DNA of 36,228 bases, taken from contig CAMCGZ010000023.1 of NCBI GenBank assembly GCA_945874535.1, forward strand, positions 1-36,228, written 5' to 3'. The DNA is from Bdellovibrio sp. ZAP7. Lineage in GTDB: Bacteria > Bdellovibrionota > UBA1018 > CAIMNF01. The notes beneath the pieces are model-generated. The model was not told where the DNA came from. It ran no database searches and was given only the letters and a program-made list of their open reading frames with translations. The translations under genes were made by a program, and so were the position numbers. Positions 1 through 36,228 of this stretch are shown one piece after another (the stretch's first letter is position 1; every line of letters begins with the position of its first letter).

Positions 1-32
1 AAATCAATAAGGCGGTTTTGGTTGTTACTCAT
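1..32 (-). CDS. 5' end of an unidentified gene, cut by the window edge
   Basis: An ATG at 32-30 on the minus strand opens a frame reading MSNNQNRLID, with no stop before the window ends. An AGGAG ribosome binding site (complement of 39-43) sits 6 nt upstream, which is what makes this a credible start. Only ten residues are visible, so no function can be given. It lies downstream of rmlA on the same strand across a 207-bp gap, so it may belong to the same surface-sugar locus but probably has its own transcription start or leader. Confidence 0.5.
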   Translation of the reverse strand, partial: MSNNQNRLID

Positions 33-57
33 GGTTCTCTCCTGTTTGCTTTAGCAA

Positions 58-75
58 CGTCATAATAACATGACG
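58..75. promoter_or_regulatory. Inverted repeat in the leader of the left-edge gene
   Basis: Arms CGTCAT (58-63) and ATGACG (70-75) are separated by 6 nt and lie 26 bp upstream of the ATG at 32. The spacing suits a dimeric repressor operator or a short leader hairpin. No regulator can be named. The wider gap 33-239 holds no gene. Confidence 0.3.
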
Positions 76-239
76 CCCAAACGGAGAATCACGGAGCTTC
101 CAGACCGCCTTTTATGCTCCGCGTGTCCAATCAACCCCCACTAAGTACAGGATAGTTTGTCTTTCGAAAAAGTAGGCGACTTAATTTAAGATTAGAAAAG
201 CCCCTCAACGATTATAAAAAAATAGGGTTGTTTAATATA

Positions 240-1118
240 TCAGTCCTTTGTTTTCTCCAAATATGTCCTGTAGGGCCCACTTGGCAGACCCGCAACAACC
301 TTTGAAAATGCGACTGGATCTAGGAACCCTTTTCTATAGCCAATCTCATGCAAGCATCCAATCATGAGGCCTTGCCGTTTTTGGGTGGTCGCAATCAGTT
401 GAGCCGCTTCTAAAAGAGAGTCTGGAGTTCCAGTATCAAGCCAACTCACTCCACGACCAATCACCCCCACGCCGAGTTCATTATCATCTAAGTAGGTTTG
501 TATCAGATCTGTGATCTCCAACTCGCCCCTCTTGGATGGCCTCTGTGTCTTTGCCCTTTGAACACAACGAGAGTCAAAAACGTACAACCCAGGAATAGCG
601 AAATTCGACTTGGGCTCCAGGGGTTTTTCTTCAATGCTCAATACTTTACCCGTGCTCTTATCAAACTCTACGACACCATACCGCCTGGCGTCTTCCACGT
701 AATATCCAAAAATCCGGGCCTTGAACTGATCTTTTTTTGCAATTTGAGAAGCAACTGCTTCTTTGAAAAAGGTAATATCACCGTAGAACAAATTGTCACC
801 CAACACCAAAGTTACATCATCATTTCCAATGAAATGCTCACCAAGAACAAAAGCCTCGGCCAATCCATTAGGGTGGGACTGAACCTTGTAAGTCAGGTTG
901 ATTCCAAAGTCTGAGCCATCTCCCAAAAGGTTCATGATGTGGGGCGTATCCCGCTCTGTGCTGATAATCAGGACTTCCTGAATCCCGGCCAGCATCAAAA
1001 GGCTGAGTGGGTAATAAATCATCGGCTTATCATAAATGGGCAACAGTTGCTTCGAGATGATTTGCGTCATGGGATAAAGACGCGTGCCAGCCCCGCCTGC
1101 CAAGATAATACCCTTCAT
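240..1118 (-). CDS. rmlA: Glucose-1-phosphate thymidylyltransferase (RmlA)
   Basis: Makes dTDP-glucose from dTTP and glucose-1-phosphate, the first step of dTDP-rhamnose and related dTDP-sugar pathways, in the cytosol. The 292-residue length is the usual size. The N-terminus has the nucleotide-binding signature GIILAGGAGTRLYP (residues 3-16), followed by ISKQLLPIYDKPMIYYPL, typical of the short RmlA/RfbA class. VLGDNLFYG (about 105-113) and the EKP motif (about 163-165) belong to the sugar-phosphate site. The start has AGGGG 5 nt upstream. It is transcribed divergently from the CapK-like gene at 1191. RmlB, C and D are not in the window and may lie beyond the left edge. Confidence 0.95.
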   Translation of the reverse strand: MKGIILAGGAGTRLYPMTQIISKQLLPIYDKPMIYYPLSLLMLAGIQEVLIISTERDTPHIMNLLGDGSDFGINLTYKVQSHPNGLAEAFVLGEHFIGNDDVTLVLGDNLFYGDITFFKEAVASQIAKKDQFKARIFGYYVEDARRYGVVEFDKSTGKVLSIEEKPLEPKSNFAIPGLYVFDSRCVQRAKTQRPSKRGELEITDLIQTYLDDNELGVGVIGRGVSWLDTGTPDSLLEAAQLIATTQKRQGLMIGCLHEIGYRKGFLDPVAFSKVVAGLPSGPYRTYLEKTKD

Positions 1119-1150
1119 AAGAACCCCTTTATTTAGTGAAGAAAAAGCAC

Positions 1151-1156
1151 TATACT
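1151..1156 (+). promoter_or_regulatory. Candidate -10 box for the 1191-4008 operon
   Basis: TATACT lies 35 bp upstream of the ATG at 1191, in the 72-bp divergent space between rmlA and the CapK-like gene. The hexamer 17 bp upstream (TTTATT, 1128-1133) is only a poor -35 match. A GGAG ribosome site lies 6 nt before the ATG. Confidence 0.4.
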
Positions 1157-1190
1157 ACGAGGCCTTAGATCGTCAATCTCGGAGTGCCCT

Positions 1191-2510
1191 ATGAGCCTGA
1201 TCGGACAGGTTAAAACCCGATTTTTTTACCCAATTGCAGAGTTTCAATCCGGTCGAAAGATCACGGATAAAGTTCGTATTATGGAACAAATCCGTAGGCT
1301 AACTTCCAGCGAGCGCACAGCTAGAAAACTCAAACAGCTTCATCGTGTCTTAAGTGTTGCTCAGGCAAAAGTCCCGTATTATCGAGACCTTTTTAAGGAG
1401 CTCCGCTTCAAACCTGACTGGGTGCTTGACGGCGCCGATGCGTTGCGTCAGCTGCCGTTTTTGGACAAGGACATCATTCAAGAACAAGGCGATAGAATGC
1501 TGAACGAGGATTTTCCTCGGGCAGCCCTTCACGATAGGAAGACCGGAGGGTCAACTGGTATTTCCACACGAATTTATTACGATAACGAGGCCTTGGATTG
1601 GACGGCCGCAGTCAGTCGATACGCGCAGACCTCTACTGGGCGGGCACCAGCTGATTTAGAAGTGTTGCTATCATCCCAAACGCTTCTTTCAGGGGGCTTC
1701 AAGGAGCGAACTCGCGACCAACTCAAGGACCTTGCACTGAACCGGGTCACTCTCATGACTCACTCGCTCTCAGATTCGGACCTCCAGGCCCTCTGGGATC
1801 GTTTGCGGCGGCTTTCGCCTTTTGTTCTCCAAGCCCACCCCTCTACCGTTTATGCCCTCGCCCTCTACGTACAGAAAGAAAAGATTGATGCTCGCGGAGC
1901 TATTCAGGTTTTCGAGTCAACCGGCGAGTCCTTGGACCCCTATAAGAGCCAAGTAATTGCCAAGCAACTCCACTGCCGAATCTTCAATCGCTATGGAACA
2001 GCCGAGTTCGGAGTTACAGCTGAGAGCAAAGAAGATCCAACTCAACTCGAAGTAATCGACTATATCGTGCACCATGAGACCGTATCGCTCGGGAATGGAC
2101 TAGAAGAACTCGTTGCCACTACCACAACCAACTTGGCTATGCCCTTGATTCGGTATCGAACGGGTGACATTGCAGAAATTAGATCTGAGCCGGAAAGAAC
2201 CCTGATTGTCAACTTGCAAGGGCGGGTGCACGACCTGATCGAAATCAATGGAAAGCCCTACCCAACCCATTACATGAAAAGCGTGCTCGACAACGCGGGC
2301 GGAGTGGACGAGTTCCAAGTTCTAGTCAAAAAAGACGGCACTCAAATTCTTCAGGTGGTGCTTTCGAATCCTGATTTTTTGCCTGGAATTGAAAAGGCCA
2401 TCCACGGGCTCTCCGGGGGCGCTTTGAAGGTAAAGGCCGTTAAATTTGACCACCTGGTCCGAGTGGGCCTTCGGGATAAATTCCGCTATGTGGTGAGGGA
2501 ATCCAAGTGA
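1191..2510 (+). CDS. CapK/PaaK-like adenylate-forming enzyme
   Basis: The 439-residue protein belongs to the phenylacetate-CoA ligase-like branch of the ANL superfamily often called CapK in capsule clusters. Visible motifs are TGGSTG at residues 118-123 (phosphate-binding loop), YGTAEFG at 268-274 (A5-like) and YRTGD at 322-326 (A7-like). The family activates carboxylates as acyl-adenylates. The substrate here is unknown, but the genomic setting suggests adding an acyl or amino-acyl group to a surface glycan. Start ATG has GGAG 6 nt upstream. Its stop overlaps the next gene in GTGA, so it is translationally coupled to the ABC permease. A second copy lies at 4974-6287 on the other strand. Confidence 0.85.
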   Translation: MSLIGQVKTRFFYPIAEFQSGRKITDKVRIMEQIRRLTSSERTARKLKQLHRVLSVAQAKVPYYRDLFKELRFKPDWVLDGADALRQLPFLDKDIIQEQGDRMLNEDFPRAALHDRKTGGSTGISTRIYYDNEALDWTAAVSRYAQTSTGRAPADLEVLLSSQTLLSGGFKERTRDQLKDLALNRVTLMTHSLSDSDLQALWDRLRRLSPFVLQAHPSTVYALALYVQKEKIDARGAIQVFESTGESLDPYKSQVIAKQLHCRIFNRYGTAEFGVTAESKEDPTQLEVIDYIVHHETVSLGNGLEELVATTTTNLAMPLIRYRTGDIAEIRSEPERTLIVNLQGRVHDLIEINGKPYPTHYMKSVLDNAGGVDEFQVLVKKDGTQILQVVLSNPDFLPGIEKAIHGLSGGALKVKAVKFDHLVRVGLRDKFRYVVRESK

Positions 2511-3268
2511 ATTTCGAGCGCATGCGCGACTTGGTCATAGTTCTGACCCAAAAAGAACTCAAGGCTCGCTATAAACACATGAAGCTCGGATACCTTTGGT
2601 CGCTCGGCAACCCCTTGGCCTATGGGCTCATCTACTGGCTGGTGTTCAAGTTTGTCATGAAGGTGAAGATCGAGGGATTTCCACTGTTTCTGGTTTCAGG
2701 TTTGTTCCCTTGGCAATGGTTTGTGAATTCCATCGGGGTTTCGGCCAACACTTTTGTTGGCAACGCCTCATTAATCAAAAAAGTGAACTTCCCTCGAAAT
2801 CTGCTTTCATTAGTTGTTTCAACTCAAGACCTGATTCATTTTTTGGCAGCATTACCCATCATCTTCGGGTTCATGTTGATCTACCAAAAGCCTTTTTCTC
2901 CACTTCTCCTGGTTGGCGTTCCCGCATTGGCAATGATCCAATTGCTTTACACTTACAGTTTAGGTCTGATTGTTTCGACGGTGAACATTTTCTTCCGGGA
3001 TGCAGAGAGGCTGATTGGCATCTTTATCACCTTTTTATTCTATCTTACACCCATCGTTTATAATCTAGATATGGTTCCAGAAGAGTTCCGTAAGTACGTC
3101 ATTCTGAACCCCCTCGCTCCCTTAATCCTGAATTGGAGAGGCCTTTTTCTAGAAGGGAACCTCAATGGTAGCTGGCTGATTCTTAGCATGGGCTATGGCT
3201 TAGCCTTTTTTTTGATGGGCCAATGGATCTATAAAAAACTGTCATGGCGATTTGCGGAGGTTCTGTGA
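2507..3268 (+). CDS. ABC-2 type polysaccharide export permease (Wzm/KpsM-like)
   Basis: Membrane subunit of an ABC exporter that moves a lipid-linked polysaccharide, typically O-antigen, capsule or teichoic-type polymer, across the inner membrane. The 253-residue length and roughly six hydrophobic segments fit the ABC-2 permease family. The cytoplasmic N-terminus reads LTQKELKARYKHMKLGYLWSL, the conserved amphipathic entry of Wzm/TagG proteins. LFPWQWF and LFYLTPIVY are also typical. GTG start lies within the GTGA overlap with the CapK-like gene. The ATPase partner follows directly. Confidence 0.92.
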   Translation: MNFERMRDLVIVLTQKELKARYKHMKLGYLWSLGNPLAYGLIYWLVFKFVMKVKIEGFPLFLVSGLFPWQWFVNSIGVSANTFVGNASLIKKVNFPRNLLSLVVSTQDLIHFLAALPIIFGFMLIYQKPFSPLLLVGVPALAMIQLLYTYSLGLIVSTVNIFFRDAERLIGIFITFLFYLTPIVYNLDMVPEEFRKYVILNPLAPLILNWRGLFLEGNLNGSWLILSMGYGLAFFLMGQWIYKKLSWRFAEVL

Positions 3269-4008
3269 ACAAGGTCGCCATAGAGTTCAAAGCGGTCTCT
3301 AAGGAATACCCTCTTTACTCGCATTTGGCAGGAGGACTCAAGGGTTTTATCTTTAACTTTCCAAGGAGCCTGAAGGGAATCACCCGCGAACGTTTTACCG
3401 CACTGAAAGACATCAGTTTTTCAATTCATCAGGGTGAGACTGTGGCATTCATGGGAAGAAATGGGGCAGGCAAGAGCACCACACTCGGCCTTATGGCGGG
3501 GGTACTAAAACCTAGCTCCGGGCAAGTGATGATCAGTGGAAGAGTCTCACCTCTTCTTGAACTCGGGGGAGGGTTCCACTCTGATCTTACGGGACGTGAA
3601 AACATTCGACTAAATGGAGTTTTACTTGGCCTTACCCGAAAGCAAGTTGAGGCGAGAGAGGCGGAAATTATAGAGTTCTCGGAACTTGGCGAATTTATTG
3701 ACCAACCGATCCGGATGTACTCCTCAGGGATGCTTTCGCGCTTAGGGTTCTCAGTCGTGGCCCACCTGGAGCCGGAAATCCTGCTCATCGACGAGATCCT
3801 CGCGGTTGGGGATATTCAGTTCCAAGAAAAGTGCAAAAAGAAGATTCAGGAATTCAAGAAGAACGGGGTCACCATTATCCTGGTATCCCACTCTATTGGC
3901 GACGTACGGGCCCTATGTGACCGAGTAATCTGGATCGAAAACCATATTGTCCGGAACGATGGTCCAACCTCTGAAGTTCTTCCTCAGTACGAACAGTTTT
4001 TCTCCTGA
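3265..4008 (+). CDS. ABC transporter ATP-binding protein for polysaccharide export (Wzt/KpsT/TagH-like)
   Basis: Energises the Wzm-like permease. The 247-residue nucleotide-binding domain contains Walker A GRNGAGKST (64-72), signature YSSGMLSRL (152-160) and Walker B ILLIDE (172-177), with the switch His in VSHS. It ends soon after the switch region, so it lacks the C-terminal carbohydrate-binding domain of E. coli O8/O9a Wzt. Recognition of a modified chain end by that route is therefore not expected. I chose GTG 3265, in a GTGA overlap with the permease and 4 nt after GGAGG. An ATG at 3244 would add seven residues. Its stop abuts the opposing gene's stop in TGATCA. Confidence 0.92.
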   Translation: MNKVAIEFKAVSKEYPLYSHLAGGLKGFIFNFPRSLKGITRERFTALKDISFSIHQGETVAFMGRNGAGKSTTLGLMAGVLKPSSGQVMISGRVSPLLELGGGFHSDLTGRENIRLNGVLLGLTRKQVEAREAEIIEFSELGEFIDQPIRMYSSGMLSRLGFSVVAHLEPEILLIDEILAVGDIQFQEKCKKKIQEFKKNGVTIILVSHSIGDVRALCDRVIWIENHIVRNDGPTSEVLPQYEQFFS

Positions 4009-4977
4009 TCAAAAAATCTTGGAATAACCGTCCAGAACTTCTTGGGCCGTCTTGGCCCAGTCGAATTCAGCCCGAACAAACGTCGCAGCTGCCGGATCTT
4101 GTTTTTGTTTAAAATTTTTGGCAATTGCGCTCGAAATTGAGTCCACCGATCGATAATCTACGTAATCCGCAAAACGACCAAAATACTCTTCCGCACAACC
4201 TTCAGAGGTGACTACCACATTCGCTCCCTGGGATGCTGCCTCCAGAGCAGCAATGCCAGGCGTTTCACAGAGGCTAGGTAGTGCATATACAGAACATGCA
4301 GCATAGGCAGACTTCAGCATCTCTTCGTCCTCGATCGGGCCAAGGTGGCGATACCCCGAGTATAATCCTTCGAACTCGGAATAATACTCTGGATCTTTGA
4401 CATGCCCGATCGTGATCAGAGGTAGACCCTCTTTTGCACAGGCTTGGACGAGGAGCTTGGTATTCTTTCTCCGATCGATATTGGCCACCGCTAGTACGAA
4501 TGGCCCTACAATTCCAAATTGATCGCGAAAAAGACTAGGTTCGCCATCAGAAGTAAATGCATTTGAAATAGCATTGCACGTCTTCACAAATTTTTCTCGC
4601 GGGATTTCAAAATGCCGCGAAAGGATTTCGGACTCGGCATGGGAGTTCGGGAACAAAATGTTTGCTCGATCCATAAGGTCGCGAATGCGCCAGTATTGGT
4701 AATCTTCCTTAGGCGGAGGAGTCCACATGATAGTCGAGATTGCTACAGGTATACCGAACTGCCGGTATTTCTTTACGAAATGCTCGGTGCCGGGTTCTGT
4801 AGAAAACTGATGCGCAACATCCACATCTATCTGCGGGGCCCATTGATCAAATAGCAGAACCTCATGCCCTAAACGCTCCAGAGCTGCCTTGGTCTGCAGG
4901 AGCTGTACCTCGCCACCTCCCTTTTGGAACATGGCCCCGGTCCAAGTGTTGAATACGATTCTGAGTTTTTTCTTCAT
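4009..4977 (-). CDS. GT4-type glycosyltransferase
   Basis: A 322-residue GT-B fold glycosyltransferase predicted to add a sugar to a growing surface glycan in the cytosol. The N-terminal half has a glycine-rich stretch, QKGGGEVQLLQTK, near the acceptor/donor cleft. The C-terminal half has LAVANIDRRKNTKLLV, LGPIEDEEMLKSAYAACSVYALPSLCETPGIAALEAASQG (E-x7-E type donor-binding region, about residues 215-260) and VVTSEG. The ATG at 4977 overlaps the stop of the upstream CapK-like gene in ATGA, so the two form one operon. A longer frame from 5019 would run into that gene and is not needed. Donor and linkage cannot be told. Confidence 0.85.
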   Translation of the reverse strand: MKKKLRIVFNTWTGAMFQKGGGEVQLLQTKAALERLGHEVLLFDQWAPQIDVDVAHQFSTEPGTEHFVKKYRQFGIPVAISTIMWTPPPKEDYQYWRIRDLMDRANILFPNSHAESEILSRHFEIPREKFVKTCNAISNAFTSDGEPSLFRDQFGIVGPFVLAVANIDRRKNTKLLVQACAKEGLPLITIGHVKDPEYYSEFEGLYSGYRHLGPIEDEEMLKSAYAACSVYALPSLCETPGIAALEAASQGANVVVTSEGCAEEYFGRFADYVDYRSVDSISSAIAKNFKQKQDPAAATFVRAEFDWAKTAQEVLDGYSKIF

Positions 4978-6287
4978 GATTGCCTCAAATCGACGATGTG
5001 CCTGAATTTCTGCCGCCAACCGGTGAAGATCAAATCCTCCATCCCGATGAACTCCACTGCCAGCCCACGTGGGAACCGGTGGACCGTTTCCCGTAAGACC
5101 CGTTCCCGGTCATTTGTATTCTCGAGCACGATCCTAGCAACCGGCGTCTCTTCGTCTTTGCGATAGACAATCTGAAACTCGCGGATCCCTCGAACTTTAT
5201 GATCGAAGAAGTCCATAATAAAGTGAGTCGCATATTCAACCCCGTCAATCAGGATCACATCATGCATCCTGCCTTGGATGTCGTACAAAAAGGTTCCAGA
5301 TGCCTCGTTTTTGACCGTGCCGATATCTCCGGTTTCGTATCTTAAGAGCGGGAAGCCGTAGTTGGTGAAACTCGTTACCACCAAGGAGCCGGCATCCACC
5401 GGCTCCATATAAAATGTCCTATCAAAAACCATGAGCTTATTGTAAGGATCGCTAGGCCGGGTGTGCGCCATCACACCGAATTCTGCATTACCATAGCGAT
5501 TTACGACTTTAGCCAAAGTGTATTTTTCGATCGTCTCGACCATCTTGGGAGTGATCATCTCTCCAGAGGGCTCGAAGACCTGGAAAAGCCGCTTGGGTCG
5601 GTACCCCTTTCGCTCGATATATCGCGCAATGGCGTACATGCTCGAAGGATGTCCTTGGACCAGAAAAGCATCACGACTCCGGAGTTCACGGTAAGCACGT
5701 TCCATGAGCTCGTCCGTGAACGCCCCGACCATCAGACGCTTACGGTTCTGCGAGAAAAGCTTGAGCCAATCCATGAAGCGCGCCTTGAAGGGCGGAATTC
5801 CGAAGTCGAGCTCCGCCGATATATGCCAATCGGCGTGCCACTTCCGTTTACCGGCTAGTTCGTAGGCTCTCAAATTAATGGCCGAAGTCCAATCGAGGCC
5901 CTCTTGGTCGTAATAAAACAAAACAGACTGCCCTGTTGAGCCGCCTGTTTTTCGTGGGTGAATGGGAGGATGGGAAGAGGACTTCATCCGCTCGGAGTGC
6001 TCCCGGACTAAGGCCTTCGTCAAAACGGGTAGGTCTTGAATGTGCTTCAGATCTGTTCTTACTTTTTCAATATCCAACCCGGATGATTGAATCGCATCCC
6101 GGTAGTAAGGGATTTCGGCTTTGCAATAACTCAGAAGGCGGTAGGCAGCCTCTTTGCGGATGCGCCCTTTTTCCGACGCACTCAAGCTCTCGAATTGACG
6201 CAATTCCTGTAGCTTCGGGTTGATATTCGGCCGGGCACGGAGCTCTAGAAGCGGATACAAAATCAAGCCATTGAAGTAACGAATCAT
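4974..6287 (-). CDS. Second CapK/PaaK-like adenylate-forming enzyme
   Basis: At 437 residues it is a paralogue of the product at 1191-2510, with TGGSTG at 114-119, YGNAEFG at 265-271 and YETGD near 318-322. The whole fold aligns, including the VPYYRD/IPYYRD helix, the QxHPSxxYA segment and the final K-FRxVV/HIV tail. Function is inferred as acyl activation for glycan decoration, with unknown substrate. It leads a two-gene minus-strand operon with the glycosyltransferase at 4009, and a good sigma-70-like promoter lies just upstream. Having two copies around one exporter suggests two different acyl substrates or a diverged duplicate. Confidence 0.85.
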   Translation of the reverse strand: MIRYFNGLILYPLLELRARPNINPKLQELRQFESLSASEKGRIRKEAAYRLLSYCKAEIPYYRDAIQSSGLDIEKVRTDLKHIQDLPVLTKALVREHSERMKSSSHPPIHPRKTGGSTGQSVLFYYDQEGLDWTSAINLRAYELAGKRKWHADWHISAELDFGIPPFKARFMDWLKLFSQNRKRLMVGAFTDELMERAYRELRSRDAFLVQGHPSSMYAIARYIERKGYRPKRLFQVFEPSGEMITPKMVETIEKYTLAKVVNRYGNAEFGVMAHTRPSDPYNKLMVFDRTFYMEPVDAGSLVVTSFTNYGFPLLRYETGDIGTVKNEASGTFLYDIQGRMHDVILIDGVEYATHFIMDFFDHKVRGIREFQIVYRKDEETPVARIVLENTNDRERVLRETVHRFPRGLAVEFIGMEDLIFTGWRQKFRHIVDLRQS

Positions 6288-6308
6288 GTGTTTGCGCCTT
6301 TGTCTCCG

Positions 6309-6336
6309 ACTATACCTGAGCTACCGGTATTTCCAA
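6309..6336 (-). promoter_or_regulatory. Sigma-70-like promoter for the minus-strand CapK-glycosyltransferase operon
   Basis: On the minus strand, -35 TTGGAA (complement of 6331-6336) and -10 TATAGT (complement of 6309-6314) are separated by 16 bp. They lie just ahead of the ATG at 6287, leaving a short leader containing AAGG. Confidence 0.5.
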
Positions 6337-6360
6337 AATTCTTGTATCGACGGTACGAAT

Positions 6361-7344
6361 TCAACCCGTTGGCCCCTTCCTGATAACGAGTCCAATCGAA
6401 GTCACCACATATTGAGCCAACTTCAGCTTCAAACTCGGTGAGCCTTGATAAGGAGGTAAATCAACGTAATCGTCCAACCTTTGATCGCCTGGGTGGTAGT
6501 TGACCGGGAATACGTGATGCCCCTTAGAAGTCAGTATTTTTACGAGTGACTCAATGTCGCGCTTTCTAAACACCACACAAGTTGGGTCCTCGAGCGTGTT
6601 GTCGTTGGAGCTCAGATTGAATTCGGTCGTATGGACTGCCAAGCCCCCGGGCTTGAGCGCCTCAAGCGAGTTTTCGACAAACTGAAGTCCCTTCTCGATC
6701 GAACCTAGATGCTCGAATGCACATGCTGACCAACAAAAATCGAATTGCCCGCTGGTCAAGTCGGCGGGAATTCGATTCATATCAACTTCTCGCAGGGTGC
6801 AAAGGCGACTGAAGTCATCATCGCGAGCGATTGAGAGCGAATTCAATTTTGGGAGGCTTCCTGTGTGCTGGGCTGTATCTGCCCATCCCTGCTGTTTAGC
6901 ACTCTCGAATGACTGGTCCGAGGCCACCACCTCGACACCCCGGGACACCATCACTGCCGGCAAGGGCTCTTCACCACACCCAAACCCGAGCCCCTTTTTT
7001 CCAGCGCCAAGAAGTCCTTTCGAATCAAGTACTTGAAGAATGAAATTGAACTCCCAGGTTTTCCGATTGAACCGGAGTTGCGAGCGAATCTCCTTGCACC
7101 AATGCCTGTATTCAGCTTCGAAGAATTGACTGACAGTCACAAGTTGCGAAGTTGGTCTTGAAAAAACAGGCGGGCTGATCGTACCTCCATCTGTACCGGA
7201 ATCAAGTGAATAGGCCAAGCTGAAGTTCCTGGCAGGGTAAAACCAGGATTGGGCCAGGAGCCCGAAGCGCTGGAGTTGGATCAATGCCTGCCAAAGGTGC
7301 GGGGATCTTTTCAATGAATGTTTCACCGTTTTTTTCCAGCTCAT
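6361..7344 (-). CDS. SAM-dependent methyltransferase, copy A
   Basis: The 327-residue protein has a class I methyltransferase core. Motif I GLGFGCGEE is at residues 118-126, followed by an acidic strand end (VVASD), and the post-motif segment has DFCWSACAFEHLG and EALKPGG. Its close paralogue is at 8560-9585. They share WSACAFEHLGSIE, GLQFVENSL, SSND and FRKRD, plus the whole C-terminus. The N-terminal ~90 residues precede the core and may bind the acceptor. Acceptor unknown; in this setting sugar or lipid-linked glycan methylation is the likely role. The ATG overlaps the stop of the upstream glycosyltransferase in ATGA, so they are coupled. Confidence 0.82.
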   Translation of the reverse strand: MSWKKTVKHSLKRSPHLWQALIQLQRFGLLAQSWFYPARNFSLAYSLDSGTDGGTISPPVFSRPTSQLVTVSQFFEAEYRHWCKEIRSQLRFNRKTWEFNFILQVLDSKGLLGAGKKGLGFGCGEEPLPAVMVSRGVEVVASDQSFESAKQQGWADTAQHTGSLPKLNSLSIARDDDFSRLCTLREVDMNRIPADLTSGQFDFCWSACAFEHLGSIEKGLQFVENSLEALKPGGLAVHTTEFNLSSNDNTLEDPTCVVFRKRDIESLVKILTSKGHHVFPVNYHPGDQRLDDYVDLPPYQGSPSLKLKLAQYVVTSIGLVIRKGPTG

Positions 7345-8519
7345 TTTATTTCCTTGCTTCGGATGATTTCGAGCATTTTATTCAGTCTACGATCCCAGGT
7401 GTTTTCACGGACCAGGATTTCACATCCTTCCGGGTCCTGAACTCCAGCCTTAAAAGACTCATCGAGCGCCTGCTCTAAGGTTTCCGCGGAATCATAGGCC
7501 CTGAAATACCGGGAGTGCTCTTCTAGCGAATCAATTCTCCTGGCCACAATCGGCTTCCCAGCCGCCATGTATTCGAAAAACTTCATCGGAAACATCGATT
7601 GAGTGTAGTCGTTCAAAGGGCAGGGAATCACGGCAACATCGAAGTGAGCAAGGTAACGCGGGAGCTCTGAATAGGCCTTGGGTCCCAGAAAGTGAATATT
7701 CGGCTCCCCTTGCAGCGACTCCATTCCGGCATCGGGTTGCCCCTCACCCACCTTGCCGATCAGCACCCAGTGCCAATCTCGGCGATTACGGGCTACTGCC
7801 AGAACCGACTCCACGTCGAATTTGTAGGAGCTCAAAGCTCCGACGAATCCGATTCGAGGCTTTGGAATCGACTCCAATTCCCGTGGAAGTTCCTGCGCCA
7901 CACAAGCCTTTGAAAAATGATCAAAGTCGACCACATTTCCAAAATAATGGGTCTTGCCGGATGCCAGAGCCTTGCAATGGGCTTCGATCTTCCGACTGGT
8001 GCAGAACACCACATCGCAAGCCTGCAGGAGTTCGGCCTCGTGGGTCAATATGGTTTCGCGATCTACCCCTGGTGCAGCCGCAAGGTCGTCGACACTGTGG
8101 TAGATGACTTTTCTTGCCCCAATTGAACGGGCTAGATCGAGCACCAGGGGATTGTAGGTCCATACCCAAGGGTGATTGAACCCGAGCCGCCACTGGATCC
8201 ACGAAAGCCAAGTCTTGAGAATCCATCGATTGAGAGCACGAACCCACGAAAAACGATGCAGCGGCAAGACCAGGGGCGAAAATACGAACAGTCCCGACTG
8301 GACTTCCCGCACCCCCCGGAAGAGCTTCCGGATCCGGGCCAGGATCCTCCGGAAGTCGGTGGAAGCAAGCTTGGGTTGCCGAAGACCGAGCGACTCGATA
8401 TAGAGCACACGATAGCCCCTGGCAACGAGGTGTACAGCGGTATGCTGTTTATTCGTCCAAAAGGGGTTGTCCCAATCAGCGGTAGAAAAAAGAACGATGG
8501 GAGGAGGAGTTGGTTTCAC
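7341..8519 (-). CDS. Glycosyltransferase (GT4/TuaH-like)
   Basis: The 392-residue GT-B protein resembles the TuaH-like branch. VLFSTADWDNPFWTNKQH at the N-terminus and HSVDDLAAAPGV with later VVFCTSRKIEAHC are typical of it. The donor-site half has RIGFVGALSSYKFD, LLGPKAYSELPRYL, FPMKFFEYMAAGKPIVAR and a conserved E. I chose GTG at 8519 because AAGGAA lies 7 nt upstream and homology starts there. An in-frame ATG at 8684 would run 125 bp into the divergent methyltransferase gene and adds residues with no family character. It forms an operon with methyltransferase A. Confidence 0.83.
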   Translation of the reverse strand: MKPTPPPIVLFSTADWDNPFWTNKQHTAVHLVARGYRVLYIESLGLRQPKLASTDFRRILARIRKLFRGVREVQSGLFVFSPLVLPLHRFSWVRALNRWILKTWLSWIQWRLGFNHPWVWTYNPLVLDLARSIGARKVIYHSVDDLAAAPGVDRETILTHEAELLQACDVVFCTSRKIEAHCKALASGKTHYFGNVVDFDHFSKACVAQELPRELESIPKPRIGFVGALSSYKFDVESVLAVARNRRDWHWVLIGKVGEGQPDAGMESLQGEPNIHFLGPKAYSELPRYLAHFDVAVIPCPLNDYTQSMFPMKFFEYMAAGKPIVARRIDSLEEHSRYFRAYDSAETLEQALDESFKAGVQDPEGCEILVRENTWDRRLNKMLEIIRSKEIK

Positions 8520-8559
8520 CTTGCATTTCCTTGACCGGCCGTAGAATATCGGGCCTGTC

Positions 8560-9585
8560 GTGAATTGGGAAATGAAATTGAAAACCATGGTGCGCCGCAT
8601 GCCCTGGCTGAAACGCCTGCTCAAAAAGGCGCTCCGAATCGATGCGGTCAATGCCCAGGTAGCAGACCTCGAGCGGAAGCTCATCTACCGATACATCCGC
8701 CAGCTCGAGAGTCGGGTTGGGCTCCTCGAGTCCAAGCTCGGGATACCGTCACGGCAACTCCTCGACTTTGGTGACCAGACCCCTCCTATCTTTGCCCAAG
8801 TTAGCTCCCAAGCCGCAACCCAGGAGCAGATGCGGGAGCCGACCTATCTGGAGTGGTGCAATCGCCTGAAAGATCCCCCGAACTTTCACCGTAAGCAGTG
8901 GGAGTACTGCTTTATCGTCCAGGCCTTGGAACAGAATGGGGCCCTAAAGCCTGACGCCCGAGGGCTAGGGTTCGGCGTGGGCAAAGACCCCATCGTCGCC
9001 TATATGGTAAATCAGGGCTGCATCCTGACCGCAACAGACTTGGATCCCGAATCTGCCCATGCAGCCGGCTGGGTCGAGACCAACCAGTACTCCAAAAAAC
9101 TGCTCGACCTGAACGAACGCGGAATCTGCAACGACCGGGCACTCCAAGCCCAGGTCACCCTCAGGAATGTCGACATGAACCGGATTCCGGAAGACCTCAC
9201 TCGCGGAACCTTCGATTTCACCTGGTCGGCCTGCGCCTTCGAGCATCTGGGCTCGATCGAACTCGGGCTGCAGTTTGTCGAGAACTCCCTGAAGTGCCTG
9301 AAGCCAGGTGGTATTGCGGTCCACACCAGCGAGTTGAATGTCAGCTCCAATGACGACACCCTCACATCAGGGGGAACCGTTCTATTCCGGAAGCGCGATT
9401 TCGAGGCTCTGGCCGCGCGGCTCCGGTCTCAAGGGCACCAGATCGACCTGAATTTCCATCTGGGAACCCAGGATTTCGATCGTTTTTACGATGTCCCCCC
9501 GTACAGCGAGTTCACCCACCTGAAATTGGAACTCGACCGTTTCCTGACCACTTCTTACGGTTTGATCATCAAGAAGAAGGCCTGA
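8560..9585 (+). CDS. SAM-dependent methyltransferase, copy B
   Basis: A 341-residue paralogue of the product at 6361-7344. Motif I GLGFGVGKD is at 135-143, ILTATDLD follows, then WSACAFEHLGSIE and SLKCLKPGG. A basic, probably helical or coiled-coil segment covers about residues 25-60 and is longer than in copy A. The GTG start at 8560 is supported by alignment of its MNWEMKLKTM with MSWKKTVKHS of copy A; an ATG at 8572 is the alternative. It is transcribed divergently from the glycosyltransferase at 8519 with only 40 bp between, so promoters must overlap. Likely methylates a glycan component; acceptor unknown. Confidence 0.82.
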   Translation: MNWEMKLKTMVRRMPWLKRLLKKALRIDAVNAQVADLERKLIYRYIRQLESRVGLLESKLGIPSRQLLDFGDQTPPIFAQVSSQAATQEQMREPTYLEWCNRLKDPPNFHRKQWEYCFIVQALEQNGALKPDARGLGFGVGKDPIVAYMVNQGCILTATDLDPESAHAAGWVETNQYSKKLLDLNERGICNDRALQAQVTLRNVDMNRIPEDLTRGTFDFTWSACAFEHLGSIELGLQFVENSLKCLKPGGIAVHTSELNVSSNDDTLTSGGTVLFRKRDFEALAARLRSQGHQIDLNFHLGTQDFDRFYDVPPYSEFTHLKLELDRFLTTSYGLIIKKKA

Positions 9586-11353
9586 CCGATTCCTTCAGGA
9601 TCCGGAGTCCCTCAGGACGCAGCTCCAGAGGCGAATAACGGATCGAAGGATCATGCACGAAGGGCATAACCTCGAGGGGAATCGAGTAACCACCAAAGAA
9701 GAGAGGCATCACTCCGTCGAGCAGATCCCTGCCACCGATCCGGAGCTCCTCCACCCTCGCCAGCAGCCGATACATAGGCAGCGGGAATTCAGACTCCCGG
9801 TGGAACTCGTGGATGCCCGGGGTGAAGCGGATTTCGATTTCCGGAAGCAATGTGGGTTTTCCGGGAAGCGACCGCGCTATGAGGCGAACGCCCCGGGGCA
9901 AGAAGATGGCACCTGGCTCGGGAGGTTGCTGGGGTTCCACTTCGACCGCGAATACCCCGTAGGTTTTCTTCAATCGCATGGCTTCGATCACTTGCGTCGC
10001 TAAGGCGGAAACACCGGACTTGAACAAGACCTCCTCCCGAATCAGACGCTCGGGGGCTCCCGTCCATAAAGGCAACCGACGGAGCTTCCCGTCGTGAAGG
10101 CGATAGCCCTTCTCGAACAGAGGATACACAGACCGGAACCGTCCGGAAAAAGATGGCTCGAGGCAACCCGAGTTCGCCGATTTACCTGAATAAGGGGCCG
10201 TTTGCCAGAGGTAGGCATTCTGGACCCAGGCTCCTTCATGATTGGCCAATGTTCCATACAAATGAAGCTCACGTCCCAATGCAGTATCCCGTTCCATAGG
10301 CACGCGATCCACCCGGCCAATCGAGATCAGAAGGGGCATGAGCGCGATAATGAATGCCGGATCGACCAGATTTGCACGGAAGCCGCCCCCCCGTAAAGCG
10401 GCCAGCCCGCGCACAGCCAATAGAAACACCGCCGGCAATGACTGCACCACATAACGGGGGTAAAAATTCGCACCCATGAACAGATAAATCAGAAAATGAA
10501 TCCCCACCACCGCAGGAAGGAGCATCGACTCGGACCGCAGTGCCGGCCTCGAGCGCACCCACCAGAAGACGCTCCCAAGCAGAAGCAGTACAGCGAGAAC
10601 AGTGGAATCGAGCGAATGAAAAATCTCGAAAACGCGCTTCCAGGTTCGGATCCAAAAAGAATCTTGATGTCGATCGAGGACAAAGTGGCTGAACCAGGTC
10701 AGGGACCCGAACTTGATCGGGTTGGCAATCGAGTACAAGAATCCGATTCCGAAGATCGCAAGCGAAGGTTTCAAAAAAGCACGGATTCCGACCCGGGAAA
10801 CCGAAGGGATCAATAGAGGGAAATAAAGAAAAAAACTGTATTTCGTGAAACAGCCGAGAAAAAAGATGCGCGACAGGAACGCCACTGAAGCACCGGCACT
10901 CAACCCATGCAAGAGAAGCACCGAGCACAAAATGAGAACGGGCTCGCAAAAGTTAGAGACTCCGTGAACAAAAAATGTGGGGATTGAGAACAGGATCCCG
11001 GCAACCAATAGCGCAAGCTTCCGGTTGCCGAGTTCTTTTTGCAGGACCCTTGCAAACAAAACAAAAGAGACCCCGTAAGAAAGCCAAGCCATCAGACGGA
11101 ATCCGACGGGATTCATGCCGAAAAGAAGGAGGCCCGGAAGCGGCCAAAGCGCCACGAGGAATGGCTTATCGAAAGAGTAAGCCCTGAGCAGGAAGTCCCC
11201 TTCCAAAATGGCCCGTGCCGCCCCCAGATAGTACCCCTCATCGATATGGAGCGATGGATCCAAGGTCAGTGGAAAAGCCCACACCAGGAGGAGACCCGCA
11301 CACAACAGCTCCAGAAGGAGCCCTAAAAAACGCCCGAGGATACCTGAAAACAC
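9569..11353 (-). CDS. GT-C membrane glycosyltransferase (PMT_2/ArnT-like)
   Basis: The 594-residue protein has about ten hydrophobic segments over the first ~340 residues, then a soluble C-terminal domain of ~250 residues. The first periplasmic loop carries the Asp/Glu pair in HIDEGYYLGAA (D38, E39), the position of the catalytic acid in PMT/ArnT-type polyprenyl-phosphate-sugar transferases. NFYPRYVVQSLPA near residue 310 fits the family. It probably transfers a sugar from a polyprenyl phosphate to an extracytoplasmic acceptor. Its 3' end overlaps the 3' end of methyltransferase B by 17 bp, convergently. It is divergent from wecB. Confidence 0.8.
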   Translation of the reverse strand: MFSGILGRFLGLLLELLCAGLLLVWAFPLTLDPSLHIDEGYYLGAARAILEGDFLLRAYSFDKPFLVALWPLPGLLLFGMNPVGFRLMAWLSYGVSFVLFARVLQKELGNRKLALLVAGILFSIPTFFVHGVSNFCEPVLILCSVLLLHGLSAGASVAFLSRIFFLGCFTKYSFFLYFPLLIPSVSRVGIRAFLKPSLAIFGIGFLYSIANPIKFGSLTWFSHFVLDRHQDSFWIRTWKRVFEIFHSLDSTVLAVLLLLGSVFWWVRSRPALRSESMLLPAVVGIHFLIYLFMGANFYPRYVVQSLPAVFLLAVRGLAALRGGGFRANLVDPAFIIALMPLLISIGRVDRVPMERDTALGRELHLYGTLANHEGAWVQNAYLWQTAPYSGKSANSGCLEPSFSGRFRSVYPLFEKGYRLHDGKLRRLPLWTGAPERLIREEVLFKSGVSALATQVIEAMRLKKTYGVFAVEVEPQQPPEPGAIFLPRGVRLIARSLPGKPTLLPEIEIRFTPGIHEFHRESEFPLPMYRLLARVEELRIGGRDLLDGVMPLFFGGYSIPLEVMPFVHDPSIRYSPLELRPEGLRILKESVRPSS

Positions 11354-11376
11354 GAAAGCATGCTAAGTTCAGGGGC

Positions 11377-12462
11377 ATGAAAAAGCTACTGTTTTGCATC
11401 GGCACCCGCCCCGAGGCGATCAAGCTGGCACCAGTGATCCTAGAAGCCAAAGCCAGGGCGCGGGAAACCCTCATCCTGACCACCGGACAGCACCAAGACC
11501 TGCTCGAGCCATTTTTGAAATGGTTCGGAATCGTTCCGGATGTCCGACTCGAAGTTTTGTACCCTGGCCAGTCGTTGAGTGAACTCACGGCCAGGATTTT
11601 GAGCGAATTCCAACCTGCCCTGGCCCGACTCCGTCCGGACCTGGTCCTGACCCAAGGCGATACCACCACTGCATTCGGATGCTCTCTAGGAGCTTTTTAT
11701 GAAAAAATTCCAGTGGCACATATCGAAGCAGGTCTCAGGACCCACGACCCCTACTCCCCCTTTCCGGAGGAGATGAACCGGCAACTCATCGGCCGACTGG
11801 CCACTCATCATTTTCCTCCCACCGAGGCCGCGCGAGCGAATCTGCTGAAAGAGAATATCCCGGGTACTAAGCCGGTGACGGGCAATACGGGTGTGGACGC
11901 TCTCCGGATCACACTTGAACGTGTGACCCCTGCCAAAGAAACACGTCCGGAAAAGTCGATCCTGATGACCTGCCACCGACGCGAGAACCACGGCGCGCCC
12001 TTGGAGCGGATTTGCCGGGCCGTCCGACGGGTTCTGGATGCGAACCCCGACACGGTTCTGGTGTTTCCGGTTCATCCCAATCCGAATATCAAGAACCGGA
12101 TCGATGGATTGTTGGGCGACCATCCGAGAGTCCGGCTGGTTGCACCACTCGGCTATGTAGAATTTGCGAGCGCTATGGCTCGCTCGACACTGCTACTGAC
12201 CGACTCGGGAGGAGTCCAGGAAGAAGCGCCCTACCTGAAGAAGCCAATCTTTGTATTGCGCGAATCGACCGAACGTCCAGAGGGTGTCGATGCCGGTGTG
12301 GCGGAACTGGTCGGATCGGATGAAGAAGTGATTTTTTCAAACGTGAATCGGGCCCTCAACGATCGCGACTATTACGGATCTTTCCAAAAGGCGGTGAGTC
12401 CTTACGGTGACGGATTTGCAAGCCGTCGCATCCTCGACGGACTGGAGGGGACTCTCGCATGA
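11377..12462 (+). CDS. wecB: UDP-N-acetylglucosamine 2-epimerase
   Basis: Interconverts UDP-GlcNAc and UDP-ManNAc, supplying ManNAc for surface polysaccharide. The 361-residue length fits the non-hydrolysing bacterial family. Signatures are GTRPEAIKLAP at the N-terminus, LTTGQHQDLL, VLTQGDTTTAFG, HIEAGLRTHDPYSPFPEEMNR, TCHRRENHG, VFPVHPNPN and LTDSGGVQEEAPYLKKP. The ATG at 11377 starts the conserved MKKLLFCIGTRPE. An open frame extends back to 11215 but has no family similarity and overlaps the divergent gene. The final ATGA couples it to the deacetylase-like gene, so the pair may make a modified ManNAc derivative. Confidence 0.93.
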   Translation: MKKLLFCIGTRPEAIKLAPVILEAKARARETLILTTGQHQDLLEPFLKWFGIVPDVRLEVLYPGQSLSELTARILSEFQPALARLRPDLVLTQGDTTTAFGCSLGAFYEKIPVAHIEAGLRTHDPYSPFPEEMNRQLIGRLATHHFPPTEAARANLLKENIPGTKPVTGNTGVDALRITLERVTPAKETRPEKSILMTCHRRENHGAPLERICRAVRRVLDANPDTVLVFPVHPNPNIKNRIDGLLGDHPRVRLVAPLGYVEFASAMARSTLLLTDSGGVQEEAPYLKKPIFVLRESTERPEGVDAGVAELVGSDEEVIFSNVNRALNDRDYYGSFQKAVSPYGDGFASRRILDGLEGTLA

Positions 12463-13856
12463 TCACGGTCTCGTTCCAAAACCACGAGGTCCGTGAACTC
12501 GTAAATCTGGCCATTTTCCGTTCTTTAACCCGGTCTCAAGTCGGCTCGGGAACAGAAATCCTGGTTTCCGACCGGTTCGAATCCGGCTTCAAAAAGCAGA
12601 TCATATTCGGGAGCCGTCCTAATCACAGGCATTTTCATACAATCGGAGGCATCAATGACTCCATCGTCAGATTTCAAGACCACCCTCTGACCCGCAACCT
12701 GTATCTCAAGGAGCGCCACTTCGAGCGTTACGATTTTCCCAACGAGTGGAACAATCTCGGATACGGAAAAATTGAGACTACACCCGGATCCCACTTCGGA
12801 CTGGCAGACCCTACCGACCCAACCTATTGCGGAATTTCCGAGTCAGAATCGGATTGTGTCTTATGGTTCAATCGTTCCGTCGGCCCCATTGATGGTTTCG
12901 ATTGGCGAATTGTGGAGGATTTCATTTCAGACTATCGTCACGAATCGCTCCCGACACTGCCGGTGCTTTCAGAAATTCCTGCTGGGTATCGTGCAGCTGC
13001 GACGTTTCGGATCGACTGCGATGAGGCGATTGAAAGCGGCCGCCCACTTTTTGAGCTCTACCGGAAACATGATTTCCCCTTCACACTTGCCATCAAAACC
13101 GAGCAGGACTTCACTCCGGGAGCCATGGCACTGATCGAAGAAGTGATCGAAGGAGGTGGCTCCATTTTGATCCACTCGCACACCCACGCTCCTGAGTGGG
13201 GAGAACCGAGCTCACGCCCGGGACCGAGATCAAGAGGAGATGCTTTCTTCGAGGCCAGCACTTCACTTTCGATTTTGCGCGATCGCCTCGCTGGAAGAGT
13301 CAACTCTTATGCCGTGTCGCCCTTCCATCAGAATCCGAGGGTGGCTCTACCGAAATTACTGAAAGCAGGGATTGACGGTTTTATCGGGGGGATCATCTGT
13401 AATGATCCGGAGTACCTGATCGCCCGTGGTGGCGCGGTTCCTTTTTGCGAAGGCATGATCTCGCACTCTGAGCAGTGTATGTTCCATGGCGACTGCATCC
13501 ATCCGATCGGCGAGTCTATCGATGTTTACTTAGCCGCATGGGAGAATGCGGTCCGCACGGAGACTTTTTTCGGTTACCTCGACCACCCCTTCTCCAACTA
13601 CCACTACGGGTGGAAGTCAGAGGAGGCTCGTCTGGATGCGCACGAGCGCTTTTTACATCGAATCAACGAAGTTCCAGGATTGTTAAAAGCCAGCTCACGA
13701 GAAACTCTCGACTTCATGTGGGACCGGGCTCAAGCGACGATTCGGGTGGAGTCCGGAAGTGCCGTGGTCACTTCCGGGGCCACTCCACGATCCCGCTTTC
13801 AATTCAAATTGCGGTGGAAATCAAAACAAGTCGATCCCATTCCGAATCCTCTGTAA
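12459..13856 (+). CDS. NodB-like polysaccharide deacetylase family protein
   Basis: The 465-residue protein has an N-terminal ~165 residues I do not recognise, followed by a NodB/CE4-like barrel. RIDCDE at 184-189 matches motif 1 and HSHTH at 239-243 matches the metal-binding motif 2. GYLDHPFSNYHYGW (about 373-386) supplies later conserved residues. CE4 enzymes remove N- or O-acetyl groups from sugars. Coupling to wecB by ATGA suggests it deacetylates a GlcNAc/ManNAc-derived sugar or chain. No signal peptide is seen, so it may act in the cytosol. The last 36 bp overlap the opposing GT2 gene. Confidence 0.75.
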   Translation: MITVSFQNHEVRELVNLAIFRSLTRSQVGSGTEILVSDRFESGFKKQIIFGSRPNHRHFHTIGGINDSIVRFQDHPLTRNLYLKERHFERYDFPNEWNNLGYGKIETTPGSHFGLADPTDPTYCGISESESDCVLWFNRSVGPIDGFDWRIVEDFISDYRHESLPTLPVLSEIPAGYRAAATFRIDCDEAIESGRPLFELYRKHDFPFTLAIKTEQDFTPGAMALIEEVIEGGGSILIHSHTHAPEWGEPSSRPGPRSRGDAFFEASTSLSILRDRLAGRVNSYAVSPFHQNPRVALPKLLKAGIDGFIGGIICNDPEYLIARGGAVPFCEGMISHSEQCMFHGDCIHPIGESIDVYLAAWENAVRTETFFGYLDHPFSNYHYGWKSEEARLDAHERFLHRINEVPGLLKASSRETLDFMWDRAQATIRVESGSAVVTSGATPRSRFQFKLRWKSKQVDPIPNPL

Positions 13857-14630
13857 CCTGCGCTTGATCCGCTCGGGCCAGGTGAAATACCCGGGTCGGA
13901 GATCATCCGGGTCAAATCCCCACTTTTCCATGAACAGCTTCCGGCCTTCGAGCTCATGCGAAGACGGAATCAGGTGGGAGTGGCCACGGGTCCCCTTGAC
14001 TGCGTGCCAGATGAAGCAATCGCCGACCATGTAGAACTTGAGTCCTGCGCGGTCGAAGCGCACCCGCAAATCGATCTCCTCGAAGCTGACAAAGTAGCGT
14101 TCATCAAAGACCCCCACCTTCTCAAAAGCCGAGCGGCGGAAGAACATCATCATCGGCACCCAAAAGCGCCGGTGCTTGCCTCGGTTCCAACGCGCAAAGC
14201 GCAGCGAACGCTTGAGGAGTTTTTCTTCGTCGAATTCTTTTTCGTAGTAGTGCGGCCCCACCATTCCAGCGTCGAGCTTTTCGATCGCGCCCGCCAGTGC
14301 TGTATCCCACCCTGGCATGTGCCAGGTGTCGTTGTTGAGGATGGTGATGTACTCACCCGTAGCGATTTGGATTCCCTGATTGCAGGCCCGTCCGAAGCCC
14401 CGGTTCTCTTCGTTCCGGATCACGGTGAACTTCCAACCCCGCTTTTCAAACTCGGGGGCGAAGCGATTCAGCACCTCGGGGGTGGAGTCGGTCGAATAAT
14501 TATCGATGATGATCAGATCGCGGGCAATCTCGGAGTGGTTCAGGAGCGAATTCAAGCAACGCTCGGTCCAGTGCACCTGGTTGAATACCGGAATGACTAC
14601 AGAGACGGTGCGGGCTTGGGTTTCGGTCAT
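13821..14630 (-). CDS. GT2 family glycosyltransferase, tandem copy 1
   Basis: The 269-residue GT-A glycosyltransferase has VSVVIPVFNQVHWTERCL at the N-terminus, IIDNYSTDSTPEVL, NRGFGRACNQGI, and the metal-binding region ILNNDTWHMPGWD (NND in place of DxD). An acceptor-site Glu lies in YFVSFEEIDL. It belongs to the rhamnosyl/galactofuranosyl-like GT2 group. Start ATG follows AAGGGG. It is a paralogue of the next gene upstream (14671-15462) across a 40-bp gap, forming a two-gene operon. Its 3' end overlaps the deacetylase gene. Sugar and acceptor are unknown. Confidence 0.88.
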   Translation of the reverse strand: MTETQARTVSVVIPVFNQVHWTERCLNSLLNHSEIARDLIIIDNYSTDSTPEVLNRFAPEFEKRGWKFTVIRNEENRGFGRACNQGIQIATGEYITILNNDTWHMPGWDTALAGAIEKLDAGMVGPHYYEKEFDEEKLLKRSLRFARWNRGKHRRFWVPMMMFFRRSAFEKVGVFDERYFVSFEEIDLRVRFDRAGLKFYMVGDCFIWHAVKGTRGHSHLIPSSHELEGRKLFMEKWGFDPDDLRPGYFTWPERIKRRLQRIRNGIDLF

Positions 14631-14670
14631 AGCCCCTTCAGCCTAGCAGAAAACGGCCTGTTTTGCCCGA

Positions 14671-15462
14671 CTAAAACAAACCCCTTCGCGCCCGACGGCG
14701 CATGCGGTTTCGCTTCCAGCGCTCCCAAAAACCCTGGCTCTCGTAAATGGGGTACCGGCCCCACTTTTCTATAAAAAGCCGGAGGCCCTCTTGCTCGTAA
14801 CCGCTCGGGAGCAGGTTCGGAGTCCCCCGGGTGCCCATCGAATGGTGCCAGATGTAACATCGGCTGGTCTGCCCGTAAAGGATGCCCAAGATCCGCATGC
14901 GCTGAAGCAAGTCTCCGTCTTCGTAGGTCACGAAGAAGCGCTCATCAAAGAGTCCGCCATGATCGAAGCGGAGGCGCTCGACCGCACTCCGGGTGAAGAA
15001 CATGAGCATGGCTACGAAGTGCTCACGGAATCGATTCGGGTTACGCTCCAGAAACTCTCGTGCACGGGCATCGGGGTTCTCCACCCAGGGACGCTCGTCA
15101 AAGAAGGGGCCGACCTCGTCGAGCCCACGGGCTTTGATTTCGTCAATCAAGGCTTGATCCCAACCTTTCATGAGCCAGGTATCGTTGTTCACGATCGCCA
15201 CATAGGCGCCCGTCGAAGTTCGAATGCCCTGATTGCACGCGCGGCCGAAGCCGGCATTCTGTTCGTTACGGATGGCGCGAAAGCGAATTCCCTGCGCCTC
15301 GAAGCGAGTGACCCAATTGAGAAGGACCTCAGGGGTTGAATCGCTAGAAGCATTGTCGACCACGGTCACTTCAGACAAGGCCCTTGAGTTGCGAAGCAGG
15401 GAATCGAGACAGCGATTCGTGAATTCGGCCTTGTTGAACACGGGGATGACGACGGAAACCAT
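14671..15462 (-). CDS. GT2 family glycosyltransferase, tandem copy 2
   Basis: The 263-residue GT-A enzyme shares the layout of the neighbouring copy: MVSVVIPVFNKAEFTNRCL, TVVDNASSDSTPEVL, NAGFGRACNQGI, IVNNDTWLMKGWDQAL, RFFVTYEDGDLLQRM and a CYIWHHSMGTRG-like segment. The ATG at 15462 sits directly on the first beta strand as usual for the family, though no clear ribosome site is visible. It is the promoter-proximal gene of the pair and borders the A+T-rich toxin-antitoxin islet. Confidence 0.88.
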   Translation of the reverse strand: MVSVVIPVFNKAEFTNRCLDSLLRNSRALSEVTVVDNASSDSTPEVLLNWVTRFEAQGIRFRAIRNEQNAGFGRACNQGIRTSTGAYVAIVNNDTWLMKGWDQALIDEIKARGLDEVGPFFDERPWVENPDARAREFLERNPNRFREHFVAMLMFFTRSAVERLRFDHGGLFDERFFVTYEDGDLLQRMRILGILYGQTSRCYIWHHSMGTRGTPNLLPSGYEQEGLRLFIEKWGRYPIYESQGFWERWKRNRMRRRARRGLF

Positions 15463-15611
15463 AGAGTCTAAATTACTACGATTTTCTCGCTAAGGGTTCA
15501 TTTTTCAACCCATGTCCAAACAGTCCGAATCACGGACGGGAGTCCGAGGCATCTCGCCGAAACCTGAGCGGCAAACCCTAAAGCTGCCCCATGCGGATTG
15601 AGGAAGGGCAT

Positions 15612-15643
15612 ACAAATTGAATTATCCCAACCCTTTGATTTGT
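15612..15643. repeat. Inverted repeat upstream of the toxin-antitoxin leader
   Basis: Arms ACAAAT (15612-15617) and ATTTGT (15638-15643) are 20 nt apart. They lie in the gene-free stretch 15463-15729, which otherwise shows only A+T-rich promoter-like sequence (TATTAT, 15685-15690, a possible -10) and the GGGTTA repeats annotated separately. Confidence 0.3.
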
Positions 15644-15680
15644 AGGAGCAAATAAAACTCTATGAGCATTTTATTGTATT

Positions 15681-15725
15681 GGGTTATTATATTCACCATA
15701 ACCCCTTCAGGGGGATCTGGGGTTA
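15681..15725 (+). promoter_or_regulatory. Alternating GGGTTA/TAACCC leader with mutually exclusive hairpins
   Basis: Three copies of one core occur in alternating orientation: GGGTTAT (15681-15687), ATAACCCC (15698-15705) and GGGGTTA (15719-15725). The middle arm can pair with either outer arm, and CCCC (15702-15705) can also pair with GGGG at 15711-15714 across a short loop. The third arm holds the only GGGG near the ATG at 15730, so pairing would hide the likely ribosome site. It could be an operator for the HTH antitoxin, an RNA switch, or both. Confidence 0.5.
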
Positions 15726-15729
15726 CCCA

Positions 15730-16053
15730 ATGATCGAGGAAATATCCGGAATCGGTGGGCTGAAAATACAGATTTGGCAGGACGATTTTCAGCATGCACT
15801 GGACGGACATCCTGAAGTCACGCTCGATCGGGTAAAAATCGCGCTTCAGTCTCCCCTAGCGGTGATTGAAAGCAAGCACAGTAAAAATGCATGTCTGTTT
15901 TACACCCTGGAGGGGGTGGACGAGAAAACAAAAGAGAGGACCTACTTTTGCGTAGTAGTTGCGGTTTTAGGGGGCGGCGTTGGAAAGATGGAAACAGCAT
16001 ACGAAACAACCTACATGAAGTCAGGCAAGGTGCTTCACGGCAAGGAAGAATAA
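15730..16053 (+). CDS. Predicted PBECR/RelE-like nuclease, probable toxin
   Basis: The 107-residue protein has the pattern of the PBECR/DUF4258-like small predicted RNase group: HPEVTLDRVKIALQSP, VIESKHSK, LFYTLEG, YFCVVVAVLGGG and a terminal METAYETTYMKSGKVLHG (family-like TAYxT). The ATG at 15730 follows GGGG by 7 nt; an upstream ATG at 15679 would place the leader repeats inside the coding region. A DUF2283-HTH gene follows after 3 nt, the usual arrangement of a toxin-antitoxin pair. RNase activity is inferred from family resemblance and context only. Composition is more A+T-rich than the flanking polysaccharide genes. Confidence 0.6.
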   Translation: MIEEISGIGGLKIQIWQDDFQHALDGHPEVTLDRVKIALQSPLAVIESKHSKNACLFYTLEGVDEKTKERTYFCVVVAVLGGGVGKMETAYETTYMKSGKVLHGKEE

Positions 16054-16056
16054 TCT

Positions 16057-16455
16057 ATGGTGATTAAATACAACCATGACACAGGTCTTATGTATATCCA
16101 CTATGCGACCGGCATTCCGAACATTCAGGTTCGTACCGGAAATACAGAGATTGCAAAATTTGTCGCTAAAGCAAACCGCGAACAAATCGTCGGATATGAG
16201 ATCGAAAACACTGAAAACAACTTCGATTTCATCATGAACCGAATCGGACTCAGCCGTAAGCAAAAACTGGCAGTAGTCATGTGTTTCATCCGGGAAAAAC
16301 AAAAGAAAACCCAAAAAGAATTCTCAACCATCATCAATGTCAGTGAGAGCACCTACAAGAGCATTGAGCGCGCCGAGCACAATATCAATTTCGATACCTT
16401 GGATGTCATTTACAACCAATTCAACAAAGAGCCCGCTCTCCATGGCATTTTCTGA
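16057..16455 (+). CDS. DUF2283-like domain fused to a helix-turn-helix, probable antitoxin
   Basis: The 132-residue protein has two parts. Residues ~1-56 (VIKYNHDTGLMYIHYATG ... QIVGYEIENT) match the DUF2283 pattern of a small beta-rich domain ending in GxEI. Residues ~66-130 (LSRKQKLAVVMCFIREKQ, then TQKEFSTIINVSESTYKSIERAEHN) form an XRE/Cro-like helix-turn-helix. It is co-transcribed with the predicted nuclease across a 3-nt gap. The expected role is neutralising the toxin through the DUF2283 part and repressing the operon through the HTH, with the leader repeats as a candidate site. Confidence 0.6.
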   Translation: MVIKYNHDTGLMYIHYATGIPNIQVRTGNTEIAKFVAKANREQIVGYEIENTENNFDFIMNRIGLSRKQKLAVVMCFIREKQKKTQKEFSTIINVSESTYKSIERAEHNINFDTLDVIYNQFNKEPALHGIF

Positions 16456-16508
16456 AGATAGCTGCGGAATCGGCTTACCATCACGCCAATTATTGAAGTT
16501 CCATTTTC

Positions 16509-16522
16509 CGGACCCGGGTCCG
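16509..16522. repeat. Perfect 14-bp palindrome CGGACCCGGGTCCG
   Basis: A fully self-complementary G+C-rich sequence in an otherwise A+T-leaning 212-bp gap between the antitoxin gene and the orphan COG3636 gene. It could be an operator or the stem of a terminator-like hairpin for the upstream pair, but no T-run follows on either strand. Confidence 0.45.
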
Positions 16523-16573
16523 AATTCCAGAGGCTATCGAGCTTAAAATCATTGGCATTTTACAACCCTACCC

Positions 16574-16591
16574 AGTTGCTGATTTGCAACT
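16574..16591. promoter_or_regulatory. Inverted repeat upstream of the COG3636-like gene
   Basis: Arms AGTTGC (16574-16579) and GCAACT (16586-16591) are separated by 6 nt, 77 bp before the ATG at 16668. The size suits binding by a dimeric HTH protein such as the gene product downstream. Confidence 0.35.
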
Positions 16592-16667
16592 CCGGGCCCA
16601 TGTGAAACCCAAACGGAACAACCCCCTTGAACGCGTGTCCGGTATGCCGTACAGTGGATCCAAAAAA

Positions 16668-16982
16668 ATGGCCAACAAAAAGATATCCAAAAAGCTAAAA
16701 GAATCCTCAAAACTTACGTACAGGGAGTACGTGGCGGATATTTTCCCTGATCTGGCTGACAAAAGGAAGGTCCGTGAAGTCTTGATTGAGGCCCTCACAG
16801 AAAACGATCTCGAGACCTTCCAGGACGTATTGATTGCATACCTTCGTACCAGTTCTAAGCTGACGTTGGCCCGCAACCTGAAAATGGGGCGTAGTACCCT
16901 TTATGACCTCATGGATCCAAACAAGCCCTTTAACCCTACTCTCGAAACCCTGGGGAAAATCTTCCAGGACTTGGCTGCCTAG
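16668..16982 (+). CDS. Orphan COG3636-type antitoxin (HigA-like DNA-binding protein)
   Basis: The 104-residue protein resembles the addiction-module antidote family COG3636/TIGR02684. REVLIEALTENDLETFQDVLIAYLR corresponds to the family's conserved helices, followed by ARNLKMGRSTLYDLMDPNKPFNPTLETLGKIFQDL, a helix-turn-helix with the usual N/G-x-P-T-L end. Start ATG has GGA about 8 nt upstream; in-frame ATGs at 16644 and 16584 are less likely. No RelE/HigB partner is next to it, which such genes usually have, so it is either an orphan, a regulator, or the survivor of a decayed module. Confidence 0.65.
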   Translation: MANKKISKKLKESSKLTYREYVADIFPDLADKRKVREVLIEALTENDLETFQDVLIAYLRTSSKLTLARNLKMGRSTLYDLMDPNKPFNPTLETLGKIFQDLAA

Positions 16983-17036
16983 GGCAAAGATTTCAAAGTC
17001 CTACAAAATGACGACTCTCAATGCTAAATTCGCCCC

Positions 17037-18443
17037 ATGCTCTTCAACTCTTTTGAATTCCTGATCTTCCTGCCCGTGGTGTACGGGCTGTTCAGGCATC
17101 TTCAGAGTCAGACTCACCGGTTGATCCTGTTCTTTTTCGCAAGCTGTTTCTTTTACAGCTTTTTGATTCCGGCCTATCTGCTCATTTTGTTTGTTTTGAT
17201 CGGCGTCGACTATTGGGCCGGCATCAAAATCGAGGACACTCCCCACCCCGGGCGGAAGCGTCTGTTCCTGATGGCAAGCGTTGCTGCGAACTTGGGCATC
17301 CTCGGGTTATTCAAGTACACGAACTTTCTGATCGAGAACCTCCAGACGCTAGCCACAGCCCTACACTGGAACCTGCCCCTTCGGGCGCTCGAGATCATCC
17401 TTCCGATCGGCCTCTCCTTCCACACCTTCCAGTCGCTCTCTTATGTGTTTGAAGTGCATGCCGGAAGGTTCAAAGCCGAACGGAGCCTGCTCCACTATGC
17501 CGTTTATGTGCTGTATTTTCCGCAGCTCGTGGCAGGGCCGATCGAACGCCCGCAAAACATTCTGCCTCAATTACACCAAAAAACCCGCTTCGATGCGGAC
17601 GGGTTCAAAAACGGGCTGAAGCTGGTCCTTCAAGGTCTGTTCAAAAAAGCAGTATTGGCAGACACCCTTGCACTCGTGGCAAACCGAGTCTTTGACCGCC
17701 CCCTCGACTTCGGGGCCGCAGCAACCTGGGCTGGCGTGCTGGCCTTCACCTTTCAAATCTATGGCGATTTTTCGGGCTATTCCGATATTGCCCGCGGCGT
17801 GAGCCGGCTCTTCGGCATCGAGCTCATGGTGAACTTCAACAAGCCCTACTTTGCCGGATCGATTTCGGACTTTTGGCGCCGCTGGCACATCTCGCTCTCC
17901 ACCTGGTTCCGCGACTACGTGTACATTCCGCTAGGTGGCAACCGACTCGGGCCCGCAAGAACCCAGTTCAATTTGATCGCGGTGTTTTTACTGAGCGGCC
18001 TTTGGCATGGGGCAAGTTGGACCTTTGTGGTGTGGGGCGCTCTACACGGATTTTATTTGTTGCTCGAGAATCGGGTCCTGATCCCGCTCGGATACACGTC
18101 TTGGCCTTTGCTTTTGCGAAGGGCCCAGGTGTTTGTGCTCGCTGCCCTGGCGTGGATCTTTTTCAGGGCGGACTCGGTGGCCCGTGCTTTAGAAACCCTC
18201 GGCGGACTCGGCCGGAGCTTCTCTTTGGGCTGGGAATCTTTACCCCGCTTCGAGGTGCAAGAAGCCGCCCTGGCCGTGCTCGGTCTGGTGGTGATGGAGA
18301 CCCTCGATGAGAGGAAGTCCGTTTGGGAGAGGCTGCAAGCACTCCCTTGGGCGGTGCGGAGCGCGCTCTATGCCACTTTGATTCTTTTATTCCTCATCAC
18401 CGCGCAGTTTTCTGGAGCTCAATTTATATATTTCCAATTCTGA
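17037..18443 (+). CDS. MBOAT-family membrane O-acyltransferase (AlgI-like)
   Basis: The 468-residue polytopic protein of the AlgI/DltB/PatA group moves acyl (usually acetyl) groups across the inner membrane for polysaccharide O-acetylation. Conserved features are QLVAGPIERP (163-172), GDFSGYSDIARG (243-254), FWRRWHISLSTWFRDYVYIPLGGN (279-302, written here as a family signature) and LWHGASW (322-328) with the invariant His324. Its TGA overlaps the ATG of the SGNH gene (TGATG), and the two products are known to cooperate in AlgI-AlgJ/AlgX systems. No good Shine-Dalgarno is seen before the ATG at 17037. Confidence 0.93.
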   Translation: MLFNSFEFLIFLPVVYGLFRHLQSQTHRLILFFFASCFFYSFLIPAYLLILFVLIGVDYWAGIKIEDTPHPGRKRLFLMASVAANLGILGLFKYTNFLIENLQTLATALHWNLPLRALEIILPIGLSFHTFQSLSYVFEVHAGRFKAERSLLHYAVYVLYFPQLVAGPIERPQNILPQLHQKTRFDADGFKNGLKLVLQGLFKKAVLADTLALVANRVFDRPLDFGAAATWAGVLAFTFQIYGDFSGYSDIARGVSRLFGIELMVNFNKPYFAGSISDFWRRWHISLSTWFRDYVYIPLGGNRLGPARTQFNLIAVFLLSGLWHGASWTFVVWGALHGFYLLLENRVLIPLGYTSWPLLLRRAQVFVLAALAWIFFRADSVARALETLGGLGRSFSLGWESLPRFEVQEAALAVLGLVVMETLDERKSVWERLQALPWAVRSALYATLILLFLITAQFSGAQFIYFQF

Positions 18444-19501
18444 TGAAACCTCAATCTCCCTCCCGCATGATCGCACGCCTCCTGCTCCTCTCGATTCCGG
18501 GGATGATTTTTCTGCTCATGCTTCAATCGCTCCCGATCGATCGCTTCACGAGCCGGACCTGGGAAGCCCTGGCCCTGGGCTCGAACCGAAGCGCTCCTTT
18601 TTTGCCCCTTCAGCGCCTTGAAAAGCTCGAGCGGGGCGACCTCGCTCTCCATCACCCGGGAGCCATGACTCGCAAGATCCAGTTTGAAACAGACGAGTTT
18701 GGTTACCGCAACAGTGCCCCCGCTTGTGCGGATCCCTACGCTGTGGTGATCGGCGATAGCATGGCCGTAGGGGGCGGGCTTTCGCAGGATGAGACCCCTG
18801 CCGCTCAACTCAGTCGGGCTCTTGGAAAATGCGTGCGATCGTTTGCCGGCGGGAGTTTTGCCTACGCCCTGAACTCGGTCTACGGCCTGGGGCTTCGACC
18901 GAGACAGGTGATCCTCATTCAGACCCAGCGGAGTGTCGGGGGCCTTCGAGCCTTTCAACATCCTGCAAAGCCGGGCTGGGGAGCCCACAGTCTGCCTTGG
19001 GTTCAGACCTGGCATCGGCACTACCTCGAGATCCGGAAAAATCTCTATTGGAATTTCCGGGCCCGGCACGGAGTGTGGAATTCACTGGTTCGGGTGTCGG
19101 GGAGTCCTGAATTTTCAGGGCAGGAGACACCTCCCTCCCCGGGAGCCCCTGTCTTGTTTTACCCGGGAGATCAGGATCGCCGGGTGAGCGAAGCTGAAAT
19201 GGATTCGGATCTTCACCATCTCGATGAATTGGCGCTGGCACTCGAACCGCTCGGGGCACGACTGATCTACACCTATGTGCCGAACAAGAGCACGATCTAC
19301 CCGGGGGCACCGGCGGATCGGGATGCGGATTTTATCGATCGGTTTCTCCCTAAAGCGCACACCCACCGGGCGCGCTTCATCGATCTGTTTCATCCCTACC
19401 GTGAGGATTGGAAGAAAGGCATCATGAACCATCACCTTGAGGACACGCATTGGAATGCCCACGGAGTGGCTCGTTTTATAGCAGAGGTTCTCCGTGAGTA
19501 G
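18443..19501 (+). CDS. Membrane-anchored SGNH/AlgX-like acyl esterase or acetyltransferase
   Basis: The 352-residue protein has an N-terminal hydrophobic anchor (about 9-28, IARLLLLSIPGMIFLLML) and a periplasmic SGNH domain. The GDS nucleophile motif is at 104-106 (Ser106), and the Asp-His pair lies in EDTHWN (D334, H336), the AlgJ/AlgX-type DTHW signature. It likely transfers the acyl group delivered by the MBOAT partner onto exported polysaccharide. The ATG at 18443 in TGATG was chosen; the open frame upstream from 18323 is inside the MBOAT gene. It overlaps the next gene by 8 bp. Confidence 0.85.
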   Translation: MKPQSPSRMIARLLLLSIPGMIFLLMLQSLPIDRFTSRTWEALALGSNRSAPFLPLQRLEKLERGDLALHHPGAMTRKIQFETDEFGYRNSAPACADPYAVVIGDSMAVGGGLSQDETPAAQLSRALGKCVRSFAGGSFAYALNSVYGLGLRPRQVILIQTQRSVGGLRAFQHPAKPGWGAHSLPWVQTWHRHYLEIRKNLYWNFRARHGVWNSLVRVSGSPEFSGQETPPSPGAPVLFYPGDQDRRVSEAEMDSDLHHLDELALALEPLGARLIYTYVPNKSTIYPGAPADRDADFIDRFLPKAHTHRARFIDLFHPYREDWKKGIMNHHLEDTHWNAHGVARFIAEVLRE

Positions 19502-20855
19502 GAACCCGATCCGACCCAGAATTTTGTGCGTAGCCCACGGAACCATCGAGAGCAACTCGGGCGGAGTGGAAGTCTACCAACGTCTGATTGCCGAGCAATT
19601 GCGGGATCAATTCGAATTTCTCTTCTTCGCACCCGATTTGAATGGCGGTGCTCGCGGGTCTTACGTTCTGTACTCACTCGAGTCCGATCTGCGCGAGAGT
19701 TTCTTACCTAGCCCTCCGGTGCTTCCTGAACATGCGAGCCATCCGGGGCTAGAGAGAATATTCTCGGAGATTCTGGTACGCCACCAGGTGGCTCTGGTTC
19801 ACTTTCATCATCTATTGAGGCAGGTTCCGAGTCTTCCTGCTATTGCCCGGGCTTGCGGTGTGCCGGTAGTGCTTTCGGGGCACGACTTTTTTGCCGTGTG
19901 CGACGAATACAACCTCCTGACCGAAGAGGGTCGATACTGCGGGGTGCTCGAACAAGCCCCGGTGGATTGCGACTCCTGTCTGTACGAGCTCCGTGGATAC
20001 AAAAAGGGCAGCCAGGGCAAGCGCCGGGCTTTTTATGAGGAGGCCCTCAGGAATTCGGATCGAGTGGTGTTCAATACCATCGGGATCCGGGATCAATTTC
20101 AAACCGTTTTTAGAAATCTGGATAGTTCGCGCACCCGGGTCATCGGAGCACCCTCAGGCACCCGGTTTCAAGCCCCCGTGGCGCGCTCCCTCGAGGGGCC
20201 CCTCCGGGTCCTCATCCCGAACGGGCTTTCGCGCCTGAAAGGCGGCGATGCCCTGTGCGACCTCGTCGGCTCGACCCGAGGGTTGCCCATTGAGTACCAC
20301 TTCTTCGGGCGCACCGATCGCGATTATCCTGATTATCGGGTTCTGGGTCTGAATTCCATGATCCGATTGCATGGGGCCTACACCCGCTCTGACCTGGAGG
20401 CGTTCGCTCCGAGCGCCCACCTTTCGATTCATGCTTCGATCTGGCCCGAGACCTATTGCATTTCGCTCTCAGAAATGTGGGATCTAGGCCTGGTTCCGAT
20501 AGCGAGTAGAATGGGCGCGCTCGGCGAGCGGATCACCGCCGGAGTGAATGGTTTTCTGGTTCCTCCGGGAGATGCCGGGGCTATGAAAGCGATCTTGGTC
20601 AGGATGCTCGAGGACCGCGCGAGCCTAGAGCGCATCCGCTTGAACCTCAGTCCGGATCTCAGCACCTCTGCTGAATCGTGTGCAGAATCGATCCGAGATC
20701 TGTATGTCGATTTGCTGAACATGGATGGCAACACCCCGAAACCCCTGTCCCGGCCGGACCCGATCACGGCGAACCCCACCACCTGGAGTACGGGTCGGGG
20801 TCCGAAGTCCCGTCGGATCAGGAAGTGGCTTCAGCGCTTTGACATTCAGGGCTGA
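19494..20855 (+). CDS. GT4-type glycosyltransferase
   Basis: The 453-residue GT-B glycosyltransferase has an N-terminal ILCVAHGTIESNSGGVEVYQRL with the usual GG-x-E-x-Y loop, then VHFHHLLRQVPSLPAIARACGVPVVLSGHDFF. A Cys-rich insertion of about residues 139-165 (YCGVLEQAPVDCDSCLYEL) also occurs in this GT group. The donor domain has LSRLKGGDALCDL, YHFFG and SIWPETYCISLSEMWDLGLVPIAS. GTG at 19494 has AGAGG 6 nt upstream and overlaps the SGNH gene. It closes a three-gene acetylation/glycosylation operon. The last ~35 residues are basic and Pro-rich, possibly disordered. Confidence 0.85.
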   Translation: MSRNPIRPRILCVAHGTIESNSGGVEVYQRLIAEQLRDQFEFLFFAPDLNGGARGSYVLYSLESDLRESFLPSPPVLPEHASHPGLERIFSEILVRHQVALVHFHHLLRQVPSLPAIARACGVPVVLSGHDFFAVCDEYNLLTEEGRYCGVLEQAPVDCDSCLYELRGYKKGSQGKRRAFYEEALRNSDRVVFNTIGIRDQFQTVFRNLDSSRTRVIGAPSGTRFQAPVARSLEGPLRVLIPNGLSRLKGGDALCDLVGSTRGLPIEYHFFGRTDRDYPDYRVLGLNSMIRLHGAYTRSDLEAFAPSAHLSIHASIWPETYCISLSEMWDLGLVPIASRMGALGERITAGVNGFLVPPGDAGAMKAILVRMLEDRASLERIRLNLSPDLSTSAESCAESIRDLYVDLLNMDGNTPKPLSRPDPITANPTTWSTGRGPKSRRIRKWLQRFDIQG

Positions 20856-20874
20856 TTCTCGCTACCCTTTCCCC

Positions 20875-21189
20875 ATGACCCAAAAGCCTCTGATTGCCCT
20901 CCTGGCCCTGTCACTCCTTCCCTCCTGCGTCACCTTGGGCTCGCGCACCGGGGTGGGCCTGATTTACACCAATCACTTCGAAGGCTCGATGGTGACCGGC
21001 AACCAAGCCGGCCGGAAGCGCGGGCGCGCCTGCTCGGAGAACTTCTTGGGCCTCGTCACCCAGGGCGATGCCACGATCTCGGCCGCCATGAAAGACGGCG
21101 CGATTTTTCAGGTGAGCTCGGTCGATCACCACTATAAAAGCATCCTCGGTGTGTACGGCAAGCTCTGCACCATCGTGACCGGGAACTGA
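20875..21189 (+). CDS. TRL-family lipoprotein
   Basis: The 104-residue precursor has a lipoprotein signal (ALLALSLLPSC, Cys about residue 17). The mature part matches the TRL-like family: GLIYTNHFEGS, RACSENFLGLVTQGDATISAAMKDG and SSVDHHYKSILGVYGKLCTIVTG. The family is of unknown role; two conserved Cys could pair. The start is at the signal peptide; an upstream open frame overlaps the glycosyltransferase and is ignored. It ends 1 nt before the CorA-like gene, so the two are probably one transcript. Confidence 0.85.
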   Translation: MTQKPLIALLALSLLPSCVTLGSRTGVGLIYTNHFEGSMVTGNQAGRKRGRACSENFLGLVTQGDATISAAMKDGAIFQVSSVDHHYKSILGVYGKLCTIVTGN

Positions 21190-21190
21190 G

Positions 21191-22063
21191 ATGACTCCTC
21201 CGTCAATCTGGCAAGACATTCACACCCGAAGCCCCGAGACCCTGGCAGAACTCGCAGCCAAGCACTCGCTCCATCCCTCGGCCGTGCACGATTGCCTCGA
21301 CCCCGCCCATTACCCCAAGGTCGAAAAATTCGGCGATACCCTGTTCATGATCCTACGGTATGCGGAGCCCGATGCTCCCGCCGATGCCGACACCTTGCTT
21401 TCTTTGACTCGAAAAATGGCGTTTTTCCGCAAGGAAGGGCTCTTGCTCACCCTGCACCGGGGGGAAGCCGGATTTCTGAAGGGCATCGATTCGATGCCGG
21501 ATGCTGACCTGCAACTGTTTAAAATCCTGAAGCTTTGTATCGGGAGCTTCAAACCGCTACTGGATTCGATCGAGTACGAGATTGACGGGGTCGAGCGGCA
21601 GATCTTTTTACGGAAGCTGGCACGAGGTGAGATCTTGCGCCTGCACCGCTGCCGATCCAAGCTTTCGGTGGTGAAGCGACTCATGCTCCACACCACGCTC
21701 GTGATCCAGAGCTTGTCGACCCTCTTAGATGAGCCCCACCACCCGCTGATCCGCGATCTGAAGGAAAACGCCGAGGCTCACTTTCGCATTGCGGACGAAC
21801 TGGTGGAAGACGCTCAGAACCTGCTTGAGTTGCAGCTCTCGCTTGCCTCCCAGCGCACCAACGAGGTGATGCGCTTTTTGACTGTGGTGTCGCTGTTTTT
21901 TCTTCCCTTGACCTTCATTGTCGGGGTGTATGGCATGAACTTCAAATTCATGCCCGAGCTCGATGAAAAGTGGGGCTACCCGGCGGCGTGGGGGCTCATG
22001 ATTGCGGTGAGCGCCTTCATTTACATCCGCGTCAGGCGGAGCGGGTGGCTGTCGACGAATTGA
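21191..22063 (+). CDS. corA: CorA-type magnesium/divalent cation transporter
   Basis: The 290-residue protein has a cytosolic N-terminal domain of ~220 residues rich in helices. Two C-terminal membrane segments follow, the first ending in the defining GMN motif (VGVYGMNF, YGMN at 247-250), then a short acidic loop (MPELDEKW) that fits the MPEL signature of CorA. It is a little shorter than the classic ~316 residues. Members form pentameric Mg2+ (sometimes Co2+/Ni2+/Zn2+) channels in the inner membrane; the exact ion is not shown. It follows the TRL lipoprotein by 1 nt. Confidence 0.92.
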   Translation: MTPPSIWQDIHTRSPETLAELAAKHSLHPSAVHDCLDPAHYPKVEKFGDTLFMILRYAEPDAPADADTLLSLTRKMAFFRKEGLLLTLHRGEAGFLKGIDSMPDADLQLFKILKLCIGSFKPLLDSIEYEIDGVERQIFLRKLARGEILRLHRCRSKLSVVKRLMLHTTLVIQSLSTLLDEPHHPLIRDLKENAEAHFRIADELVEDAQNLLELQLSLASQRTNEVMRFLTVVSLFFLPLTFIVGVYGMNFKFMPELDEKWGYPAAWGLMIAVSAFIYIRVRRSGWLSTN

Positions 22064-22096
22064 GTTGAAGGCTCCGGACCCCAAAAATAATGCATA

Positions 22097-22114
22097 TTAA
22101 AACATGTGTGTTAA
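22097..22114. promoter_or_regulatory. Near-perfect operator-like palindrome at the XRE gene start
   Basis: Arms TTAAAACA (22097-22104) and TGTGTTAA (22107-22114) around a 2-bp centre match at 7 of 8 positions and end 3 bp before the ATG at 22118. The position suits autorepression by the XRE-type product encoded just downstream, by blocking transcription or ribosome entry. Confidence 0.5.
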
Positions 22115-22117
22115 AGT

Positions 22118-22624
22118 ATGTATATGATCCTGAACCTGAAGGACCTCCGGAAACAGTGTCAACTCTCTCAAATGGAACTCGCATACGAATGCGGAGTAAG
22201 CCTGCCCACCATTCAGAAGATCGAATCAGGGCAGTCCAACCCCACCTGGGAAGTCCTGCAGAAGATCACTCGGACCTTCGGGCTCGAGATTCGGCTTGAG
22301 GACGCACCGATTCAGGTCCCCCTGGCGATCGCGTATGGCGTTCCGCTATTGGGTGAGGAAGATCCATCAATAGCCTGCAATTCGCGCACCCTCCGACTCG
22401 AATCGAGAAAGTGGCTCCGGCATTGGAGGTCAGGAAAGTTAAGCGAAAGGGAGGTTTTGGCGTTTTCTGCTTTCTACCTCGCCATCCGGAATCACTTCCC
22501 TGACTTTTACCAAAATTCGATCGCCTCCCCCTGGCTCGACCAAGCACTGAAAAACAAGGAAAAGGACGGGCATATCATTAAACTTTACCGAATCGCCCTG
22601 ACACGCGTGAGCCAATACTTATGA
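22118..22624 (+). CDS. XRE-family HTH protein, probable antitoxin/regulator
   Basis: The 168-residue protein has an N-terminal Cro/CI-type HTH (NLKDLRKQCQLSQMELAYECGVSLPTIQKIESGQSNPTWEVLQKI, residues ~5-50, a standard XRE pattern). Then come a strand-like EIRLED segment and a C-terminal ~100-residue helical part I do not recognise. ATG 22118 is used; M3 at 22124 is possible. No Shine-Dalgarno is visible. Its stop overlaps the next gene in ATGA. The pairing with a nucleotidyltransferase-like protein is the layout of several toxin-antitoxin families in which the HTH partner is antitoxin and autorepressor. Confidence 0.72.
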   Translation: MYMILNLKDLRKQCQLSQMELAYECGVSLPTIQKIESGQSNPTWEVLQKITRTFGLEIRLEDAPIQVPLAIAYGVPLLGEEDPSIACNSRTLRLESRKWLRHWRSGKLSEREVLAFSAFYLAIRNHFPDFYQNSIASPWLDQALKNKEKDGHIIKLYRIALTRVSQYL

Positions 22625-23148
22625 ATCATGCAACCTTGAAAAAATTTGTTCAGCTGGCTTCAAAGTCACTGACGGGTGAATGGGTAATCATTGGCGGGAC
22701 TGTCATGGCTGTGCTCGGACTGGAGTACCGGGTCACGGTCGACATCGACTTTGTGAATTTGAATGGTAAAGAATCGAACTCGGACTCACTCAAGCTCATG
22801 GAGATCGCAGAAACCCTGGGCTTGCCCGTTGAGTCGGTCAATCAGGCCGGAGCCTATTTCCTTTCCAAAATCGATGATGCCCGTGAACACCTGGTGGAGA
22901 TTCAAAAGGGACCCCGTTGCACCATTTACCGACCTGATGTTTATCTGTTTGTGAAGTTGAAGCTCGGGCGGTTCACACAGACCGATTTTGACGATTGCTT
23001 GATCATGATCGAAAACCATCCGGCAGAGTTCGCCAAAACCAAGAAACAAATACTCAAGCTCATCCAATCCAAACTAGGAAAGAAAGCGGAAGGAAGCGAG
23101 GAGTTGAGAGCTCGACTGTTGTCGTTCAAGGCCAAATTGGCCACTTAG
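22621..23148 (+). CDS. DUF6036-like nucleotidyltransferase-fold protein, probable toxin
   Basis: The 175-residue protein has a minimal nucleotidyltransferase signature: IIGGTVMAVLGLEYRVTVDIDF, with GG at 25-26 and metal-ligand candidates D41 and D43 in DID, matching the GG-xn-R-x-T-x-D-I-D pattern of the DUF6036/AbiEii-type group. VDIDFVNL, the later VYLFVKLKLGRFTQTDFDD and a helical C-terminus also fit. Members may nucleotidylate RNA or protein, often as toxins; activity here is inferred. It is coupled by ATGA to the XRE gene. Confidence 0.68.
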   Translation: MNHATLKKFVQLASKSLTGEWVIIGGTVMAVLGLEYRVTVDIDFVNLNGKESNSDSLKLMEIAETLGLPVESVNQAGAYFLSKIDDAREHLVEIQKGPRCTIYRPDVYLFVKLKLGRFTQTDFDDCLIMIENHPAEFAKTKKQILKLIQSKLGKKAEGSEELRARLLSFKAKLAT

Positions 23149-23183
23149 CATCATTTGATACTATCAAGCTGCGGACACCGCCC

Positions 23184-23714
23184 CTACTTGATCGAACCCA
23201 CTACTCGATGAGCCGGTAAGCTAAAGCCGACCGATTCCACTTGATGATCCCGTCCACTCACCACCATTGAAATTCCCAGGCTCGGATCATTCAGGGTATA
23301 GCTCTGAGTCGAAACGTGACTGTGTTTAGATTCCGTTTTCTTTTGTTTAAACTGTGCTCCACGAAAATAGCTCTTCATCTCATCGCTGTTTTTTGACTCA
23401 CTCTCACCATTGGGAGTCCACTCAGCTGTGAGTACATGGCCAGACACCTTTGAAATGACAAAGCTTGCCCTTTGAGTCGAAATGGATCGATCCTTAAAAT
23501 AAGGACGGTTGAAAAAGATCGCGTATTCATTTTGGCTAATCGAGATCTCACGCGTTGGTCTTCCAAATTTAGCTTCTAACGAAGCTCTGGAATCCTCACC
23601 TAACTTGATCTGCTCGACTTCCCGAAGGCTGATTAGGGCATCGGGATGGTCCACAGGAGCGCTCGAACAGGACTGAATCAGAAGCGCCGCAAGACCGTAA
23701 ATCAGGTACTTCAT
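23184..23714 (-). CDS. Predicted lipoprotein with a BamE/SmpA-like start
   Basis: The 176-residue precursor has a lipoprotein signal (MKYLIYGLAALLIQSC, Cys16). The mature region LREVEQIKLGEDSRASLEAKFGRPTRE resembles the short G-x-S/T-x-x-x-V/L-x-x-x-x-G-x-P helix of SmpA/OmlA (BamE-like) proteins. The rest forms predicted beta strands (YAIFFNRPYF, ASFVISKVSG). It is too diverged to call BamE. Coding overlaps the upstream exported protein by 4 bp (ATGA at 23714-23711). Convergent with the nucleotidyltransferase gene. A+T-richer than neighbours. Confidence 0.6.
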   Translation of the reverse strand: MKYLIYGLAALLIQSCSSAPVDHPDALISLREVEQIKLGEDSRASLEAKFGRPTREISISQNEYAIFFNRPYFKDRSISTQRASFVISKVSGHVLTAEWTPNGESESKNSDEMKSYFRGAQFKQKKTESKHSHVSTQSYTLNDPSLGISMVVSGRDHQVESVGFSLPAHRVVGSIK

Positions 23715-24022
23715 TTAGAACCCTTCCCTACTTTAAACTTTGCCCCATATTTGTTTCGAATCCAATCGTATATTTTCGGCGCACTGGGCTTCAAGCGTGG
23801 ATTCCAGACTTCGAAAAATTGGGGATTGCCCTTGCAGTGCCCCGCAACCAATGTTGCGGCAACGAAGGTGCCGTCACTTCGGGTGTATGCATTCCGATGG
23901 TGAGTCCGTACCCAATGGGCCCCAACCGAGCACCTCTGTTTCTCAGCTGCCCCCGCTGAGGGACCGAAGCAAACCAACCCCAACAGTCCAACAATAGAAA
24001 AATCGAAGCGCCTCAGGCCCAT
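23711..24022 (-). CDS. Small exported protein of unknown function
   Basis: The 103-residue protein has a signal peptide (FDFSIVGLLGLVCFGPSAGAA, cleavage likely after AGA-A near residue 26). The mature part has two Cys (CSVGAHW and GHCKGN) and three His around HWVRTHHRNAYTRSDGT, followed by a basic tail. I do not recognise the family. Two Cys suit a periplasmic disulfide; the His cluster could bind metal. It is coupled to the lipoprotein downstream. Upstream on the minus strand there is no clear Shine-Dalgarno, but the sequence is A+T-rich. Confidence 0.6.
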   Translation of the reverse strand: MGLRRFDFSIVGLLGLVCFGPSAGAAEKQRCSVGAHWVRTHHRNAYTRSDGTFVAATLVAGHCKGNPQFFEVWNPRLKPSAPKIYDWIRNKYGAKFKVGKGSK

Positions 24023-24130
24023 TCCAATAAAATAGCAAGTCTTGCACCAGACACAACTTACGCGCGCTGTTTTGAATACGGCAGATTCTGCCCATTATCA
24101 GCACCCCTATTTTGTCCTTAGACTGGAAGC

Positions 24131-26110
24131 ATGAAAACGACTGCCCTCATGCTCTCCATCCTGCTCCTCTTCACTGCTTGCTCCACCCTGAGTCCGATGG
24201 GCCGGAATCCCGCAAGCCTGCCGCCCCTCGAAAACGAGGCCCGCATGCTCATCGATGCGATCGAAGTGAACTATGGGCCGCTCAAAATGAAACAGGAATC
24301 GGTCGGGCTCGAGTGGGAGCAACACAAAAACCACTTCATGGAGAAGATGAAAGGCGCCAAGACCTCGGTCGAGGTGTACCAGTCGATTCTGGAGCTCTTT
24401 GCAGGCTTAAAAGATGCCCATGTGTCGGTGAGCATTCCCAGCAGCTACCGAGTGAAATTTGATGCGCAGTTCATGCGGGTCGAAGGAAAAGTGCTTCTGA
24501 GCCACCTCGGCGCCAGTACCCGTGAAGCGGGCAAGTGCGGCGCCCAAGTCGGCGACGAGCTCGTCTCGATCGAGAACCGGACCATTCCGGAGCTGTTCGA
24601 GATGATGGATCCTGCCCTGCACGTCGGTAACGAACGAAGCACTCGCGCCCTCCAGACCCGAGCCCTCAGCACCTGGACCGAGAAGAACCGCCTCGTGACC
24701 CTGGTCCGCGTGACCACCTCCGGAAAAGCAGCTGCGCGCTTTACTTTCAAGGCCCGTGGCAACGGAGCGCAGGCGGAGTGCGCCCTCCCGGCCGAAGTCA
24801 AAGGATCACCCTTGGTGTCGTTTCCGCTCGACGCGAACCTCTCAGACTCCGACGCGCTGGCTGCAGCGCGCGCCGAGCTGACCCGCTTGGCAGCCGCCCA
24901 AAAGGACCCAACCCGCGTCCGTGCCGAGCGCGAGAACGATCTCGGGCGCCTCCCCCTGTCTCGTGCGGACCGCGAAATCCTCGAGCAAGCCCTGCGTGTG
25001 GCCGAGCTCCAAGACCAACTCGTGGGGCTCGAGCTCCCCGAGGCGCGCAAGGTCGAGATCGGGCAGAAGCGCCCCTACTTCAAGCTCCCCAAAAACTTCC
25101 GGCGCATCAACGGGCTCGGCGCCGGGGCTCCGATTGTGGGCAAGCCTTTCAACCGCGCCTCGGGCGTGTTTGCCGGGATCTTCAAGCGGAACGGTAAGCG
25201 AGTCGGTTTTGTACGCGTTCCATCTTACATGCCGGGAAGCACGATTTCACTCCTCATGGCGGACATGAGCCTGCGTGCTTTGCTTTCGCAAATGGAAAAA
25301 CGAACCGACTTGCTGATTCTCGACCAAACGCACAATCCCGGCGGAGCGGTGATTTTCTCGGATTGGCTCGTGGGCGCGCTTGTTGGAACACTCGACCCCG
25401 AGAAGCACATGAAGTTCGCTATCCGCCCACGGGGCGACTGGATCTCCACCTACTCCCAACTGACTTTGGAACTGAAAGGCATCGAGCAAAAAGAGATGCA
25501 AGCTGCTTTGGGGAGTGGCAAAGCTCCGAGCGGCAACCAAGTGTTCATGCGCAAAGCTTACCTCGAACAAATGCAAAAGCAGTACGAGCGGGTGTTTGCC
25601 TCTTATGCACGCGGCGAGTTTCAGTCTCCGCCCGTATCGCTCTACCTGACGAGCGCCTACCTCAAAGACACCATTGACTCGCTCTTTGTTCGCCTGGATA
25701 AAGACCGGCGCCACCGCTTTGCAGGCGCCCTCCTCGATGTGCTCTACCCCTTCCATTCGGCACAAGCTCTGAGCGAAGGCCAGGTGTACTCAAAGCCGGT
25801 CTACATGATGATCGACGAGCTCGATTTTTCGGGTGGCGATGCGACTCCAGCTATTTTGCAGGATTACGGTCGCGTGAAGCTCGTGGGCGTAAACACCGCC
25901 GGAGCAGGTGGAACCGTCGAGCAGTTCTCGAGCAAGGGGATGTTCCCGGTGAGCTACTCGCTGACCACGAGCCTGATGGTCCGCCCGGGCGGACGCCTGG
26001 TCGAGAACTACGGAGTGAAGCCTGATATTGAGTTTGAACTGACTGCCGAGGATGTGGCAGACGGGTTCAGCTCGAGCTTTGAGCGGATGCTCGATAAACT
26101 CGGTATTTAG
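24131..26110 (+). CDS. Lipoprotein S41 (C-terminal processing-like) peptidase
   Basis: The 659-residue protein begins with a lipoprotein-like signal (MLSILLLFTAC, Cys17). A helical region (about 30-95) precedes a PDZ-like segment (SHLGASTREAGKCGAQVGDELVSIENRTI). A charged insertion covers about 225-310, then the S41 core: GFVRVPSYMP, LLILDQTHNPGG (429-444 region) and the nucleophile segment MMIDELDFSGGDATP with Ser567. It likely cleaves or processes envelope proteins. Its TAG interlocks with the stop of the opposing lpxL-like gene. It is larger than usual CtpA-type enzymes because of the insertion. Confidence 0.82.
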   Translation: MKTTALMLSILLLFTACSTLSPMGRNPASLPPLENEARMLIDAIEVNYGPLKMKQESVGLEWEQHKNHFMEKMKGAKTSVEVYQSILELFAGLKDAHVSVSIPSSYRVKFDAQFMRVEGKVLLSHLGASTREAGKCGAQVGDELVSIENRTIPELFEMMDPALHVGNERSTRALQTRALSTWTEKNRLVTLVRVTTSGKAAARFTFKARGNGAQAECALPAEVKGSPLVSFPLDANLSDSDALAAARAELTRLAAAQKDPTRVRAERENDLGRLPLSRADREILEQALRVAELQDQLVGLELPEARKVEIGQKRPYFKLPKNFRRINGLGAGAPIVGKPFNRASGVFAGIFKRNGKRVGFVRVPSYMPGSTISLLMADMSLRALLSQMEKRTDLLILDQTHNPGGAVIFSDWLVGALVGTLDPEKHMKFAIRPRGDWISTYSQLTLELKGIEQKEMQAALGSGKAPSGNQVFMRKAYLEQMQKQYERVFASYARGEFQSPPVSLYLTSAYLKDTIDSLFVRLDKDRRHRFAGALLDVLYPFHSAQALSEGQVYSKPVYMMIDELDFSGGDATPAILQDYGRVKLVGVNTAGAGGTVEQFSSKGMFPVSYSLTTSLMVRPGGRLVENYGVKPDIEFELTAEDVADGFSSSFERMLDKLGI

Positions 26111-27030
26111 CGCGCCTTCCATCTCCGATGGGTCCAGAGCCAATCGGCTGGATTCTCGCGAATGCGCGCCTCAAGCCGTTCGGCCACCCGGCGCGTGAGT
26201 GCCAGCGCGCGTTCTGCGGTCTCGAGGCTCACTGCATGCACGCGCGCGATGCGCTCGATTTGCGCCCGATCGGCCGAGGTCCACTCAAAGCCACTCGCCT
26301 CGGTGCTCAGGATCTCGACCCCCCACTCAAAGCGTGAGCGCCCGAGATCGGGCCGGCGCCGCATCCAACCCCAAATCGGAGTCAGTCCCTGCTCGAGCGT
26401 GAGGAGGCCTGGCCCGGGCACCACATAGGTGCGCTGGTTCAGGAACTGCACTTCGAAGGCCTTTTCGTAATCATGCGGGGCCTGATCGCCGAGCAATCCG
26501 AGGAGCCAGGGCTTTGCGGGCGGTTGCTCGAGCACCCCGCGCACGGCCTTGATCGGAATCATCTCGATTCCAAAACGCTGGCGCGAGACGCGGATTTCGG
26601 CATCCATTTTAGGATCCGACAGCGGCTTATACACACCGTAACAGTGATGCTGGAATTCGAGACTCAGAGAAAGTGCCAGGATCTCCCAATTGGCGAGGTG
26701 GCTCGAGATGCCAGCCACGTTCACTTGCTTGGCCCAAAGCTCTTTTGCGACCTCGGGCGTGGTGAGGCGGCAACGATCGCGAAGCTCGGCCTCGGTGATG
26801 GCGAAATTCTTGATGGTTTCGATGAGAATGTCGGCGAAGTTTGCATAGAACTGCCGCTCGATGGCTCGGATTTCGGCCTTGGATTTTTCCGGAAACGAGC
26901 GCTCCAAGTTCCCCCGCACGGTTTTTTTGCGGTACCCGAACACCCGGACCATCAAAAAGGCAATGCCGCTCGAGAGCACATGAAGCACCGGAAAGGGAAG
27001 CTTCGACAGGAGCCGGATCAGGGGTCTCAT
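26107..27030 (-). CDS. Lipid A/Kdo2-lipid acyltransferase (LpxL/HtrB-like)
   Basis: The 307-residue protein of the LpxL/LpxM family adds a secondary acyl chain to lipid A at the inner membrane. The signature HX4E appears as SSHLANWE (H111, E116), and a second conserved region reads LLGDQAPHD (about 188-197) and FLNQRTYVVPGPGLL. An N-terminal hydrophobic helix is present (residues ~15-32). It overlaps the upstream YkgJ-like gene in ATGA. The family also includes lyso-ornithine-lipid acyltransferases, so the precise substrate is not certain. Confidence 0.85.
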   Translation of the reverse strand: MRPLIRLLSKLPFPVLHVLSSGIAFLMVRVFGYRKKTVRGNLERSFPEKSKAEIRAIERQFYANFADILIETIKNFAITEAELRDRCRLTTPEVAKELWAKQVNVAGISSHLANWEILALSLSLEFQHHCYGVYKPLSDPKMDAEIRVSRQRFGIEMIPIKAVRGVLEQPPAKPWLLGLLGDQAPHDYEKAFEVQFLNQRTYVVPGPGLLTLEQGLTPIWGWMRRRPDLGRSRFEWGVEILSTEASGFEWTSADRAQIERIARVHAVSLETAERALALTRRVAERLEARIRENPADWLWTHRRWKAR

Positions 27031-27425
27031 GTGCTGCCCTTTCGAGTTTGAGCCTTTCCGGCCGGGCAGTGCCCCGGGCGGGGTCCAATCTTAGGGAAGG
27101 TCCGGCAGACCTCGGGGCGCTTTTCGTACACGGTGCAGAGGCGGGTCTTTTCGTCCAAGAAGATGCAATCGCCGTTCACCCGCTGCTCGATAATGAAGAG
27201 CCCATTGTTGGCGTGGTAGGACTGGATGATTCCCTCTTTTGAGAGTTTCTTGGCCACCTTACGAAGCGAGCTGGCAGCCTCGTCCTCGGTAATGACCCCG
27301 AGCCGGATCAGGTCGTAAGCGCTCGTTTCGAGCGGAAGCGTGCAACAGCCAGCCCAGCAGCCCTCGCAAAGCCCGCTTTTATAGGGCCTCCAGGTGCTCG
27401 GCTTTTGTGGATCGGCGCGGTTCAT
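27027..27425 (-). CDS. YkgJ-family cysteine cluster protein
   Basis: The 132-residue protein has the CxxCxxxCC cluster (LCEGCWAGCC, Cys 20, 23, 27, 28), then CIFLDEKTRLCTVYEKRPEVCRTFP with further conserved Cys. This is the PF03692 layout, which probably binds zinc or an iron-sulfur cluster. Biological role unknown. It is the first gene of a coupled pair with the LpxL-like acyltransferase. Its start lies 40 bp from the Kelch gene's stop on the same strand. Confidence 0.85.
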   Translation of the reverse strand: MNRADPQKPSTWRPYKSGLCEGCWAGCCTLPLETSAYDLIRLGVITEDEAASSLRKVAKKLSKEGIIQSYHANNGLFIIEQRVNGDCIFLDEKTRLCTVYEKRPEVCRTFPKIGPRPGHCPAGKAQTRKGST

Positions 27426-27464
27426 GATGCCATGACACTACCACAAATCCGCACGAACCCAAAT

Positions 27465-28676
27465 TCAGGGGCTGACTCCGCCCTCGCGGTCTCCGTTCAA
27501 ATCCCCTGTAGTCCTGCTGAAGGTGCCTGCATCGGGATCATACACTTCGGCTGCGCGAATGAGGCCTCCCGCATTTCTTCCTCCCGCCACTAAGATCTTT
27601 CCATCTGGCAATTTAGCAATAGTGAAGCCCACCCCAATTATTGCCGGACTTTGACTCGTTGGGGTGAAGAGACCCGTCAGCTGGCTATACCGCTCGGCCG
27701 CACCCCCTCCCATCACAAAGACCTCGCCATTATTCAGGAGCATACTCCGAGAGCCATTACTCTTGTCTCGGTTCGTGGTCATCGAACCCGTGGCAGTGAA
27801 AATCTCGGTAGTCGGATCATAAAGCTCTGCAGTCCCCATCATTCCCCCAGATCCCCTTCCTCCAAACAAGAGCACCTTACCATTAGGCAAAAGGTGAGCG
27901 AAGAGCGAGTGACGGGCATTCACCAAAGGATTCGGGACGACTGAAAAACTCTGGGCTACTGGATCGTAGATTTCGGCGCTCGACAATGCGGTATCAAATC
28001 GATCTGCCCCCCCAGCAATCAGAACTTTGCCATCACTGAGCAGCGTGGCCGAGTGATTCTTCCGCCCCACCGAAAGGTTGCCCACCCAGGTAAAACTCCC
28101 AGTTCCGGAGTCGTAGAGCTCTGCAGTGTTAGTGACCTGATTCGAGAAGGCTCCGGCCGTCACTAAAACCTGCCCGTCTTGGAGTAGTGTCATGGTGTGT
28201 CCGGACCTCATGTGATTCATGGGTCCGGTGGTTGCCGAAAAGGTTCGCGTGCCCGGGTCATAAACCTCAGCACTCGAGAGTGTACTTGGTCCAGTGCCCC
28301 CAATTCCTCCTGAGACCAATACTTTTCCATCGTTTAAAATCACGGCCGCATGGTCGACACGAGTGACACTCATGGCAGCGACTGTGGTAAAGGTGCGGGC
28401 CCCCGGATCGTACTCCTCAGCACTCTTCAGGTACGAATATCCGGCTCCATATCCACCCACCAAGAGGGACTTAGCCAGTGCAGGTTCCGGAGTTGGAGTG
28501 GCCGAACCTGAGCCGCCCGTAGTGCCGCCCGTAGTGCCGCCCGTAGTGCCGCCACTTGAAGTGGACGCCGATGAAGATCCTCCTTTAGCCTTGATCAGTT
28601 TGCTACAACTGGTCAGGGATCCACCCATCAGGGTCATTCCCAGCACGACAACACCAAGTTGAATTGAGTCTCTCAT
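27465..28676 (-). CDS. Kelch-repeat beta-propeller lipoprotein
   Basis: The 403-residue precursor has a lipoprotein signal (GMTLMGGSLTSC, Cys ~24), a low-complexity Ser/Gly/Thr linker including three TTGG units, then seven Kelch-like repeats. Each repeat has a DGKVLVxGG-type strand and an AExYDP...F strand: AEEYDPGARTF, AEVYDPGTRTF, AELYDSGTGSF, AEIYDPVAQSF, AELYDPTTEIF, AERYSQLTGLF and AEVYDPDAGTF. Seven fit a closed propeller. ATG 28676 follows GGAGG by 5 nt; an in-frame ATG at 28703 is less likely. Surface or periplasmic binding role is inferred. Confidence 0.85.
   Translation of the reverse strand: MRDSIQLGVVVLGMTLMGGSLTSCSKLIKAKGGSSSASTSSGGTTGGTTGGTTGGSGSATPTPEPALAKSLLVGGYGAGYSYLKSAEEYDPGARTFTTVAAMSVTRVDHAAVILNDGKVLVSGGIGGTGPSTLSSAEVYDPGTRTFSATTGPMNHMRSGHTMTLLQDGQVLVTAGAFSNQVTNTAELYDSGTGSFTWVGNLSVGRKNHSATLLSDGKVLIAGGADRFDTALSSAEIYDPVAQSFSVVPNPLVNARHSLFAHLLPNGKVLLFGGRGSGGMMGTAELYDPTTEIFTATGSMTTNRDKSNGSRSMLLNNGEVFVMGGGAAERYSQLTGLFTPTSQSPAIIGVGFTIAKLPDGKILVAGGRNAGGLIRAAEVYDPDAGTFSRTTGDLNGDREGGVSP
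28512..28553. repeat. 12-bp tandem repeat, 3.5 copies, in the Kelch gene linker
   Basis: The unit GCCGCCCGTAGT repeats at 28512, 28524 and 28536 with a half copy at 28548. Read on the minus strand it encodes Thr-Thr-Gly-Gly units. Being a multiple of three, copy changes alter linker length without breaking the frame. Confidence 0.85.
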
Positions 28677-28961
28677 TGCGCCCTCCGCACGACGTTTCGG
28701 CATCCCCCCAAAGAACTGAAAGGAATAACGCCCCAGCTGAATCCGAGCAAAACAATCCCCTTCTTTCAGCTTAAATTAAACCGGGTACACAAACCACTAA
28801 ATAACTCCATGCGTCATTAGTGTAAGCATTTAATCTGATGAAACTTTTTCCATTCACCCCGTATCTCGCAGGCATTAAGGCAGCACTCATCAAGCCCAAG
28901 CCCGTGAAAGAAAAGGGAAAGGGTGCAGTCAGTTGGATTTTGTGCTTTAATGCCGGTCGCA

Positions 28962-29567
28962 ATGAAGCTCCGTGTCCTATTTCTTCTGTTCGCGTCGACG
29001 CACGCCCTCGCCCTGGAGTCGGCGAGCTTGCCCTCGCCGTGTCCAAACCCCAGCGTCGAAGAACTTCGCGTGCAGATGAAATCGAGCGCCACTGAAATCC
29101 AAAGCCAGATCCCGAATCCACTTCGCCGCCCCAAGTCTGTACGGCAAATCGGATGCGAACGTCCCTTCGTGTACCGCGGAGACGCCTACAACGTGGACTC
29201 GCCCCAAGCACAAGATGCTTCCAACTTGCGTAGCTTCGTTCAAAGCGTGCCGGAATCTGACGAGCTCCTAAAGAGCTACCAGCGCCGGCGTGACCTCAGC
29301 AAGTTGAGCGCCTACACCGGAACCATCGGCATTCTGGCCCTGGCGCTTGCGCCACGGATTTCAAAAAGTGTAGCCGCCGAATCGCAAGCCTCGTTGAAGT
29401 CGATTCTGCAAATCAGCGGTCTCGCTCTCACCATCGGCGGATTTGCCTACAGCTTTGCCATTTTGAGAACCAACGAGAGCCTGATTCCCAAAGCCGTGAA
29501 CGCCTACAACCAGGCCAAACCCGAAGACCCGGTCGAACTCAAGTTCGAAACGGGATGGAGCTTTTAA
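28962..29567 (+). CDS. Exported/membrane protein of unknown function ahead of carB
   Basis: The 201-residue protein has a signal peptide (LRVLFLLFASTHALA), a Cys-containing polar domain (SPCPNPSVEEL ... QIGCERPFVYRGDAYNVDS) and two hydrophobic segments (about 120-135 TIGILALALA and 150-170 LQISGLALTIGGFAYSFAIL) split by a short polar loop. I do not recognise the family. The start at 28962 is taken at the signal peptide; a frame open from 28923 adds 13 residues. It stops 3 nt before carB, so it probably shares its transcript. The gene-free 285 bp upstream, to the Kelch start, shows no promoter I can defend. Confidence 0.65.
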   Translation: MKLRVLFLLFASTHALALESASLPSPCPNPSVEELRVQMKSSATEIQSQIPNPLRRPKSVRQIGCERPFVYRGDAYNVDSPQAQDASNLRSFVQSVPESDELLKSYQRRRDLSKLSAYTGTIGILALALAPRISKSVAAESQASLKSILQISGLALTIGGFAYSFAILRTNESLIPKAVNAYNQAKPEDPVELKFETGWSF

Positions 29568-29570
29568 GTT

Positions 29571-32500
29571 ATGCCAAAAAGAACAGACCTGAAGAAAATC
29601 CTCCTCATCGGTAGCGGCCCCATCCAGATCGGGCAAGCCTGCGAGTTCGACTACTCCGGCACCCAGGCCATCCAGGCCCTTAAGGAAGAAGGCTATACGG
29701 TAATCTTGGTGAACTCGAACCCGGCCACAATCATGACCGATCCCGAGCTCGCCGATCGAGTCTACATCGAACCCCTGACGGTTCCGGTGGTCGAAGAGAT
29801 CATCCGCCAAGAAAAGCCCGACGCGATCCTCCCGACCATGGGCGGACAGACCGCGCTCAACCTCACCCTCGAGTTGCACAAAAACGGCGTTCTCGACCGC
29901 TACAAGGTCGAAATTTTGGGTGCGAAGCCCGAAGTCATCCACCGCGCCGAAGACCGCGAGACTTTCAAACGCACCATGGACTCGATTGGCGTGCAGAGCG
30001 CTCGCTCTTTTGTGGCCACCTCGCTCGAAGAGGGCAAGAAGATCATCCAGGAAATCGGACTCCCCGCCGTACTCCGTCCCTCATTTACCCTGGGCGGTGA
30101 AGGCGGCGGTTTTGTGAACACCGAAGCCGAGTTCACCGAAAAGCTGTCTCGTGCGCTATTCTTGTCGCCGACCCATTCTTGCCTGATCGAAGAAAGCCTG
30201 CTCGGCTGGAAAGAGTTCGAACTCGAAGTGGTGCGCGACAAAAAAGACAATGTGGTCATTGTGTGCTCGATCGAAAACCTCGACCCGATGGGTGTGCACA
30301 CCGGCGATTCGATCACGGTCGCTCCGGCTCAGACCCTGACCGACAAGGAGTACCAGAACCTCCGCAACCAGGCGATTCGCATCATTCGCGCCATCGGAGT
30401 CGAAACCGGCGGGAGCAATATCCAGTTTGCCATCCACCCCAACACCGGACGGGTCATTGTCATCGAGATGAACCCGCGCGTGTCGCGCTCCTCCGCCTTG
30501 GCCTCGAAGGCCACCGGCTTCCCGATCGCACGGATCGCCGCCAAGCTCGCGATCGGCTACACGCTCGACGAGCTCAAGAACGACATCACCGGAACAACCC
30601 CCGCATCCTTCGAGCCATCGATTGATTACGTGGTCACCAAGGTGCCACGCTTTGATTTTGAGAAATTCCGCCAGACCAATCCTGAGCTCGGGACCCAGAT
30701 GAAGTCCGTGGGCGAGGTGATGGCCCTCGGCCGGAACTTCGAAGAGTCCTTCTTGAAAGCCATGGCCTCGATCGAGCGCCGCGCGAACTGGCTGAAACCC
30801 CTCCCCGAAAAGCGCATTTATTGGGAACGAATCGAAAAGGCGCACCCCGAACGCGTGCTGGCCGTGGCCGATGCGATTGCCAAGGGTGCCAACCTCGATG
30901 AGATCTACCAAAAGTGCAAAATCGACCCGTGGTTTCTGGACCGCATCGCCAGCTTGATTGCCATCCAGAAAGAAATCGAGTCGACGGCATTTCCGTTCAG
31001 TACCGAATTCATGAAGCGCATCAAGGCCCAGGGCTTCAGCGATCATTCGATTGCCGAAATCAAGGGCCTGAAGGCGATCGAGGTCCGCAAAGCGCGCGAA
31101 GGCGCCGGAATCTTCCCCACGTATCATTCGGTCGACACCTGCGCCGGCGAGTTCGTGGCCAAGACTCCCTTCTGGTACTCGAGCTACCAAGGCACGGTGA
31201 ACGAATCAATCCCTTCGAAGAACCCTAAAAAAGTGATGATTCTCGGTTCGGGCCCGAACCGGATCGGACAGGGTATCGAATTCGATTATTCTTGTGTGCA
31301 CGCCTCGATGGCTCTCCGGAAGCTCGGCTACGAGACCATCATGGTGAATTGCAACCCCGAGACCGTGAGCACGGATTTTGACATCTCGGACCGTCTCTAC
31401 TTCGAACCCCTCTCGGCCGAATCGGTGCTGAACATCGCCCGCATCGAGCAGCCACTCGGAGTCATTGTGCAGCTGGGCGGCCAAACCCCGCTCAAGCTGG
31501 CCAAAGCCCTCGAAGAAGGCGGGCTCAAGATCCTCGGCACCACCACGAAGAGCATCGACATGGCCGAAGACCGCAAGCTGTTTGATGATCTGGTGAAGGA
31601 CATCAAGAAGTACCGCTTGCTCCAGCCCGAATCGGTGATCGCCTCGACCAAAGACGAAGCGATCGAAAAAGGCCTGAAGCTGGGCTTCCCGATGCTCCTG
31701 CGCCCCTCGTTTGTATTGGGTGGCCGGGGCATGAAGATCGTTCGCTCTGAGGCGGCCCTTCGCGCTTACATCGATGACGCCATGTACGCTTCGGGCTCGC
31801 ACCCGGTGCTGATGGACCGCTTTTTGGATCGCGCCGTAGAAGTCGATGTCGACGCACTTTCGGACGGCGAGACCGTGCTGATTGCAGGCGTGCTCGAGCA
31901 CATCGAAGAAGCCGGAATCCATTCTGGAGACAGCGCCTCCTGCCTGCCTCCGCAGTCACTGCCTCGGAACATTGTGGACCGGATTCGCACCTACACCCGC
32001 ATCTTAGGGCGCAAATTGAACGTGATCGGTCTCATGAATGCGCAGTTTGCCGTGCTCGGAGACGACATATACCTCATTGAAGTGAACCCGCGCGCTTCCC
32101 GCACGGCTCCGTTTGTGAGCAAGGCCGTCGGGACCCCAGTCATCAAGATCGCCGTCGAGCTCATGCTGGGCAAGAAGCTCGAAGACCTCGGCTACTCCGC
32201 CGACTTCGACCGCAATCTTCAGGTCTACAACGTCAAAGCCCCGGTGTTCCCTTTCCACAAGTTCCCGAACGTCGACCCGGTCCTCGGGCCCGAGATGAAG
32301 TCCACCGGTGAGGTGATGGGGCGTTCAAAGAACTTTGCCACCGCGTATCAGAAGGCACTTGAAGGCGCCGGCGTGCGATTACCCCACAAGGGCAAGGTGT
32401 TCATCACCGTGCGCGACGATGACAAGGCCGAGGCCTTCAGCATTGCCGAACAGTTCCTGAACCTCGGCTTCAGCATTGTCGGTACCCCGGGCACCGCCCG

Positions 32501-32771
32501 TTTCTTCAAAGAGAACGGGATGACTTGCGAATCGGTGCTCAAGGTCTCTGAAGGCAGTCCGAACTGCGTCGAGGCGATCAAACGCGGAGACTACGTGCTC
32601 CTGATCAATACCGTTTCGGATACGGCCACCGCCATGAACGACGGTTACGACATCCGCCGGGCGGCACTGGAACGGAAGATTCCGTACTCGACCGTTTTAT
32701 CAGCTGCATGGGCGATGCTGCTGGCCATTGAAAAGATGCGCGATGAGCGGATCGAGGTCATGACCCTGTAG
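29571..32771 (+). CDS. carB: Carbamoyl-phosphate synthase large subunit
   Basis: The 1066-residue full-length CarB makes carbamoyl phosphate from bicarbonate, ATP and glutamine-derived ammonia for pyrimidine and arginine synthesis. The two halves repeat: [25 protein letters not shown] (near residue 9) and [22 protein letters not shown] (near 553), each followed by an ATP-grasp domain with [16 protein letters not shown] and [16 protein letters not shown]. The C-terminal allosteric MGS-like domain begins near 940 ([15 protein letters not shown]). The small subunit carA is not in the window. The upstream membrane-protein gene ends 3 nt before the ATG. Confidence 0.97.
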
Positions 32772-32780
32772 TCTTGAGCC

Positions 32781-33062
32781 ATGGGGAAGTGCTGGTCCTG
32801 CAATCACGACATCGCCGCAAATCAGTATCACCGGCAGGATCACTGCGATTCTTGCGGGCGGGACACACACGCTTGCAAGAATTGCGAACACCACGACCGC
32901 GCCTACAATAACGAGTGCCGCGAAAGCTCTGCCGAGCGAATCGTGGACAAAGAAAAGGCCAATTTCTGCGATCATTTCAAGCCGGGGACCCGAGCCGGGG
33001 CGGAGGCCGCCTCGCGGGATGCCCTGAAGTCAGCGGCCGAAGCGCTTTTCAAGAAGAAATAG
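32781..33062 (+). CDS. Small Cys-rich zinc-ribbon-like protein
   Basis: The 93-residue protein has three CxxC pairs: CWSC (4-7), CDSC (22-25) and CKNC (32-35), plus Cys46 and Cys63, and many His. This fits one or two zinc sites. The C-terminal ~30 residues are Ala-rich and helical (GAEAASRDALKSAAEALFKKK). I do not recognise a named family. It starts 9 nt after carB and ends 21 nt before greA, suggesting co-transcription. A link to RNA polymerase or RNA binding is possible from context only. Confidence 0.75.
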   Translation: MGKCWSCNHDIAANQYHRQDHCDSCGRDTHACKNCEHHDRAYNNECRESSAERIVDKEKANFCDHFKPGTRAGAEAASRDALKSAAEALFKKK

Positions 33063-33083
33063 CCGTGTTAGGCTCGGGGAATC

Positions 33084-33560
33084 ATGTCCGAAGAAAAATT
33101 CCCAATGACCCTCGAGGGCAAGCGCCTGCTCGAGGAAGAGCATAAGTACCTGACCCAAGTCGAGCGCCCGAAAATCGTGGCTGCTATCGAGCACGCCCGC
33201 TCGCTCGGTGATCTTTCCGAGAACGCCGACTACTCTGCCGCTAAAGAGCGTCAGGGCTTCATTGAAGGCCGCATCCAGGAAATCAACGCCAAGATGGCCC
33301 GTGCCCAGGTGATCGATCCGAAAGAGATCAAGTCAGACAAAATCGCCTTTGGCGCAACCGTGGACCTCGAAGACGAGAACGGCGGCAAAATCACTTACCA
33401 GATCGTCGGCCAGGATGAAGCCGACATCAAAAAGAACAAGATCAGCGTCCTGTCTCCGATTGCTCGCTCGATGGTGGGCAAGCGGACCGGAGATGAAGTC
33501 GAAGTGAACGCCCCGAAGGGCAAGATCACTTACGCGGTGATCCAGATCCGTTACGTGTGA
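33084..33560 (+). CDS. greA: Transcription elongation factor GreA
   Basis: The 158-residue protein is the usual GreA length. The N-terminal coiled-coil hairpin has the conserved acidic tip GDLSENADY (residues 42-50, D43 and E46), which stimulates transcript cleavage by stalled RNA polymerase. The C-terminal FKBP-like domain has ISVLSPIARSMVGKRTGDEVEVNAPKG. Start ATG follows GGGGA. Its stop overlaps the recG start in GTGA. Confidence 0.97.
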   Translation: MSEEKFPMTLEGKRLLEEEHKYLTQVERPKIVAAIEHARSLGDLSENADYSAAKERQGFIEGRIQEINAKMARAQVIDPKEIKSDKIAFGATVDLEDENGGKITYQIVGQDEADIKKNKISVLSPIARSMVGKRTGDEVEVNAPKGKITYAVIQIRYV

Positions 33561-35704
33561 CCAAGAAGGCGTTCCAGGACAACCCGCTCGACACCCCGGT
33601 GCAATTCATCAAAGGGGTGGGCCCGAGGCTTGCGACCGTGTTCGCCTCGAGAGATATCCGTACCATCCGGGACCTGCTTTATTTTTTTCCGCGCAAGTAC
33701 GAGGACCGCTCCAAATTAGCCCTGGTGAAGGACTTGGTCGAAGGATCTTCGGCCTCCTTGAAGCTGACCGTGCATCAGGCCTACATGCGGCCCCTGCGCG
33801 GACGGTTTTCGAAACTGCTCGAGGTCAAGGCCTTCGACCAGGACAAGCAGTGGATTTCGCTCAAGTGGTTTCGCACCTACAAGGGATTCGAACAGAAGTT
33901 CGAGCCCGGCATCAAGATCATCGCCACCGGCGCGGTGAAGGTCTTTGGCTCGATCCGCGAGATGGTCCACCCGGACATCCAGTTTGATTTGGAAGAAGAG
34001 CTCCACGTCGGGCGGATTGTGCCCATTTATACCGAAATCGACGGAATCCCGACCAAGACCCTCCGGAAGATTCTCGATACGGCGCTCTCTCTGGCGCTTC
34101 CATCCATCAAAGAAGAACTTCCTGTACCGGCACTTCGCAAGCACGGCTTGCCGGGAATTGCACACGCCATCCGTGAAGTTCACTTTCCGCCCGTGATCCC
34201 CGGCGGGCAGACCACTCAGGGCGAAGAAGCGTTTGCCGATTTCAAATCGCCCGCTCACCAGCGCCTGATTTACGAGGAGTTCTTCAAGTTCGAGTGGCAC
34301 ATTCTTTCTAAGCGACTGAACCTCGAAAAAGAGAAGGGCCACCCGCTCGATTCGGCTCGCCTGAAAGCAAGCCTACAGGCGCACCTGAAGGCACTCCCCT
34401 TCACTCTGACCCGTGGCCAAACCGAGGCCTTAGAAGCCATCGGTGGCGATCTCTGCCGCCCCCACCCGATGAACCGCCTGCTTCAGGGCGATGTTGGCGC
34501 CGGCAAAACAGCCGTGGCATTTTTGAGTGCGCTTGGCGTGATGGATCAAGGATTCCAGGCGGCGCTCATGGCTCCGACCGAGATTCTGGCCGAGCAGCAC
34601 TACATGAATTTGAAACGCCTCTACGGCGAACAAGTGCCTGTGAAATTACTGGTGGGCAAGACCACCACCACCGAACGGCGTGTGATTCAGGAATTGCTCG
34701 ATACGGGCGGAGCGGCTCTCTTGATCGGAACCCACGCCCTCATTGAGGACCCGGTGAAGTTCCGGAACCTCGGGCTCGTGATCATCGACGAGCAGCACCG
34801 TTTTGGAGTGGATCAACGCAGAAAGCTACGCGAGAAGTCCGTGATCCAGCCCCACACCCTGGTCATGACGGCCACTCCGATTCCGCGGACTTTGGCTCTC
34901 ACAGCCTATGGAGATCTTGAAGTCTCGGTGATCCGTGAGCGTCCGCCAGGCCGGACCCCGATCAAGACGCGACTGATCCGCCCCGCAGAGCACCGGAAGA
35001 TGATCGAGGTGATCACCCACGAGCTCAATAGTGGTCGCCAGGCTTACTTTATTTTTCCGCTCGTGAATGACTCTGAAGAAGAGTCCTTTAAGCACCTGAA
35101 GAGTGCCGTGAGTGCTGCCGAGACTCTGGCCAATGAGGTGTTTCCGCAGTTCCGGGTCGGGCTCTTGCACGGGCAACTCTCGCCCTCCGAGAAAGCGGCG
35201 GTGATGGAGCGATTTAGAAAAAACGAGGTGCAGATCCTGGTTTCCACCACCGTGGTCGAAGTCGGGGTCGATGTGCCGAATGCGACCATCATGGTGATCG
35301 AGCATCCCGAACGCTTCGGACTTTCGCAGCTGCACCAACTGCGCGGCCGAATCGGGCGCGGGCAATACGCCTCGACCTGTTTTTTGAAGACCGATCGCCC
35401 CGAGCACATTCCCACCCCGGAACGTCTCGAAGTGATGTGCGAGACCGAAGACGGCTTCCGCATCGCCGAGGCGGATCTGGAGCTGCGTGGTCCGGGAGAG
35501 TTCCTCGGCACCCGTCAGTCTGGCGCCCTGCCCTTCAAGATTGCCTCATTGGTGCGCGATCAGGACTGGCTCATCAAGGCCCGCGACGATGTGATGCAAA
35601 TCTTGAAGGCCGATCCGAGCCTGAAGCACCCCGAGAACCGGCCCTTCAAGGCCTATCTCGAAACCAGCGGCAAGCTCGAATCGGCACATCTCAAGACGTC
35701 TTAA
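33557..35704 (+). CDS. recG: ATP-dependent DNA helicase RecG
   Basis: The 715-residue superfamily 2 helicase remodels stalled replication forks and Holliday junctions. The N-terminal wedge/OB domain (about 60-150) is followed by Walker A GDVGAGKTAV (311-320), MAPTEILAEQH, DEQHRFGVDQR (DEQH at 411-414), MTATPIPRTLAL, and motif VI QLRGRIGRG. The C-terminal TRG motif region has LRGPGEFLGTRQSG. The GTG start is coupled to greA. Length is slightly above E. coli RecG. Its TAA interlocks with the stop of the opposing gene in TTAA. Confidence 0.97.
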   Translation: MTKKAFQDNPLDTPVQFIKGVGPRLATVFASRDIRTIRDLLYFFPRKYEDRSKLALVKDLVEGSSASLKLTVHQAYMRPLRGRFSKLLEVKAFDQDKQWISLKWFRTYKGFEQKFEPGIKIIATGAVKVFGSIREMVHPDIQFDLEEELHVGRIVPIYTEIDGIPTKTLRKILDTALSLALPSIKEELPVPALRKHGLPGIAHAIREVHFPPVIPGGQTTQGEEAFADFKSPAHQRLIYEEFFKFEWHILSKRLNLEKEKGHPLDSARLKASLQAHLKALPFTLTRGQTEALEAIGGDLCRPHPMNRLLQGDVGAGKTAVAFLSALGVMDQGFQAALMAPTEILAEQHYMNLKRLYGEQVPVKLLVGKTTTTERRVIQELLDTGGAALLIGTHALIEDPVKFRNLGLVIIDEQHRFGVDQRRKLREKSVIQPHTLVMTATPIPRTLALTAYGDLEVSVIRERPPGRTPIKTRLIRPAEHRKMIEVITHELNSGRQAYFIFPLVNDSEEESFKHLKSAVSAAETLANEVFPQFRVGLLHGQLSPSEKAAVMERFRKNEVQILVSTTVVEVGVDVPNATIMVIEHPERFGLSQLHQLRGRIGRGQYASTCFLKTDRPEHIPTPERLEVMCETEDGFRIAEADLELRGPGEFLGTRQSGALPFKIASLVRDQDWLIKARDDVMQILKADPSLKHPENRPFKAYLETSGKLESAHLKTS

Positions 35705-36228
35705 GGGGCTCTGAGGTCGGTGATGGTTGCCGCACCGATACCGGCGATCGTCCAAGCCGTTGGAGTCACTCCATTGAAGTTGGCATCGCTGCCATGGGGT
35801 TGTATGAGTAAGCAACCCGAGGAAGTCGTGGCATTAATTCCTGCGAAACTGAGGCACTCAGTGAAGGTATTCGGAGCTACTCCTACTACCGTGGAATTGT
35901 TAATCAGCGTCGAATTGTTCAAATCTGAGTTCGTGTAATGTATAGAACTCAAGCGCGCCAGGTTGGTCGACCTGGTTCCCCGTACCCCAAAGCTATCTCC
36001 GCCATTGCTGGTGGTTCGGACCATCCAAAGCTGAAACGAATCACCATCGTCCGTACTGAAGGTCACAGCGAGCTTCTCGCCATTAGAAGCTGACCCTTCG
36101 GCCACTTGAAGCATGTCCACTCGGCTGGCATTGGTGTTCTCATTCTTCTGGAAATAGACTTCCATTCCGCGCTTCACTTCACGGAGGGGCTCTTTCATCA
36201 TGTCTTTGTCTGCAATGATGTATCCGGT
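35701..36228 (-). CDS. 3' part of an unrecognised gene running off the right edge
   Basis: An open minus-strand frame covers the whole end of the window without an in-frame stop, continuing past the ATG at 36201 as TGYIIADKD. About 175 residues are visible: Ser/Thr/Asn-rich, with predicted beta strands (KLAVTFSTDD, FQLWMVRTT, WTIAGIGAATITDL) and two Cys (CLSFAG, SGCLLI) that could form a C-terminal disulfide loop. The look is of an extracellular protein, possibly a pilin- or pseudopilin-type C-terminus. Without the N-terminus this cannot be decided. Confidence 0.55.
   Translation of the reverse strand, partial: TGYIIADKDMMKEPLREVKRGMEVYFQKNENTNASRVDMLQVAEGSASNGEKLAVTFSTDDGDSFQLWMVRTTSNGGDSFGVRGTRSTNLARLSSIHYTNSDLNNSTLINNSTVVGVAPNTFTECLSFAGINATTSSGCLLIQPHGSDANFNGVTPTAWTIAGIGAATITDLRAP

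Follow-up and report, generated by a model that had tools for sequence, protein, structure and literature searches.

HipB has tandem operator sites over its promoter. HigA of P. aeruginosa places two cooperating HTH dimers on paired palindromes in the toxin-first higBA promoter (PMC6987408), and the 35-bp double operator of C.Esp1396I takes up two adjacent dimers, each over a TATA centre with GTC boxes (PMC4041747). BrnA, from another such system, is typically a ribbon-helix-helix antitoxin (PMC11980606). We analysed a 36,228-nt stretch of DNA (here called the window, meaning the whole stretch that was analysed) in which a toxin gene directly precedes an antitoxin gene. With a probability of about 77%, we read the DNA just ahead of the toxin gene as the promoter-operator of a toxin-first type II toxin-antitoxin operon, with the antitoxin acting as autorepressor.

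The toxin-antitoxin pair and its neighbourhood

The two genes are as follows.
15730-16053, + strand: toxin gene, 107 aa from the ATG at 15730; RelE/BrnT-like (BECR) model; PBECR2/PBECR3/DUF4258-like family
16057-16455, + strand: antitoxin gene, 132 aa; beta domain at the N-terminus, HTH_3 domain at the C-terminus; presumed to act as repressor

The toxin model (pLDDT 87.7) was nearest to BrnT (3u97; Z 7.2) and to the toxin of a Salmonella complex (7vd7; Z 7.3), with further matches at Z 6.2 and 6.1. Most of its top 12 structural matches were RelE-superfamily toxins, all with Z below 8, and Foldseek gave an E value of 0.03. Matches to PBECR2, PBECR3 and DUF4258 across the toxin family were weak; eight members matched PBECR2 and one matched DUF4258. 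In Pfam, the window toxin scored below the gathering score for PBECR2 and had no BrnT match; a PDB profile search with it gave no match, and it had no relatives in the plasmid and phage records searched. The window antitoxin matched HTH_3 with an E value of 1.1e-7 (32.2 bits against a cut-off of 23), and an HTH_3 match was found in all 11 antitoxin family members, with a DUF2283-like N-terminal domain in 2 of 11 relatives. The closest HTH structures to the antitoxin model (pLDDT 91.4), by fold and by sequence, include C.Esp1396I, C.BclI, and HipB, the last with a PDB profile match at an E value of about 1e-3. Viral contigs searched with the antitoxin and with the antitoxin alignment held no relatives. 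These matches establish the family of the antitoxin; the RelE-superfamily (BECR) fold of the toxin is a tentative assignment.

For comparison we used ten further distinct loci, with antitoxins 33-75% identical, together with a near-identical copy in genome G006. Kinship and the named relatives, which are Bdellovibrionales and Bacteriovoracales assemblies, assign the window to a Bdellovibrionota genome. The toxin-antitoxin pair is kept in the window and in L009, L010, L011, L013, L014, L021, L023, and L024. In two other loci the toxin is broken while antitoxin and operator are intact: it is shortened in L012 (upstream of the antitoxin at 3001-3396) and carries a frame change in L005 (1157-1485). 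Antitoxin and operator outlive the toxin in these two loci.

The block that carries the pair (about 15460-16980 of the window) matches G006 at 97-100% identity, compared to 84-99% for the neighbouring glycosyltransferase, and the block is present in only 2 of the 12 genomes of the genus. The sequence comparison makes recent exchange or acquisition of the block likely. A 28-bp sequence, AGTCCGAATCACGGACGGGAGTCCGAGG, lies at 15522-15549 as the single copy in the window genome. It occurs twice in G006 (L008, 2466-2493 and 4080-4107) as direct copies 1.6 kb apart, which flank the toxin-antitoxin pair and the next HTH gene, and none of the 10 remaining genomes of the genus contains it; it possibly delimits a mobile block. 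A third small gene, at 16584-16982, likely encodes an orphan antitoxin-like HTH protein and has no evident toxin partner beside it. Its product matched the NCBIfam addiction module antidote model dnstrm_HI1420 with an E value of 2.4e-4, below the cut-off.

A conserved palindrome on a predicted promoter

The elements ahead of the toxin gene are listed below.
15681-15687, + strand: arm 1, GGGTTAT; left part of operator repeat 2, within the promoter spacer
15698-15705, + strand: arm 2, ATAACCCC; on the -10 position
15719-15725, + strand: arm 3, GGGGTTA; purine-rich, ahead of the ATG, may serve as ribosome site; lacks conservation
15683-15696, unstranded: operator repeat 2, GTTATTATATTCAC; window copy of the family near-palindrome, dyad centre 15689.5
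15665-15678, unstranded: operator repeat 1, degenerate, AGCATTTTATTGTA; lies 18 bp upstream of repeat 2 in the register given by alignment to close relatives
15674-15679, + strand: -35 position, TTGTAT, from ungapped alignment; TTGACC/T in relatives
15697-15702, + strand: -10 position, CATAAC, from ungapped alignment with a 17-bp spacer; overlaps arm 2; weak consensus match
15709, + strand: predicted transcription start, 7 nt after the -10 position, from promoter alignment

A near-palindrome, GTyAATATATTrAC or a close copy of it, lies immediately ahead of the toxin gene or at its 5' end in every locus, the window and the ten others alike. With a leave-one-out matrix, the window site at 15683-15696 scored 17.2 bits, against a mean maximum of 0.5 in shuffled sequence (0/300). 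A matrix built from five other loci, with the window excluded, gave it 17.1 bits (0/300) and ranked it as the top site in the 36 kb; the same site read on the other strand was the second-best match, in keeping with a palindrome. Leave-one-out matrices found the motif at the expected place in 11 of 11 loci (0/300 shuffles in ten of them, 2/300 in L024), loci that share kinship and hence are not fully independent. In L005, L011, L012, L014, and L024 the motif is not part of the toxin frame. A matrix trained on these five loci recovered the five inside-frame loci and the window (0/300 each), and the reverse training recovered the outside-frame loci with 0-3/300.

Among five divergent loci, mean identity was 0.68 over motif columns 0-20 and about 0.25-0.40 around them. 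Beyond motif and promoter the leaders show no relationship, with identity of about 0.25-0.30 on the upstream side. The dyad is sharp, with 4.7 of 7 pairs at the centre compared to 1.5-2.4 at shifted centres, and in the window the 15683-15696 site is the best 7-bp dyad between 15600 and 15760, tied with one at the CCCC/GGGG hairpin. The conservation, position, and symmetry of the motif are established by these comparisons. The exact consensus occurs 13 times in 369 genomes, compared to 7 times for a reversed control, and only 4 of the occurrences are at these operons. Most distant antitoxin relatives are without a good motif copy. One distant relative, L025, whose antitoxin is about 30% identical, carries a palindrome resembling the operator, AAAGGTGAATATATTTAAGAAT, at 1195-1216, where a toxin-like frame, itself split in two, begins.

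A second motif copy lies 18 bp away in 8 of the 10 other loci, with copy quality that varies; in the window, repeat 1 scores weakly (-2.9 bits). The register that places repeat 1 at -65 was best or tied best of 210 for 6 of the 10 homologues. We rejected the register that takes the window's best site as repeat 1; in the six best-aligning loci, identity under it drops from 23-26 to 15-19 of 46 positions. It is favoured by L011 alone, and L014, L005, and L012 do not decide.

The motif coincides with promoter elements. In 9 of the 10 other loci its TTGAC half is the -35 element of a sigma70-type promoter, followed by a 17-bp spacer and a TATAAT-like -10, and in all 10 the best promoter match within 200 bp lies on the motif. 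L009, L010, L013, and L023 have TTGACC/T-N17-TATAAT, and the -10 is TACAAT in L021, TATTAT in L005, L011 (where the -35 is TTGCCC), and L024, and TAAAAT in L012. Five of these ten loci score 10-11 of 12 promoter letters (TTGAC plus TATAAT or TACAAT), and four of the five closest relatives have TATAAT as the -10. In L014 the operator is present; the best promoter fit there has an 18-bp spacer and would put the start after the toxin ATG. This promoter geometry is established for the relatives. In the window, the -10 position is 27 nt from the toxin reference codon, the same distance as in L009 and L021. The window is the exception among the loci: its own -35 and -10 boxes agree with the consensus at only 7 of 12 letters, a chance-level match, and are the main soft spot of the promoter-operator reading.

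The preliminary description of this locus had pointed to the three arms as a possible attenuator or RNA switch, or alternatively as paired operators for the HTH antitoxin. The idea of paired operators holds in so far as a conserved near-palindrome, at 15683-15696, is predicted to overlap the promoter; the dyad, however, is not GGGTTAT/ATAACCC. That repeat was considered as the operator dyad and rejected, as it is not conserved. Operator repeat 2 spans most of arm 1 plus the loop after it, its dyad centre lies 3 bp to the left of that of the GGGTTAT/ATAACCC repeat, and its partner repeat is 18 bp upstream, not at arm 3.

We infer that the antitoxin is the protein that binds these sites and that its binding represses the operon. 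The two near-palindromic sites, with centres 18 bp apart, would overlap the -35 and fill the spacer up to the -10. HTH_3 antitoxin dimers, probably with bound toxin, would sit next to each other on the two sites and keep RNA polymerase out; degradation of the antitoxin would free the promoter and renew the supply from the operon. A transcription start near 15709 implies that arms 1 and 2 would not be transcribed. They would then be DNA elements upstream of the start and absent from the mRNA, and arm 3 would be a non-conserved G tract near the ATG. The likeliest arrangement is one that is ordinary for such gene pairs and, if the reading is right, amounts to ordinary autoregulation. What is unusual is that the operator is so well kept while its surroundings change, and that the promoter of some relatives falls within a reading frame that continues into the toxin. 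The guess of an RNA switch is replaced by a concrete, testable candidate operator for a Bdellovibrionota toxin-antitoxin family, and the 14-bp consensus with its 18-bp tandem geometry can be used to find further family members and to test binding.

Other readings of the region before the toxin gene

In the close relatives the entire promoter-operator lies within an open frame that runs into the toxin. The motif might be kept for the peptide that it encodes, KGKYIDHGKDIDYN, as the first part of a longer toxin, which in the window would begin at the TTG at 15679. In five close relatives an in-frame ATG does occur 69-81 nt upstream, preceded by a purine-rich tract, and their extensions stay open; the window is open in the same register. 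However, the same DNA letters occur in the five loci where the motif is outside the toxin frame, and matrices trained on either group find the other. The segment also reads as a near-perfect promoter whose spacer is 17 bp, and a palindrome with an 18-bp repeat is explained by DNA, not by a peptide. We consider conservation for coding improbable; in the five close relatives, the frame that stays open ahead of the promoter could be a coincidence.

A second reading involves a small frame that overlaps the toxin start.
15662-15733, + strand: 23-codon open frame, MSILLYWVIIFTITPSGGSGVTQ and stop; overlaps the toxin ATG (ATGA)

Here transcription would come from upstream of 15640, the 23-codon peptide would be translated from the ATG at 15662, and the ribosome would stop at the ATGA overlap and restart on the toxin ATG at 15730, with local hairpins tuning the restart. 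The frame exists, ends in ATGA at the toxin start, and has AGGAG 13 nt upstream of its ATG, a spacing that is long for a ribosome site. Small motif-started frames that overlap the toxin are also present in L005, L012, and L014; in these, however, the ATG belongs to the flank of the palindrome (ATGGTTAATATATTGACTAT) and is thus explained by the DNA motif. Such a start is missing from L011 and L024, and the peptides differ between loci. Most of the window frame lies upstream of the predicted transcription start. The G006 leader is nearly identical to that of the window and is thus uninformative on coding selection in the frame. Translational coupling of this kind seems unlikely to us, and the 23-codon frame is probably incidental.

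The promoter-operator and coding readings might also be combined. One stretch of DNA would encode the toxin N-terminus (KGKYIDHGKDIDYN) when transcribed from an upstream promoter and would serve as operator for a leaderless short toxin, with its ATG about 7 nt after the -10, so that the antitoxin would switch between two toxin forms. An ATG 6-7 nt after the -10 is present in L010, L013, L021, and L024 and would suit a leaderless message; L009 and L023 have no ATG between the promoter and the conserved toxin region. We regard two such toxin forms as quite improbable.

In the attenuator or RNA switch of the preliminary description, the middle arm would pair with either neighbour, forming alternative 1:2 and 2:3 hairpins in the leader, one of which would mask the ribosome site. 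The letters given for GGGTTAT, ATAACCCC, and GGGGTTA are all in place, and the proposed CCCC/GGGG pairing is also there, as CCCC-TTCA-GGGG between arms 2 and 3, in a hairpin that is part of the favoured RNA structure. On paper the two arm helices are mutually exclusive (isolated energies of -6.5 kcal/mol for 1:2 and -9.7 kcal/mol for 2:3), and arms 1 and 2 folded by themselves are slightly better than shuffles (z of -1.32). The arrangement itself did not stand out: triples in which a 6-nt arm is followed by its reverse complement and by a further copy of itself, all within 50 nt, occurred three times in the window (at 8316, 15681, and 29007), and 30 dinucleotide shuffles of the 36-kb window gave 1.2 on average. 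We conclude that the alternating arms are not beyond chance as an RNA feature.

Folding of four leader segments (50-149 nt) gave energies no better than those of dinucleotide shuffles (z of 0.40, 0.94, 0.14, and 0.45). In the partition function, the 1:2 helix had a pair probability of about 0.02 and the 2:3 helix one of about 0.002, because other local hairpins win; in the favoured fold of the leader, the CCCC/GGGG hairpin is accompanied by a GGGG(TTA)CCC pairing beside the start codon. None of the ten other homologous leaders, which come from across Bdellovibrionota, has arm 2 or arm 3, and none has a run of more than 4 nt complementary to arm 1 within 70 nt downstream. In an ungapped alignment of the closest six leaders, the 1:2 helix had no compensatory (double) change and paired no better than slid controls, and the 2:3 helix had two pairs with double changes, inside the shuffle range. 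The RNA switch is thereby refuted on the terms set in the preliminary description, which named leaders lacking the arms or a lack of compensatory changes as refutation. Folding of all the homologous leaders showed no consistent stability; only L010 and L024 had z below -2, and their structures are unrelated. At a relaxed threshold, Rfam returned chance-level matches only (23.1 and 16.3 bits, under the gathering scores). If the promoter assignment is right, arms 1 and 2 would moreover be untranscribed. We conclude that an attenuator or RNA switch is not supported and is very unlikely at this locus.

Comparison with known systems

The promoter-operator reading sets this locus among several described systems, each of which it resembles in part. 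Its toxin resembles the BrnT and DUF4258 toxins of the RelE/ParE superfamily, with a model nearest to BrnT 3u97 and 7vd7; unlike in BrnT/BrnA, the antitoxin is of the HTH_3 type and not ribbon-helix-helix. HipB is an HTH_3 relative of this antitoxin and likewise has tandem sites over the promoter, whereas the toxin here is RelE/BrnT-like and not a HipA kinase, and the site sequence differs. C.Esp1396I is among the closest HTH structures to the antitoxin, and the sites here, with an ATAT/TATA centre and with ends of GAC/GTC, resemble its TATA-centred sites with GTC boxes. Beside the toxin-antitoxin pair, no genes for restriction-modification were noticed. C proteins act as activators before they act as repressors; with both sites overlapping the predicted promoter, as here, only repression is expected. 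In HigBA, as here, the toxin gene comes first, the antitoxin is an HTH protein, and two palindromic sites lie in the operon promoter, which here is a predicted one; the toxin here is tentatively RelE-superfamily-like as well. The antitoxin here differs from that of HigBA in its extra N-terminal beta domain, and the predicted sites differ in being centred 18 bp apart with an AATATATT core; the HigBA operator is a TTAAC/GTTAA-type palindrome, similar to GTTAATATATTGAC.
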